DNA from: Bordetella parapertussis
GTDB taxonomy: Bacteria > Pseudomonadota > Gammaproteobacteria > Burkholderiales > JACQAP01
NCBI GenBank assembly: GCA_945900965.1
Contig: CAMDKM010000010.1
Span: 1 to 64,000 of the forward strand
Direction: 5' to 3'
Length of the DNA stretch: 64,000 nucleotides
Shown here: piece after piece, positions 1-64,000 of the stretch
How positions within the stretch are numbered: the stretch's first letter is position 1
How the letters are laid out: every line of letters begins with the position of its first letter
Notes under the pieces: generated by a model
The model's input: only the letters and a program-made list of their open reading frames with translations
The model's database searches: none
Told to the model about the DNA's origin: nothing
Made by a program: the position numbers and the translations under genes

Positions 1-1326
1 GTCGGGGAGGGGGATGCTTTGCCGACAATCTTGTGAGACAGAAAATAACCGCTGGAAAGTGCCCTTTAGATCGTCAAACGCGCCATTTCTAACTTCATCT
101 GGAACACTCCCACGGGGAAAAACATTACGGTGAAATATGCAGGCTAGCATCTTCTCCCACACAGTCGGTACGCCGCTTTTTTCGGCCATCTCGCGATAGT
201 GGCGGGCGCGAATTTCCCTCAGCCTGTAATGCATGTTCTTGGCTCGGATGCCCATCGCCAACCGCGCTTTTTGCGGCGAAAGTGAATTGGTGCCGTGCCC
301 GATGACGGGCCAGGCCGAGAGCACGTCGTAGAGCGGCGTCAGGCGATAACTGTCACCCGCATTGAGAAATACGGAAAAGTTTTTCGCATGTCCATCTGTC
401 GCGGCAAGCAGCCAGAAGGCCAGTTGCACCAAAAGAAACTGCTCGCGGTCCGCGTTGGGTGAAGCGCTGCCGGAGAGCAGTTTTAATGCGTCTGCTATTC
501 CGGGCCCACCGTCGGATTCGTATTTTCTGTCAGGCGGTACCCCGAGCGCCTGGCAAAAATCTTCTTGAGGCAGCCTCGCGATCCATCGCTCGTCCATCCA
601 CTGGCGATCGAAGCGTTCGACGACGAGCACCTTCTGATCGCCGAAAATTGCGATTTCGGTTATCGCCACTGAAAAGCCTAGTTCGCGAAGAATTTGCGCG
701 CATAGCCATTCATTCTCGACCGACTCTGACATGTCGAGCCGCAGCCCTCCACCGACCACACCGAGCGGCAACTTCAAAATGTGCGTCGTCGGGGTTGCGC
801 CCCGAGGGCGGAACCACTTGCCGCGTTGGCGCAAGAGGGCCGTCTTTTCCTGGGCACCCGCTATCGAAATGCGAAACGCATCGGAGTCTTCGTTGGTGCC
901 AAGCAATGGATCGGCGGTTACGCCGCGAAGAAGGCGCTCGACTTCGGCATCGTTAACTGCGTGCCCGTCAATCCGGTCGAATCCTTCTGGAGTCATTCCC
1001 GACGGCAGCAGTTGTACGGCACCTACGCAATCGCGCCCGATGGCAGTCAGCAGTTCAAATGCTTCGGTGCCGCGCGTGCGAAAGCGCGCACTGAGCCGAC
1101 GGCGAATATTGTCGTTGTCGGGCAGCAGATTCTCGAAATAGTTTGATACGGGCGCTCCGGTGATTTCGCGAGACGGGCCGATGGGGAGTGACAGCGAAAG
1201 CGATCGCCGCCGCGGAGAATTCAGCCAGGACTCCTCGTAGGTCACGCGATGTCCACTGGTGCGGGTTCGCGACCACACCCCGACCAGCTCGCCATTCATC
1301 CAGACATTGAGCTCGGTGGTCACCAT
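1..1326 (-). CDS. hipA: HipA serine/threonine kinase toxin (3' end beyond window)
   Basis: HipA-type toxin kinase; in E. coli HipA phosphorylates glutamyl-tRNA synthetase, stops translation and causes persistence. I translated the minus strand from the ATG at 1326 and it stays open for 442 codons to the window edge, so only the extreme C-terminus can be missing (E. coli HipA is 440 aa). Visible motifs: SIAGAQEKTALL near residue 154 (region of the autophosphorylated serine), LPQEDFCQA near 252, the catalytic loop DGHAKNFS at 311-318 and the metal-binding YDVLSAWP near 333-340. These match the E. coli family closely, so the kinase looks intact. The start overlaps the hipB stop (ATGGTGA), which implies translational coupling. 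The target in this organism is inferred only from the family. Confidence 0.93.
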   Translation of the reverse strand, partial: MVTTELNVWMNGELVGVWSRTRTSGHRVTYEESWLNSPRRRSLSLSLPIGPSREITGAPVSNYFENLLPDNDNIRRRLSARFRTRGTEAFELLTAIGRDCVGAVQLLPSGMTPEGFDRIDGHAVNDAEVERLLRGVTADPLLGTNEDSDAFRISIAGAQEKTALLRQRGKWFRPRGATPTTHILKLPLGVVGGGLRLDMSESVENEWLCAQILRELGFSVAITEIAIFGDQKVLVVERFDRQWMDERWIARLPQEDFCQALGVPPDRKYESDGGPGIADALKLLSGSASPNADREQFLLVQLAFWLLAATDGHAKNFSVFLNAGDSYRLTPLYDVLSAWPVIGHGTNSLSPQKARLAMGIRAKNMHYRLREIRARHYREMAEKSGVPTVWEKMLACIFHRNVFPRGSVPDEVRNGAFDDLKGTFQRLFSVSQDCRQSIPLPD

Positions 1327-1583
1327 GAGCCTTTTGGCATCGTGTCCGGCTCTGCCTCCTCGTCAGGCCGCGAATCATGCAGCACGATGTGTGCGTCCAA
1401 GGCGGTCAGCAGCCTGAACAGTTGCGCGACGCTGACAACCGAGGGATCCCGTTCGATTTCAGCAATGCGAACCTGTCCAATGCCAACTAACTTACCGAGC
1501 TGCGTCTGGGTCAGGCCCTTGGTCTTGCGCAACGCGCGCAACTGTTGCCTGATCTGGTCGGGGAAACGAATGGGATAGTTCAT
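1320..1583 (-). CDS. hipB: HipB-type XRE antitoxin and autorepressor
   Basis: An 87-residue DNA-binding antitoxin encoded upstream of and overlapping hipA. Residues about 10-65 form a Cro/C1-type helix-turn-helix (LTQTQLGKLVGIGQVRIAEI covers the scaffold and recognition helices). The acidic C-terminal tail ends in tryptophan, as does E. coli HipB. Family role: the dimer binds operators, neutralises HipA and represses the operon. The predicted operators lie directly upstream and support autoregulation. No Shine-Dalgarno sequence is visible before the ATG, and the predicted transcription start falls on or next to the start codon. Confidence 0.9.
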   Translation of the reverse strand: MNYPIRFPDQIRQQLRALRKTKGLTQTQLGKLVGIGQVRIAEIERDPSVVSVAQLFRLLTALDAHIVLHDSRPDEEAEPDTMPKGSW

Positions 1584-1589
1584 TCGCGC

Positions 1590-1660
1590 AGACTATCGCT
1601 CACAGGCGATATTGTCAATTTATCGCTTCATAGCGATATGAATATCGTCCTTATGCGATG
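1590..1660 (-). promoter_or_regulatory. hipBA promoter with two perfect and one degenerate HipB-like operators
   Basis: Two 18-bp inverted repeats TATCGC-N6-GCGATA lie at 1594-1611 and 1621-1638, with a degenerate third (TATCGT-N6-GCGATG) at 1643-1660. The published E. coli HipB operator is TATCC-N8-GGATA, so spacing is identical and one base per half-site differs. On the minus strand a perfect TTGACA -35 box at 1613-1618 and a weak TAGTCT -10 at 1590-1595 (17-bp spacer) place operator 1 exactly between the two boxes. Bound repressor would therefore block RNA polymerase. Inference from sequence only. Confidence 0.75.
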
Positions 1661-2066
1661 GCCACTACAAGCCATGCCAGAAATCGGCCCCCAAGATTCG
1701 CGCATTTTGAACCCGCACTACTCCTGCAATTGCTGATGCAGGATGCAGGATGCAGGATGCAGGATGCAAGAGGCTGACACCTGTCCTGCTTCGCGCCGTT
1801 CTTGCGAACCGACAAAGTGCACGAATTGGCTGGCGCAAATTTTTCAATTCCATGATTTGGGTTCGGACTCGGTATCTGACTCCGAAGACATGCAATCCGC
1901 GCAAAAAGCTGCTTGGCCACTGGCGCCCATCAACGACACAACACTAAGCTCGAAATAGCTGGGAGAAATTCCCATCTCTGCCACGCACTAAACGAAATTT
2001 AGTGCGCAATGGTAGATCGAGAATTGTAGAAAGAACCGATTGCATAAACGATAGATCGAGAAAGGA
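1661..2066. other. Non-coding stretch between hipBA and tRNA-Phe
   Basis: No convincing gene in about 400 bp. It holds a heptamer tandem repeat (listed separately), a perfect 9-bp stem-loop CGCACTAAA-CGAAA-TTTAGTGCG at 1984-2006 without a following T-run, and an 11-bp direct repeat TAGATCGAGAA at 2013-2023 and 2052-2062, the second copy ending 4 bp from the 3' end of the tRNA. Function unknown. Confidence 0.6.
1735..1769. repeat. Heptanucleotide tandem repeat (GATGCAG x5)
   Basis: Four exact copies of GATGCAG followed by one with a final A. The array is intergenic, about 150 bp upstream of hipB. The copy number could vary by slippage, but nothing shows that it does. Confidence 0.9.
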
Positions 2067-2142
<76 letters not shown>

Positions 2143-2151
2143 CCCGTTACA

Positions 2152-2180
2152 ACCTTATTCTCCGACGGGAGTCGGATCAA
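2152..2180 (-). promoter_or_regulatory. Probable sigma-70 promoter of tRNA-Phe
   Basis: TTGATC (-35) and TAAGGT (-10) are separated by 17 bp, with the -10 ending 9 nt before the tRNA 5' end. The spacer contains the small palindrome CCGAC-GGGA-GTCGG (2162-2175), and a similar one lies at 2200-2214; their meaning is unknown. Confidence 0.5.
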
Positions 2181-2359
2181 AACTTGGGGTGATGGACGTC
2201 CGACGGGGAGTCGGCACAGATTCTGGCCACCGCCCGGACCCGCGCCAACGCCGATCTGAGCATGCGTTAACGCAGCAAGAATACCTTCGCGGAAAGCGCG
2301 GAATTCTAACCGAAATGTCCCGTATAAAGCCACTTGAAACGAACGCGGTGTCGTTAAGA

Positions 2360-2386
2360 AAAAGCCCGCCGTGGCGGGTTTTTTCC
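2360..2386 (-). terminator. Rho-independent terminator after the MFS gene
   Basis: Six-bp GC stem CCCGCC/GGCGGG with a 2-nt nominal loop, flanked by an A-run and a T-run, so it can act in both directions. It lies about 20 nt after the transporter stop codon. Confidence 0.8.
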
Positions 2387-2404
2387 GGCAAATACCGCCC
2401 TCGA

Positions 2405-4015
2405 TTAGTTGTAATGAATATCCCGATCCTTGGTTTCCCTGAGGAATATCGTACCAACAACCAGAGTGATGACCGCGACGACGATCGGGTACCAGAGACC
2501 ATAGTAAATGTCCCCAGTTGCAGCGACCATGGCGGTGGCGGTGAGCGGCAACATGCCGCCAAACCAACCGTTGCCGATATGATAAGGCAGCGACATCGAG
2601 GTATAGCGAATTCGCGTCGGGAACAGCTCCACCAGGAATGCGGCGATCGGACCGTAAACCATGGTCACGTAGATCAGCATAATTACCAGGATCAACAAAG
2701 TCATGCCGTAATTGACCTTGGTTTTGTCCGCCGGCCCCGGATAGCCGCTCGCCTTCAGCGCTTCCGTCATTTTGGCATTGTCCCAGCCTTCCAGCGTTAC
2801 ATCGCCGATAGTCGTCACAACGGTCTTGCCTTCAATGCCAGGAACCGATGTGAAAGACAGACCCTGCTTGGTCAGGAAATCCTTGGCGCGATCACAGTCG
2901 CTGAATTTGCTCCATGGGCCGACGAAAATATGAAACTTGCAATCGGTCGCTGCCACCGTGATCTTGGTGTTCTGCTGGTATTGCTCCAAGGCCGGATTGA
3001 CATAGTGGGTGAGCCCCTGGAACAGCGGAAAGTAAGTTAGCGCGGCAATCAGACAACCTGCAAGTATGATCTTCAGCCGTCCGATTTTGTCCGAAAGCCA
3101 GCCAAAGAAAATAAAAAATGGCGTGCCGATCAGCAGTGACGCGCCGATCAAGGTGTAGGTCGTGACATAGTCGAGTTTGAGTGTGATTTGCAGGAAGAAC
3201 AAAGCGTAGAACTGGCCGGTGTACCAGACCACGCCCTGTCCCGCTGTGGCGCCCACCAGCGCCAGCAGAACGTACTTGTTGTTCGGGTAACGCAGGAAGC
3301 TGTCGGTGAGCGGGCTTTTTGAGCCTTTGCCCTCGTCCTTCATTTTCTTGAATACCGGCGATTCTTCCAGCTTGAGCCGGATGTACACCGAAAACGCGAG
3401 GAGAATGATCGAAACCCAGAATGGTATTCTCCAACCCCAGTTCTTGAAGTCTTCGGCATCGATCTGGGTACGGCAAATTCCGATAACCACCAATGCCAGG
3501 AAGAATCCCAAGGTGGCGGTAGTCTGAATCCAGCTGGTGTCGTAGCCGCGCCTGTGATTCGGGGCATGTTCAGCAACATAAGTCGCGGCACCACCATATT
3601 CGCCTCCCAAAGCAAGCCCCTGAAGCAAGCGCAGACTCACCAAAAGAACGGGGGCAAGCCACCCTATCGTCTGGAAGGTCGGCAATAGACCCACCGCGAA
3701 GGTTGCGCCGCCCATGACGATGATGGTTATCAGGAAGGTGTATTTGCGACCCACCAGATCGCCGATACGGCCAAAAAATAATGCGCCGAATGGCCGCACT
3801 AGAAAACCCGCAGCGTAGGTGGCGAAGGCCGACAGCAGGGCCGCCGTTTCGTTGCCGGGCGGAAAGAACAATGCGGCAAAAAAAGGCGCCAGTGTCGCGT
3901 AGAGGTAGAAGTCGTACCACTCGAAGACCGTTCCAAGCGAAGAGGCGAATATGACTCGCTTCTCTTCCGGCTTGAAGTCCGGATGATGCTTGTCGTGTGC
4001 TGCGGTTGCGGTCAT
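2405..4015 (-). CDS. MFS transporter of the metabolite:proton symporter (MHS) type
   Basis: An inner-membrane transporter of about 536 aa with twelve predicted membrane segments. The MHS signature is clear: FEWYDFYLY in the first helix, GRIGDLVGRKYTF after helix 2, and LLQGLALGGEYGGA in helix 4. A hydrophilic insert of about 90 residues in the second half (with two cysteines, near TDCKF and SDCDR) enlarges a periplasmic loop; longer MHS homologues carry such inserts. The reading frame extends 30 codons further upstream, but I chose the internal ATG because GGGAGGAAGGC directly precedes it. The family carries proline/betaine, dicarboxylates, shikimate and others; the substrate here cannot be called. 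It is transcribed alone, with terminators on both sides. Confidence 0.85.
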   Translation of the reverse strand: MTATAAHDKHHPDFKPEEKRVIFASSLGTVFEWYDFYLYATLAPFFAALFFPPGNETAALLSAFATYAAGFLVRPFGALFFGRIGDLVGRKYTFLITIIVMGGATFAVGLLPTFQTIGWLAPVLLVSLRLLQGLALGGEYGGAATYVAEHAPNHRRGYDTSWIQTTATLGFFLALVVIGICRTQIDAEDFKNWGWRIPFWVSIILLAFSVYIRLKLEESPVFKKMKDEGKGSKSPLTDSFLRYPNNKYVLLALVGATAGQGVVWYTGQFYALFFLQITLKLDYVTTYTLIGASLLIGTPFFIFFGWLSDKIGRLKIILAGCLIAALTYFPLFQGLTHYVNPALEQYQQNTKITVAATDCKFHIFVGPWSKFSDCDRAKDFLTKQGLSFTSVPGIEGKTVVTTIGDVTLEGWDNAKMTEALKASGYPGPADKTKVNYGMTLLILVIMLIYVTMVYGPIAAFLVELFPTRIRYTSMSLPYHIGNGWFGGMLPLTATAMVAATGDIYYGLWYPIVVAVITLVVGTIFLRETKDRDIHYN

Positions 4016-4171
4016 GCCTTCCTCCCAGTTTCGTATTGTTATTGGCCGTCGCGTATCGGTCCGTCCCGCGTTGCGACCGACAGTGTAATTGCCTGCCCCC
4101 GGCAATTGTCAACGAAATTGTTCCATGGTCCGGGTAAATTGCGATGCTGGCTATTGCCAGAACACCAAATG

Positions 4172-4200
4172 AAAAGCCCCGCTTGCGCGGGGCCTTTTTC
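4172..4200 (-). terminator. Rho-independent terminator of groES-groEL
   Basis: A seven-bp stem GCCCCGC/GCGGGGC with a short loop and an A-run that becomes a T-run on the minus strand, 30 nt after the groEL stop codon. Confidence 0.85.
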
Positions 4201-4229
4201 CAGCCAAACCAAGTTCTTCTGGTCGAGCC

Positions 4230-5879
<1,650 letters not shown>

Positions 5880-5919
5880 TTACTCCTGAAAGAATTTTGG
5901 GGAATGTTGGGAATCTGGA

Positions 5920-6210
5920 TCAGGCTTCGACGACGCCCATGATGTCTTCTTCGCGCATCACGAGCAGCTCTTCGCCGTGAACCTTGACGGTTTGGCCGGA
6001 GTACTTGCCAAAAAGGATCTTGTCGCCTTTCTTGACATCCAGCGCGCGGACCTTGCCGTCTTCCAATATCTTGCCCTTGCCCACCTCGACAACCTCACCT
6101 TGATCCGGTTTTTCGGCTGCGGTATCCGGGATCACGATCCCGGAAGCGGTCTTGCGCTCTTCCTCGAGGCGCTTGACGATGACACGATCATGCAAAGGAC
6201 GAATTTTCAT
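5920..6210 (-). CDS. groS: Co-chaperonin GroES (Hsp10)
   Basis: A 96-aa co-chaperonin that caps GroEL. It starts [14 protein letters not shown], has the mobile loop [14 protein letters not shown] at residues 17-30, and ends with the conserved [14 protein letters not shown]-type segment (here [11 protein letters not shown]). The SD is strong (AGGAGGGT). It is the first gene of groES-groEL; the promoter and CIRCE element lie 50-105 bp upstream, so HrcA-type heat-shock repression is expected. Confidence 0.99.
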
Positions 6211-6259
6211 TGCTACCCTCCTAATGAATTATGTGAACGATATCAGGACAAAAACTCTG

Positions 6260-6314
6260 TCAGCACTCAATGCGAGCGAGTGCTAATGGTATGGGCGCGA
6301 AATCGGAATTGCAA
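6260..6314 (-). promoter_or_regulatory. groES promoter with CIRCE (HrcA) operator
   Basis: On the minus strand TTAGCACTC-N9-GAGTGCTGA (6260-6286) matches the CIRCE consensus TTAGCACTC-N9-GAGTGCTAA except for one base. TTGCAA (6309-6314) and TACCAT (6286-6291), 17 bp apart, form a plausible -35/-10 pair whose start point would lie inside CIRCE. That fits HrcA repression. The hrcA gene is not in this window. Confidence 0.88.
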
Positions 6315-6454
6315 GGGGGAGCACGAAATAGGTATGCGGGGCCCAAGACCAAAGAGCCAGCATTTACACCCTGGAAGACCCCTGGATTCAGGGAAAAGGC
6401 GTTGTTGCGCCGGCCGAGGTCCAGCCAGATCGGGATATGGCGTGCCGAACGAAA

Positions 6455-7093
6455 TTACTGGGACTGGGCAATATGCCCGGGAACTCCAAAGCGGTAGACC
6501 GTCTTGTTTGGCCTGTGCCCAACCGGGCGAATCGGGGCAAGCGGGCAGGGCGGCTCACGGGTGCCGTCAGGCTTCAGAGTGGCGTCGTCCGCGACTTCAG
6601 CCCAGATTCCTCGATGTACCGGCCTGAACATCCACATCAGATAACCGCGCCGGGACGCAAGGTCCAGCAACTCGTCGGAATCCGGCACATCGGCAACTAC
6701 AACCTGTTTTCCATTCACACCGAAGGGAAATGCCCCAAATGCTTGTAAGCACTCATAGGCTTCCCGCGATTGCGCTCCAGGACGCCCGCAAGCGAAGCGT
6801 TCGGCCCGGGCAACATCCCAGGCACCCAGTTCCCAGCCGGCTTCCATTGCCGCCTGGTCCACGACCCCAAGATCATTCCAGCGCTGATTGACTTGTAATG
6901 CCGAACTTGGGATGGGGGTATAGGCAACTGTGGTCGCCTCGTCCAGTTCGGCGATTTTTTCCTCCACGAAGCCGTGCCAATGCAAGGTCAGAATGACAGG
7001 CGTATCGGGAAAAGGGACGGCGGCCAGCGTGACGGCAACCAGAGGAAGTTTGGTTCCCGCGATCTGTTCGGAAATCGTACCGAGCAAATTCAT
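6455..7093 (-). CDS. Conserved-looking protein of unknown function, 212 aa
   Basis: I do not recognise this protein. It has a good start (GGAGGGTTGC before ATG) and normal codon use. No signal peptide or membrane segment is seen, although residues 15-40 are hydrophobic (LPLVAVTLAAVPFPDTPVIL). It is rich in Trp, Pro and Ala. Segments that might be domain landmarks are HWHGFVEEKIAELDE near 39 and RRGYLMWMFRPVHRGIWAE in the second half. It lies between groES (same strand, about 245 nt downstream) and the divergent bioA; neither suggests a role. Soluble cytoplasmic protein, function unassigned. Confidence 0.7.
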   Translation of the reverse strand: MNLLGTISEQIAGTKLPLVAVTLAAVPFPDTPVILTLHWHGFVEEKIAELDEATTVAYTPIPSSALQVNQRWNDLGVVDQAAMEAGWELGAWDVARAERFACGRPGAQSREAYECLQAFGAFPFGVNGKQVVVADVPDSDELLDLASRRGYLMWMFRPVHRGIWAEVADDATLKPDGTREPPCPLAPIRPVGHRPNKTVYRFGVPGHIAQSQ

Positions 7094-7330
7094 GCAACCC
7101 TCCAGTCAGGGAAAACATTCGAAGGCTTCTAACGGCAGACTAAAGCATCATCAGTGCCTGATGGCCTTGCAGCAGAGCCCAACGAGTGCCAGTAATTTTC
7201 GCAAGTTATGCAAAATCCCGCGTCACCTCCATGACTGCCACAATATATAGCGCCCGCTCGATTGGCTTGCGGGAAAATACCTCCTTTTCGACACTGTCCG
7301 GCGCTTTACTGATCTGATCTTTGACTCCCG

Positions 7331-8653
7331 ATGAATTCCAACATCTCCAGAAATTCCGATTTGCTTGCACGCAGCCTGCGCGCGGTGTGGCACCCCTGCA
7401 CCCAAATGAAGCAACACGAAATTTATCCGCCGGTGCCGATATCGCGTGGCGAAGGCGTATGGCTATACGATTTCGATGGCAATAAATATCTGGATGGCAT
7501 CAGCTCATGGTGGGTAAATCTATTTGGCCACGCCAATCCGCGCATCAATGCGGCGCTGGTCGATCAATTGAATCGACTCGAACACGTGATTCTGGCGGGG
7601 TTCACCCACGAACCGGTCGTGCAATTGTCGGAACGACTGTCGGAAATTTCAGGGCTCGGCCATTGTTTCTATGGCAGCGATGGCGCCTCGGCGGTCGAGA
7701 TCGCGCTGAAAATGAGTTTTCATTACTGGCGCAACACAGGACAGGCCGGCAAATCCCAGTTTGTCAGCCTGCAGGGCGGCTATCACGGGGAAACACTGGG
7801 GGCACTATCGGTCACGGACGTCGCGATATTCCGTGACACCTATTCTCCGCTGTTGCGGCCGAGCCACCAGGTTCCGTCTCCGGACTGGAGGAACGGAACC
7901 GCCGCCGATAGCCCGGAAGACATCGCTCGCGCCGCCGCCCGGATGCTGGAAGCACATCTTTCGCAACACCATGCCAATACGGCAGCCTTGATCGTGGAAC
8001 CACTCGTCCAGAGCGCCGGCGGCATGGCGATGTATCACCCGGCCTACCTTGCCGAAGCGCGCCGTCTTTGTGACCGATTCCGGGTACACCTGATTGCCGA
8101 CGAGATTGCCGTCGGCTTCGGCCGCACTGGCACCTTCTTCGGCTACGAACAAGCCGGAATCCGTCCCGATATCTTGTGTCTCTCGAAGGGCCTTACTGGC
8201 GGCTATCTGCCGCTTTCCGTCGTCATGACCACAAACGAGATATACGAGGCCTTCTACCATGAAGACACGGCCAGGGGCTTTCTTCATTCGCACTCATATA
8301 CCGGCAATGCCTTGGCTTGCCGCGCCGCCCTGGCCGTGCTGGACATATTCGAGCAGGATAACGTTATCGCAGTCAACCGCGAAAAGGCGGCCCGAATCAA
8401 CCGTCGCTGCGAGACGGTGCGCAAGCACCCGAAGGTCACACATTTTCGGAACACGGGAATGATTTGGGCATTTGAAATCGATTCTGATAACCCCGCATGC
8501 GGGCGTAATTTTTACCAGGCTGCGCTGGCGAGGGGATTATTGTTGCGCCCCATAGGCAACACGGTCTATTTCATGCCACCCTACGTGATAGAAGATGCGC
8601 ACATCGATTTTCTGATCGATGGCACCCTCGATATTCTGGACAAGCCGGTTTGA
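7331..8653 (+). CDS. bioA: Adenosylmethionine-8-amino-7-oxononanoate aminotransferase (biotin synthesis)
   Basis: PLP enzyme that converts KAPA to DAPA in biotin synthesis, using S-adenosylmethionine as amino donor. Class-III aminotransferase of 440 aa. WHPCTQM near residue 20 is typical of BioA, the phosphate-binding GSDGASAVE is at 115-123, the cofactor Asp lies in LIADEIAVGFGRTG (254-267), and the PLP lysine is K286 in LSKGLTGGYLPLS. Dedicated BioA features rather than generic aminotransferase features support the name. The other bio genes are not in the window. No BirA-type operator was seen upstream. Confidence 0.95.
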   Translation: MNSNISRNSDLLARSLRAVWHPCTQMKQHEIYPPVPISRGEGVWLYDFDGNKYLDGISSWWVNLFGHANPRINAALVDQLNRLEHVILAGFTHEPVVQLSERLSEISGLGHCFYGSDGASAVEIALKMSFHYWRNTGQAGKSQFVSLQGGYHGETLGALSVTDVAIFRDTYSPLLRPSHQVPSPDWRNGTAADSPEDIARAAARMLEAHLSQHHANTAALIVEPLVQSAGGMAMYHPAYLAEARRLCDRFRVHLIADEIAVGFGRTGTFFGYEQAGIRPDILCLSKGLTGGYLPLSVVMTTNEIYEAFYHEDTARGFLHSHSYTGNALACRAALAVLDIFEQDNVIAVNREKAARINRRCETVRKHPKVTHFRNTGMIWAFEIDSDNPACGRNFYQAALARGLLLRPIGNTVYFMPPYVIEDAHIDFLIDGTLDILDKPV

Positions 8654-8654
8654 A

Positions 8655-8713
8655 CTTCGAATCCCCTGCTGCCGTAGCACGCGGGCGTAATAGATTCGAA
8701 GCCATGCGATAAT
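8655..8713 (+). promoter_or_regulatory. bioA-glmU gap: inverted repeat and possible glmU promoter
   Basis: CTTCGAATC (8655-8663) and GATTCGAAG (8693-8701) form a 9-bp inverted repeat with a 29-nt loop and no T-run. Directly after it, TGC-GATAAT (-10 at 8708-8713) resembles an extended -10 box 29 nt before the glmU start; no good -35 is present. Low certainty. Confidence 0.35.
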
Positions 8714-8741
8714 TCCTGCGCGCTTTTCGAAATTCGCCCAA

Positions 8742-10112
8742 ATGAAAAATCCACCTCTCAATGTTGTGATTCTGGCCGCGGGCAAGGGTACGCGTATGCA
8801 TTCGCGCCTCCCGAAGGTATTGCAACCGCTTGGCGGGCGCGCGCTGCTTGCACACGTCATTGCTCGGGCGCGTGAAATTCAGGCCGACAAAACCATCGTC
8901 GTTTATGGCCATGGCGGCGAAGCCGTGCTCCGAGCATGTGCCGACCCCACGCTGGACTTTGTGTTGCAGGAGCCTCAACTGGGGACGGGGCATGCGGTGC
9001 AAATGGCGCAACCATTGCTTTTGCCCGGTGGCTCGACTTTGATTCTTTACGGCGATGTCCCCTTGATTCGCGCGGAAACCTTGAGCGCGCTTTGTGCCAG
9101 GCCGGGGCATTTAAGTCTGCTGACCGCGGAAATTGACGAGCCAACCGGTTACGGCCGCATCGTTCGAAACACCGCTGGCGCGGTGAAATGCATCACGGAA
9201 GAGAAAGATGCCAGCGCACGGGAACGAAAAATCCGCGAAATCAACACTGGCGTCATGTGCGCCCCAACCGACAAACTCGCCATCTGGCTTAAACAGTTGA
9301 AACCCAATAACGCGCAGCGGGAATACTACCTGACCGATATTGTCGCCCTGGCTATCGCATCGGGCACAGGAGTCAAGACGGTGTCGCCAGAAGAGAACTG
9401 GGAATTTCTCGGCGTCAACAGCAAGGAACAGCTGGCCCAGGTGGAGCGTATATTCCAGTTGCAACAGGCAAAATCACTGATGCACCAGGGCGTATCGCTC
9501 GCCGACCCATGGCGATTCGACTTGCGTGGGGAATTGTCTTGCGGCCAGGATGTATTTATCGACGTGAACTGCGTTTTCGAGGGAACCGTAAAACTGGCCG
9601 ATGATGTCATGATAGGCGCCGGCTGCGTGCTTCGAAACGTCGACGTTGGATCAGGCTCCCACATTGCGCCGTTTTCGCATCTGGACGGCGCCCATATCGG
9701 GGCGCACTGCGACATCGGCCCATTTGCCCGCTTGCGCCCAGGCACTCGGCTGGCCGATGAAGTAAAAGTCGGAAATTTTGTCGAAATAAAAGCCAGCGAA
9801 TTCGGTCAAGGCTCCAAAGCGCCACACCTGAGTTATGTCGGGGACACCAGCGTTGGCCGAAAGGTCAATATCGGCGCAGGCACCATCACCTGTAACTATG
9901 ATGGCGTGAACAAACACCGGACGATTATCGAGGATGATGTGTTCATCGGATCGGATACACAACTGGTCGCGCCCGTGACGGTCGGCAAAGGCGCCACCAT
10001 TGGTGCAGGCAGCACCATCACCAAAGATGCGCCCGCCGGCCAATTGACGCTTTCGCGGGGCCGCCAAACATCCATTGCGGGCTGGAAACGACCAACCAAG
10101 AAATCGGGCTAA
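8742..10112 (+). CDS. glmU: Bifunctional GlmU: glucosamine-1-P acetyltransferase / GlcNAc-1-P uridylyltransferase
   Basis: Makes UDP-GlcNAc from GlcN-1-P, acetyl-CoA and UTP for peptidoglycan and LPS. The N-terminal nucleotidyltransferase has [21 protein letters not shown] at residues 8-28 and YGDVPL near 103. The C-terminal left-handed beta-helix shows hexapeptide repeats and the acetyltransferase segments [21 protein letters not shown] and [13 protein letters not shown]. Length (456 aa) is normal for the family. It stands 63 nt before glmS, the enzyme that supplies the pathway, so the two probably act as one unit. Confidence 0.98.
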
Positions 10113-10175
10113 GCCGCGCAATTTCAAGACTCGATACCCTTTCGAACCCCACCCTTTACCTCTCGACAAACTCTT

Positions 10176-12005
10176 ATGTGCGGAATTGTTGGAGCAGTTG
10201 CCCGTCGCGATATTGTTCCGGTGCTGATCGAAGGACTGCGCAAACTGGAGTACCGCGGTTACGATTCCGCGGGCCTGGCGATAATTAACGGCGGTCTGCG
10301 CCGCTTTCGTAGCGTTGGCCGCGTTGCATCGCTGGCGGAAATGGCTGGTCAAGCGGGAGTGAAAGGCAATCTGGGTATCGCGCATACCCGTTGGGCGACC
10401 CACGGGGTACCCTCGGAACGCAACGCCCATCCGCATATCAGCGATGACGGCTTGGCTGTGGTTCACAACGGCATCATCGAGAACCACGAGACGATGCGCG
10501 CGCGACTTACTGCCGAAGGTTATAAGTTCACATCCGATACGGATACCGAGGTCGTAGCCCATCTGATTCACCTGCATGCGAAGCAGGGCGGCGGACTGTT
10601 CGGCGCGGTGCGCAAGGCGGTCTCCGAGTTGAAGGGCGCCTATGCCATCGCCGTGTTATCGGAGAAAACGCCCGACGTAATAATCGCCGCGCGCCGCGGC
10701 GCGCCTCTGCTTCTGGGTCTTGGCAATGGAGAGAATTTTGTTGCCTCGGATGCCTCCGCACTCCTCCAAGTAACCAAACGAATGATTTATCTGGAGGAAG
10801 GAGATGTCGCGGAACTTCGGCTGGACGGCACCCGTATCCAGGACGCGAATGGCCTTGACGTCGCACGCTCAGTGCATGAAAGCACCCTGTCCGCCGACGC
10901 GGTGGAACTGGGGCCCTACCAGCACTACATGCAGAAGGAAATATTCGAGCAACCGGGCGCGGTCGCCAACACCCTGGAAATGGTGCTCGGGGCACAATCG
11001 ATCGTTCCCCAATTGTTCGGCGTCGAAGCCGAGCAGATTCTTCGAGACGCGACAAGCGTAAGCATCCTGGCATGTGGCACCAGCTACCACGCCGGACTGG
11101 TTGCCCGTTATTGGCTGGAGGCCGTCGCGGGGATTCCCTGCACCGTTGAAATTGCCAGCGAATATCGATACCGTGACAGTGTGGCCAATCCGAATGCACT
11201 GGTCATTGGCATCTCCCAGTCGGGAGAAACCGCTGACACCATTGCAGCCTTGCAACATGCACGGGCGCTCGGTCAGGAAATGACCTTGGCGATTTGTAAT
11301 GTGGCGGAAAGCAGTTTGATTCGGCAAACACGGCTCAAATTCCTGACCCGGGCCGGGCCCGAAATTGGTGTCGCCTCCACCAAGGCCTTCACTACGCAAT
11401 TGGCGGCCCTGTACCTGCTGACGCTGGTCATCGCCCGCTTGCGCGGCAGATTAAACGCCGAAACAGAAAAAGAACTCCTGCTCGCTTTGCGACACCTGCC
11501 CGCGGCGCTGCGTGAAGTACTGACGCTCGAGCCGCAAATTGCCGCCTGGGCCAGGAAGTTTTCCAGCAAGCAGCACGCCTTGTTCCTGGGCCGCGGCATG
11601 CATTTTCCCATCGCCCTGGAAGGTGCGCTGAAACTCAAGGAAATTTCCTATATCCATGCGGAAGCTTATGCCGCGGGAGAATTGAAGCATGGTCCACTCG
11701 CCCTGGTGGACAAGGACATGCCGGTGATCGCAATTGCTCCGAACGATGCCTTGCTGGAGAAACTCAAATCCAACCTGCAGGAAGTCCGCGCGCGGGGGGG
11801 GGAACTGTATGTATTTGCCGACACCGATTCGCTTTTGCAGCCGGGTGATGGAATTCATGTGATTCGCATGACGGAACACGCCGGCCATTTGAGTCCGATT
11901 CTGCACACGGTTCCCTTGCAACTGCTGGCCTATCATGTGGCCCTTGCCAAGGGGACAGATGTCGATAAGCCGAGGAATCTGGCGAAATCCGTTACGGTCG
12001 AATAG
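10176..12005 (+). CDS. glmS: Glutamine-fructose-6-phosphate aminotransferase (isomerising)
   Basis: Converts fructose-6-P and glutamine to glucosamine-6-P, the first step towards UDP-GlcNAc. 609 aa. Met1 is followed by the nucleophile Cys2 (MCGIVGAV), YRGYDSAG lies near 28, HTRWATHG is the glutaminase loop, and two SIS domains follow with [10 protein letters not shown] and [10 protein letters not shown]. The C-terminal [13 protein letters not shown] is characteristic. The upstream gap is short and contains no glmS-type ribozyme, as expected in proteobacteria. Confidence 0.98.
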
Positions 12006-12068
12006 AATTTTCTCCGAGTGTCGGCAGAAGTATCGGCTCGGAAATACACATCCAACGAGGAGCACACA

Positions 12069-12545
12069 ATGCACAAGCTGGCGAAATATTCGACAATTCT
12101 CGGCATGACCCTGTGGTCGATCGGCTTTTCCCCGCTCGGCTCAGCCAATCTCGGCGAGACCGACTCGCCTGCCGCAGAAGACGTCAATTTTGTCGAAGGC
12201 AAAAAAGCCGTGGACGCCCAGGACTGGAACAAGGCAATCGAATGGTTAAGCAAAGCCGCGCAATCCCAGCCCCAGAACGCCGACGTACATAATTACCTGG
12301 GGTATGCCTATCGAAAAACCGGCAAGTTCCCTGCTGCGTTCTCTCATTACAACGAGGCACTCAAACTCAACCCGAAACACAAACATGCCCATGAATATAT
12401 CGGCGAGGCCTATCTTCTGACCGACGATCTTTTCAAAGCGGAATATCATCTTTCGGAATTGCAGCGGATTTGCTCGCCCATCCCCTGTGAAGAGTACAAA
12501 GACCTCAAGCGGGAGGTGGAGTCCTACAAGAAAACCCGCAAGTAA
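12069..12545 (+). CDS. Exported TPR-repeat protein
   Basis: A 158-aa protein with an N-terminal signal peptide (residues about 1-28, hydrophobic core TILGMTLWSIGF, possible cleavage after GSAN) and two to three tetratricopeptide repeats from about 42 to 125 (NKAIEWLSKAAQSQPQNADV, GKFPAAFSHYNEALKLNPKH). The frame is open 17 codons further upstream, but GAGGAG before this ATG decides the start. The last repeat contains two Cys (ICSPIPCEE), possibly a disulfide. Likely a periplasmic scaffold; partner unknown. The next gene starts 2 nt after its stop codon. Confidence 0.8.
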   Translation: MHKLAKYSTILGMTLWSIGFSPLGSANLGETDSPAAEDVNFVEGKKAVDAQDWNKAIEWLSKAAQSQPQNADVHNYLGYAYRKTGKFPAAFSHYNEALKLNPKHKHAHEYIGEAYLLTDDLFKAEYHLSELQRICSPIPCEEYKDLKREVESYKKTRK

Positions 12546-12547
12546 CC

Positions 12548-13201
12548 ATGCCCAATCGCGAAATCCGCGCGGTATTTTGGGATTTTGGCGGGGTCATGAC
12601 TGAAAGCCCGTTTGTGGCGTTCCGACGCTTTGAGCGCGATCACGGGCTACCGGACAATTTCCTGCGTTCGATTAACACTCGCAATCCCGACAACAACGTT
12701 TGGGCGCGCTTCGAGCGCTCGGAGCTGACGCCTGAGCAATTCGACGTGTCGTTTGCCGAGGAATCCGCCACCGCCGGCCACCCTGTGCGTGGCTTGGATG
12801 TCATCGATCTGCTCTATGGCGCGATCCGTCCACGCATGGTGGCCGCCGTTAAAGCCTGCAAAGCGCACTGGCTGAATGCCTGCCTCACCAATAATGTCGA
12901 CGCCGGTCCTGGCCGCGGCTTTGCCCGTGACCCGCTACGCGCCCGGGAATGGCAAAACGCGATCGAGATATTCGACCGGGTACTTGAATCTTCAAAGCTG
13001 GGTTCAAGGAAACCTGAGCGGCGATTTTTTGAGCTGGCTTGCGAAAAAATCGGCATTGAACCCAAGCAGGCAGTCTTTCTGGACGACCTCGGTGCGAACC
13101 TCAAACCCGCCCGTGCCATGGGCATGCACACGATCAAGGTCGACGCGCCCGACCAGGCTTTGGCCCAACTCGAAACGCTGCTTGATTGGAAGTTGCAGTA
13201 G
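12548..13201 (+). CDS. HAD-superfamily hydrolase (epoxide-hydrolase-phosphatase-like subfamily)
   Basis: Cytoplasmic HAD-like phosphatase of 217 aa. Motif I is VFWDFGGVMT: the nucleophile Asp is present, but the usual second Asp of DxD is Gly, as in the phosphatase domain of soluble epoxide hydrolase and related IA3 proteins. Motif II is CLTNN, motif III lies around SSKLGSRKPERRFF, and motif IV is VFLDDLGANLKPA. The substrate cannot be predicted. It follows the TPR gene with almost no gap and is convergent with the SDR gene. Confidence 0.85.
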   Translation: MPNREIRAVFWDFGGVMTESPFVAFRRFERDHGLPDNFLRSINTRNPDNNVWARFERSELTPEQFDVSFAEESATAGHPVRGLDVIDLLYGAIRPRMVAAVKACKAHWLNACLTNNVDAGPGRGFARDPLRAREWQNAIEIFDRVLESSKLGSRKPERRFFELACEKIGIEPKQAVFLDDLGANLKPARAMGMHTIKVDAPDQALAQLETLLDWKLQ

Positions 13202-13210
13202 TCCGCTGGC

Positions 13211-13984
13211 TCAACTTTGCCGACGCGGCTTGCGTGGGGCTCGCGAAAACGCCCAGTCGTAAACCGGTCGCGGCAACATGCGCAGCAAGCGGCCCATCAG
13301 GGCCATTTGCCAGGGCAGAACGTAGAAGCGTTGCCGGCGCTCGATGGCCGATACAATTTTCGCCGCGGCCAATTCAGTGGACATCAGAAACGGCATGCGA
13401 TACGGATTTTTGTCGGTCATCGGAGAAACAACATATCCCGGGCAGATGGTCACCACCGACACACCGCTGCCGCGCAATTCAACCCGCAGGCTCTCCAGAT
13501 AAGAAATTGCCGCGGCTTTGGATGCCGAGTAAGCCGCCGCGCCCGGCAGACCGCGAAACCCCGCAACACTGGCAATGCCTGCCAACGTACCGCCGCCCCG
13601 CTCGAGCATGCCGCCAACGAAGATCTGAAAGGTCAGCATCATTCCGGTCAAGTTGGTGGCAATGATTTCTTCAAACACCGCATTATCCTGCGCCGTACCC
13701 GTCAGCGTGCCGGCGCTCACACCGGCATTGGCGATGACGATATCGGGACAGCCCGCGCGGGCTATAAAATCGCGGCCAGCCGACAAAAGCGCCTGAGCGT
13801 CGCGAACATCAGCCACATAGGTAAAGACCCGCCCCGGGAAAGATGCAGCCAGAGGATCGAGCAATGCCTTACGGCGCGCAACCAGACCCAGCGTTGCGCC
13901 GTGGCGAATATATTGCTCCGTCAATGCCCTGCCGATACCGCTTGACGCCCCGGTAATGAAGACCCTTTTGGCTGCCGTGCTCAA
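13211..13984 (-). CDS. Short-chain dehydrogenase/reductase
   Basis: NAD(P)-dependent Rossmann-fold oxidoreductase, 257 aa. The dinucleotide motif TGASSGIG is at residues 11-18, NAG at 86-88, catalytic Ser139, and YSASK with Tyr152 and Lys156. PGYVVSPMT follows. The C-terminal region is basic and contains a hydrophobic stretch (WQMALMGRLLRMLP) that may touch membrane, like other SDRs of unknown substrate. Its start overlaps the stop of the upstream thioredoxin-fold gene by 4 nt, so it ends the argS-SPOR-dsbA operon. Confidence 0.85.
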   Translation of the reverse strand: MSTAAKRVFITGASSGIGRALTEQYIRHGATLGLVARRKALLDPLAASFPGRVFTYVADVRDAQALLSAGRDFIARAGCPDIVIANAGVSAGTLTGTAQDNAVFEEIIATNLTGMMLTFQIFVGGMLERGGGTLAGIASVAGFRGLPGAAAYSASKAAAISYLESLRVELRGSGVSVVTICPGYVVSPMTDKNPYRMPFLMSTELAAAKIVSAIERRQRFYVLPWQMALMGRLLRMLPRPVYDWAFSRAPRKPRRQS

Positions 13985-14613
13985 GGCTTGGATCGATCCG
14001 CGCGCGCCTTATCAATCAAGGCGTCGAGAATGCCGATCATCGCAACGACGCTTCCGGCCATGGTGGCGTTGGTCAGATATCGTCCGTCCACGACCAGAGA
14101 CGGCGTAGCCTTGATGCCATAGGCGATTGTCGCGTCGCGGGCCTGCTGGACCATGGCCGCGACACGATCCGATTCCAAGGTGTCCTTCAGGCGGTTTCGA
14201 TCGATGCCGTGTTGATCCGCCCAAGCTGATAGTTGACTGAAGTCGCCCAGGTTCCTGCCGTGATCGTGAATTTCCCGATAGACCTCGGAATGCGAGCGCT
14301 CCAAGTCGCCCAATTCCTGCAACGCGAAAAATAATCTTGCCAGCGGCACCCACTCGGTGCGACGCAGGGCGGGAATCCTCAGATAGGAGACGTCGGTGGG
14401 AATCGATGCCAGCCAGGCCTGGATGTGGGGATCGAACCGATTGCAGGCGCCGCAGCCGTAATAAAAAAACTCGGTAACTTCAATCTTTGCAGTGGACGCC
14501 CGGGATCCCGCGGAAATTCTGACGTAATCGACGTCTTCCATCAGGTCCGCCGCCCGTACCAGGTTTGTCGCGGCACAGAGTACAAGCACCAGAATCGTTG
14601 TGCGCATCGGCAC
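13981..14613 (-). CDS. Periplasmic DsbA-like thiol oxidoreductase with CGAC active site
   Basis: Thioredoxin-fold protein of 210 aa with a signal peptide (MPMRTTILVLVLCAATNLVRA). The active site is FFYYGCGACNRF (Cys54-Gly-Ala-Cys57), followed by a helical insert and the cis-proline segment KATPSLVVDGRYL. The overall design matches DsbA, but the dipeptide between the cysteines (GA) differs from the PH of classical DsbA, so its redox potential and job may differ. It is 24 nt downstream of a second DsbA-like gene; the two appear to be diverged duplicates. Confidence 0.85.
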   Translation of the reverse strand: MPMRTTILVLVLCAATNLVRAADLMEDVDYVRISAGSRASTAKIEVTEFFYYGCGACNRFDPHIQAWLASIPTDVSYLRIPALRRTEWVPLARLFFALQELGDLERSHSEVYREIHDHGRNLGDFSQLSAWADQHGIDRNRLKDTLESDRVAAMVQQARDATIAYGIKATPSLVVDGRYLTNATMAGSVVAMIGILDALIDKARADRSKP

Positions 14614-14637
14614 ACCCGACTATCCGTGCAGGCGCGC

Positions 14638-15303
14638 CTATTTGGCGCCGGTCCGGCTCATATCGATGAGTTCGTTAAGAACTTGGACAAAACGGGCATG
14701 GTCCACCCCTTCGCTTGCCTTGAGAGTCATGGACGGGCCAGTGAGGTATTTTCCATCCACGATCAGATAAGGAGTACCCGGAATCCGGTAATTGCGGGTC
14801 ATCTGAGCCGCGCGTTTTGCCTTGGAGTCCACGCCGAAAGAATCGAATACCGCCTCGAATTTCTTCACATCGACGGCCTGCTCGGCGAGCCATTTCACCA
14901 TGACGGCTCTTTCCGCCATGTTTTGCCCATGCTGATGGATGGCGAAATAGATTTTTTCGTGCAACTTATCCAGCAGACCCACTTCCTCCAGCGCATAGTG
15001 CAGCTTCGCAAGTGGCAGCATTTTTTCGTTGAATACCGCAGGTACGTAACGAAACTCGGCATCCTTGGGCTTGGTTTTCAACCAGCTTTTGAGCAAGGGT
15101 TCGAATTCGTAACAATGCGAGCAGGCATAGTTGAAAAACTCCAATACCTCGACACCTTTTCCTACCGTGGATTGCGCGGGATTAAGCACCTTGTACTCGG
15201 CATCCAGCACGGGTTTGGCGTGAGACCACAATGGACAAACCCCACACACCAGCACAAGAATAAGCGCGAACGAAGTACGAAAATTTACCAGGCTATTTCT
15301 CAT
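14638..15303 (-). CDS. dsbA: Thiol:disulfide interchange protein DsbA
   Basis: Periplasmic oxidant that introduces disulfide bonds into exported proteins. 221 aa with a signal peptide (hydrophobic core SFALILVLVCGV, cleavage near HAK). The active site is FFNYACSHCYEF (Cys61-Ser-His-Cys64); CxHC is typical of DsbA although Pro is replaced by Ser. The cis-Pro is Pro178 in PGTPYLIVDGKYL. It lies 13 nt after the SPOR gene and upstream of the CGAC paralogue. Likely clients in this window include LptD, which needs disulfides for assembly (established in E. coli; inferred here). Confidence 0.93.
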   Translation of the reverse strand: MRNSLVNFRTSFALILVLVCGVCPLWSHAKPVLDAEYKVLNPAQSTVGKGVEVLEFFNYACSHCYEFEPLLKSWLKTKPKDAEFRYVPAVFNEKMLPLAKLHYALEEVGLLDKLHEKIYFAIHQHGQNMAERAVMVKWLAEQAVDVKKFEAVFDSFGVDSKAKRAAQMTRNYRIPGTPYLIVDGKYLTGPSMTLKASEGVDHARFVQVLNELIDMSRTGAK

Positions 15304-15316
15304 ATTCCGGTTTCTC

Positions 15317-15913
15317 CTACGGGTTACCTTCGCGAACCTTGATCAGGTTCGCCTCGATCTGGTTATCTTTTAGCATGGCGCGCGATTTATTGATTTGTTC
15401 CTGGGCGGAAAACGGGCCGAGTCGCACTCGATGCCACACCTTGCCATCCGGCAGTGTCGCGGTTTGTATCTGCGTTTCTATTCCCGCCAGCGCCAACCTT
15501 GCCTTCATATTGTCCGCGTCGGATGGATTTTGAAATGCCGCGACTTGCAGAAAATAGACGTCCTTGACCTTGCCAGTCTCTGCCGGACGCTTGAACTCCT
15601 TGTCAGTGACGGCCTCTTCAGACCCCGGCAATATCTTGTAAAAATCGAAGCGCGGTTTGCCCCCCTCGGCTTGAGGTGGCTTAGTCCCGTTGGGCGACAC
15701 ATCCTTGTTCGGTTCCGGTAACGCGGTGTCTTTGTGTGGCGGATCGGTCGGTTTCGATTTTTGGAAGAATGGATTTGCGCCCTTGTTGATGTAGAGCGCC
15801 ACCCCGAGTGCCAGGCTGATTCCAATCAGCATGCCTATCAAAATGCCCATGCCCATTGAACTGCTCCGGCCTTCGCCGGAACCCGATCCCCCATTTTTAT
15901 AGTCGCGGCCCAT
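15317..15913 (-). CDS. SPOR-domain membrane protein (FtsN/DedD-like)
   Basis: A 198-aa bitopic inner-membrane protein. A Gly/Ser-rich cytoplasmic start is followed by one membrane helix (residues about 20-43, MGILIGMLIGISLALGVALY), a Pro/Lys-rich periplasmic linker and a C-terminal SPOR domain (about 115-195, from VYFLQVAAFQNPSDADNMKA to the end). SPOR domains bind denuded peptidoglycan at the septum, so a role in cell division or wall maturation is likely. It lacks proof of being true FtsN. It sits 15 nt after argS, the usual position in betaproteobacteria. Confidence 0.9.
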   Translation of the reverse strand: MGRDYKNGGSGSGEGRSSSMGMGILIGMLIGISLALGVALYINKGANPFFQKSKPTDPPHKDTALPEPNKDVSPNGTKPPQAEGGKPRFDFYKILPGSEEAVTDKEFKRPAETGKVKDVYFLQVAAFQNPSDADNMKARLALAGIETQIQTATLPDGKVWHRVRLGPFSAQEQINKSRAMLKDNQIEANLIKVREGNP

Positions 15914-15928
15914 ATTGTTCAGTTTACC

Positions 15929-17665
15929 TCACATTTTTTGCGGCGCGCCGACGCCCAATATGGCCAAACCGTTGCGTAAAACTTGTCGAACCGCGGTCGC
16001 CAACGCAAGGCGCGCCAGTTTTACACCGTCATCATCGATCAGCAGGCGAGTCGAATTGTAGTAGCTGTGAAATGCCCCAGCCAGCTCCTTCAGGTAAAAA
16101 GCGATCTGGTGCGGGGCCAGGTCGCGTGCCGCACTTTCGATGTTGTCCGGAAAATCCATGAGCAATTGCATGATTTGAAGTTCCTGGGCTTCAACGAGTG
16201 GGGCGAGGTTCGCGTTGACCAGCCCGGACACCTCGCCGCCCCATTGTTCCAGCACCGAGCACACCCGCGCGTGCGCGTACTGGATGTAGTACACGGGATT
16301 GTCGTTGCTTTGGGATTTCGCCAGATCGAGATCGAAATCCAGATGCTGGTCGCTCTTGCGCAAGACGTAATAAAATCGCGCGGCATCACTGCCCACTTCA
16401 TTGCGCAATTCGCGCAGGGTGACGAATTCACCGGCGCGTTTCCCCATCGCGACCTTTTCGCCGCCGCGATAAAGGACTGCAAACTGAACCAGGGGCACTG
16501 TAAGCTTGTCTGGGTCGGCGCCCATCGCCTTCAGTGCGCCCTTGACGCGCGGTATGTAGCCGTGGTGATCCGCGCCCCATACATCGATGATCCGATCGTA
16601 GCCGCGTTCGAGTTTGTTTACGTGGTACGCAATGTCCGAGGCAAAGTAGGTAAATTGCCCATTCTCGCGACATACCACGCGATCTTTTTCGTCGCCATAC
16701 GCGGTGGAACGAAACCACAAGGCACCTTCTTTTTCATAAATGTGGCCGTTGTCTCGCAGCTTCTGGACCGCGCGCGCCACTTCGCCGCTGTCGTAGAGCG
16801 AGCGCTCGGAAAACCAGCGGTCGTAGTGCACGCCAAACTGTTCCAGATCGTCGCGTTGGTCCGCGAGCATCGCATCGAGCGCAAATTTGTGCAGCAACCA
16901 CCAATTGTCACCCAGCGCAGTTTTGACACTGGCCATGAGCGCGTCGAGCGCCACATCGGCGTCTTCGCTTCTCGCGGGTTCCTGGATGGGGAATTCGCAC
17001 AGCAGGCGGGGGCCGTATCGGGCGTCGAGTGCACGCGCCATGTCGCGCACATAGTCGCCCCGGTAACCGTCCTCGGGAAATACCATGGTCGCGCCACGCG
17101 CTTCGAGATAACGCAGCCAAACCGAAGTCGCGAGAATATCCATCTGGCGACCCGCATCGTTTATATAAAACTCGCGCGTCACCTGGCAACCAGTGGCTTC
17201 CAGCACGTTGGCGAGACAGGCGCCGTACGCAGCGCCCCGTCCGTGACCCACGTGCAACGGCCCGGTCGGATTGGCAGAGACGAATTCCACCTGCACTCGT
17301 TGCGCGCTGGGTGACGCTGTCTTCCCGAACCTCTCTCCCTGAGCCAGCACCAGCCCCACGACTCGCTGTTTCGCCTCGGGCTTAAGCCTAAAGTTGACGA
17401 AACCGGCGCCGGCGACGGAAGTTTGCTCGACCAGAGCCGAGCCCGGAAGCGCGTTGATCAATGCCTGAGCAATTTCGCGAGGATTGCGTTTGAGCGACTT
17501 GCCCAATTGCATGGCGATATTGCTGGAAAAGTCGCCATGCTCGGCGCTTTTCGGGCGCTCCAGCGTAAGTGAGGACGCGGTAAATTCAGGCGCCACTTTC
17601 GCGAGAGCGGCCTGCAACAACTCGATCAGATGGGCTCGCAGGTCTGGCGCGGCGGGAAAACTCAT
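15929..17665 (-). CDS. argS: Arginyl-tRNA synthetase
   Basis: Class-I synthetase that charges tRNA-Arg. 578 aa. The N-terminal Add1 domain is followed by the HIGH-type motif GPLHVGHGRG (HVGH at 138-141). The degenerate KMSK region VAMGKRAGEFVTL and the downstream sequence KSDQHLDFDLDLAKSQSNDNPVYYIQYAHAR are typical of ArgS, as is the C-terminal anticodon-binding DALR domain. First gene of the argS-SPOR-dsbA operon. Confidence 0.98.
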   Translation of the reverse strand: MSFPAAPDLRAHLIELLQAALAKVAPEFTASSLTLERPKSAEHGDFSSNIAMQLGKSLKRNPREIAQALINALPGSALVEQTSVAGAGFVNFRLKPEAKQRVVGLVLAQGERFGKTASPSAQRVQVEFVSANPTGPLHVGHGRGAAYGACLANVLEATGCQVTREFYINDAGRQMDILATSVWLRYLEARGATMVFPEDGYRGDYVRDMARALDARYGPRLLCEFPIQEPARSEDADVALDALMASVKTALGDNWWLLHKFALDAMLADQRDDLEQFGVHYDRWFSERSLYDSGEVARAVQKLRDNGHIYEKEGALWFRSTAYGDEKDRVVCRENGQFTYFASDIAYHVNKLERGYDRIIDVWGADHHGYIPRVKGALKAMGADPDKLTVPLVQFAVLYRGGEKVAMGKRAGEFVTLRELRNEVGSDAARFYYVLRKSDQHLDFDLDLAKSQSNDNPVYYIQYAHARVCSVLEQWGGEVSGLVNANLAPLVEAQELQIMQLLMDFPDNIESAARDLAPHQIAFYLKELAGAFHSYYNSTRLLIDDDGVKLARLALATAVRQVLRNGLAILGVGAPQKM

Positions 17666-17719
17666 TGCGGCGGGATTTTGAAAAACTGCGATTATACCGG
17701 CCCGGCTGCCGCGGCCCGC

Positions 17720-19906
17720 TTAGAGTTCCAGCGGATCAACGTCGATAATCCAGCGCACGTTGCGCGCGTTCAGCTGCTCCAGCCTTGGCGTCCAGGCTTG
17801 AAGAAAGCGCTGCAAGGCGGGGCGCAAAGGGGATTGCACCAGAAGGTGGGAGCGATGACGGCCGGCAATGCGTGCCATGGTGGCCGGAACAGGGTCGTAC
17901 ATCGTGATATCGCCTTGCATGAGCGATGCGCCTTCTTTGGTGGCCCGCTTCAGGAAGTCATGTACCTTGGCTTCGCTCACCGCTTCGGCGCGCAACAAGG
18001 CTTGCGAAACAAACGGGGGAAATCCCGCCTGTTGGCGTTCCGTGAGCATTTGATCTGCCAGTTCCGGAAAATTCTGATTAACCAGTGCCTGATACAGGGG
18101 GTGGGTTGGAAACCGCGTTTGGACCAGAACTTCGCCAGGGAGACTGGCCCGCCCGGCGCGACCCGACACCTGCATCAACTGCTGAAACAATTTTTCCGAA
18201 GCACGAAAATCGGCCGCATACAGGGCAGCGTCCGGATTGGCGATCGCCACCAGAGTGAGATTAGGAAAATCGTGTCCCTTGGCAAGCATTTGTGTGCCAA
18301 CCAGAATATCGACGGCGTCGCCGTGAATCTTGTCCAGCATCCCATCCCAAGCGCCTTTGCGGCGCGTGCTGTCTCGGTCGATTCGCAGAATTCGCGCGCT
18401 GGGAAAATGCCCTGCCAGCGTTTGTTCCAGGCGCTGGGTTCCCTGACCCAGACCTTGAAGATCCTGGTCGCCGCAGGTAGGACAGGCCCGGGGCAGGCTT
18501 TGCTCATGTCCGCAATAATGACAACGCAACACCGCGTCTTGCAGGTGCCAAACCAGCCGGGCGCTGCAGCGCCCACATTCTCCAACCCATCCACAGGCGC
18601 CGCATACGACCACTGGCGCGAATCCTCGTCTGTTCAGAAAGACCAGTGATTGTTCGCCACGCTGCAGCCGCAGACGGATAGCTTCGAGTACCGGTTTGGA
18701 AAGTCCTCCTACCATGGCGATGGACTGGGTATCGACAAGCCGTACCTGCGGCAGTTTCGCCCCGGGACGCGAATTCAATCGCAAATGGCGGAACTTTTTT
18801 TTCTGGGCATTGTGAAAAGTTTCGAGCGAAGGGGTTGCGGAGCCCAGCACTATGGGAATTCCCAGACGTTGGGCACGGACAAGAGCCAGATCGCGCGCCG
18901 AATATCGCAGTCCTTCCTGCTGTTTGAAGGAGGCGTCGTGTTCTTCGTCAACGATGATCAAGCCCAGTCTCGGCATCGGCGCAAAAACCGATAGTCGGGT
19001 TCCCAGCACAACGCCAGCCCGACCGCTGGCCGCAGCCATCCAGTGCCGCGCGCGCTCGCCGCTGGCGAGATTGCTATGCAATGTCACCAGACAACGTGCA
19101 TCGAACCGGGCATGAAAGCGCGCTTCCAGTTGCGGCGTAAGGTTGATCTCCGGAACCATGAGAAGCGTCTGTTGACCCCGTTCGAGAGCCCGAACGATCA
19201 GTTGGAAATAAATTTCAGTCTTCCCGCTGCCGGTAATGCCTTCCAGCAGCCAGGGTGAATACTTATCGAAGCATTCCTCAAGCTCAGCCATTGCAATGGC
19301 TTGGTCCGGCGTCAGCGAAAGACCGGAAACCTGCTGTACAGGTCGATCCAGTATTTGCCCGATATCCTCGGTGAGCCGGCTTTTAATCCAGCCGTCTTTA
19401 ACCCATTTCTCGAGTGCCGCCGGTGCTCGCGGTGAAAGCTGTCGGGCTTCTTCTCTGGTTAAGCTGGGCACACGACTGAGCACTTCCAGAATCCGGCGCA
19501 ACAGGACTGCACGACGTGGAATAGCAGCCAGCAGAGCCTCACGCCCGTTTTCCGGCAATGCGTAGGTTCTCTGTTTTTCGGAAGGGGCGTATCGCGGCTG
19601 GCGGAATTGGACGGGCAGAGAGGTAAACGCGGCCTCCCCGATTGGGCAGCGGTAATAGGTACTGGCAAATTGAATCAGGGACAGAACATCCACTGGCAAA
19701 GGTTCCAGTGGCAGGACACTCTGAATAAATCGGAGTCGGGCATTGTCGACTTGAGAATCGGCATGGAGTTCAAACACCATTCCGACCAACCGGCGGTTTC
19801 CAAACGGCACAACAACCAATTGGCCAGGCTGCACCGTGTGAGCCCCGATTCGATAGTCGAAAAGGGTATCGATCGGAACATCAAGGGCAACTCTGGCGAT
19901 GAACAC
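17720..19906 (-). CDS. priA: Primosomal protein N' (PriA helicase)
   Basis: Replication-restart 3'-5' DNA helicase that loads DnaB at stalled forks. 728 aa. The N-terminal 3'-DNA-binding domain starts MFIARVALDVPIDTLFDY. Walker A is GITGSGKT at 223-230, the DEAH-type motif is VDEEHDASFKQQEG, and GSATPSLE is motif III. Eight cysteines in CxxC pairs (CGACGWVGECGRC, CHYCGH, CPTCG) form the zinc domain. The final helicase lobe has VGTQMLAKGHDFP. It stands alone, 54 nt upstream of argS. Confidence 0.98.
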   Translation of the reverse strand: MFIARVALDVPIDTLFDYRIGAHTVQPGQLVVVPFGNRRLVGMVFELHADSQVDNARLRFIQSVLPLEPLPVDVLSLIQFASTYYRCPIGEAAFTSLPVQFRQPRYAPSEKQRTYALPENGREALLAAIPRRAVLLRRILEVLSRVPSLTREEARQLSPRAPAALEKWVKDGWIKSRLTEDIGQILDRPVQQVSGLSLTPDQAIAMAELEECFDKYSPWLLEGITGSGKTEIYFQLIVRALERGQQTLLMVPEINLTPQLEARFHARFDARCLVTLHSNLASGERARHWMAAASGRAGVVLGTRLSVFAPMPRLGLIIVDEEHDASFKQQEGLRYSARDLALVRAQRLGIPIVLGSATPSLETFHNAQKKKFRHLRLNSRPGAKLPQVRLVDTQSIAMVGGLSKPVLEAIRLRLQRGEQSLVFLNRRGFAPVVVCGACGWVGECGRCSARLVWHLQDAVLRCHYCGHEQSLPRACPTCGDQDLQGLGQGTQRLEQTLAGHFPSARILRIDRDSTRRKGAWDGMLDKIHGDAVDILVGTQMLAKGHDFPNLTLVAIANPDAALYAADFRASEKLFQQLMQVSGRAGRASLPGEVLVQTRFPTHPLYQALVNQNFPELADQMLTERQQAGFPPFVSQALLRAEAVSEAKVHDFLKRATKEGASLMQGDITMYDPVPATMARIAGRHRSHLLVQSPLRPALQRFLQAWTPRLEQLNARNVRWIIDVDPLEL

Positions 19907-20235
19907 TATGGTTTGGATGGTTCGTCGGTCGCCTCTTGGCCGGGAAGCCGTCTGGCCACCCCGTCCAAGCCTAAGTACCTTGCAGAAAAGAGTTTTTTAA
20001 GAATCGCCAGGCTTGTGGATAAATCTGTTGATATATCCATCTGCGCACGCTCTATGAAAATCGTCGGAAGCCCAGTTTTGGCGCGGGATTCCTGCTGTCA
20101 ACCTAATTTTATCGCTAGTAATCAGATAGATAAAATGCCATCCCTTGAAAAGCCCCGTGGCTGCTTAATTTGCATGAGGCAACCCTCGGAATTGTGCATA
20201 AACACTGGGATTACGACGCATAAGCCCCCGAAAAC
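19907..20235. other. priA-hemE intergenic region with a DnaA-box pair
   Basis: About 330 bp without a gene. On the minus strand a perfect DnaA box TTATCCACA (20014-20022) is followed across one base by the poorer ATATCAACA (20024-20032), in an AT-rich setting. It might be a DnaA-responsive priA promoter or a chance match. No hemE terminator with a T-run is visible. Other parts show nothing recognisable. Confidence 0.4.
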
Positions 20236-21324
20236 CTAGTGATGAGGCAGGCTTAGAGAATGCACCGAGTCGACCAGCTCTGCGACATTTTCCGGGGGCG
20301 TGAACTGGGAAATGCCATGGCCAAGATTAAAAACATGCCCACCGCCGGAGCCAAATGCGTTCAGAACCTTTTTGACCTCGCCTCGAATCGCTTCCGGCGT
20401 GGCAAATAATACTGCAGGGTCCAAATTACCCTGTAACGCTACCCGCTGGCCGATCTGCTTTTTTGCCTGACTGATGTCGACCGTCCAGTCCAATCCGACC
20501 GCATCGGCACCACAGTTGGCCAGGCTATCCAGCCACAACCCTCCGCCCTTGGTAAAAACAATACGCGGAATGCGCTGGCCATTGTGCTCGCGAGGAATTT
20601 GAGCAAACACCCGAGTCATGTATTGCAGTGAAAATTCGCGATACGCTGCGTCGGACAGCATGCCGCCCCAGGTATCGAACAACATCAGGGCTTGAGCACC
20701 CGCGGCGATCTGGGCATTGAGATAAGCCGCCACCGCCCGCGCGTTGATGTCGAGCAATCGATGCAGCAGATCGGGCCGCCGGTAGAGCATTTTTTTAGTT
20801 TCCAGAAAATCCGTCCCGCCACGGCCTTCGATCATGTAACAGGCAAGTGTGAAAGGACTTCCGGAAAAACCGATCAAGGGAACACTGCCAGCCAACGCCT
20901 TTCGAATCTGGCTCACGGCCTCCAGAACATATTTGAGCTCGCCACCGGGGTCGGGAACGCGCAATGCCGCTATTTGAGCCTCGTCGCGCAGCGGCCGCTC
21001 GAATTGCGGGCCCTCGCCTTCCGCGAAATACAGCCCCAGCCCCATCGCGTCCGGGACGGTCAGAATGTCCGAGAACAAGATCGCGGCGTCGAGTTTGAAT
21101 CGAGCCAGCGGTTGCAGCGTGACCTCGGTCGCAAAGTCCGGGTTCTTGCATAAATCCAGAAAACTTCCCGCGCGCGCGCGCGTGCGGTTGTATTCGGGGA
21201 GGTAGCGCCCAGCCTGGCGCATGATCCAGATCGGCGTATACGGTGTGGGTTCCCGAAACAGCGCCCGCAGCAGCGTATCGTTCTTGGGGCGGCCCACTGC
21301 TTCGTCGCCCGGACTAGTTCTCAC
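20236..21324 (-). CDS. hemE: Uroporphyrinogen decarboxylase
   Basis: Decarboxylates uroporphyrinogen III to coproporphyrinogen III in haem synthesis. 362 aa, family-typical length. Signature [13 protein letters not shown]-type segment (here [15 protein letters not shown]) near residue 32 and the second signature [16 protein letters not shown]. Catalytic Asp/Tyr regions ([20 protein letters not shown]) are present. It lies 21 nt after gltD on the same strand and is probably cotranscribed with gltBD. Confidence 0.97.
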
Positions 21325-21345
21325 TGTGAAGGCACGGTAAGCCGA

Positions 21346-22803
21346 TCATCGCGGAAGAACCGACTGACCCATCAGAAATTCGTCTACCGCCCTTGCGCAC
21401 TGGCGTCCTTCGCGAATTGCCCACACCACCAGGGACTGCCCACGACGCATGTCTCCCGCAGCAAATACTTTGGGCGCACTACTGGAATAGCTGCCTTGAC
21501 CCTCGGTTTTCGCCATGACATTGCCACGCGCGTCTTTCTTGACACCGAAGTCCTCCAGAATCGATGCCACCGGCCCCACAAAGCCCATGGCAAGCAACAC
21601 TAGATCCGCAGGCATCTCGAATTCCGAGCCCGGAACTTCCGACATCTTGCCGTCCTGCCACTCCAGTCTGACCGCCTTTAGGGCTTTGACTTTGCCCGCT
21701 TCGCCGACAAACTGTTTTGTGGCAATAGCCCAATCACGCTTGGCGCCCTCTTCGTGTGAGGAAGAGGTGCGCAAGCGCAGCGGCCAGTTTGGCCAGACGG
21801 GATTACGCTGCGGATCCGGTGGTTTCGGCAACAGTTCGAACTGCGTGACCGATGCGGCGCCATGTCGATTCGAGGTACCGACGCAATCGGAGCCCGTATC
21901 TCCTCCGCCGATCACAACCACTTGTTTTCCGGTCGCCCAAAGCTCAGGCACGCCCTGATCCCTGGCCACTCTGCGGTTTTGCAGGGGAAGAAAATCCATC
22001 GCAAAATGAACACCGTTTAGCTCGCGCCCAGGAACAGGCAAGTCGCGCGGGGTTTCGGCTCCCCCTGCCAATACCACAGCATCAAACTCTGCCATCAGTT
22101 TGCCAGGTTCTACCCGGGTCGCTCGGGGATTACCGGCGCCCAGCGGCGCATCTCCGACCAGATGGTTGGTTTTGAACACCACTCCTTCCGCGGACATTTG
22201 TTCAAGTCGCCGGTCGATGTGGCTTTTTTCCAGTTTGAAGTCGGGAATGCCATAACGCAGCAATCCCCCCATGCGGTCGTTTTTTTCCATCACCACCACT
22301 TCATGGCCGACCCGGGCAAGCTGCTGGGCGCAGGCAAGTCCGGCCGGTCCGGAGCCCACGACGGCGACTTTCTTGCCCGTCTTGCGCTGGGCAGGCTGGG
22401 GGCGGACCCATCCTTGTTCCCAAGCCTTGTCGATGATGGCATGTTCGATCGACTTGATCCCCACGGCATCGTCATTGATGCGCAGGACACAAGCCTCTTC
22501 GCACGGTGCGGGACAGATACGCCCGGTGAATTCCGGAAAATTATTGGTCGAATGCAGCGTTTCGATCGCGGCTTTCCAGTCCTGCCGGAATACCAGATCG
22601 TTGAAATCGGGAATGATGTTGTTGACCGGGCAGCCGGTCGTGCAGAAGGGCGTCCCGCAGTCCATACAACGCGCCCCCTGCACCTTGGCCGCATCATCGG
22701 TCAGCGGCGCAACAAACTCCCGGTAATGCTGCTTGCGTACATTGACGTCTTCGTGACCTTCCTCGACGCGCTGAAACTCCAGGAACCCCGTAATCTTGCC
22801 CAT
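21346..22803 (-). CDS. gltD: Glutamate synthase (NADPH) small subunit
   Basis: Small (beta) subunit that takes electrons from NADPH by FAD and passes them via Fe-S centres to GltB. 485 aa. N-terminal cysteines [17 protein letters not shown] and CEEACV bind the [4Fe-4S] clusters; the FAD-binding [11 protein letters not shown] and the NADPH-binding GGGDTGSDC are both intact. The ATG directly abuts the gltB stop codon (TGAATG), indicating translational coupling. Confidence 0.98.
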
Positions 22804-27450
<4,647 letters not shown>

Positions 27451-27556
27451 GGTCCTGCCTCTTTGCTGCGGGTATATTTAGGGCAACCACCTTCCTGGCC
27501 GCCAGAGTCAATCAGGCGAGCAGGGCGGGGCGCACAAATTTCGGGCTGAGCCGTTA

Positions 27557-27586
27557 ATGTTACCGCGATTGGAGGCCGCGTTTCAA
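27557..27586 (-). promoter_or_regulatory. Possible gltB promoter
   Basis: TTGAAA (27581-27586) and TAACAT (27557-27562) with an 18-bp spacer on the minus strand would give a leader of about 100 nt. The 253-bp gap between dgt and gltB shows no other clear element. Confidence 0.4.
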
Positions 27587-27703
27587 TCAACGTTCGGATT
27601 GCGGGAAAGCTCTTGGCAAACTGCCAACTGCGCGCGCGCGGGGAAACTGTCTAGCGGCCGTACCTTGATCCGGCACGCCAAAAAGTGGGGATTATCCCGC
27701 GAT

Positions 27704-28825
27704 TCAGGATTCTTCCACCGCGTAGAGCCGCCTGTGCTCCCGGATAGCGTAGCGGTCGGTCATGCCGGCGATGTAGTCGGCAATTGCGCGAGCCGGCCCG
27801 GTTTCCGCCCGGGTCTTGAATTCCGGCGGCAGCAGGCGCGAATCAGCCATAAATGCCTGGAAAAGCTCCCTGACAATGCGTCTGGCTTTGTTGCTCATTC
27901 GAGCGACTCGATAGTGCTGATACAAGTTCTTGCGTAAAAAAGCTTTGAGCTCCTGCTGTTCGGCTCGAATTTCGGGACTAAACGAAACCAGCGAAGGTGC
28001 GGCGCGCACCTCTTCGATGGAGCGCGGTTTGAATTCGTCGATCAGACGCCGGCTTTGTTCCGTGAGATCCGTTGCCAGGGTATTGATCATGTGACGGACG
28101 GTTTCATAAATCAGTCGTTTTTCGTTTAATTGAGGATACAACGCCCTGACCTGGCCAAGGTGCCGGGAAAAAATCGCGACCGAGTTCAATTCCTCCACGC
28201 TGATTAATTTCGACCGCAAACCGTCGTCCACATCATGATTGTTATAGGCAATTTCGTCGGCAAGGTTGGCAATCTGGGCTTCAAGAGACGGTTGGGCTTT
28301 GCGAATAAAACGCTCTCCGACGTCTCCCAGAATGGCCGCATTCTTAATCGAACAATGCTTCAGTATCCCTTCACGCGTTTCAAAACACAGGTTCAGGCCG
28401 TCGAACGCCCCGTACCGCTGCTCCAAGACGTCGACCACGCGAAGCGATTGCAAGTTGTGCTCGAATCCACCAAATTCTTTCATGCAGTCGTTGAGTTCGT
28501 CCTGCCCGGCATGCCCGAAGGGTGTATGTCCAAGGTCGTGCGACAGAGAAATCCCTTCGACCAAGTCTTCGTTCAAACCAAGATTGCGGGCCACCGAGCG
28601 ACCGATCTGCGCGACCTCAAGGCTATGCGTCAGTCGGGTGCGGAAAAGATCGCCTTCGTGATTCACGAAGACTTGGGTTTTGTATTCCAGTCTTCTGAAT
28701 GCCGTGGAGTGGATGATCCGATCACGGTCGCGCTGGAATTCGCTGCGGCCCGCCGCCAAAGACTCGTGAATGCGCCTGCCGCGGGTAGCTCCCGGGTTCG
28801 CCGCATAAGGCATAAGCTCAAACAT
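27704..28825 (-). CDS. dgt: dGTP triphosphohydrolase-like HD-domain protein
   Basis: Member of the deoxyguanosinetriphosphate triphosphohydrolase-like family, which hydrolyses dNTPs to nucleoside and PPPi. 373 aa, the short form common next to aroB. HD-domain metal ligands are visible: [13 protein letters not shown] (His), [14 protein letters not shown] (His-Asp) and [14 protein letters not shown] (Asp). [10 protein letters not shown] is a family signature. Its start overlaps the aroB end by 8 nt. Specificity for dGTP versus other dNTPs is not decided by sequence. Confidence 0.92.
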
Positions 28826-29906
28826 GGGCTGGAATTTCCGACAGCACTTTTTCTAAGTCCGCGTCGCCATAGTCGGACGTCACAAATGCCTTACCCAGTG
28901 CCTTTAACAGCACCAGGCGGACCCGGCCATCCTCGACTTTCTTGTCGTGGCTCATTAATTCGAGATAGCGCCGAACTCCCAGATCGGGGGCCCTAGAGGG
29001 CAACCGCGCCCGCTCGATCAGCGCGGAGACCCGTTCAACATCCTGCTCCGCCAAAAACCCCATACGAGCGGACATTCGCGCCGCCAAAACGCACCCGGCG
29101 GCAACTGCTTCGCCGTGCAGCCAGGTACCGTGCCCCAAACCGGTTTCAATTGCGTGGCCAAAAGTGTGTCCGAGATTCAAGATTGCGCGCTGCCCGCCTT
29201 CACGCTCGTCAGATTCAACAGTGGTCGCCTTGTTTTGGCAGGAACGGAAAATGGCATATTCCAGCGCCTGCGGCTCGCGAGCAAGCAGCCGATCCATGTT
29301 GTCCTCCAACCACTCGAGAAAAGGCAGATCCATGATCAAGCCATATTTCACGACTTCGGCCAGGCCAGCAGACAGCTCCCGCTCCGGCAAAGTATCCAGA
29401 GTTGCCGTATCGGCTACAACCAGTTGAGGCTGGTAAAACGCACCTATAATATTTTTCCCCAGCGGGTGATTTATCGCGGTCTTGCCGCCCACGGAAGAAT
29501 CCACCTGCGACAATAGCGTGGTTGGCACTTGAATGAAGGGCACACCACGCAAGTAAGTCGCAGCGGCAAAGCCGGCGATATCACCTACTACGCCCCCCCC
29601 GAGCGCGATAATCGATGTCTTGCGTTCACATCCGCTGGCAAGCAAGGCATCGTAGATCAGGTTCAGAGTCTGAAAACTCTTGTGCTCTTCACCGTCAGGG
29701 ATAACTATTTGGGACACTTCCACACCAGCAGACGTGATGGTGCGCCTGAAGGATTCCAGGTAAAGCGATGAAAGCGTTGTGTTCGTAACAATGACCGCTT
29801 TCTTTTTCGGCATGACAGCCAGGAATGGCCGAACATCGCCAAGAAGGCCGCGGCCCAAAAATATCGGGTAGGTCCGCTCGCCAAGACCCACTTGCAAGGT
29901 ATTCAT
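28818..29906 (-). CDS. aroB: 3-dehydroquinate synthase
   Basis: Second shikimate-pathway enzyme; cyclises DAHP to 3-dehydroquinate with NAD and a divalent metal. 362 aa. Landmarks: [10 protein letters not shown] near 70, the NAD loop [37 protein letters not shown], and metal-ligand His residues in [10 protein letters not shown] and HGEAV. Overlaps aroK upstream by 4 nt and dgt downstream by 8 nt. Confidence 0.98.
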
Positions 29907-30487
29907 GCGTTGCCTGGAGCCGTACCCGGCTTGCCAATTTCCGACGTCAGCGCCTTCTGGAGTCGCATTAGAAGCACGGCAAGACTTTGACTTCCAGTGT
30001 CTATTGTAAGGTGCGCGACTTCCCGATACAGCGGGTCGCGCAATTGAAACAGCTCCGTCAAGCGTGCGCGCGGGTCCGCGGTTTGCAGCAGAGGCCGATT
30101 CTTGTCGTGCCGCGTTCTATGCAGCAGATCTTTGACGCTGGCCCGCAGGTACACAACGGCCCCCCTTGACCGAAGCAGGCCTCTGTTGCGTTCCGCAAGA
30201 ATTGCTCCACCTCCAGTCGCGAGCACAATGCCCTGTCGCCCGGTAAGTTCATCGATGATTTGCGATTCCCGATGGCGAAAGCCCACTTCGCCTTCAATTT
30301 CGAATATCACCGGGATACGCACACCGGTGCGCTCCTCCATAACATGGTCAGAATCGACGAACTCTTTGTTCAATCGCTTGGCGAGAATTCTCCCGACCGA
30401 AGTTTTACCAGCACCCATCATCCCGACAAGAAAAATATTGCCGGGGACCGGGGAAGCCATGTATTCAGTTTTCGCAAGCGCCTGCAT
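29903..30487 (-). CDS. aroK: Shikimate kinase
   Basis: Phosphorylates shikimate at O3 using ATP. P-loop [14 protein letters not shown] near residues 20-33, shikimate-binding DSDHVMEE and ATGGGAI, and the lid [11 protein letters not shown]. The first ATG (194 aa) and a second at 30460 (185 aa) are both possible; neither has a strong SD, and the second matches the usual family start better. A TAAAAT box lies just upstream of the first ATG, which slightly favours the second. Cotranscribed with aroB and dgt. Confidence 0.95.
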
Positions 30488-30525
30488 TCGGCAATTTTAG
30501 CGAATGCCGGGTGGCAAAGGCACAT

Positions 30526-30550
30526 AAAAAGGCCGCACTCAAGTGCGGCC
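30526..30550 (-). terminator. Rho-independent terminator of pilMNOPQ
   Basis: A perfect 9-bp stem GGCCGCACT/AGTGCGGCC with a 2-nt nominal loop, followed on the minus strand by TTTTT, 43 nt after the pilQ stop. It separates pilQ from aroK, which in many proteobacteria are read together. Confidence 0.88.
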
Positions 30551-30592
30551 ATCTCTGACCAATAGCAACCTACCATCCCAGGACGGTGGTAA

Positions 30593-32704
30593 TTAACGCG
30601 CCGTCAAAGAATCATTGACGATCTTTGGCGTGAGAAAAAACAGCAATTCTCTTTTGTCATTTCTCCGCAAGTCCTGGCGAAATAATACGCCGATGATCGG
30701 AATGTCTCCGAGCAGCGGTATCTTGGTCCTGCTGGTGGATTCGTCCTGAGTATAAATTCCACCCAACCCGACGGTTCCGCCATTCTGCACCAGCACCTCG
30801 GTTGTCACCTGCTTGGTATCGACGGCGCCGGCAATCTGGCTGTTGACGCTGTCCTTGGTTACCTTGAGGCTCATTGTGACGTTATCGTCAGGTGTTATAT
30901 GCGGCTTGACCTTGAGGCTCAATGTCGCCTTGCGAAAAGAGACACTCGTGGCCCCGCTGCTGCTTGCCTGAAGATAGGGAATTTCCGTTCCCTGCTCGAT
31001 GATGGCCTCGACATTGTCCGCCGTGATAACCCGTGGGCTGGATATGATTTTTCCCTTGCCATCGGCCTGCAGTGCGGTGATTTCAAGGTTGAGGAATTTG
31101 CTGCGCGCGGCATTCATGAGAATGAGCGAAAATTGTCCTGGAGATACCGCTCCAAGTCCCGGCGCCCGCATATTGGAGAAATTACTATCGTCCGGGAATG
31201 CTGGAGTCGTCGCTGATTGCCCACTGTGGAATCCCGTGTCGGCCAAGCTACCGCCTATCAGCGCGCGCGGGTTGCTGCCCGGCGTTACTAGGGTATTATC
31301 GTGAAATCCCAACCGAGAGCCTATGTTGCGGCTGAATGTATCGCTAGCCTCGACAACCCGCGCTTCAATCAAAACTTGGCGCACGGGTACGTCGGTTTTT
31401 TTCAACAACTCTCGGGCTTCGTCCAATTTTGACGGAGTGTCCTGAATAAAAATCTGATTTGTCCTGCTGTCCACCGCAGCGCTTCCACGCTTGGAAAGTA
31501 TTCTTTGCGAGTTATCTGTAAGCAACTTTTGGAAGTCCTCGGCTTTTTGGTAACTTAGAAGATGACTTTCCGTTCGCAATGGTTCAAGTTCGTTGATCTG
31601 CTGCTTGGATTCCAAGGCCAGTTTTTCCTTGGTGGCAATTTCATCCCGCGGAGCAACCCAAACCACGTTGCCCGTCTTGCGCATATCCAATCCCTTGGTC
31701 GTCAATATGAGATCCAGCGCTTGATCCCACGGTACATCTTTCAGTCGAAGCGTCAGATTGCCCGATACCGTATCGCTGGTTATGAGGTTAAGCCCGGTAA
31801 AGTCTGCTATAACCTGCAAAACGGCCCGTACTTCGATATTCTGGAAATTCAGCGAAAGCTTCTCTCCCGTGAAACCCGTTTGTTTCGGCTTGCCTGCTTC
31901 TTCGACAACGGGCCTTACTTCGATAATGAATCGATTGTCCGTCTGATAGGCCGACTGCTCCCAGCGTCCCTTTGGCATCATCGTTATCCGGGTATTGGCT
32001 CCAGCCTTGGTGACTTCAAAAAAATCTACCTGCGTTCCAAAATCCGTCACGTCATAACGTCGCTCGAGCGCTGGTGGCAGCCCGGTCTGCAGAAAATCGA
32101 CGATGATGCTGCGTCCCTGCTGGCGCAGATCAATTCCAGTCGCGGTGTCTGACAGGTCAACGACGATCTGACCTTCACCATTTTTGCCGCGGCGAAAGTC
32201 GATATCCTTGATATTGTGAAGATCCCCCGTTGCGCCGGTAGCTTCCGCGAATACCGTCGGCTGCGCTGGCGCTGTCGCGGGCGCGCCTTCACCTTGCAAC
32301 GTCAAGACAACAAAATTTCCGTCCAGCCGGGTTTCGTATTTGGTCATGTTGGCAAGGTTCAGGACTACGCGAGTGCGTCCACCGGACTGCCCGAACCGGA
32401 TGGAACGCAAATCCCCTTGGTTGATCTCCTGAACATTCTTGCCAAGACCATTGACTGTATTGGGAAAATCCAACGCCACCCGCGGCGGATTATTGACGGT
32501 GAATGCGGCCGGCGGACTGGGCAGCGGCTCCTTGAGTCCAATTTTTACGATAAGCGAACCGCCCTGTGCTGAGACATCTACAGTTTGAATCACGTTGCCG
32601 GCGCCTGATTGAGGTTCCTGCGCATAGACGGAATACCCCGCGAGAAAACCCACTCCTGCCAGAAAAGCAATTTGCCGAATTCGATTCGATAGGCGATTGA
32701 TCAT
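30593..32704 (-). CDS. pilQ: Type IV pilus secretin PilQ
   Basis: Outer-membrane secretin through which the type IV pilus emerges. 703 aa with a signal peptide ending near YAQ. Two AMIN domains (about 35-135 and 160-250) bind peptidoglycan. They are followed by an STN/N0 domain (about 280-345, KLSLNFQNIEVRAVLQVIADF), a secretin N1 domain, and the secretin barrel (about 520-700) with VPLLGDIPIIGVLFR-type end motif (IPLLGDIPIIGVLFRQ). Last gene of pilMNOPQ, before a strong terminator. Confidence 0.98.
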   Translation of the reverse strand: MINRLSNRIRQIAFLAGVGFLAGYSVYAQEPQSGAGNVIQTVDVSAQGGSLIVKIGLKEPLPSPPAAFTVNNPPRVALDFPNTVNGLGKNVQEINQGDLRSIRFGQSGGRTRVVLNLANMTKYETRLDGNFVVLTLQGEGAPATAPAQPTVFAEATGATGDLHNIKDIDFRRGKNGEGQIVVDLSDTATGIDLRQQGRSIIVDFLQTGLPPALERRYDVTDFGTQVDFFEVTKAGANTRITMMPKGRWEQSAYQTDNRFIIEVRPVVEEAGKPKQTGFTGEKLSLNFQNIEVRAVLQVIADFTGLNLITSDTVSGNLTLRLKDVPWDQALDLILTTKGLDMRKTGNVVWVAPRDEIATKEKLALESKQQINELEPLRTESHLLSYQKAEDFQKLLTDNSQRILSKRGSAAVDSRTNQIFIQDTPSKLDEARELLKKTDVPVRQVLIEARVVEASDTFSRNIGSRLGFHDNTLVTPGSNPRALIGGSLADTGFHSGQSATTPAFPDDSNFSNMRAPGLGAVSPGQFSLILMNAARSKFLNLEITALQADGKGKIISSPRVITADNVEAIIEQGTEIPYLQASSSGATSVSFRKATLSLKVKPHITPDDNVTMSLKVTKDSVNSQIAGAVDTKQVTTEVLVQNGGTVGLGGIYTQDESTSRTKIPLLGDIPIIGVLFRQDLRRNDKRELLFFLTPKIVNDSLTAR

Positions 32705-32726
32705 TCAATACTCCCAGGTTTAGTGC

Positions 32727-33251
32727 TCATTGCTCAAGCAGTTCCAAACTGCTGGTACGTTCGGTCCAGGAGCCGGTCGCCGAATCCTGGATGACCTCCT
32801 TAAGCGTTATCGTGGATTCGCTAATTGAAGTGATAATTCCGAAGTTCTGACCAACAAAATTGCCGGCTTTGACGCGATAAATGTTGTTTTCCGGGGTCAG
32901 GACAAGTGCGTAGCGAACGCTTTTTTGTTCCAGCGTCCCCATCATTTTCAGACTTTCGAGGGGAAATGCCTCGAGCGCTTCCTTGACCCTGTCTCGGTCA
33001 GGTTGCGGGCCACTCCCGACGGAGGGCCCCCGGGCGTCCACCATGGTAGCGCGCGGCTTGAATGGATCTGCCAAGTCGAAAGCGTTATAGGCGAACGGCT
33101 CGAATTGTTTGATCTCGGGAATCGGATCGACACGTCCACGAAGTCCTTCACCGGATTCCTTGACGAATTGTCTTAAATCGGAGAATTTCTCTCCACCGCA
33201 ACCCGCGACCAATGCTACCGAGAGCAGGAGCGCCACTGTCCCTCGGGTCAT
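32727..33251 (-). CDS. pilP: Type IV pilus lipoprotein PilP
   Basis: Inner-membrane lipoprotein linking PilNO to PilQ. 174 aa. The lipobox LVAGC places the acylated Cys at residue 18. A disordered linker follows with FEPFAYNAFDLADPFKP, the segment known in the family to bind PilN/PilO, and a C-terminal beta-domain (YALVLTPENNIYRVKAGNFVG). Overlaps pilO by 4 nt. Confidence 0.96.
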   Translation of the reverse strand: MTRGTVALLLSVALVAGCGGEKFSDLRQFVKESGEGLRGRVDPIPEIKQFEPFAYNAFDLADPFKPRATMVDARGPSVGSGPQPDRDRVKEALEAFPLESLKMMGTLEQKSVRYALVLTPENNIYRVKAGNFVGQNFGIITSISESTITLKEVIQDSATGSWTERTSSLELLEQ

Positions 33252-33889
33252 TTCTTGCCACCGGGCTTGGCAGCCGCATCACGCTTCGCCTTGCGCTGCA
33301 CCGCGACTTCGGATTCGTCAAGGTAGCGGAAGGTCTTTGCTACCGCGTCCAGTACAAGCGTCCCGGACGTGGTTTTCGTCAGCCCTATGTCATTAAGAGT
33401 CACAATTCTCGACAATTGGGAAACGTCGCTGGCAAATGCTCCAATATCGTGATAATTCCCCGATAACTTGATGGTGATTGGCAGCTCCGCGTAGAACTCC
33501 GAACGGGATTCTGACGGCGCGGGCCGAAACAATTCAAATTGCAGCCCTCGGCCGAGACCTGCCTGATTAATGTCAGTCAGCAAGGCTTCCATTTCTGACT
33601 TGTTGGGCAATTGTTTGAGCATTTCGCCAAAAGATTCTTCAATTTCGGCCAGTTGCTTGCGATGGGCGTCAAGATTGACCGCCTGTTTCTTCTTGTTCAG
33701 AAAAGACGTACGCAGATCCTGCTCCAATGTCCGAGTTCGGGCCAGTTCCTCCAACTGCTGCTTCCAGTTGAACCAGTACGCGGCAAACACCAAAATCACC
33801 AGAAAAATAAAAAGCGCGCCAAGTTTTGGAATAACTGGCCAGCTTCCGATGTCGCGCGGATTAAGGCGCCTGATGTCGTCGAGCGTCAT
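33248..33889 (-). CDS. pilO: Type IV pilus assembly protein PilO
   Basis: Bitopic inner-membrane alignment-complex protein, 213 aa. One membrane helix at about residues 25-43 (LGALFIFLVILVFAAYWF), a coiled coil (about 45-95) and a ferredoxin-like periplasmic domain. Known to pair with PilN. The extra C-terminal basic tail (RKAKRDAAAKPGGKK) is not a conserved part of the fold. Starts 5 nt after pilN. Confidence 0.96.
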   Translation of the reverse strand: MTLDDIRRLNPRDIGSWPVIPKLGALFIFLVILVFAAYWFNWKQQLEELARTRTLEQDLRTSFLNKKKQAVNLDAHRKQLAEIEESFGEMLKQLPNKSEMEALLTDINQAGLGRGLQFELFRPAPSESRSEFYAELPITIKLSGNYHDIGAFASDVSQLSRIVTLNDIGLTKTTSGTLVLDAVAKTFRYLDESEVAVQRKAKRDAAAKPGGKK

Positions 33890-33894
33890 GAAGG

Positions 33895-34521
33895 TCAGGT
33901 TTTCGGAATGCCTGGATTGGCACCGGGCGTGCCGGCGGGTGCCGGCTTCACGGCCGGAGTTGTTTCTTCCTTCGGCCTGGAAATACTTATGTTCAGATTA
34001 AATTCATTTAGCGGAGTTTTAGCCTTGTCTGCCGCTTGAGTCGCCTTGATTTCCACCAACACCGGAGATTCAAGCCAAGGCGATGACTCGAAATTTCGCA
34101 TCAGCGTCGACACGCGGGCATTGGATGTAGCATAGCCAATGATCGACACCTTTACCCCAGATTGTTTAATCGACTTTAGATGAATGCCTTCGGGCAGCTG
34201 CCTGACAAGTTGGTCGAGCAAACGCACAGTCTCGGTTCGGTTGGTCTGTAATGCCTCAACTACTCGTTTCCTTTCCAACAGAGCCTGGGTTTGTTCCTTT
34301 AATTTCTTTATTTCGTCTATTTCTTTATCCAAAGCAGCTATTTCCGACTCGAGGTATTTGTTCCGCTCGATCTGATTATCAATGCGTTCCGCGAAAAAAG
34401 TATGCACCATGAACCAGATCGCGCCTGCCAAGCCCAGTGTCATCGCGGCCAGAATCAGAAACTGCTGTTGTTGGGCCTTACGCTTTTCCGCTCGGTGCGG
34501 GAGTAAATTTATTGGAATCAT
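33895..34521 (-). CDS. pilN: Type IV pilus assembly protein PilN
   Basis: Bitopic protein of the alignment complex, 208 aa. The cytoplasmic N-terminus MIPINLLPHRAEKRK contains the conserved INLLP motif that docks into PilM. One membrane helix (about 23-42), a coiled coil (about 45-85) and a periplasmic ferredoxin-like domain follow. The tail is Pro/Ala-rich. Overlaps pilM by 4 nt (ATGA). Confidence 0.97.
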   Translation of the reverse strand: MIPINLLPHRAEKRKAQQQQFLILAAMTLGLAGAIWFMVHTFFAERIDNQIERNKYLESEIAALDKEIDEIKKLKEQTQALLERKRVVEALQTNRTETVRLLDQLVRQLPEGIHLKSIKQSGVKVSIIGYATSNARVSTLMRNFESSPWLESPVLVEIKATQAADKAKTPLNEFNLNISISRPKEETTPAVKPAPAGTPGANPGIPKT

Positions 34522-35624
34522 TCGTCGAACCTCCGCAACGCAAGTCCACAGGCGACCAACAAAGCCGGCGCATCCATGGCAAGTTGTGCTTGCCGTATCC
34601 TGGACGCGACATCCATCGTTGAAAACGGGTTGGCAACCTGGGTGTTGACTTGCGTGCGTTCGGCAACCACCTCCGCAAGGCCGGAAATCGTTGCTGTACC
34701 GCCAGAGAGATAAATTTGGTGCACCTGGGTGTACTGCGTCGAGGTGAAGAAAAACTGCAATGCCCTTGCCACCTCAAGCGCCAGATTATCCATAAATGGT
34801 GCCAGAACGTCCGCTTCGTAGGTATCAGGTAGCCCCCCGCCGCGTTTTGCCGCCTCCGCCTCTTCGGCAGACAGGTTGTAATGACGCATGATTTCCTGCG
34901 TCAACTGCATACCCCCAAACGGTTGTTCGCGCAGAAATACGGACTGGCCATTTCGCAACACATTGACGTTCATCATGGTAGCGCCAACATCAACAACTGC
35001 AATGACTTGGTCGACCCCTCCATCAGGCAGCTGGGTCTGCATTAACTCAAAAGCATTTTGGGCGGCAAAGGAATCAATATCCATTACCGAGGCCTTCAAG
35101 CCCACGGATTCTGCAACGGCCACGCGATCCTCGACCTTTTCCTTGCGGGATGCCGCGATCAGCACCTCTACATCGTCGGGGCTGTTCGGAGCCGGCCCCA
35201 GGGTCTGGAAGTCCAAATTGACCTCCTCCAGGGCAAAAGGAATATATTGGTTGGCCTCCGTCTCGACCTGAGCTTCCAGCTGTTCGTCAGTCTGCCCTGC
35301 GGGAACCACGATCTTTTTGGTGATCACTGCGGCTGCAGGCAACGCCAGGGCCAGATGTTTGGCGCGCGAACCCATACGCTTCCACCCTCTGCGGACTGCG
35401 TCGCCCACCTCCTCAAGATTCATGATATTACCGTCCACCACCGCGTCTTTTGGCAAAGGCTCGATGGTGTAGCGCTCCAGGCGATATTGCCCCCGGGCAC
35501 CGGCCGCCAGCTCGACCATCTTCACTGAGGACGAGCTGATGTCGACCCCAATTAACGGGGGTGACTTGGGCTTAAGCAGGGAAGCCAAAAAACCTGAAGC
35601 GGAAGAGGATTTTCCTTTGAGCAT
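34518..35624 (-). CDS. pilM: Type IV pilus assembly ATPase-like PilM
   Basis: Cytoplasmic actin-like protein that binds the PilN N-terminus and ATP. 368 aa. The actin-fold phosphate loops are PLIGVDISSSSVKMVEL near residue 20 and VIAVVDVGATMMNVNVL in the middle, with the adenosine motif YLSGGTATISGLAE near the C-terminus. First gene of the pilMNOPQ operon, transcribed away from mrcA. Confidence 0.97.
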   Translation of the reverse strand: MLKGKSSSASGFLASLLKPKSPPLIGVDISSSSVKMVELAAGARGQYRLERYTIEPLPKDAVVDGNIMNLEEVGDAVRRGWKRMGSRAKHLALALPAAAVITKKIVVPAGQTDEQLEAQVETEANQYIPFALEEVNLDFQTLGPAPNSPDDVEVLIAASRKEKVEDRVAVAESVGLKASVMDIDSFAAQNAFELMQTQLPDGGVDQVIAVVDVGATMMNVNVLRNGQSVFLREQPFGGMQLTQEIMRHYNLSAEEAEAAKRGGGLPDTYEADVLAPFMDNLALEVARALQFFFTSTQYTQVHQIYLSGGTATISGLAEVVAERTQVNTQVANPFSTMDVASRIRQAQLAMDAPALLVACGLALRRFDE

Positions 35625-35644
35625 TGGCCCTTTAGGCGCGATAC

Positions 35645-35673
35645 GTATAATCTACATTAAATGCTAGCAACAA
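35645..35673 (-). promoter_or_regulatory. Probable pilMNOPQ promoter
   Basis: TTGTTG (35668-35673) and TTATAC (35645-35650) with a 17-bp spacer on the minus strand, about 20 nt before pilM. The divergent mrcA gene has TATAAT at 35738-35743 on the plus strand without a clear -35 box. Confidence 0.55.
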
Positions 35674-35784
35674 CTCTTTTGCAAGTAAAGCGTTTTGATG
35701 TGTTCTTTTATCGCGCCGAGTTGGCGGACTTTCAAAATATAATGCATCCTGCCAGATAATTGGGCCAACTTCTTGACACTGAAT

Positions 35785-38115
35785 ATGCGCTTCCGTTGGT
35801 GGATACCTGCTTTTATCGCATTGGCCATCCTGGCCGCAATCGTGACTTTGCTGATTGGTTACGCCGCAATTGTCGCCTATCCCAAGCTGCCGTCCCTGGA
35901 AGCCTTAACCTCCTACCAGCCGAAAATTCCGCTCCAGATCTACAGTGTCGAGGGCGAGTTGATCGGTGAATTTGGGGACGAAAAGCGCATATTTTTGCGC
36001 ATTGACCAAACGCCCGACCTGCTCCGCAAGGCAATAATTGCGGCCGAGGATGAGCGGTTTTACGAGCACGGCGGTGTTGATTACATAGGGGTTTTGCGCG
36101 CTGCGATATCGAATTTCGCTGCGGCCAGCGCCCGCCAGGGCGCCAGCACCATTACCATGCAGGTAGCCCGCAATTTTTTCCTGTCGACCGAGAAAACTTT
36201 CGACCGGAAATTCAACGAAGCATTGCTGGCATTCAAGATAGAACGAAGCCTCGGCAAGGATGAAATCCTGCAGTTGTACATTAACCAGATTTACCTGGGA
36301 CAGCGGGCATACGGATTTGGCGCGGCAGCCCAAGTTTATTTTGGGAAAGCGCTCGACCAGTTAAGTCTGGCCGAAATCGCCATTCTGGCTGGCCTGCCCA
36401 AGGCCCCGTCGCGGTACAACCCCGTAGTAAATATGGCCCGCTCGAAACTGCGGCAGCAATACGTATTGCGCAGAATGTTCGAACTTAAATTAATCGAGGA
36501 GGCACAGCTCAAGGCTGCCGAAGTGCAACCCTTGGTTCTTTCCCGCCAGATTCAGATGTTCGCGACGCGTGCCGAGTTCTTTTCGGAAATGGTCAGGCAG
36601 GCGATATACGATGCATACAAGGAGGAGGCCTATACCAAAGGTCTGCGGGTATATACAACGTTGTCCAAAATGCACCAGGACGCCGCCTATCGGGCGCTTC
36701 GCCAAGGGGTCCTGGAATACGAATCTCGACAAAACTATAGGGGGGCAGAGGGTTATTTCGATCTGCCCAAGGACGAAGTCGGGGACGAAGCGCTGGAAGA
36801 CGCAATTCAAGACGAACAGGAAAGTGACGACATCTCTCCCGCGATTGTGCTGGAAGCGGATACCAAGTTGGTCAAGGCCTATCGGAAGGGCGGCGAGACG
36901 CTGTCCATCGCCGGAGATGGGCTCAAGTATGCGAGCCGGATGATTGGCCCCAAGGCGCCGGCGAAAACCCGGCTCAAGCGCGGAGCCTTGATCCGTGTGC
37001 AACCCCATTTGAAAGGCGGCTGGCAAATCGTGCAGATGCCAAACGTCGAAGCGGCCCTGGTGTCGGTGGACACCGACACCGGGGCATTGCGAGCATTGGT
37101 TGGCGGTTTCGATTTCCACCGAAACAAGTTCAATCATGTTACCCAAGCCAGACGGCAACCGGGATCGAGCTTCAAACCTTTTATCTACTCGGCGGCACTG
37201 GAAAAGGGCTTCACGCCAGCTACCATTATCAATGACGCGCCACTGACCATTGACGCCAGCGAAACCGGTTCGGTCAACTGGGAGCCGCGCAATTTCGATG
37301 GCGCCTTTGATGGCCCGATTCGGATGCGCACGGCGCTCACAAAGTCCAAGAATCTGGTCTCAATACGGATATTACAAGCCATTACGCCCACCTATGCGCA
37401 GGACTACCTGACGCGCTTCGGATTTGACCCCAATCAGCATCCTCCATTCCTGACCATGGCCTTGGGTGCGGGATCGGCAACACCCTTGGAAATGGTAATG
37501 GGCTACTCGGTATTCGCCAACGGGGGTTATCGAGTCAACCCCTACTTTATTGAGCGCATCGAAGATGGTCAGGGCAATGTATTGGGCAAGGCAAATCCTG
37601 TAACAGTCAGCAAAGGCGCGGAACGGGTGATTGACCAACGCAACGCTTTTATCATGACCAACATGATGCAGGATGTCATTCGGGGCGGAACCGGCGCCCG
37701 CGCAATGGCCTTGGGACGGGTGGATCTGGCCGGAAAAACCGGCACCACCAACGAACAACTGGACGCCTGGTTTGCGGGTTTTCAGCGCCATCTTTGTGCT
37801 GTTGCCTGGATTGGCTACGATATCCCCCGCACACTAGGGGACGGTGAAACCGGTGCCGTTGCCGCCCTGCCCATCTGGATGGCCTACGCCGGCACGGTTC
37901 TGAAAAGTATTCCGGAAGAACTCCATGTGGCGCCCGAGGGCGTCGTAGCGGTTGCCATTAATGCCGAAACCGGGCTGCGGGACAAAAACGCGGCAAAGCC
38001 GATGATCGAATATTTCTATCATGAAAACGTCCCGCCCGAACAGGAAGTGGATTCAAGCAATTCGGCAGGCGCCGGGGCAAAGCCGCCCGAAGAAGTAAAG
38101 GATCAGTTGTTCTGA
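35785..38115 (+). CDS. mrcA: Penicillin-binding protein 1A (bifunctional transglycosylase/transpeptidase)
   Basis: Class-A PBP that polymerises and cross-links peptidoglycan. About 776 aa from the ATG; a TTG four codons earlier is possible. An N-terminal membrane helix (about 8-30) is followed by the GT51 domain with catalytic AAEDERFYEHGGVDY at 86-100 and RQGASTITMQVARN near 118. The transpeptidase has SSFK with Ser461/Lys464, the SKN-like motif as TKSKNL, and KTGTT. An OB-like insert with an acidic patch (EDAIQDEQESDD) lies between. Divergent from pilMNOPQ, as in many proteobacteria. Confidence 0.97.
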   Translation: MRFRWWIPAFIALAILAAIVTLLIGYAAIVAYPKLPSLEALTSYQPKIPLQIYSVEGELIGEFGDEKRIFLRIDQTPDLLRKAIIAAEDERFYEHGGVDYIGVLRAAISNFAAASARQGASTITMQVARNFFLSTEKTFDRKFNEALLAFKIERSLGKDEILQLYINQIYLGQRAYGFGAAAQVYFGKALDQLSLAEIAILAGLPKAPSRYNPVVNMARSKLRQQYVLRRMFELKLIEEAQLKAAEVQPLVLSRQIQMFATRAEFFSEMVRQAIYDAYKEEAYTKGLRVYTTLSKMHQDAAYRALRQGVLEYESRQNYRGAEGYFDLPKDEVGDEALEDAIQDEQESDDISPAIVLEADTKLVKAYRKGGETLSIAGDGLKYASRMIGPKAPAKTRLKRGALIRVQPHLKGGWQIVQMPNVEAALVSVDTDTGALRALVGGFDFHRNKFNHVTQARRQPGSSFKPFIYSAALEKGFTPATIINDAPLTIDASETGSVNWEPRNFDGAFDGPIRMRTALTKSKNLVSIRILQAITPTYAQDYLTRFGFDPNQHPPFLTMALGAGSATPLEMVMGYSVFANGGYRVNPYFIERIEDGQGNVLGKANPVTVSKGAERVIDQRNAFIMTNMMQDVIRGGTGARAMALGRVDLAGKTGTTNEQLDAWFAGFQRHLCAVAWIGYDIPRTLGDGETGAVAALPIWMAYAGTVLKSIPEELHVAPEGVVAVAINAETGLRDKNAAKPMIEYFYHENVPPEQEVDSSNSAGAGAKPPEEVKDQLF

Positions 38116-38144
38116 AAATCTTGGGAAAAGAGCATGGGCGGCAG

Positions 38145-39935
<1,791 letters not shown>

Positions 39936-39957
39936 TCTACCTGTTCACCACTCAAAG

Positions 39958-40557
39958 TCAGGTTTCGAGCCAGTTAGTCAATACGGCCTCCAATTCTTCA
40001 ACCCCGGCGCGGGCAGGAACCGAAAACAATTGCACGGAAGTTCCGGATGACACTGCAGATAACTTCCGCGCTGTCTCACGTCGCTGATTCTCCGCCTGTT
40101 GGGTGGATAACTTGTCGGCTTTGGTGAGTACGACGTGCACCGGCTTTCCCGGGCCATCGAACCATCTCAACAATTGCAGATCCAGCGGCGTCAAGGGATG
40201 CCGCACGTCCATTGTCACGATAAGCCCCTTGAGAGATGCTCGCGATTGCAGATACCCGGCAATCATGTCGTCCCAGCCAGCCCTAAGGGCTTGCGGTACC
40301 TTCGCGTAGCCGTACCCGGGCAAATCGACCAGAAACCGTTGACCGCCAAGGGAGAAAAAGTTGATTAGCTGAGTGCGCCCCGGTGTCTTGCTGACAAAGG
40401 CCAGTCGCCTTCTGCCTGCCAGCGCATTGATGGCGCTCGACTTGCCAGAATTGGATCGTCCGGCAATGGCAACTTCGGCCACGGAATGCGGCAGGCCGCC
40501 GGCACTCGCAGCCGACACGTGAAACTCGATCCCGGCAAACTTCGGGGGATGGTTCAT
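39958..40557 (-). CDS. engB: Ribosome-biogenesis GTPase EngB (YsxC/YihA)
   Basis: Essential GTPase needed for 50S subunit assembly. 199 aa. G1 is GRSNSGKS at 33-40, the G2 threonine lies in SKTPGRTQLINFF, G3 is DLPGYGYAKVP, and G4 is VLTKADKLS. FVSKTPGRTQ is characteristic. Convergent with the small RNA candidate and upstream of hemB on the same strand. Confidence 0.97.
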   Translation of the reverse strand: MNHPPKFAGIEFHVSAASAGGLPHSVAEVAIAGRSNSGKSSAINALAGRRRLAFVSKTPGRTQLINFFSLGGQRFLVDLPGYGYAKVPQALRAGWDDMIAGYLQSRASLKGLIVTMDVRHPLTPLDLQLLRWFDGPGKPVHVVLTKADKLSTQQAENQRRETARKLSAVSSGTSVQLFSVPARAGVEELEAVLTNWLET

Positions 40558-40651
40558 CAGTTAAGCTAAAATGCGGCCTCGACAAGTTTCCCGTGTATGC
40601 CGCCGCGGAAATCTTCGCATCGAACCAAAATAGAACCGCCAAGGAGTATTC

Positions 40652-41257
40652 ATGTATCGTTTTATCGTGGGCGTTATCGCCCTGCTGATTGTGTCAGGAA
40701 ACGTATTGTCGGCCGATGCCACTGAAAAAGCGCTGGCCATCGTAAAACAGAATTGTGCGGCATGCCACGGCCCCGACGGAAACAGTTTGCTGCCAGCCAA
40801 TCCAAAGCTCGCCGGCCAGCACCGCGAATATATGCTGAAACAGCTTAAAGAATTCAAATCCGGCGCGCGTCGAAATCCGGTGATGGCAAGTATGCTCGGA
40901 AATCTCGTTGACGAGGATCTCAGTCTTCTCGCCAGTCATTTCTCGGCCCAGAATTCCGCCTCCAGCTCGGCAAAAGACAAATCCCTTGCCTTGCAAGGCC
41001 GGGCAATTTATCGCGGCGGTCTTGTGTCGAAGGCGGTTCCGGCCTGCTCGGGATGCCATTCACCCAATGGCGCCGGAATTCCTGCGCAGTTTCCGCGCCT
41101 CGCCGGACAACACGCCGAATATGTTGCTGCACAACTCAAAGCATTTCGTGCCGGCGAACGCAGCAACGATTTGAACCACATGATGCAGACCGCCGTGGCA
41201 AACCTGAACGATGGGGAAATTTCAGCCCTTGCGGAGTACATCGCCGGGTTGCGCTAA
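40652..41257 (+). CDS. Dihaem cytochrome c4
   Basis: Periplasmic dihaem electron carrier, usually feeding terminal cytochrome oxidases. 201 aa with a signal peptide (cleavage after VLSA, residue about 21). Two cytochrome c domains carry CAACH (35-39) and CSGCH (132-136), with axial Met candidates in NPVMASM and NHMMQTA. The repeats LAGQHREYMLKQLKEFKSG and LAGQHAEYVAAQLKAFRAG are near-duplicates, as expected for c4. SD AAGGAG lies before the ATG; a TAAAAT box lies at 40567-40572. Confidence 0.95.
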   Translation: MYRFIVGVIALLIVSGNVLSADATEKALAIVKQNCAACHGPDGNSLLPANPKLAGQHREYMLKQLKEFKSGARRNPVMASMLGNLVDEDLSLLASHFSAQNSASSSAKDKSLALQGRAIYRGGLVSKAVPACSGCHSPNGAGIPAQFPRLAGQHAEYVAAQLKAFRAGERSNDLNHMMQTAVANLNDGEISALAEYIAGLR

Positions 41258-41273
41258 TACGCCTCCTTGCGTA

Positions 41274-42563
41274 CTAGTTCCCTGCCGCTTTGGCGAACGC
41301 GGCTTTTGCCGCCACCAGCGTTGCTTGAATTTCGTCCTCCCCGTGAGCGACAGAAACGAATCCGGCCTCGAAAGCAGAAGGTGCCAGATAGACTCCTTCC
41401 GCAAGCATGGCATGGAAAAACCGGTTAAACGCCTGTTTGTCACACTGCATGACTTCCTCGTAGCTGGTCGGTGCGGATGCGCTGAAATAAACACCAAACA
41501 TCCCGCCGACGGATTGCGCCGAAAAGTCGAAACCTGCCACACGAGCGGCACTCTGCAAGCCGGCCACCAGCTTTTGCGCAGTGCCGGCAATTCGCTCATA
41601 AAACCCGCTCTCTTGAACCACCTTTAGCGTAGCCAGCCCCGCTGCGACGGCCACCGGGTTGCCGGATAGAGTACCGGCCTGATAGACGGCTCCGAGTGGC
41701 GCGAGACACTGCATGATGTCGCGCCGCCCTCCGAAGGCACCCAATGGCATGCCACCGCCGATGACTTTTCCCAGAGTGGTCAGGTCTGGAGTGATGCCAT
41801 ACAAACCTTGGGCGCCAGCCAGTCCCACTCGGAACCCGGTCATCACTTCGTCAAATATCAGCACCGCCCCGTGCTGAGTGCATAAGGCGCGCAACTTCTG
41901 CAAGAACTCCGGTTTCGGCTTGATCAGATTCATGTTGCCCGCCACGGGTTCCACGATAACGGCGGCAATTTGAGCGCCCTGCGATCGGAAGGTCTCCTCC
42001 AGCATGACTGAATCGTTGTAATCGAGCACTAAAGTATGGGCGGTAGTTTCTGGTGGCACACCGGCAGAACTCGGTTGACCAAGCGTTAAGGCGCCCGACC
42101 CGGCCTTGACCAGCAAGGCATCGGCATGGCCGTGATAACACCCTTCAAATTTCACGATTTTCGGGCGCCCGGTGTAGCCGCGCGCAAGGCGAATGGCGGT
42201 CATGGTCGCTTCGGTACCGGAGCTGACCATCCGTACCATTTGCATGGAAGGCAGTAATCGCGTAAGCAGCTGCGCCAGCTCAAGCTCGGCCTCGGTGGGC
42301 GCGCCAAAACTCAAGCCGCGTGCCGCCGCCGCCTGCACGGCGGCCACCACTGACGGATGCGCGTGACCGAGAATCAGAGGGCCCCAGGATCCCACGTAGT
42401 CGATGTAACGTCTGTTTTCGGCATCCCAGAAATAAGCACCTTGCGCACGATCGAAGAAAAGCGGCGTGCCGCCGACCGATCGAAACGCCCGGACCGGTGA
42501 ATTGACTCCGCCCGGAATGACCGCCGAGGATTTTTCGAATAACACTTCGTTTCTATTTCTCAT
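41274..42563 (-). CDS. hemL: Glutamate-1-semialdehyde 2,1-aminomutase
   Basis: PLP enzyme forming 5-aminolevulinate from glutamate-1-semialdehyde, in the C5 pathway of haem synthesis. 429 aa. Landmarks: [12 protein letters not shown] near 17, [27 protein letters not shown], and PLP lysine in [16 protein letters not shown]. Its start overlaps the thiE stop by 4 nt, completing thiD-thiE-hemL. HemA is not in the window. Confidence 0.98.
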
Positions 42564-43207
42564 CTCGCAAATTCCCGATTTAACGACGCATTAATCAAGC
42601 GGACAAATTGCCGCGCAACCGCTTCCACATCCTCACGCTCGAACAAAGCACTACTCACCGCCAGGGCATCCGCCCCGGCTATAATGAGGCCCGCGGCATT
42701 TTGCGTGGAAATGCCCCCGATGGCCACCAAGGGGACATCGAATTCTTCCCTTGCCCGCATCAGCAGGCCCGGATCGGCACGGACTGCGTCCGGTTTGGTC
42801 GATGAAGCAAAAAAACTTCCAAAGGCAAGATAGTCCGCCCCTTCGGCCACGGCGCGACGCCCATCTTCGATGCAGTTGTAACAGGATGCCCCGATCAGCT
42901 TGTCAGGGCCCAGCAATGCGCGGGCTCTATCGATATCCGGGTCGTCTTTGCCGAGATGCACGCCATCGGCGCCCACTTCGCATGCCAATCCAATGTCATC
43001 ATTAACGATAAAACACACTGCCGCGTTTTGACACATCCACGCCAGATCAGCCGCCTCGCTGCGTCGCCGGTCCCTATCGCCGGACTTGTTGCGATATTGC
43101 ACGACGCTTGCCCCTCCGCGCAGAACGGCACCGACCTTTTCCCGCAGGATTTCGTTTGCGCTATAGCGTTCCGAGGTCACTGCATACAAGCCGCTAATTT
43201 TTTTCAT
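42560..43207 (-). CDS. thiE: Thiamine-phosphate synthase
   Basis: Joins HMP-pyrophosphate and thiazole phosphate to thiamine phosphate. 215 aa starting [11 protein letters not shown]; the frame is open far upstream inside thiD, but only this ATG fits the family. Landmarks: VQYRNKSGD near 35, [39 protein letters not shown] and AIGGI. It overlaps the thiD end by 14 nt. No TPP riboswitch was found upstream of the operon. Confidence 0.96.
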
Positions 43208-44024
43208 GGCTCGGGACGCTGCTCCTTGCCCAGAAAAGTCGATCTGGCACTGACTGGCCCAATCCAACACGGTACGCGTATTTGAGTGTCTGCCAGGTGA
43301 ATTCCTGCGCGTCGCGCACCGCATTCGGGACGTCGGCACCGTTGGCAATCGCTGCGGCACAGGCCGACGCAAGCGTACACCCGGACCCGTGATAGTCCCC
43401 TGGCAAACGTGGCCAGGAGTTTGTGCTGATCGATCCTTTGGCGTCGTAGAGTGTGTTGACCACCTGAGCGGTATTTTCATGCGTGCCCGTCACCAGCACG
43501 TAAGTGCAGCCTAACTCCAGGAGCCGCGCGGCGCAGTCGCCGAGTTCCAGGTCATCTCCTTGGCCATCTTCCGAGCGCGTCAGTCGCCTGGCCTCGATAC
43601 TATTGGGTATAACCAATGTCGTTCGCGGAATCAGCAGATCGCGCATTGCCCTTATGACGGCCGCGGAGGCCAATTCGTCACCTCGCCCCGAGGCAAGCAC
43701 AGGATCGAGTATCAACGGTATGTCCGGATAATTCGAGACCACCTCCGCAATGGCCGCGGCCGCTTCGACACTGCCGATCAGCCCCACCTTGAACACGGCC
43801 ACCCGGGCGTCTTCCAAAATGCAGCGCGCTTGTCCGGCTATCCACTCCGGGTCGATCGGCCGCATGTCTTCCACGCCTTGGGTATCCTGGATCGTGATAG
43901 CCGTAACAACGGACAGAGGATGGCAACCCATGCTGGACAAAGTCAGCAGGTCGGCCTGAAGGCCGGCCCCGCCGCTGGGATCTGTCGCGCTAAAAACCAA
44001 AACGATAGGTAGGGAAACAGCCAC
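43194..44024 (-). CDS. thiD: Hydroxymethylpyrimidine / phosphomethylpyrimidine kinase
   Basis: Phosphorylates HMP twice to supply ThiE. Ribokinase-fold protein of 276 aa. Starts with LVFSATDPSGGAGLQADL, has ILDPVLASGRG, TNTI-type specificity segment as VIPNSIEARRL, and the anion hole LPGDYHGSGCTLASA. Opens the thiD-thiE-hemL operon, divergent from the rubredoxin gene across 73 bp. Confidence 0.96.
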   Translation of the reverse strand: MAVSLPIVLVFSATDPSGGAGLQADLLTLSSMGCHPLSVVTAITIQDTQGVEDMRPIDPEWIAGQARCILEDARVAVFKVGLIGSVEAAAAIAEVVSNYPDIPLILDPVLASGRGDELASAAVIRAMRDLLIPRTTLVIPNSIEARRLTRSEDGQGDDLELGDCAARLLELGCTYVLVTGTHENTAQVVNTLYDAKGSISTNSWPRLPGDYHGSGCTLASACAAAIANGADVPNAVRDAQEFTWQTLKYAYRVGLGQSVPDRLFWARSSVPSHEKN

Positions 44025-44046
44025 GAAGCTGCAGAAGCGGGGAAAT

Positions 44047-44068
44047 TCGAATTAGAATTCGATTCTAA
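44047..44068. promoter_or_regulatory. Palindrome and overlapping -10 boxes between thiD and rubredoxin gene
   Basis: A perfect palindrome TCGAATT-AG-AATTCGA (44047-44062) sits midway between the two divergent starts. TTAGAAT occurs on the plus strand (44052-44058) and on the minus strand (44062-44068), consistent with face-to-face promoters sharing one operator. The regulator is unknown. Confidence 0.4.
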
Positions 44069-44097
44069 CCGAAAATCGGAACCATCCCTGATCTCCC

Positions 44098-44286
44098 ATG
44101 ACCACTAACAACACCATCGAATATCAGACGTACATGTGCTTAATTTGCGGATTCATCTATGACGAAGCCGCCGGCCTGCCGGAGGAGGGGATCACCGCTG
44201 GAACGCCCTGGAAGGACGTTCCGGTCAATTGGGTCTGCCCCGAATGCGGGGCGCGCAAGGAAGATTTCGAACTGGTCAACATTTAG
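44098..44286 (+). CDS. Rubredoxin
   Basis: Small one-iron electron carrier of 62 aa. Iron ligands Cys14 and Cys17 (MCLICGFIYD) and Cys47 and Cys50 (WVCPECGARKEDF) show the standard spacing, with GITAGTPWKDVP between. Partners in other bacteria include rubredoxin oxygen reductase, alkane hydroxylase and aerobic cyclases; none is adjacent, so the role here is open. The glyoxalase gene starts 9 nt downstream. Confidence 0.97.
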   Translation: MTTNNTIEYQTYMCLICGFIYDEAAGLPEEGITAGTPWKDVPVNWVCPECGARKEDFELVNI

Positions 44287-44295
44287 GGTCGCGAC

Positions 44296-44682
44296 ATGCG
44301 CATATTGCACACCATGCTGAGAGTAGGGGATCTCCAGCGCTCGCTCGATTTTTACACCCAGGTTCTCGGCATGAAAATCCTGCGCCGTAAAGACTACCCG
44401 GAGGGGCGATTTACGCTGGCCTTTGTTGGATTCGCCGATGAAGAACAGCAAGCGGTGCTGGAGCTCACCCATAACTGGGACACCCCGAAGTACGAGATGG
44501 GCACTGGCTACGGTCATGTGGCGGTCGAGGTGGAAGACGCCAAGCGGGCTTGTGATGAAGTTCGGCATCGGGGAGGAAAGGTCACCCGGGAAGCCGGACC
44601 GATGAAACATGGTACGACGGTGATTGCTTTTGTCGAGGATCCCGACGGCTACAAGATCGAATTCATCCAGCGCAAACACTGA
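44296..44682 (+). CDS. gloA: Lactoylglutathione lyase (glyoxalase I)
   Basis: Isomerises the methylglyoxal-glutathione hemithioacetal to S-lactoylglutathione. 128 aa, vicinal oxygen chelate fold. Metal ligands: His5 ([10 protein letters not shown]), Glu in AVLELTHNW, His in GYGHVAVEV and Glu near the end ([10 protein letters not shown]). [13 protein letters not shown] and [12 protein letters not shown] are family signatures. Lacks the insert of zinc enzymes, suggesting nickel dependence. Probably cotranscribed with rubredoxin; convergent with rsmA. Confidence 0.96.
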
Positions 44683-44695
44683 GGTAGTGTCATGT

Positions 44696-45466
44696 TCATG
44701 CGCGCGCGCTCAAGAAATTGGCGATACGCACGAAACTATGGACGTCCAGCATTTCGCCCCGTAAGGAAGGATTGACGCCGAGCTGTTCCAGCTCACTGGC
44801 GGACACCAGCGTATTAAGCGCATTGCGCAGCGTTTTTCGTCGTTGACCAAACGCAAGCATGACGGTTTGGGCGAACCTGGCCTCGTCCACCGCGAGGGCG
44901 GGTAATTCTGCGTGCGGAACCATCCGCACCAGCGAAGACCAGACTTTTGGCTCGGGTCGAAAAGCCGTGGGTGGGACATCGAACACGGACTCGATGCGCC
45001 AGCGGTATTGAAGCATCACCGATAGGCGCCCGTAGTCCGGGGTTCCTGCCGCCGCGCACATGCGCTGAACCACTTCCCGCTGCAGCATGAAGTGCCCATC
45101 GCGAATCACATCGGCCTGTGCCGTCAGCGCAAACAGGATCGGAGTGGAAATGTTATAGGGCAGATTGCCCACCACGCGCAGCCCGCTCCCCAGTCCGCGG
45201 AAATCAAATTCCAGAACATCGCCTTGATGGATCCTAACCCGCTCAGGAGCAAAGATGCGGCCGAGATCGCGAGCGAGATCGCGGTCGATTTCGATAACGT
45301 CCATTCGCCCTAGCCGATTCGCGAGCAAGCCGGTCAAGGCGGCCCGACCCGGCCCGATCTCGACCAGACGCTCTCCCGGTTGGGGTGCGATGCTCGCTAC
45401 GATGCGCTCAATCACCTCACGATCTTCAAGAAAATTCTGGCCAAATCGTTTGCGGGGAGCCGACAT
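44696..45466 (-). CDS. rsmA: 16S rRNA dimethyladenosine transferase RsmA (KsgA)
   Basis: Dimethylates A1518 and A1519 of 16S rRNA. 256 aa from the ATG of MSAPRKRFGQNFLEDREV; 26 more in-frame codons lie upstream without family similarity. SAM-binding motif LVEIGPGRAALTG, motif IV VVGNLPYNISTPIL, and the C-terminal RFxPxPKVxS-type AFRPEPKVWSSLVRM are clear. It follows surA on the minus strand with 141 bp between, where pdxA stands in many relatives. Confidence 0.96.
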   Translation of the reverse strand: MSAPRKRFGQNFLEDREVIERIVASIAPQPGERLVEIGPGRAALTGLLANRLGRMDVIEIDRDLARDLGRIFAPERVRIHQGDVLEFDFRGLGSGLRVVGNLPYNISTPILFALTAQADVIRDGHFMLQREVVQRMCAAAGTPDYGRLSVMLQYRWRIESVFDVPPTAFRPEPKVWSSLVRMVPHAELPALAVDEARFAQTVMLAFGQRRKTLRNALNTLVSASELEQLGVNPSLRGEMLDVHSFVRIANFLSARA

Positions 45467-45607
45467 TGCAGTTTGCCAGACCTCAGTATCGCCTTGGGTA
45501 AAACGGCTTTTGGTGTTAGCTAATCGGTCCTTTGGATTCCGCACTATTCGGAGAACCTGCCGCGATGAACTCTGGCAGTCTTCAGATACCGGAACGCGGC
45601 CGCCTCC

Positions 45608-46939
45608 TCAGCGCTCAATTCGCTTCAACTCCACGTAAGCCCGATCGCGCTGCTGACGTACCCACTCTTGAAATGCCTCATCGGACCGGCGCGCCCGAAT
45701 CGCCTGACGCGCCACCAACCTCTGACGCTCCTTGGACATGTCTTCCGAGCGCCGTTCCAAAACCTGGATCAAGTGCCAGCCAAACGCCGATTGAACCGGC
45801 GCGCTGGTTTCTCCAGGTTTGAGCGCATCCATCGCACGCTCGAATTCCGGCACCGTTTCACCCGGGGACAACCAGCCAAGCTCTCCACCGCGCGCAGCAC
45901 TGGGATCTCCCGAATGCAAGCGCGCCAGGGTGGCAAAATCCGCGCCGTTTTCGATTCGCTCTTTGAGATCCGTGAGACGTTGCCTCGCGTCGGTTTCCGA
46001 AACCACTTCGCTTAGGCGGATAAGAATATGCCGCACCCGCGTCTGCGAAACGATGACGGGCGAATTCTGTCCGCGTCGCTCCAGCAATTTGAGTATATGA
46101 AAGCCGTTGGCGCTACGAAGTACGCCGGTATTCCTACCGGGAGATAGACTTGCCACCGCCTCCGCAAATAGCTGCGGCAGCCGGGACAGCGTCCGCCAGC
46201 CCAGCGGCCCACCTTCCAGCGCGTTGGGCGCATCCGACATCCCGGCCGATACCTGCCGGAAATCGGCACCGCCCTTTAGCTGCTCCAGGGCTTTTTCGGC
46301 GATCGCGCGCCTGGCCTGAATTTGCTCTGGACTTGCGCGCTCCGGCACCAGGACCAGGATATGCCCCACGTTGTACTCGTCTTCGCCGGCTGCCTGCAAT
46401 TTCTGGTTGACAAGGTAGTTGTCGATCTCCGCGTCGGTGATAAAAAGTTTGCTGTCCACTTCGCGATCCCTGAGTCGCGAGATCAGTATTTCGTTGCGCA
46501 GGTCTTCCCGAAACCGTTGGAAAGTAATGCCGTCGTTTTCGATCGTGGTTCGAAATTCCTCCGCGGTAAGCTTGTTGTCCTTGGCCATACGTTCGATGGC
46601 CGATCCGACTTGCGCGTCGTCGACTCGCACACCGGTATCCTTCGCCGCTTGAATCAGAATCTGGGTGGTGACCATGCGTTCGAGCAATTGCGCTTCGAGA
46701 ACCTCTCGCTCGGGAGCAGGCGTTCCCTGCCGCCGCAATTGCAGCAACGCCGCTTTCAACTGCTCGTTCAAATCCACCAGCGTAATAACTTCGCTATTGA
46801 CCACCGCGACCACACGATCGAGAGGCACCGGGCGGGTTTTGCCGGCAACTTCGGCGGCCAGCAGCGAAGTCGCGCCAATACATGCCAGCGCGACCATAAG
46901 CGCGGACCGCACCGGACATTTTGTGCAATATGGGGACAT
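45608..46939 (-). CDS. surA: Periplasmic chaperone SurA (peptidyl-prolyl isomerase)
   Basis: Chaperone for outer-membrane proteins, including LptD. 443 aa from an ATG preceded by AGGAGA; the frame is open 53 codons more, rejected. Signal peptide about 1-28 (ALMVALACIGATSLLAAE), the SurA N-domain (VVAVVNSEVITLVDL onward), and two parvulin domains (about 180-280 and 292-390), each ending in GWHLIQVLERR or GFHILKLLERR. It lies 43 nt downstream of its client gene lptD. Confidence 0.96.
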   Translation of the reverse strand: MSPYCTKCPVRSALMVALACIGATSLLAAEVAGKTRPVPLDRVVAVVNSEVITLVDLNEQLKAALLQLRRQGTPAPEREVLEAQLLERMVTTQILIQAAKDTGVRVDDAQVGSAIERMAKDNKLTAEEFRTTIENDGITFQRFREDLRNEILISRLRDREVDSKLFITDAEIDNYLVNQKLQAAGEDEYNVGHILVLVPERASPEQIQARRAIAEKALEQLKGGADFRQVSAGMSDAPNALEGGPLGWRTLSRLPQLFAEAVASLSPGRNTGVLRSANGFHILKLLERRGQNSPVIVSQTRVRHILIRLSEVVSETDARQRLTDLKERIENGADFATLARLHSGDPSAARGGELGWLSPGETVPEFERAMDALKPGETSAPVQSAFGWHLIQVLERRSEDMSKERQRLVARQAIRARRSDEAFQEWVRQQRDRAYVELKRIER

Positions 46940-46982
46940 GGAATTCTCCTGCCGCATCCGGCAGCCAATCGGCAACCGGAGC

Positions 46983-49199
46983 CTAATATTCGGGGAACGG
47001 ATTGTAGTCGATCGATGGCGGTTCGTTGGTCTTTGCGTAACCCGTGACATTCTGACGCAGCAAGTCGAGGGGGCTGGCACCGATTCGGGACACCCCATTC
47101 AGCTCCAATTGCAAGAACAGCGCATTGACGTACTCTTGCGTCGCGCTCGCGAACCGATGCATGACAAATCGCGTCGCCCAACATCCGGCGTTGTACTCGA
47201 TGCCCACCAAGCCTTCCAGCAGGCGGCTGTCGCGCAAGGAATGATTCCAGCGCGCGAGGCCAATCCAGTGTCCGCTAAGCGGCCATTGCGCGGACGCGTC
47301 CAGTTGCTCCAGAGAGTCGCGAGTGTACCGGTAGCCCAGATTGGCAACCTTGCCGATTTCAGGCTGGTAGCGAAATACGTAGTGGCTGCGCTCCATGCGG
47401 CCTTCATTGGCGCCGTATTGGAGCCCGATGTCGGCGTTCCAATTCTTCGCGATGCGGCCATTCAGAACGGCGAGCAAATCCGAGCGCTTGGACAATCGCC
47501 GTTGGGCAGTCAACGATACTTGTTGCTCTTGAAAATAGAACCGTTGGCCAAGGATAAGACGCATCTGCTCGGCGCCGCTGCCCGCATCGATGAATCGGCT
47601 GGTTACCGCGGCCGTCAACTGGTCTGCATCGTTGATACGATCCCCGCCGGTAAACTGATTTTCCGAAAAAATTTGTGCCAGACTGAAATCGGCCTCGGCA
47701 GTGTCGAAATTCGGCAAATGTGCCTGTGGGCGGAACGGAATGTTCAAGTAGTAAAGTCGCGGCTCCAGGGTTTGCAGGTAAGGAAAGCCGCCCAATTTGA
47801 CCTCGCGCTCGAAAATCATGCCGCCATCGAGACTGTAAATCGGTACGCGCCGACTTTCCTCCGCGATGTTGGGATCGTCGAAGGAGTAATGGGTCGTGTG
47901 GAAGCCTATCTTTGGCGTAATGAAAAAATAGGCGTTTTGCAGCGGTAGACTCACCGAAGGGTACAAGGTCCGGCGTTGCCCGTTTAACAGCGTGGGATGA
48001 TCGAAATCCACGAATTCGCCCTTCAGACCCAGGTCAAGATTCATTGCAGTCTGTCGATTGGCGTTCAAAACGATCTGGGGAACACGGGCGTAAGGCGGTG
48101 TAACCGGCGCCAAGGGGTCCTGCAAAGTCTGGAATCGCTGCACGCGGGTGCTCAGCCCCCACCATCCCCCATCGAAAGCCAGGGTGCCTTCGCGTGGCAG
48201 GTTGGTTTGCGAAGTTGCCGAAATCTTGTCGCTTATGTCGGTAAAGTAGGTATCGTCCGAAACGGCTTGCAGGTTGAAGGAACCGGTAAATCCCAAACCA
48301 AAGTTCTGTTGGTGCTGCCAGGAATAGCCATGGCGAGATCCCCCCGCTATGCGATCGTCCGGCAACCATTCACCCCGCAGTTCGCCATTCAAATCGGATT
48401 CCAGATAGCGAAATTCGTTATTTAACAAAAGCCCTCGTTTGGTCAGCAGGCGAGGAGAAAACGTGGCGTCGTAGTTGGGCGCGATGTTCCAATAGAAAGG
48501 CTGGGTAATTTCGAAGCCGTTTTGACCGGTGCTGCCGATCGTCGGGGGCAGCAGTCCGCTCTTGCGCCGTCCGCTGAGCGAAAAATCCAGATACGGGGAA
48601 TACAGAATAGGCACTCCCTTGAAAACAACCGTGGTATCGCGCGCCACCCCGACATCTCGCTGACGGTCCAAATCCAGCTTATCGAAACGCAGATACCAGT
48701 CATCGTCGCCCACCTCGCAATTCGTGTAGGTGGCGTTTTCGATGGTGTAGCGCTGCGCATCGACTGCGACGAATCGAACCGCCGTGCCGCGCGCCCGGAA
48801 GCGGCGGAGTTGATAAGTCGGTTTGTCCAGGTAGCCGCTCTCCTTGTCCAAATCGTAGTAGAACCTTTCGCCGCTCAGAATGTCTCCGTCTTTTTCAAAA
48901 CGGACATTGCCCGTCGCGGTAATTTGTTGCCCGGGTGTCGTGAGCTGCATCTGGTCCGCAAAGATCGCGGCGCCGCGTTTTCTCAAGCGCGCCGAACCCA
49001 GGGCATTGAGTTCCTGATCAGGATTGCCTTCTATCCGCTCGGCATCGACAAACAAGGGCACGTCTTCATCCCGCCCCTCGGAATAGGGTATCAGGGCGGG
49101 CTGAATCCTGAGCTTGAGTCCCGGCTGTTCGGCACCTGCGTCCGCTGCGGGTAACAGAATCAACAGAAATAGCGTCCGGAGGAGGCGGGTAACAAACAT
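46983..49199 (-). CDS. lptD: LPS-assembly outer-membrane protein LptD
   Basis: With LptE, inserts lipopolysaccharide into the outer leaflet. 738 aa with a signal peptide (LLRTLFLLILLPAADAGAE). The N-terminal OstA jellyroll (about 48-160, LFVDAERIEGNPDQELNALG) is followed by the 26-strand barrel with many Tyr/Trp/Arg strands. Conserved Cys in YTNCEVGDDD and near the C-terminus NAGCWATRFV are candidates for inter-domain disulfides, although fewer than in E. coli. First gene of lptD-surA-rsmA, divergent from amgK. Confidence 0.95.
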   Translation of the reverse strand: MFVTRLLRTLFLLILLPAADAGAEQPGLKLRIQPALIPYSEGRDEDVPLFVDAERIEGNPDQELNALGSARLRKRGAAIFADQMQLTTPGQQITATGNVRFEKDGDILSGERFYYDLDKESGYLDKPTYQLRRFRARGTAVRFVAVDAQRYTIENATYTNCEVGDDDWYLRFDKLDLDRQRDVGVARDTTVVFKGVPILYSPYLDFSLSGRRKSGLLPPTIGSTGQNGFEITQPFYWNIAPNYDATFSPRLLTKRGLLLNNEFRYLESDLNGELRGEWLPDDRIAGGSRHGYSWQHQQNFGLGFTGSFNLQAVSDDTYFTDISDKISATSQTNLPREGTLAFDGGWWGLSTRVQRFQTLQDPLAPVTPPYARVPQIVLNANRQTAMNLDLGLKGEFVDFDHPTLLNGQRRTLYPSVSLPLQNAYFFITPKIGFHTTHYSFDDPNIAEESRRVPIYSLDGGMIFEREVKLGGFPYLQTLEPRLYYLNIPFRPQAHLPNFDTAEADFSLAQIFSENQFTGGDRINDADQLTAAVTSRFIDAGSGAEQMRLILGQRFYFQEQQVSLTAQRRLSKRSDLLAVLNGRIAKNWNADIGLQYGANEGRMERSHYVFRYQPEIGKVANLGYRYTRDSLEQLDASAQWPLSGHWIGLARWNHSLRDSRLLEGLVGIEYNAGCWATRFVMHRFASATQEYVNALFLQLELNGVSRIGASPLDLLRQNVTGYAKTNEPPSIDYNPFPEY

Positions 49200-49221
49200 G
49201 CCATGGGCGAAAAAGAACGGG

Positions 49222-50262
49222 ATGCTAAAATCTCACATATCTTCCGCCAAGGCAACGAAGTATCCTTTGAAGCACGACCACAACGAACGCCGCCTGCAGT
49301 TGGAGAAGTGGCTTTCCGATCTTTATCCGGGTCAGTCGTATTCCCTGTCTCCCGCTTCGGCAGACGCCAGTTTTCGGCGCTATTTTCGCGTCGCGTTTTC
49401 CGACCACACGCTGGTGGCAATGGATGCGCCGCCGGAACACGAAGATTGCAAGCCATTTATTCGCGTCGCGGGGCTCATGGCCAAGGCAGGCCTGCATGTG
49501 CCGGTCATTCACGCCCAGGATCTTGCCGGTGGATTCCTGATTCTCTCGGATCTGGGGCGTGTAACCTATCTGGAGGCGCTTGACGCCAACAATGCGGACC
49601 GGCTGTTTGGCGACGCCATTGACGCATTGCTGCTCTGGCAAAAGGCCAGTGTCGGCGACGTCCTCCCTCCGTATGACCGGACGTTGTTGCGGCGCGAACT
49701 CGAATTGTTTCCCGATTGGTATTTGCGGCGCCATTTGGGGCTTGAACCCGACCCCGATCAACGAAAAATGCTGGACGCTATGTTCGGGCTGATCATCGCC
49801 AACAATCTCGCCCAGCCCAGGGTTTTTGTTCACCGCGATTTCATGCCCCGCAATTTGATGGTGTGCGAACCGAACCCGGGTGTGCTCGATTTTCAGGACG
49901 CGGTTTACGGGCCTATTACCTACGATGTCGCCTCGCTGTTCAAGGATGCATTTATAAGCTGGGAAGAAGCGCGTGTATTGGATTGGAGCGTACGGTATTG
50001 GGAAAAGGCCCGCTCGGCCGGGCTTCCAGTGGCGGCCGATTTCGCCGATTTCTATCGCGATTTCGAGTGGATGGGCCTGCAGCGCCATCTCAAAGTACTC
50101 GGGATCTTCGCGCGCATCTGTCACCGCGATGGCAAACCGGATTACGTCAAGGATACTCCTCGATTTCTGCGCTACGTGCGCGCGGTTGCCGAGCGCTATA
50201 CCACCCTCGCACCCTTGCGAAGACTTCTCGATCAGATCGAGAAACAATCCGCGGATCAGTAG
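49222..50262 (+). CDS. amgK: Anomeric MurNAc/GlcNAc kinase AmgK
   Basis: Phosphotransferase of the aminoglycoside-kinase fold. In Pseudomonas AmgK phosphorylates MurNAc at C1 in a recycling route that bypasses de novo UDP-MurNAc synthesis. Up to 346 aa. Landmarks: LSPASADASFRRYFRV, the Brenner motif FVHRDFMPRNLMV, and the DFG-like VLDFQDAVYGPITYDVASL. The start is unsure: the ATG at 49222 overlaps TGCTAAAAT, which looks like an extended -10 box, and a TTG at 49267 would give 331 aa, close to known homologues. Followed after 8 nt by its partner murU. Confidence 0.92.
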   Translation: MLKSHISSAKATKYPLKHDHNERRLQLEKWLSDLYPGQSYSLSPASADASFRRYFRVAFSDHTLVAMDAPPEHEDCKPFIRVAGLMAKAGLHVPVIHAQDLAGGFLILSDLGRVTYLEALDANNADRLFGDAIDALLLWQKASVGDVLPPYDRTLLRRELELFPDWYLRRHLGLEPDPDQRKMLDAMFGLIIANNLAQPRVFVHRDFMPRNLMVCEPNPGVLDFQDAVYGPITYDVASLFKDAFISWEEARVLDWSVRYWEKARSAGLPVAADFADFYRDFEWMGLQRHLKVLGIFARICHRDGKPDYVKDTPRFLRYVRAVAERYTTLAPLRRLLDQIEKQSADQ

Positions 50263-50270
50263 AAAATTCC

Positions 50271-50981
50271 GTGCCCAAGGCCATTGTTCCGGTCGCCATG
50301 ATCCTTGCCGCCGGACGCGGCGAGCGGATGCGCCCCTTGACCGACCATGTGCCCAAAGCCCTCCTAAGCGTGGGCGGCAAGCCGCTGATCTTCTGGCATC
50401 TGGAAAAACTGGCAGGCGCCGGTTTCAAGAAAGTGGTGGTCAACCACGCCCATCTTGGCGATCAAATCGAGGCGGCGGTTGGCGACGGCAGTCGATGGCG
50501 GCTTTCGGTTCTGTATTCACGCGAGCCCGAGGCGCTGGAAACCGCCGGTGGCCTGCGTAATGCACAAGCACTGCTGGATTGCGAAGTGTTCGCCGTCGTC
50601 AACGCCGACGTTTATTCCGACTACGCGTACTCCGGACTGCTGCGGGCGCTTTCTCAATTGACGCCGGGTGGCAATCAAGTGCATTTGGTCATGATGGACA
50701 ATCCCGCTCATCATCCAGGCGGGGATTTCGGCATCAGAGATGGCCGGGCCGTGTTGGATTCGGCGCCGCTACTGACCTTCGGCGGCCTGAGCGCGTTTCG
50801 AACGCAAGTGTTCGAACAAGTACCGCGGGGACAAAAACAGGCACTGGCGCCGCTGCTGCGCGAACAAATTGCACAGGGCAGGGTCGGCGCCGAACATTAT
50901 CGGGGCTTGTGGATCGACGTGGGCACTCCGCAGCGGCTCGCGGAACTCGATACCCTTCTGTTGCGCTCCGGCGCGAAGTAA
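50271..50981 (+). CDS. murU: MurNAc-alpha-1-phosphate uridylyltransferase MurU
   Basis: Converts MurNAc-1-P to UDP-MurNAc, completing the recycling branch begun by AmgK. 236 aa from a GTG start, the best fit because it lies just before VAMILAAGRGERMRPLTDHVPKALL. Other landmarks: sugar-nucleotide pyrophosphorylase loop, ETAGGLRNA, VNADVYSD (metal Asp) and WIDVGTPQRL. In organisms with this pair the route lowers fosfomycin sensitivity (known); here inferred. Confidence 0.93.
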   Translation: MPKAIVPVAMILAAGRGERMRPLTDHVPKALLSVGGKPLIFWHLEKLAGAGFKKVVVNHAHLGDQIEAAVGDGSRWRLSVLYSREPEALETAGGLRNAQALLDCEVFAVVNADVYSDYAYSGLLRALSQLTPGGNQVHLVMMDNPAHHPGGDFGIRDGRAVLDSAPLLTFGGLSAFRTQVFEQVPRGQKQALAPLLREQIAQGRVGAEHYRGLWIDVGTPQRLAELDTLLLRSGAK

Positions 50982-51030
50982 ATCTCCTGGCACAGGCCGG
51001 CAGTTCGCAGGCGCGCCAACTATCCCAACG

Positions 51031-51036
51031 TATAAT
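51031..51036 (+). promoter_or_regulatory. -10 box before pepP
   Basis: A perfect TATAAT 30 nt upstream of the pepP ATG with no convincing -35 hexamer. The murU stop lies 50 nt before it. Confidence 0.4.
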
Positions 51037-51065
51037 TCTCCGACCGGATATTCTGGATTCGCACT

Positions 51066-52367
51066 ATGAATGATCCCACACCTTACGCAAGGCGCAGAAC
51101 TCAGCTGGCCGCGACGATGAAAGGCGGGGTGGCGATCGTGCGCACGGCCCCCGAGCTGGCACGCAATCGCGATTCGAGCTACCCCTATCGATTCGACAGC
51201 TACTTTCATTACCTCACCGGATTTTCCGAGCCGGAAGCCGCGTTGGTTCTGGTTGCCGGCGACAAGCCAAAAAGTATCCTGTTCTGCCGGGAAAAAGACA
51301 TGGAACGCGAGATCTGGGATGGATTTCGCTACGGCCCGGACAAAGCCTCCGAAGTATTCGCCATGGACGAAGCGTGGCCGGTTGCCGCCATGGACGAGCG
51401 CCTGCCGGATCTGCTGTCGGACCAGGCGGCGGTTTATTGCGATGTCGGATCGGATCCGCAGTGGGACGCCCGCGTTATTGCCTGGATCAACAAAGTCCGC
51501 TCGAAAGCCCGCAGCGGCATCGCGGCACCGAAAGAGATCCGCGACATTCGGGGCATTCTGGACGACATGCGGCTGATCAAGGATGACCGGGAGATCCGCA
51601 CCATGAAACGGGCTGCGGAGATATCCACCGGCGCGCACCGCCGGGCCATGCGGGCCACCCGCCCCGGATTGCACGAATACGAAATCGAGGCGGAATTGAT
51701 TCATGAGTTCCGCCGCCACGGCGCCCAAGCGCCTGCTTACACGCCGATCGTTGCGGGCGGCGCCAACGCCTGCGTGCTGCACTATGTGGAAAACCAGGCC
51801 GAGTTGAAAAATGGCGATCTGTTGTTGATCGACGCAGGGTGCGAGCTGGACGGTTATGCCTCGGACATTACGCGCACTTTCCCGGTGGCCGGGAAATTTT
51901 CCGGTCCGCAACGCGATATCTACGCCCTGGTTCTGGCCGCCCAAGCCGCGGCAATAAAGGAAGTTCGACCCGGGGCTGCCTGGGAAGACCCCCATGACGC
52001 TGCGGTTAAAATATTGGCGCAAGGTTTTGTGGATCTCGGTTTGTGTCACGGTAGCCGGGACACTGTCATCGAATCCGGCGATTACAAGCGGTTTTACATG
52101 CATCGCACGGGGCACTGGCTGGGCATGGACGTGCACGATGCGGGCGACTATAAACGGGGTGGCGCCTGGATGAAACTCGCGCCGGGAATGATGTTGACCG
52201 TCGAGCCCGGCTGTTACATCCGCCCCTCCCAAGAGGTGCCCGAGCGTTTCTGGAATATCGGTGTTCGGATCGAAGACGATGCCTTGGTGACCGATCAGGG
52301 CTGCGAAATCATCACGTCGGATGCGCCAAAAGCCATCGCCGACATCGAGGCCTTGATGCGGGGTTGA
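51066..52367 (+). CDS. pepP: Xaa-Pro aminopeptidase (aminopeptidase P)
   Basis: Removes N-terminal residues that precede proline. Metalloenzyme with two manganese ions, 433 aa. The N-terminal domain (RRTQLAATMKGGVAIVRTAP) and creatinase-fold catalytic domain are complete. Metal ligands: two Asp in LLIDAGCELDGYASDITRTF, His in HRTGHWLGMDVHD, Glu in MLTVEPGCYI and Glu in GVRIEDD. Followed after 7 nt by ubiH, a linkage common in proteobacteria. Confidence 0.97.
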   Translation: MNDPTPYARRRTQLAATMKGGVAIVRTAPELARNRDSSYPYRFDSYFHYLTGFSEPEAALVLVAGDKPKSILFCREKDMEREIWDGFRYGPDKASEVFAMDEAWPVAAMDERLPDLLSDQAAVYCDVGSDPQWDARVIAWINKVRSKARSGIAAPKEIRDIRGILDDMRLIKDDREIRTMKRAAEISTGAHRRAMRATRPGLHEYEIEAELIHEFRRHGAQAPAYTPIVAGGANACVLHYVENQAELKNGDLLLIDAGCELDGYASDITRTFPVAGKFSGPQRDIYALVLAAQAAAIKEVRPGAAWEDPHDAAVKILAQGFVDLGLCHGSRDTVIESGDYKRFYMHRTGHWLGMDVHDAGDYKRGGAWMKLAPGMMLTVEPGCYIRPSQEVPERFWNIGVRIEDDALVTDQGCEIITSDAPKAIADIEALMRG

Positions 52368-52374
52368 TACCGCG

Positions 52375-53538
52375 ATGGAAAAAGTTTGCGATGTGGCAAT
52401 TGTCGGTGGCGGCCCGGTTGGCTTGGCATTGGCGGCGGCGGCGGCAAAATCCGGCCTCAACACGCAGGTACTGGAGGCCAACAGCCAGGCGGTAAACGTC
52501 GGCAATGCTCGCACCTTGGCTCTATCCTACGGAAGCCGCTTGATCCTTGATCGGCTCGGCGCATGGAAGCCCATAGACTCCGTCACCGAAATTCATCGCA
52601 TTCACGTGTCTCAGCGCGGCGGATTCGGGCGCGCAGTTCTGAAAGCGGATGATTTGGAGATACCCGCGCTCGGTTACGTCGTGCCCTATAGCTGCTTGCA
52701 TCGTGCCTTGGTTGAAACATGCATCACCCGCAACGCGCAGTTGCACCAGGGCGCCGAAGTGGTCGACGCGATCGCGGAAGCCGGCTGTGTAAAGGTGGAA
52801 TTTCTCCACCAGCAAGGCCGCCGACAACTTTCGGCCCGTTTGCTGGTGATCGCCGACGGCGGCGGCAAGTGGGCGGGGCACACCATCGTATCCGTGAAGG
52901 GTCGCGACTACGGCCAGTGCGCGATCGTCGCCAATGTCCGCACTTCCCGGTTTCATCAACATTGCGCCTACGAGCGATTTGCGCCGGATGGTCCGGTGGC
53001 CTTGTTACCCTTCGGGGAAGATTACGCCTTGGTATGGACAGCCGCGCCCGATGCCGCGGAACATCTGCTGGCTTTGCCCGACGCCGAATTTCTTTTTCGG
53101 CTGCAGCAGCATTTTGGCGATCGCGCCGGGCGTTTTCTGGCGGTGGGGCCTCGCGCGCGATTTCCACTGACCTTGCGTTACGCCCAGGCGACGGTGTCAC
53201 CGCGGCAAGTATTACTAGGCAACGCGGCCCAGGCCCTGCATCCGATTGCCGGACAGGGCTTTAATCTCGGTTTACGCGATGCATGGGATTTGGGTGAGGC
53301 CATCGCCGCTCGGGTCGATTCCGATCCGGGGTCGGCCGATTGTCTGGACGCTTATGCGCAGCGTCGCCGGCTTGACCGTTTTGCCGGCATCGCACTGACC
53401 CACTCTCTGGTCGAACTGTTCTCCAACGATTTGACCCCCTTACGCTGGGCAAGAGGGATAGGATTAGGCTTGCTGGACGCCCTCCCACTCGCCAGAAAGG
53501 CGTTCACCCGCCGGATGGTATTCGGCTCGCAGCTTTAG
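52375..53538 (+). CDS. ubiH: UbiH-type flavin hydroxylase of ubiquinone synthesis
   Basis: FAD-dependent monooxygenase of the UbiH/UbiF/COQ6 family that hydroxylates the quinone ring, 387 aa. FAD-binding DVAIVGGGPVGLALAAAAA near residue 6, the ADG motif as LLVIADGGGKWAG, and the second FAD motif LLGNAAQALHPIAGQGFNLG followed by RDAWDLGEAI. Position after pepP supports UbiH, but UbiF, UbiI and UbiL members are similar, so ring-position specificity is not certain. Confidence 0.88.
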   Translation: MEKVCDVAIVGGGPVGLALAAAAAKSGLNTQVLEANSQAVNVGNARTLALSYGSRLILDRLGAWKPIDSVTEIHRIHVSQRGGFGRAVLKADDLEIPALGYVVPYSCLHRALVETCITRNAQLHQGAEVVDAIAEAGCVKVEFLHQQGRRQLSARLLVIADGGGKWAGHTIVSVKGRDYGQCAIVANVRTSRFHQHCAYERFAPDGPVALLPFGEDYALVWTAAPDAAEHLLALPDAEFLFRLQQHFGDRAGRFLAVGPRARFPLTLRYAQATVSPRQVLLGNAAQALHPIAGQGFNLGLRDAWDLGEAIAARVDSDPGSADCLDAYAQRRRLDRFAGIALTHSLVELFSNDLTPLRWARGIGLGLLDALPLARKAFTRRMVFGSQL

Positions 53539-53603
53539 CCCCAAACATCCGCAAAAAAGTTTTGCGCTAGAATGGCCGTCCTTTTTTTGGCGCCGCCGTC
53601 AAA

Positions 53604-54611
53604 ATGAAAATCGGTTCTTACCTTCTGCCGGGCAATCTTGTCGTTGCGCCCATGGCGGGCGTGACCGACCGGACTTTTCGGCAGATATGCAAAGCCTTGG
53701 GCGCCGGCATGGCGATATCGGAAATGACCTCCTCGAATGCAGCGCTATGGGATACACCAAAGTCCAGGCGCCGCCTGGATCATCATGGGGAAGTCGAGCC
53801 GATTTCAGTGCAAATAGCCGGGGCGGACCCGCAGGCAATGGCCGATGCGGCGCGGCATAACGTGGATCACGGCGCACAAATTATCGACATCAACATGGGT
53901 TGCCCGGCCAAGAAAGTATGCAATGTCGCGGCCGGCTCGGCCCTGTTGCAAAATGAACCGCTGGTGGGACGTATTCTCGATGCCGTCGTGGGCGCCGTGA
54001 ATGTGCCGGTAACGCTGAAAATTCGTACCGGATGGAATCCCGAAAACCGCAATGCGTCGCGCGTGGCCAGGATCGCCGAGCACGCAGGCATTGCCGCCTT
54101 GTCCATTCACGGCCGCACGCGCGCCTGTGGCTTTGGCGGGCAAGCCGAATACACCACTATCGCGGAGGTCAAATCCGAGGTTGGCATCCCGGTCATTGCC
54201 AATGGCGATATCGATTCACCGGAAAAGGCCCGCGACGTGCTGAACAGCACCGGCGCCGATGCCGTGATGGTCGGACGTGCTGCCCAGGGGCGGCCTTGGA
54301 TTTTTCGGGAAATTCGGCATTTCCTCGAACACGGGGAAAAACTGGCGGCGCCGGGTCCGGAGGAAATTCTGGGACTGATTGCCGCCCATCTGCGCGATCT
54401 GTACGGACTTTACGGGGAATCGCAGGGCGTGCGTATCGCACGCAAGCATGTTTCCTGGTACACGAAACATCTTCCAGGAGGCCGTTTGTTTTTACTGGAT
54501 TTTCACCGGATCGAGGACGCCTCTCGACAACTGGTGGCGCTTTCCGGTTTTTTTGCCGGCTTGATGGAACACGACGAACGTTTTGGGTATTTCGAGGAAC
54601 TGGCGGCATGA
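53604..54611 (+). CDS. dusB: tRNA-dihydrouridine synthase DusB
   Basis: FMN enzyme that reduces uridine in the tRNA D-loop. 335 aa TIM barrel. Landmarks: APMAGVTDRTFRQIC, INMGCPAKKVCN with the catalytic Cys, KIRTGW, HGRTRACGFGGQAEY, ANGDIDSPEKA and GRAAQGRPWIF. The dusB-fis linkage is conserved and supports DusB over DusA/C. A TAGAAT box lies 31 nt upstream. The stop overlaps the fis ATG (ATGA). Confidence 0.95.
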   Translation: MKIGSYLLPGNLVVAPMAGVTDRTFRQICKALGAGMAISEMTSSNAALWDTPKSRRRLDHHGEVEPISVQIAGADPQAMADAARHNVDHGAQIIDINMGCPAKKVCNVAAGSALLQNEPLVGRILDAVVGAVNVPVTLKIRTGWNPENRNASRVARIAEHAGIAALSIHGRTRACGFGGQAEYTTIAEVKSEVGIPVIANGDIDSPEKARDVLNSTGADAVMVGRAAQGRPWIFREIRHFLEHGEKLAAPGPEEILGLIAAHLRDLYGLYGESQGVRIARKHVSWYTKHLPGGRLFLLDFHRIEDASRQLVALSGFFAGLMEHDERFGYFEELAA

Positions 54612-54844
54612 TTGGTGAAAATGAAATTGCCCGTTGCGTGCGCAGGGCAATGGATGGTTATTTTCGGGATCTGGAAGGCGAGAAACCCTGCGCGCTGCAT
54701 GCCATGGTGATGAACACCGTCGAAAAGCCCTTGCTGGAAATCGTTTTGCACCGGGTCGCCGGGAACCAGACGCAGGCGGCGGAACTGCTGGGCCTGAACC
54801 GCAACACCCTGCGCAAGAAAATGAAGCAATACAAAATCAAATAG
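54608..54844 (+). CDS. fis: Fis-family nucleoid-associated DNA-binding protein
   Basis: Small DNA-bending regulator of 78 aa, translated in coupling with dusB. The C-terminal helix-turn-helix is highly conserved (GNQTQAAELLGLNRNTLRKKMKQYKI); the N-terminal beta-hairpin arm is short, as in betaproteobacterial Fis. In enterics dusB-fis is growth-rate controlled; no such site is evident here. Followed by an intrinsic terminator. Confidence 0.95.
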   Translation: MIGENEIARCVRRAMDGYFRDLEGEKPCALHAMVMNTVEKPLLEIVLHRVAGNQTQAAELLGLNRNTLRKKMKQYKIK

Positions 54845-54868
54845 CTTCCATAAAACGCTACACCGAAG

Positions 54869-54902
54869 CGCCCGCCCAGTAAAATGGCGGGCGATTTCTT
54901 TT
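54869..54902 (+). terminator. Terminator after fis overlapping the possible purH promoter
   Basis: A perfect 8-bp stem CGCCCGCC/GGCGGGCG with a 9-nt loop, followed by ATTTCTTTT. The loop itself contains TAAAAT (54880-54885), which could be the purH -10 box (a weak GCTACA -35 lies 17 bp upstream); the start point would be near 54892, 25 nt before the purH ATG. Confidence 0.7.
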
Positions 54903-54916
54903 CCAGGCAACGCAAT

Positions 54917-56476
54917 ATGACCAACAGGCAGGCATTGCTCAGCCTTTCCGACAAAAGTGGCGCGGTGGAATTTGGCCGGGCCTTGTGCACTTTTGGCGTA
55001 GGGTTGATCTCGACCGGCGGCACGTCGAAACTGCTCAAGGACGCCGGGCTTGCGGTCACCCAGATCGACGATTACACCGGGTTTCCCGAAATGCTCGATG
55101 GCCGGGTCAAGACCCTGCATCCCAAGGTGCACGCCGGAATTCTCGCCCGCCGCGATTTGCCGACGCACCAGCAGGCGATGGCCAAGGCTGGTTTTCCGGG
55201 CATCGATATCGTGGCGGTTAATCTCTACCCCTTCGTGCAAACAATTTCGCGCCCGGATTGTTCCTTGGAAGAGGCGATCGAAAATATCGACATCGGTGGT
55301 CCAACCATGGTGAGGGCGGCCGCCAAGAACTGGCAACATGTCGCGGTGATTACCGACCCGGCAGACTATGCGCCACTTATCGCCGAGATGAATGCCGCCA
55401 GTGGCGCGATCCGTTTGGAAACGCGCTTTCGGCTGGCACGCAAAGCCTTTTCGCACACGGCCGCCTACGACGGCGCGATCAGCAATTACTTGAGCGCCGC
55501 CGGCATCGACGGCCGCCGCGGCCCGTTCCCCGAGCAGATGAACCTGAGCTACGCAAAAATCCAGGACCTGCGTTACGGGGAAAATCCGCATCAGCAAGCG
55601 GCTTTTTATCGCGGCTTGTCGCCGGTCGCAGGCGCCTTGAGCAATTACCGGCAACTGCAAGGCAAGGAATTGTCGTACAACAATATCGCCGATGCCGATG
55701 CCGCCTGGGAATGTGTCAAGACTTTCGAGGAACCGGCCTGCGTCATCGTCAAACATGCCAACCCCTGCGGGGCCGCAATGGCCGGGCAACTCGCCGATGC
55801 CTATCGACGGGCATTCGCCACCGACCCGACATCGGCCTTTGGCGGCATCATCGCCTTTAATCGGCCTTTGGACCGGGAGACCGCAGAGGCCTTGTCCAAA
55901 CAGTTTGTAGAAGTGGTGATCGCTCCGCAAATCGAGCCCGGCGCGACAGGCGTACTGGGAGCAAAATCCAATGTCAGAGTGTTGGAGGTCCAGCTTGGCT
56001 CAGGAATCAACCCCATCGAAGTCAAATGTGTAGGTGGCGGAATTCTTGTCCAGACGCCTGACTCGAGCAATGTTCAGCCACAGGAATTGCGAATCGTCAC
56101 CCGCAAACAGCCGGATGCCGGGCAACTGGCCGACCTGGTCTTCGCATGGCGGGTAGCCAAATTCGTCAAGTCCAATGCCATCGTATTCTGCGCGAAAGGC
56201 GCGACACTGGGTGTCGGAGCCGGCCAGATGAGCCGGGTGGATAGCGCGCGAATCGCCTCGATCAAAGCGGAGAACGCCGGTCTCTCCCTGAAAAATTCGG
56301 TGGTCGCTTCGGATGCTTTTTTCCCGTTCCGGGATGGTGTGGACGTGGTGGCAAAAGCGGGTGCCGCCGCCATCATTCAACCCGGCGGCAGCGTGCGCGA
56401 TGAGGAAGTCATCGCGGCTGCCGACGAACATGGCCTTGCCATGGTCTTCACCGGCGTACGTCACTTCCGTCACTGA
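54917..56476 (+). CDS. purH: Bifunctional AICAR transformylase / IMP cyclohydrolase
   Basis: Catalyses the last two steps of IMP synthesis. 519 aa from the ATG of [15 protein letters not shown]; an upstream in-frame ATG at 54884 is inside the terminator and rejected. The N-terminal MGS-type cyclohydrolase has TSKLLKDAG and [13 protein letters not shown]; the C-terminal transformylase has [24 protein letters not shown], the [10 protein letters not shown] loop and a C-terminus GVRHFRH. purD starts 20 nt downstream. Confidence 0.98.
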
Positions 56477-56496
56477 CAATCCATCGGAATCGCTCA

Positions 56497-57780
56497 ATGA
56501 ACTTGCTGGTAGTGGGTAGTGGAGGACGTGAACACGCCTTGGCCTGGCGGCTGGCGCAATCGCCGCGAGTTGGCCGCGTCTATGTCGCGCCAGGTAACGC
56601 GGGAACGGCCGCCGAGGACGGTCTGTTCAATGTTGCATTGAACTCCATTCCCGAATTGGTCGAATTCGCCCGCAGGGAAGCCGTGGCGCTGACGGTCGTG
56701 GGTCCGGAAGCGCCGCTGTCCGAGGGCATAGTCGACGTATTCCGTGCCGAGGGCTTGCGGATATTTGGCCCAACGCAACAGGCGGCACGGCTGGAGTCGT
56801 CAAAGGAATTTGCCAAGGACTTCATGGCCCGGCACCGGATTCCAACCGCGGCCTATGCGAGTTTTTCCGACGCGAACGCCGCCCACGACTACGTGAATCA
56901 AAAAGGCACGCCCATCGTCATCAAGGCCGACGGCCTGGCGGCGGGAAAAGGCGTTGTTGTTGCAATGAGCACGGACGAAGCTCACGCGGCGATAGAGCTG
57001 ATGCTGGTCAACGGCAAAATGGGCGCCGCCGGCGCGCGCGTGGTGATCGAGGAGTTTTTGGAAGGGGAAGAAGCCAGTTTTATCGTCATGGTGGACGGCA
57101 AACACATCCTGCCGCTGGCATCGAGTCAGGACCACAAGCGCCTGCTCGATGCCGACCTCGGGCCCAACACCGGCGGCATGGGCGCCTATTCGCCGGCGCC
57201 GGTGCTAACACCGTCGCTACATGCGCGCGTCATGCGCGAGATCATTCAGCCGGTGGTTACGGGCATGGAAAGCGAAGGCACGCCTTACACCGGCTTTCTT
57301 TATGCCGGTTTGATGATCTCCCCCAAGGGCGAGGTCAAGACACTGGAATTTAATTGCCGGCTCGGCGACCCCGAAACCCAGCCGATCATGATGCGGCTGA
57401 AAAGCGATTTTTTCTCGTTCGTGGAGCAGGCGGTGAGCGGCACGCTCGGCTCGATGGAAGCACAATGGGACAGGCGGGTGGCGCTGGGCGTGGTGATGGC
57501 GGCCGCGGGCTATCCGGACAACCCTCGCAAAGGCGATCTCATCACTGGACTGACGCGTGGCACCGAGGACGCTCGGATATTTCATGCCGGAACCCGTCTG
57601 GAAGACGGCAAAGTACTGACCAACGGCGGACGCGTGTTATGTGTCACGGCGCTCGGCGATACCGTGCGGGTCGCACAACGCCGCGCCTATGAAGTCGCCG
57701 AACAAATTCATTTTGCCGGTTGCCAGATGCGGCGCGATATCGGGTTTCGCGCCATCGGGGCCAAGAAGAGCACCCTGTAA
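56497..57780 (+). CDS. purD: Phosphoribosylamine-glycine ligase (GAR synthetase)
   Basis: Second step of purine synthesis: joins glycine to phosphoribosylamine with ATP. 427 aa. N-terminal MNLLVVGSGGREHALAWRL, the ATP-grasp domain with KADGLAAGKGVVVA, GGMGAYSPAPV, and LEFNCRLGDPETQ (metal/ATP site). Full length. It precedes hemF by 15 nt, so purH-purD-hemF form one transcript. Confidence 0.98.
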   Translation: MNLLVVGSGGREHALAWRLAQSPRVGRVYVAPGNAGTAAEDGLFNVALNSIPELVEFARREAVALTVVGPEAPLSEGIVDVFRAEGLRIFGPTQQAARLESSKEFAKDFMARHRIPTAAYASFSDANAAHDYVNQKGTPIVIKADGLAAGKGVVVAMSTDEAHAAIELMLVNGKMGAAGARVVIEEFLEGEEASFIVMVDGKHILPLASSQDHKRLLDADLGPNTGGMGAYSPAPVLTPSLHARVMREIIQPVVTGMESEGTPYTGFLYAGLMISPKGEVKTLEFNCRLGDPETQPIMMRLKSDFFSFVEQAVSGTLGSMEAQWDRRVALGVVMAAAGYPDNPRKGDLITGLTRGTEDARIFHAGTRLEDGKVLTNGGRVLCVTALGDTVRVAQRRAYEVAEQIHFAGCQMRRDIGFRAIGAKKSTL

Positions 57781-57795
57781 TTTTCCGCCTGCGGA

Positions 57796-58707
57796 ATGCT
57801 CATGGATATATTGTCGGTCAAAGACTATTTTTCCGAACTCCAGGAATGGATCATCAGCCGCCTGGAAGCACTGGACGGCGGGACTTTCCACCGCGATGCC
57901 TGGCAGCGGCCGGAAGGCGGCGGTGGACTCACTTGCCTGATCGAAGAAGGCAATCTGTTTGAACGCGGTGGGGTTAATTTCTCCTATATCGACGGAAAAG
58001 CTCTGCCGCCCTCCGCATCCGCGGCGCGACCGGAACTGGCCGGCCGATCCTTTCAGGTCATGGGTGTGTCGCTCGTTCTGCATCCTCGAAATCCCTTTGT
58101 TCCCACGGTGCACATGAACGTACGCTTCTTTATGGCGGAAAAACCCGGGGAACCCGCCGTATTCTGGTTCGGAGGCGGTACCGACTTGACGCCTTATTAC
58201 GCATTCGAGGAAGACGTACGGCATTTCCATCGGACATGCCGTGAGGCACTGGAACCCTTCGGCCCGGAGCTGCATCCAAAATTCAAGAAATGGTGCGACG
58301 AGTATTTTTATCTGAAACACCGCCGCGAATCGCGCGGCGTGGGCGGAATATTTTTTGACGACCTCTCCACGCCGGATTTCGACACCAGTTTTTCGTTGAC
58401 CCGCAGCGTTGGAGATCATTTTATCGATGCCTATGCACCGATCTGCGAAAAACGCCGGGACCTGCCGTTTGGCGACAGGGAGCGCGATTTTCAGGCCTAT
58501 CGTCGCGGACGGTACGTCGAATTCAACCTGGTGTATGACCGCGGCACCCTATTCGGCCTGCAGTCAGGCGGACGAACCGAAGCGATCCTGATGTCGCTGC
58601 CACCGATGGTTAAGTGGCGTTATGATTGGCATCCCGAGCCCGGATCACCGGAGGCGGCTTTGTACGAGAAGTATTTGGTCCCGCGCGATTGGTTGCAGGA
58701 CGAGTAA
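57796..58707 (+). CDS. hemF: Oxygen-dependent coproporphyrinogen III oxidase
   Basis: Oxidatively decarboxylates coproporphyrinogen III to protoporphyrinogen IX using O2. 303 aa. Landmarks: [21 protein letters not shown], the catalytic Asp/Arg region [36 protein letters not shown] and [10 protein letters not shown]. Two in-frame ATGs (MLMD) are possible starts. Its presence implies growth with oxygen; an anaerobic HemN was not seen in the window. Confidence 0.98.
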
Positions 58708-58733
58708 CGCTGGCAGGAATTTTCAAGGCGCGC

Positions 58734-59078
58734 TTATCGCGCTATTTGCTCTCCGCGGCTCTTGTAAACCTGTACCCGGTCGCAGGTCCAGCCGGTCTTT
58801 GACTGTTCCCGCAGCCATGTGATGGCCTGCCTGCGCTTGGTTTCCAGCGTCTCTTCCCGATATCCATGACCGAAGGCTTTACGTTCCCGCAGACACGCGG
58901 TGAGCGGCAACGTGTCATCCCAAACTGTGTCGTTTCGAGCCATTGGCGAGTCCTCCGAAGGCGCCTGAGTGGCTTTGGCCAACGCTTTCTTACGCTTGGG
59001 GCCCGCGCCGGATCGGCTCTCATTGCCGACCGAAATCTGCTCTGCCACGTTGAATAGCCCCACTTCTGAATTATCCAT
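58734..59078 (-). CDS. Small protein of unknown function, 114 aa
   Basis: I do not recognise this protein. The ATG of MDNSEVGLFN was chosen because AGGTGA stands 8 nt upstream; 12 more in-frame codons are open. The first half is low-complexity (Ser, Gly, Lys, Ala; GPKRKKALAKATQAPSEDSP) and probably disordered. The second half is charged and ordered in appearance (LTACLRERKAFGHGYREET, AITWLREQSKTGWTCDRVQ). No membrane segment. It is convergent with hemF. Coding status is moderately likely. Confidence 0.55.
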   Translation of the reverse strand: MDNSEVGLFNVAEQISVGNESRSGAGPKRKKALAKATQAPSEDSPMARNDTVWDDTLPLTACLRERKAFGHGYREETLETKRRQAITWLREQSKTGWTCDRVQVYKSRGEQIAR

Positions 59079-59490
59079 TTCAGTCTCACCTGGAAAAATT
59101 GCCGGCTCCCACATCGAGCACGCCGCGCCAAACAGTCGAAGATCAGGCGGCGATCCACTTTTCGGAACGGTGACAAAGTATCCGGCGCGTACTCATTAAT
59201 TCGTATGGGGTAAAGCCCCCAAATTTAGGGAGGGAAACCGCCATCTGGTTTTCGATTACCCACAATAGATACCTGATTTTTTGGACATATAGACAAAATA
59301 TTTGCCGCTCAGCAGGATCGGGCTACTGACGGCGGAATGGCGTTCGACGCGAAATCGCCCGACTGGATCGTTCGGGAGCGAACGAAAACTGGCGCTGCCG
59401 GCAATTCCGAGGTGGAACGGCCGAAGGGTACGTGACGGGCAATTTTCCCCCTCGTGTGGGACTGGCTACGCGAAAGTGAAAGACTCGCGT
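59079..59490. other. Intergenic region with clustered small palindromes
   Basis: About 410 bp without a gene between an unknown small gene and the end of the FAD oxidoreductase gene. Around 59207-59252 several inverted elements crowd together: GGGG-TAAAG-CCCC, the near-palindrome CCCCAAATTTAGGG, and AAACC/GGTTT. They lie roughly 130-170 bp upstream of the small gene on the minus strand and may be its control region. The rest shows nothing recognisable. Confidence 0.4.
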
Positions 59491-60816
59491 TTATTTTCTC
59501 AGCACAGCCTTGTCATAGAGATCTGGCAAGCGGTTCAGTGGATCGTAGCGGGCCTTGAGTTCACGATAGGCTTCTCCGCTATAAATCGCGTCGAATTCTT
59601 CGCGCGGGAAATAACTGTCCGAGCACAAAGATTTGATGCCGCCGAGGTCCGCCACTTTGCGCTCGATCAAGCGATTGAAATGTCCAGGCAGGGCAGTGGC
59701 TGAGGTTTTCACCGCGTCCCAAAATCCAAAATTGACGTAACTTGCCAAGGCATTCAATGGGTAGTGCGGGAAGTGCCTCGCGCCTGCGCGGATTGGACAG
59801 ATCCAGACCGGCAATAGGCCGATTTCCTTGCTAAGAAATTCCAGGAATTCGGCGGCCCGGTGCATGGGAATATCCACATCTTGAATGACCGATTCGCGTC
59901 GCCTGCGCAGCATCCAGTTTAGCCCCCGGGTGAGTTGCAGGCGATTGTTCCAATGCATCCAGCGGGTGTAGGTACGCGAATTCAGGCGCGCCTTGCCGGC
60001 ATGCCGGCGAATAAGGGGTATCTGCATTCCGAAATTTTTCGAACACCAGAACCAGTCGGTGTCCCAGCGCCAAAGGAAGTCGTGGGTAGTGAGGAAATCC
60101 GACTGCCGCAGCCGAATCGATTGGTAATAGATCTGCTCGAAGGTGTAGTCGCTGACATAGGGCGCTTCGTCGACAAAAGTCCCGCTGACCACATAGAGCT
60201 CGTCCGGCGCGAACACCACGCCATCCAGGAAATCCGCGGCGCCGGACTGCGCTCGCGCAAGGGCTTCGAAAAAGGTCGTTGCGTCGGTAAAACGCCGATG
60301 CTCAACCTTCACGAATTTTTTGACCGGCAGGGTCCGGCTGCGAACCCGCAGCGCGTAGCCGAGTGTCCCGTAGGAATTGGCAAAGCCGAGGAACAAATCC
60401 GCATGCTCGTTACTCGGGGTGCACAGATAAATGTTTCCGTCGCCCGCCAGGACTTCGAGCTCCAGAATGTTTTCATGAACCAGCCCATGCCGGAACGAGC
60501 TGGCTTCGATGCCCACTCCCGCTACCGCCCCGCCGATCGTGATGGTTTTAAGCTGAGGCACAACCGCCGGCATGACACCACAAGCCAATGTCGCCAGGAC
60601 CAGATTTTCATAGGTGCTCATGCCCTCGGCGTCCACCCAACCGGACGTCGCATCGACTTCCAGGACGTGGTTGAAATCGTGCACATCCAGCTTTACGCCT
60701 GGCGTGCGCTCGCGCTGGCGAAAAAGATTGGAAGTATTCTTCTTGATCGCCACGCCGCCGGTAGCATTGCGAATCTGGGCCGATAGGCGTTCTCTGCGTG
60801 AGGTGTAGTTGTTCAT
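59491..60816 (-). CDS. DHCR24-like FAD-binding (PCMH-type) oxidoreductase
   Basis: Vanillyl-alcohol-oxidase-fold flavoprotein of 441 aa. The FAD domain shows HDFNHVLEVDATSGWVDAEG near residue 47 and TITIGGAVAGVGIEASSFRHG followed by CTPSNEHADLFLGFANSYGT, which resembles eukaryotic sterol delta-24 reductase (DHCR24). No N-terminal membrane anchor is seen. Actinobacterial relatives reduce methylene fatty acids after a cyclopropane-synthase-type methyltransferase acts; here only the tail of such a methyltransferase remains upstream (24 nt gap). Substrate not determined; fatty-acyl chains are the leading guess. Confidence 0.75.
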   Translation of the reverse strand: MNNYTSRRERLSAQIRNATGGVAIKKNTSNLFRQRERTPGVKLDVHDFNHVLEVDATSGWVDAEGMSTYENLVLATLACGVMPAVVPQLKTITIGGAVAGVGIEASSFRHGLVHENILELEVLAGDGNIYLCTPSNEHADLFLGFANSYGTLGYALRVRSRTLPVKKFVKVEHRRFTDATTFFEALARAQSGAADFLDGVVFAPDELYVVSGTFVDEAPYVSDYTFEQIYYQSIRLRQSDFLTTHDFLWRWDTDWFWCSKNFGMQIPLIRRHAGKARLNSRTYTRWMHWNNRLQLTRGLNWMLRRRRESVIQDVDIPMHRAAEFLEFLSKEIGLLPVWICPIRAGARHFPHYPLNALASYVNFGFWDAVKTSATALPGHFNRLIERKVADLGGIKSLCSDSYFPREEFDAIYSGEAYRELKARYDPLNRLPDLYDKAVLRK

Positions 60817-60840
60817 TCGAAATTGGGAATGCCGCTTGGC

Positions 60841-61110
60841 CTATTGGTAGAGAAATGCCCGGCTCATCGGATAATTGTCCCTGGAAATATTGAGTTTGCT
60901 GAGCACGATCTGGAACAGATGGGCGCCCGAGGTCGGGGATCGAAACATTTCCGCGCAGGACATCAGGTAGGTTCGCCTGATGCGCCGGTTCGCCCGCCGA
61001 TAGCGGATCACGACAATGAACCCGGGGTTGCCGCCGCGGCTTCGGCAAACCGCGCCATCGGCAAAGCGGGCGTGAAAACACGTATTGATGGATTTACCCA
61101 GCTCGGCCAT
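60841..61110 (-). pseudogene. C-terminal remnant of a cyclopropane-fatty-acyl synthase-type methyltransferase
   Basis: An 89-codon frame with a strong SD (CAGGAG) before the ATG. Its last 48 residues (RRTYLMSCAEMFRS, HLFQIVLSK, YPMSRAFLYQ) look like the C-terminus of cyclopropane-fatty-acid synthase-like SAM methyltransferases, where YL-x-CA-x-FR and LxQxVxSK recur. The whole SAM-binding domain is absent, and the livF stop lies only 63 bp upstream of the ATG, so the missing part is deleted rather than frameshifted. It could still be a translated small protein. Called a remnant by comparison from memory; not verified by search. Confidence 0.5.
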
Positions 61111-61173
61111 TTGCTCCTGTATCCGTCCACTGAACACTGACTGACCTCTCTCTTGCCTCCACCGGAGGAACCG

Positions 61174-61884
61174 CTATTCGCCCAGGTAGGCCCGTCGCAC
61201 CAAGGGATTTTTCAACAATGCGGACGAATCGTCCGCCAGCGTGATCAAACCGCTTTCCATCACGTAGCCTCGCTGGCTTATTTCCAGCGCGAGCCGCGCA
61301 TTCTGTTCAACCAGCAGGACGGTGACGCCTTCGCTGGCCACCTGGCGCACCGTCTGGAAAATTTTCTCCACCATCATCGGAGCCAGCCCCATGCTCGGCT
61401 CATCCAGCAGCAATAGCCGCGGGCGACTCATCAGCGCCCGCCCGATGGCCAGCATCTGTTGTTCGCCACCGGAAAGCGTACCGCCAGTCTGCCGCCGCCT
61501 TTCCGCCAGACGCGGAAACAGTCCGAAAACGCGCTCAAGATCGTCACGAATCGCGGCGGAATCGCGGCGAATGTAGGCGCCCATCTGCAAATTTTCCTGC
61601 ACTGACAAGCGACCAAATACTCCGCGGCCTTCGGGAACCAGCGCCATCCCGCGCTGAACCAGTTCAAACGAAGCGAGCGTGCTCACATCCTCGTTACGCA
61701 AACGCACGCAGCCCCTATGCGGGAGCATGCCACTGATCGCCTTCAGCGTGGTGGTCTTGCCGGCACCGTTGGCGCCAATCAGGGCCACCATCTCGCCTTC
61801 GGCCACGGTGAGTTCGATGCCTTTTACGGCATTGATTCCCCCATACGCCACATGCAACTCCGTCACTTCAAGCATCGCCTTCAC
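61174..61884 (-). CDS. livF: Branched-chain amino-acid ABC transporter ATP-binding protein LivF
   Basis: One of two ATPases of a LIV-type importer for branched-chain amino acids or related acids. 236 aa. Walker A GANGAGKTT, Q-loop region, signature LSGGEQQMLAIGRAL, Walker B LLLLDEPSMGLAP, and H-region VLLVEQNA typical of LivF. Overlaps livG by 4 nt. The binding-protein gene is not in the window, so the substrate is not fixed (amino acids, urea, aromatic acids or amides occur). Confidence 0.93.
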   Translation of the reverse strand: MKAMLEVTELHVAYGGINAVKGIELTVAEGEMVALIGANGAGKTTTLKAISGMLPHRGCVRLRNEDVSTLASFELVQRGMALVPEGRGVFGRLSVQENLQMGAYIRRDSAAIRDDLERVFGLFPRLAERRRQTGGTLSGGEQQMLAIGRALMSRPRLLLLDEPSMGLAPMMVEKIFQTVRQVASEGVTVLLVEQNARLALEISQRGYVMESGLITLADDSSALLKNPLVRRAYLGE

Positions 61885-62657
61885 GGCAGAACAGCGCCAA
61901 GATAGGCGCGAATCACCTCAGGGTTGGCCTGCACCGAGGCCGGCTCTCCCTCGGCGATTTTTTTGCCGTAGTCGAGCACCGCAACCCGGTTACACAAACC
62001 CATCACCAGTTTGACGTCATGTTCGATCAACAGAATAGTCATGCCGTCGGCCCGAATTCGCTCCAGCAGGGCACGCAAGTCGGCGGTTTCGGAGGGATTC
62101 ATTCCGGCTGCCGGCTCGTCGAGCGCCAGCAGTTTCGGATCGGTGGCCAGTGCCCGGGCAATCTCCAGCCTGCGTTGATCCCCGTAGGGCAGATTGCGCG
62201 ATAACGCCGTCGCATGGCGCCCAATGCCGACGTAATCCAGCAACTCGTTGGCGCGCAGGCGGATCCCGCGTTCCTCGTCCCGGGTTCGCGCGCCGCGCAC
62301 AATGGCGCCCAGTGCGCCTGCCCGGGTACGCACATGACGCCCGACCATGACGTTTTCCTGTGCGGTCATATTGCCGAACAGACGGATGTTCTGAAACGTT
62401 CGAGCAATGCCGCGCTCGACCACCCGATGCGGCGGCAGGCCGTTCAAGCTTGCGCCATCGAAGCGCAACGCTCCCGTTTCCGGTGCATACAATCCGGTGA
62501 GCACATTGAACAAGGTTGTCTTGCCGGCGCCGTTGGGGCCTATCAGCCCATAAATTTCCCGGCGCCGGATGTTGAGCGTTACGCCGGACAAGGCAACCAC
62601 ACCGCCGAATCGTTTCTCGACGTCGCTCACCTCCAATAGCGGATCGGCCTGCGACAT
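61881..62657 (-). CDS. livG: Branched-chain amino-acid ABC transporter ATP-binding protein LivG
   Basis: Second ATPase of the importer, 258 aa. Walker A GPNGAGKTTLFNVLTG, LPYGDQRRLEIARAL as signature, Walker B LLALDEPAAGMNPSE, and ILLIEHDVKLVMGLCNRVAVLDYGKKIAEG, the LivG-specific C-terminal part. It begins 6 nt after livM. With LivF it forms the cytoplasmic heterodimer driving LivHM. Confidence 0.94.
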   Translation of the reverse strand: MSQADPLLEVSDVEKRFGGVVALSGVTLNIRRREIYGLIGPNGAGKTTLFNVLTGLYAPETGALRFDGASLNGLPPHRVVERGIARTFQNIRLFGNMTAQENVMVGRHVRTRAGALGAIVRGARTRDEERGIRLRANELLDYVGIGRHATALSRNLPYGDQRRLEIARALATDPKLLALDEPAAGMNPSETADLRALLERIRADGMTILLIEHDVKLVMGLCNRVAVLDYGKKIAEGEPASVQANPEVIRAYLGAVLP

Positions 62658-62663
62658 CTGCCC

Positions 62664-63737
62664 TTACCTGGATTCCGCGAACTCTTGCCTGCGGCGTCGC
62701 GAAGGCCACAACCCTGCCGGCCGGTAGAGCATCATCAGCACCAGCGCCAGGCCAAACAACAACATGCGAATGACTTCCGGCTCCACGATCAGGCGGCCGA
62801 ACAAGGCCTTTTGCACCGGCTCGACCGAATAACGCAGCAGTTCGGGAACGAAGGACAGCAGCAACGCGCCCAGCACCACGCCCCAGACATTTCCCATGCC
62901 GCCAAGCACCACCATGGCCAGAATCATAATGGATTCGACCAGCACGAAACTCTCGGGGCTGATAAAGCCCTGGATCGCCGCGAACATGCCTCCCGCCACG
63001 CCGCCGAAACTGGCGCCCATGGCAAACGCCAGCAGCTTTACGTTGCGCGTATTGATGCCCATGGCCTGGGCCGCGACTTCGTCTTCGCGAATGGCCACCC
63101 AGGCCCGGCCCAGCCGCGAATCCTGCAGCCGCAGGTTGATGGCCACTACTGCGAGCAGAATCAACAGCAAAAAGTAGTAATACTTGATCGGTCCGGAAAA
63201 CGTCAGGCCGAGCCAGGTTTCGGCGCGGCTGAAATTGAATCCACCCACGGAAAACGGATCGATGGGTGTGATGCCTTGCGGTCCATTGGTCAGATTCACC
63301 GGCCGGGCCAGATTATTGAGAAAAATGCGCACGATTTCGCCAAAACCCAGCGTCACGATCGCCAGGTAATCGCCACGCAACTTCAGTGTCGGCGCGCCCA
63401 GCAATACACCGAACAGGCAGGCCACCAGGGCGCCGATCGGAAGAATGACCCAGAAAGGCAGATGCACATCGAAATGCGGGGAAGCCAGTAACGCATAACA
63501 ATAGGCGCCAACGGCGTAAAACGCGACGTAGCCCAGGTCGAGCAAGCCCGCGAACCCGACAACGATATTCAAACCAAGCGAGAGCAGGGCAAACAAAATC
63601 GCCAGATTGGTGATCCGCACCCAGGCAGTGCCTGCGGTAGCAAGCACAAAGGGTAATGCCAGCAGCGCCGCAGCCATCAATATCACGCCGACCTTCGCGG
63701 CCGCGGGATGCTTGCGCCAGGCTAACCACTGCTGCAT
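62664..63737 (-). CDS. livM: Branched-chain amino-acid ABC transporter permease LivM
   Basis: Inner-membrane permease of 357 aa with about nine hydrophobic segments. Landmarks: LNIVVGFAGLLDLGYVAFYAVGAY, the EAA-like cytoplasmic loop RLGRAWVAIREDEVAAQAMGIN, and VVLGGMGNVWGVVLGA. The start is the ATG overlapping the livH stop (TGATG); a longer in-frame reading (57 codons) lies inside livH and is rejected. Confidence 0.94.
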   Translation of the reverse strand: MQQWLAWRKHPAAAKVGVILMAAALLALPFVLATAGTAWVRITNLAILFALLSLGLNIVVGFAGLLDLGYVAFYAVGAYCYALLASPHFDVHLPFWVILPIGALVACLFGVLLGAPTLKLRGDYLAIVTLGFGEIVRIFLNNLARPVNLTNGPQGITPIDPFSVGGFNFSRAETWLGLTFSGPIKYYYFLLLILLAVVAINLRLQDSRLGRAWVAIREDEVAAQAMGINTRNVKLLAFAMGASFGGVAGGMFAAIQGFISPESFVLVESIMILAMVVLGGMGNVWGVVLGALLLSFVPELLRYSVEPVQKALFGRLIVEPEVIRMLLFGLALVLMMLYRPAGLWPSRRRRQEFAESR

Positions 63738-64000
63738 CACGCGCGGTCCCCCACACGTTCGCCCAGCAGACCCGAAGGCCGGAAAATCAGCACCGCAATC
63801 AACACCAGAAAGGCGAACACGTCCTGATAATTGCTGCCGAACAAAATGAAATGCCCATCCACGGCACAGCGCTGCGTCAAGGCATCCGATATACCCTTGA
63901 TGTGACACAGATCGGTAAGCTCCCCGATATACCCCGCGCCCAATGCCTCGACCACGCCCAGCAGTAATCCACCGAGCATCGCCCCGGCCAGATTGCCGAT
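63737..64000 (-). CDS. livH: Branched-chain amino-acid ABC transporter permease LivH (C-terminal part)
   Basis: Last 87 codons of the second permease; the gene continues past the right edge. It reads IGNLAGAMLGGLLLGVVEALG, then FGSNYQDVFAFLVLIAVLIF and RPSGLLGERVGDRA, the normal LivH ending. Between GYIGELT and LFGSNYQDVF there is an extra stretch of about 20 residues with two Cys (LCHIKG, QRCAVDG), longer than in the LivH proteins I recall. Confidence 0.9.
   Translation of the reverse strand: MGNLAGAMLGGLLLGVVEALGAGYIGELTDLCHIKGISDALTQRCAVDGHFILFGSNYQDVFAFLVLIAVLIFRPSGLLGERVGDRA

Follow-up and report, generated by a model that had tools for sequence, protein, structure and literature searches.

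Upstream of a hipB antitoxin gene in a 64,000-nucleotide stretch of Bordetella parapertussis DNA (hereafter the window) lie inverted repeats that have the format of HipB operators but half-sites unlike those of Escherichia coli. Do these repeats serve the neighboring repressor and, if so, why does their sequence differ? HipB is a regulator of persistence for which protein-DNA structures have been solved, Schumacher 2015 and Wen 2014 reportedly being the main papers; to our knowledge, few HipB operators have been published. The best explanation, to which we assign a probability of roughly 0.8, is that the repeats mark the promoter through which a type II hipBA operon controls its own expression, that its operator is unlike E. 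coli TATCC because recognition helix α3 of HipB differs, and that the pair represents one state of a recognition code running through the HipB family.

The hipBA locus and its operator array

In the window, hipB lies directly upstream of hipA and the two genes overlap by 4 nt (Table 1). The encoded HipB contains an HTH_3 domain (E = 1.1e-10) and has HipB 2wiu_B as its best PDB match (E = 2.7e-7); it scores below the curated NCBIfam cut-offs for HipB, with 47.8 bits for TIGR03070 (cut-off 71.65) and 41.9 for NF007271 (cut-off 79). The HipA sequence carries the kinase domains Couple_hipA (E = 8.4e-23) and HipA_C (E = 1.9e-50). Window HipB ends in KGSW, and a terminal tryptophan is found in 11 of the 12 rows of our alignment; in PMC3376134, this residue is called universally conserved.

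Table 1. Features of the window's hipBA locus, in window coordinates
Feature	Position	Strand	Description and basis
Dispersed insertion-sequence-like repeat, end	1..147	-	At the contig end; cuts hipA
hipA kinase toxin gene	148..1326	-	Codons 1 to ~393 only
hipB antitoxin/repressor gene	1320..1583	-	87 aa; HTH_3; C-terminal Trp
HipB recognition helix α3	1452..1478	-	Residues 36-44, GQVRIAEIE; alignment with E. coli HipB (K38-Q39) and covariation scan
-10 hexamer TAGTCT	1590..1595	-	Weak, 3/6, 17 bp from -35; alignment of relatives
Operator O1	1594..1611	-	TATCGC-N6-GCGATA, perfect dyad; center 1602.5
-35 hexamer TTGACA	1613..1618	-	Perfect; sequence and alignment of relatives
Operator O2	1621..1638	-	TATCGC-N6-GCGATA, perfect dyad; center 1629.5, 27 bp from O1
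Operator O3	1643..1660	-	Degenerate, 1/10 5-mer-arm bases off; center 1651.5, 22 bp from O2

Three 18-bp dyads, O1 to O3, precede hipB, each with 5-mer arms flanking eight bases, which from the sequence is the HipB operator format. The original prediction of two perfect TATCG-N8-CGATA repeats and a degenerate third, with center-to-center distances of 27 and 22 bp, is borne out at all three sites. The perfect arms of O1 and O2 extend to six bases (TATCGC), one more than the 5-mer. O1 and O2 are the only exact copies of TATCG-N8-CGATA in the window. The 3.88-Mb genome holds seven such copies, these two included, and a single occurrence of the reversed control pattern; perfect six-base arms occur at a single further site in the genome (at locus L001), and we claim no regulon. 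The palindromic-array score of the window promoter is 21.3, against a best of 4.9 among its own 30 shuffles and of 16.3 over the shuffles of all promoters (6540 in total).

Across ten relatives, the arms are better conserved than the spacers, with mean values of 9.5 versus 6.2 of 10 for O1, 8.75 versus 6.67 for O2 and 7.67 versus 5.83 for O3; in O1 the arms are nearly invariant while the inner six bases drift. The presence of O1 to O3 in relatives makes it almost certain that they serve HipB as autoregulatory operators, a reading to which their position and family-wide recurrence also point.

The array overlaps a promoter. TTGACA is kept in eight of ten distinct promoters and TANNNT stands at equal distance in all ten, the window being included in both counts (the alignment has 12 rows with two duplicate pairs). 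A generic six-base consensus promoter scan of this region of the window returned no promoter, because the -10 hexamer matches at only three of six positions. O1 had been predicted to lie exactly within the -35/-10 spacer; it does occupy 16 of the 17 spacer bases (1596-1611), but it also takes in the -10 hexamer's first two bases, and "exactly" is therefore slightly off. We propose that HipB would bind O1, O2 and O3 as a dimer, by itself or together with HipA, with one recognition helix entering each TATCGC arm, that occupancy of O1 would block RNA polymerase between the -35 and -10 elements, and that O2 and O3 would contribute cooperative repression.

The claim of E. coli-like geometry holds for the N8 spacing of half-sites, which is common to both systems, but not for the array: the window has three sites at 27 and 22 bp, whereas the four TATCCN8GGATA sites of E. 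coli K-12 are separated by 28, 39 and 28 bp. In several of the window's near relatives a fourth site is located 27 bp upstream of O3, and their 27/22/27 layout resembles the two-pair arrangement of E. coli. The window has no fourth site, and its upstream homology to the relatives stops at about position 1650.

Farther upstream of hipBA in the window, on the same strand, is a tRNA-Phe gene (2067-2142), perhaps an integration site; one of the ten near-relative loci scanned, L011, also has a tRNA-Phe gene there (66-141). A short tandem GATGCAG repeat (1735-1767) lies between hipBA and the tRNA gene. In the family, the hipB of locus L008 (1743-1950) seems to be frameshifted past residue 47, giving 69 aa without the C-terminal tryptophan, while its hipA reads through; this could be either a true lesion or a sequencing error.

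Covariation of helix α3 with the half-site

HipA searches yielded 225 loci, including the window and E. coli K-12, with a HipB upstream in 219 and a sufficiently long promoter in 218; the 202 promoters whose HipA is at least 42% identical form the survey set. The possibility, raised in the original prediction, that homologous loci would lack the repeats is answered by a palindromic array above the 99% null in 176 of these promoters, compared with 9 of 202 hipB and 2 of 202 hipA coding stretches given to the same caller. The nulls are mononucleotide shuffles, backed by these coding controls, and motif calls scoring 5.74 or less (26 of 202) were dropped. The 176 loci give 400 adjacent spacings, 307 of exactly 27 bp and 41 of 28 bp.

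Two groups of promoters depart from this format. In those of L072, L074, L077, L093, L096, L195, L205, L206 and L217, the sites are one bp shorter, with N7 between TATCG-like arms, the arrays are mostly at 26 bp rather than 27, and the helices are mostly QNRLSE or QSRIS, so dimer geometry varies within the family. The even-gap caller miscalls this class, and it miscalls L026 in register; both were counted as misses. The promoters of L103-L105, L107, L108, L110, L111, L113 and L115 have ATCCTC or TTTCCC sites spaced by about 50 bp, and the HipA proteins of such loci are more distant (30-35% identity).

For comparison with the protein, a cut at 75% HipB identity left 113 representatives of the 176 loci. 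We number the helix G36 Q37 V38 R39 I40 A41 E42 I43 E44 and the half-site T1 A2 T3 C4 G5 C6; our pair-based statistics are descriptive, as they treat non-independent pairs as points. The change in the recognition helix that the altered operator had led the original prediction to expect is present: the alignment places G-Q-V-R-I-A-E of the window against K-Q-A-T-I-S-N of E. coli HipB, among which lie the residues we take to be its DNA contacts. Comparing recognition helices with operators, as had been proposed, reveals that the two vary together on the scale of the family, with exceptions.

Residue 38 and base 3 form the strongest residue-base pair (z = 16.9; 113 representatives): C3 occurs in 21/21 representatives with Q38 and 6/85 without it (p = 4e-17), and D38 likewise accompanies C3 (1/1 here and 5/5 in the blind set described below). 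R38 occurs with G3 in 5/8, but with T3 in both of the blind-set HipBs that carry it. A2 accompanies Q37 in 99 of 106. R39 with D or E at 42 goes with CG at bases 4-5 (TATCG) in 9/12, against 0/7 for R/K42; R39 with R or K at 42, K38 excluded, goes with GC (TATGC) in 6/7, against 0/12 for D/E42; and R39 with Q42 has TA in 2/2. E. coli-like K36-Q-x-T-x-S helices have TATCC in 8/14 and TATCG in none of the 14, TATCC is found in none of the 12 R39-D/E42 representatives, and R36-Q-A-T-x-S helices have TATACG in 7/7. Exceptions within the window's own class are L024 (TACAAG), L015 (TATCTG) and three A38-E42 relatives with TATTGG.

Pairing of arginine with G, of a carboxylate with C and of glutamine with A is familiar chemistry. 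We propose that the kept Q37 (Q39 in E. coli) would pair with the kept A of TAT, and that G36, V38, R39, A41 and E42 in place of K, A, T, S and N would lead to CGC instead of CC. The half-site and these α3 residues would then have changed jointly across the family, giving a readable recognition code. Since the operator covaries with the DNA-reading helix of the antitoxin, knowing either often allows the other to be predicted. Orthogonality of window HipB to E. coli HipB is a good prediction, though only suggested, by the mutual exclusion of TATCG and TATCC between the two classes.

Rules fixed beforehand were then applied to a blind set from two other orders. Of 77 loci fetched, 76 had a HipB; removal of 51 with 75% or greater identity to an earlier or kept sequence left 25, of which 24 were scored. 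The rules were right in 20 of 26 cases (permutation p = 0.00035), with 2/2 for R1, 13/18 for R2 and 5/6 for R6. All five R2 misses are D38 with C3, and D38 should have been excluded from R2 because the first set already contained this pairing. R39-D/E42 HipBs, the window's own class, were absent from the blind set, so its result concerns the other classes.

Alternative readings of the array

Inverted repeats do arise by chance: with up to two mismatches, TATCG-N8-CGATA matches the window 31 times against 20 expected. That O1 to O3 are bound by another regulator, or have no regulatory role, is nevertheless very improbable, given that the half-site tracks the helix of the HipB encoded next door and that 27-bp arrays stand upstream of hipB in most of the 202 loci but not in the coding controls. 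Another alternative is that O1 to O3 are HipB operators whose match to the helix reflects shared descent, without residue-to-base readout. Operator states also track phylogeny, agreement climbs with overall identity, residues 54, 61 and 12 outside α3 correlate with the operator as well, and a nearest-neighbor train/test split (77 and 81 loci) gave the helix no advantage (22/81 right from α3, 25/81 from the rest of HipB). Distance-controlled designs, some of them chosen after this result was known, point the other way. The covariation scan peaks at α3, where the partial correlation of operator agreement with helix identity is 0.21-0.30 for six-residue windows starting at residues 35-40 and at most 0.19 elsewhere. 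At fixed identity elsewhere, agreement still rises with helix identity, from 0.77 to 2.58 of 3 bases at 35-45% and from 0.68 to 2.61 at 45-60%, whereas among pairs sharing few helix residues it does not increase with overall identity up to 60%. In leave-one-out prediction from neighbors less than 40% identical elsewhere, all three bases were right in 29 of 113 cases using α3, 13 using the rest of HipB and a mean of 9.2 (maximum 20) using six random residues. Among independent nearest pairs, the operator is shared by 18 of 25 with the same helix and 16 of 56 with different helices (p = 0.0005; p = 0.018 for pairs at least 55% identical elsewhere), and in our judgment caller error seems to account for some of the seven same-helix exceptions (L168 and L072/L206, for instance). 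Descent without readout is thus an unlikely account, if a better one than a foreign regulator.

The fate of hipA, which the original prediction did not mention, bears on a further reading, compatible with O1 to O3 being operators: that operators and hipB persist as a repressor-only relic and the array has ceased to serve a functional toxin-antitoxin module. Homology to HipA relatives stops at about codon 393 (window 141-147) and the sequence then diverges, so that hipA fails as a complete gene of a hipBA operon. The break coincides with the start of a dispersed repeat: the last 147 bp occur at ten places in the genome, this one included, nine of which lie no more than 40 bp from a contig end, and at the copies unrelated flanks join one common start with nearly identical bases. 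The repeat resembles the end of an insertion sequence; a plasmid comparison of it gave no match. However, the fused hipA frame is open as far as the contig end, and a C-terminally altered HipA could therefore be produced; with O1 and O2 still perfect, the interruption may have happened recently. With hipB, O1 and O2 intact, repression could therefore persist while the toxin is altered. We regard the relic as a serious possibility, falling somewhat short of even odds.

Relation to known systems

E. coli K-12 hipBA is like the window in having the repressor gene first and hipA directly after it, several 18-bp N8 dyads upstream of hipB and a kept glutamine in α3; the window differs in its TATCG half-site (versus TATCC), in helix residues 36, 38, 39, 41 and 42, and in its interrupted hipA. 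The locus would then be an ordinary type II autoregulatory array with shifted specificity. Operators of the phage 434 repressor and Cro-type HTH proteins have ACAA half-sites, and Gln28-Gln29 of the 434 repressor read ACA; similarly, ACA is found in 20 of the 21 representatives whose HipB has Q37-Q38. Unlike in phage 434, the HipB sites are more widely spaced (ACAA-N8-TTGT versus N6) and belong to toxin-antitoxin autoregulation, in 27-bp arrays. The E. coli hipBA operator consensus is given as TATCCN8GGATA in PMC3376134.

Legionella HipBST, as described in PMC10653801, shares with the window a HipB-family repressor and three operators over the promoter with a sequence unlike that of E. coli hipBA, but has 53-bp gaps, six-base repeats and a tripartite kinase; the ~50-bp ATCCTC/TTTCCC arrays of our most distant loci are closer to it. 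PMC7029023 describes, for Caulobacter hipBA1 and hipBA2, promoter inverted-repeat series whose intervals are presented as compatible with E. coli HipA/HipB/promoter complexes; the likeness to the window lies in this serial arrangement. Further literature comprises PMC8262856, PMC6581861 and PMC9438503. Correlation studies of this kind are reported for the GntR, IclR and MerR families, and our search of open-licence PMC papers found no such comparison or covariation study for HipB.

On balance, we think it reasonably probable, with less confidence than we place in the operators themselves, that residues 36, 38, 39, 41 and 42 of α3 set bases 3-6 of an array of mostly 27-bp pitch, that half-sites and cross-regulation may be predicted from the protein, and that the window represents a GQVRIAE/TATCGC state insulated from TATCC systems. 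Should the half-site prove readable from the helix, cross-talk among the several hipBA modules of a cell would become predictable, and the family would offer a natural set of mutually insulated repressor-operator pairs.
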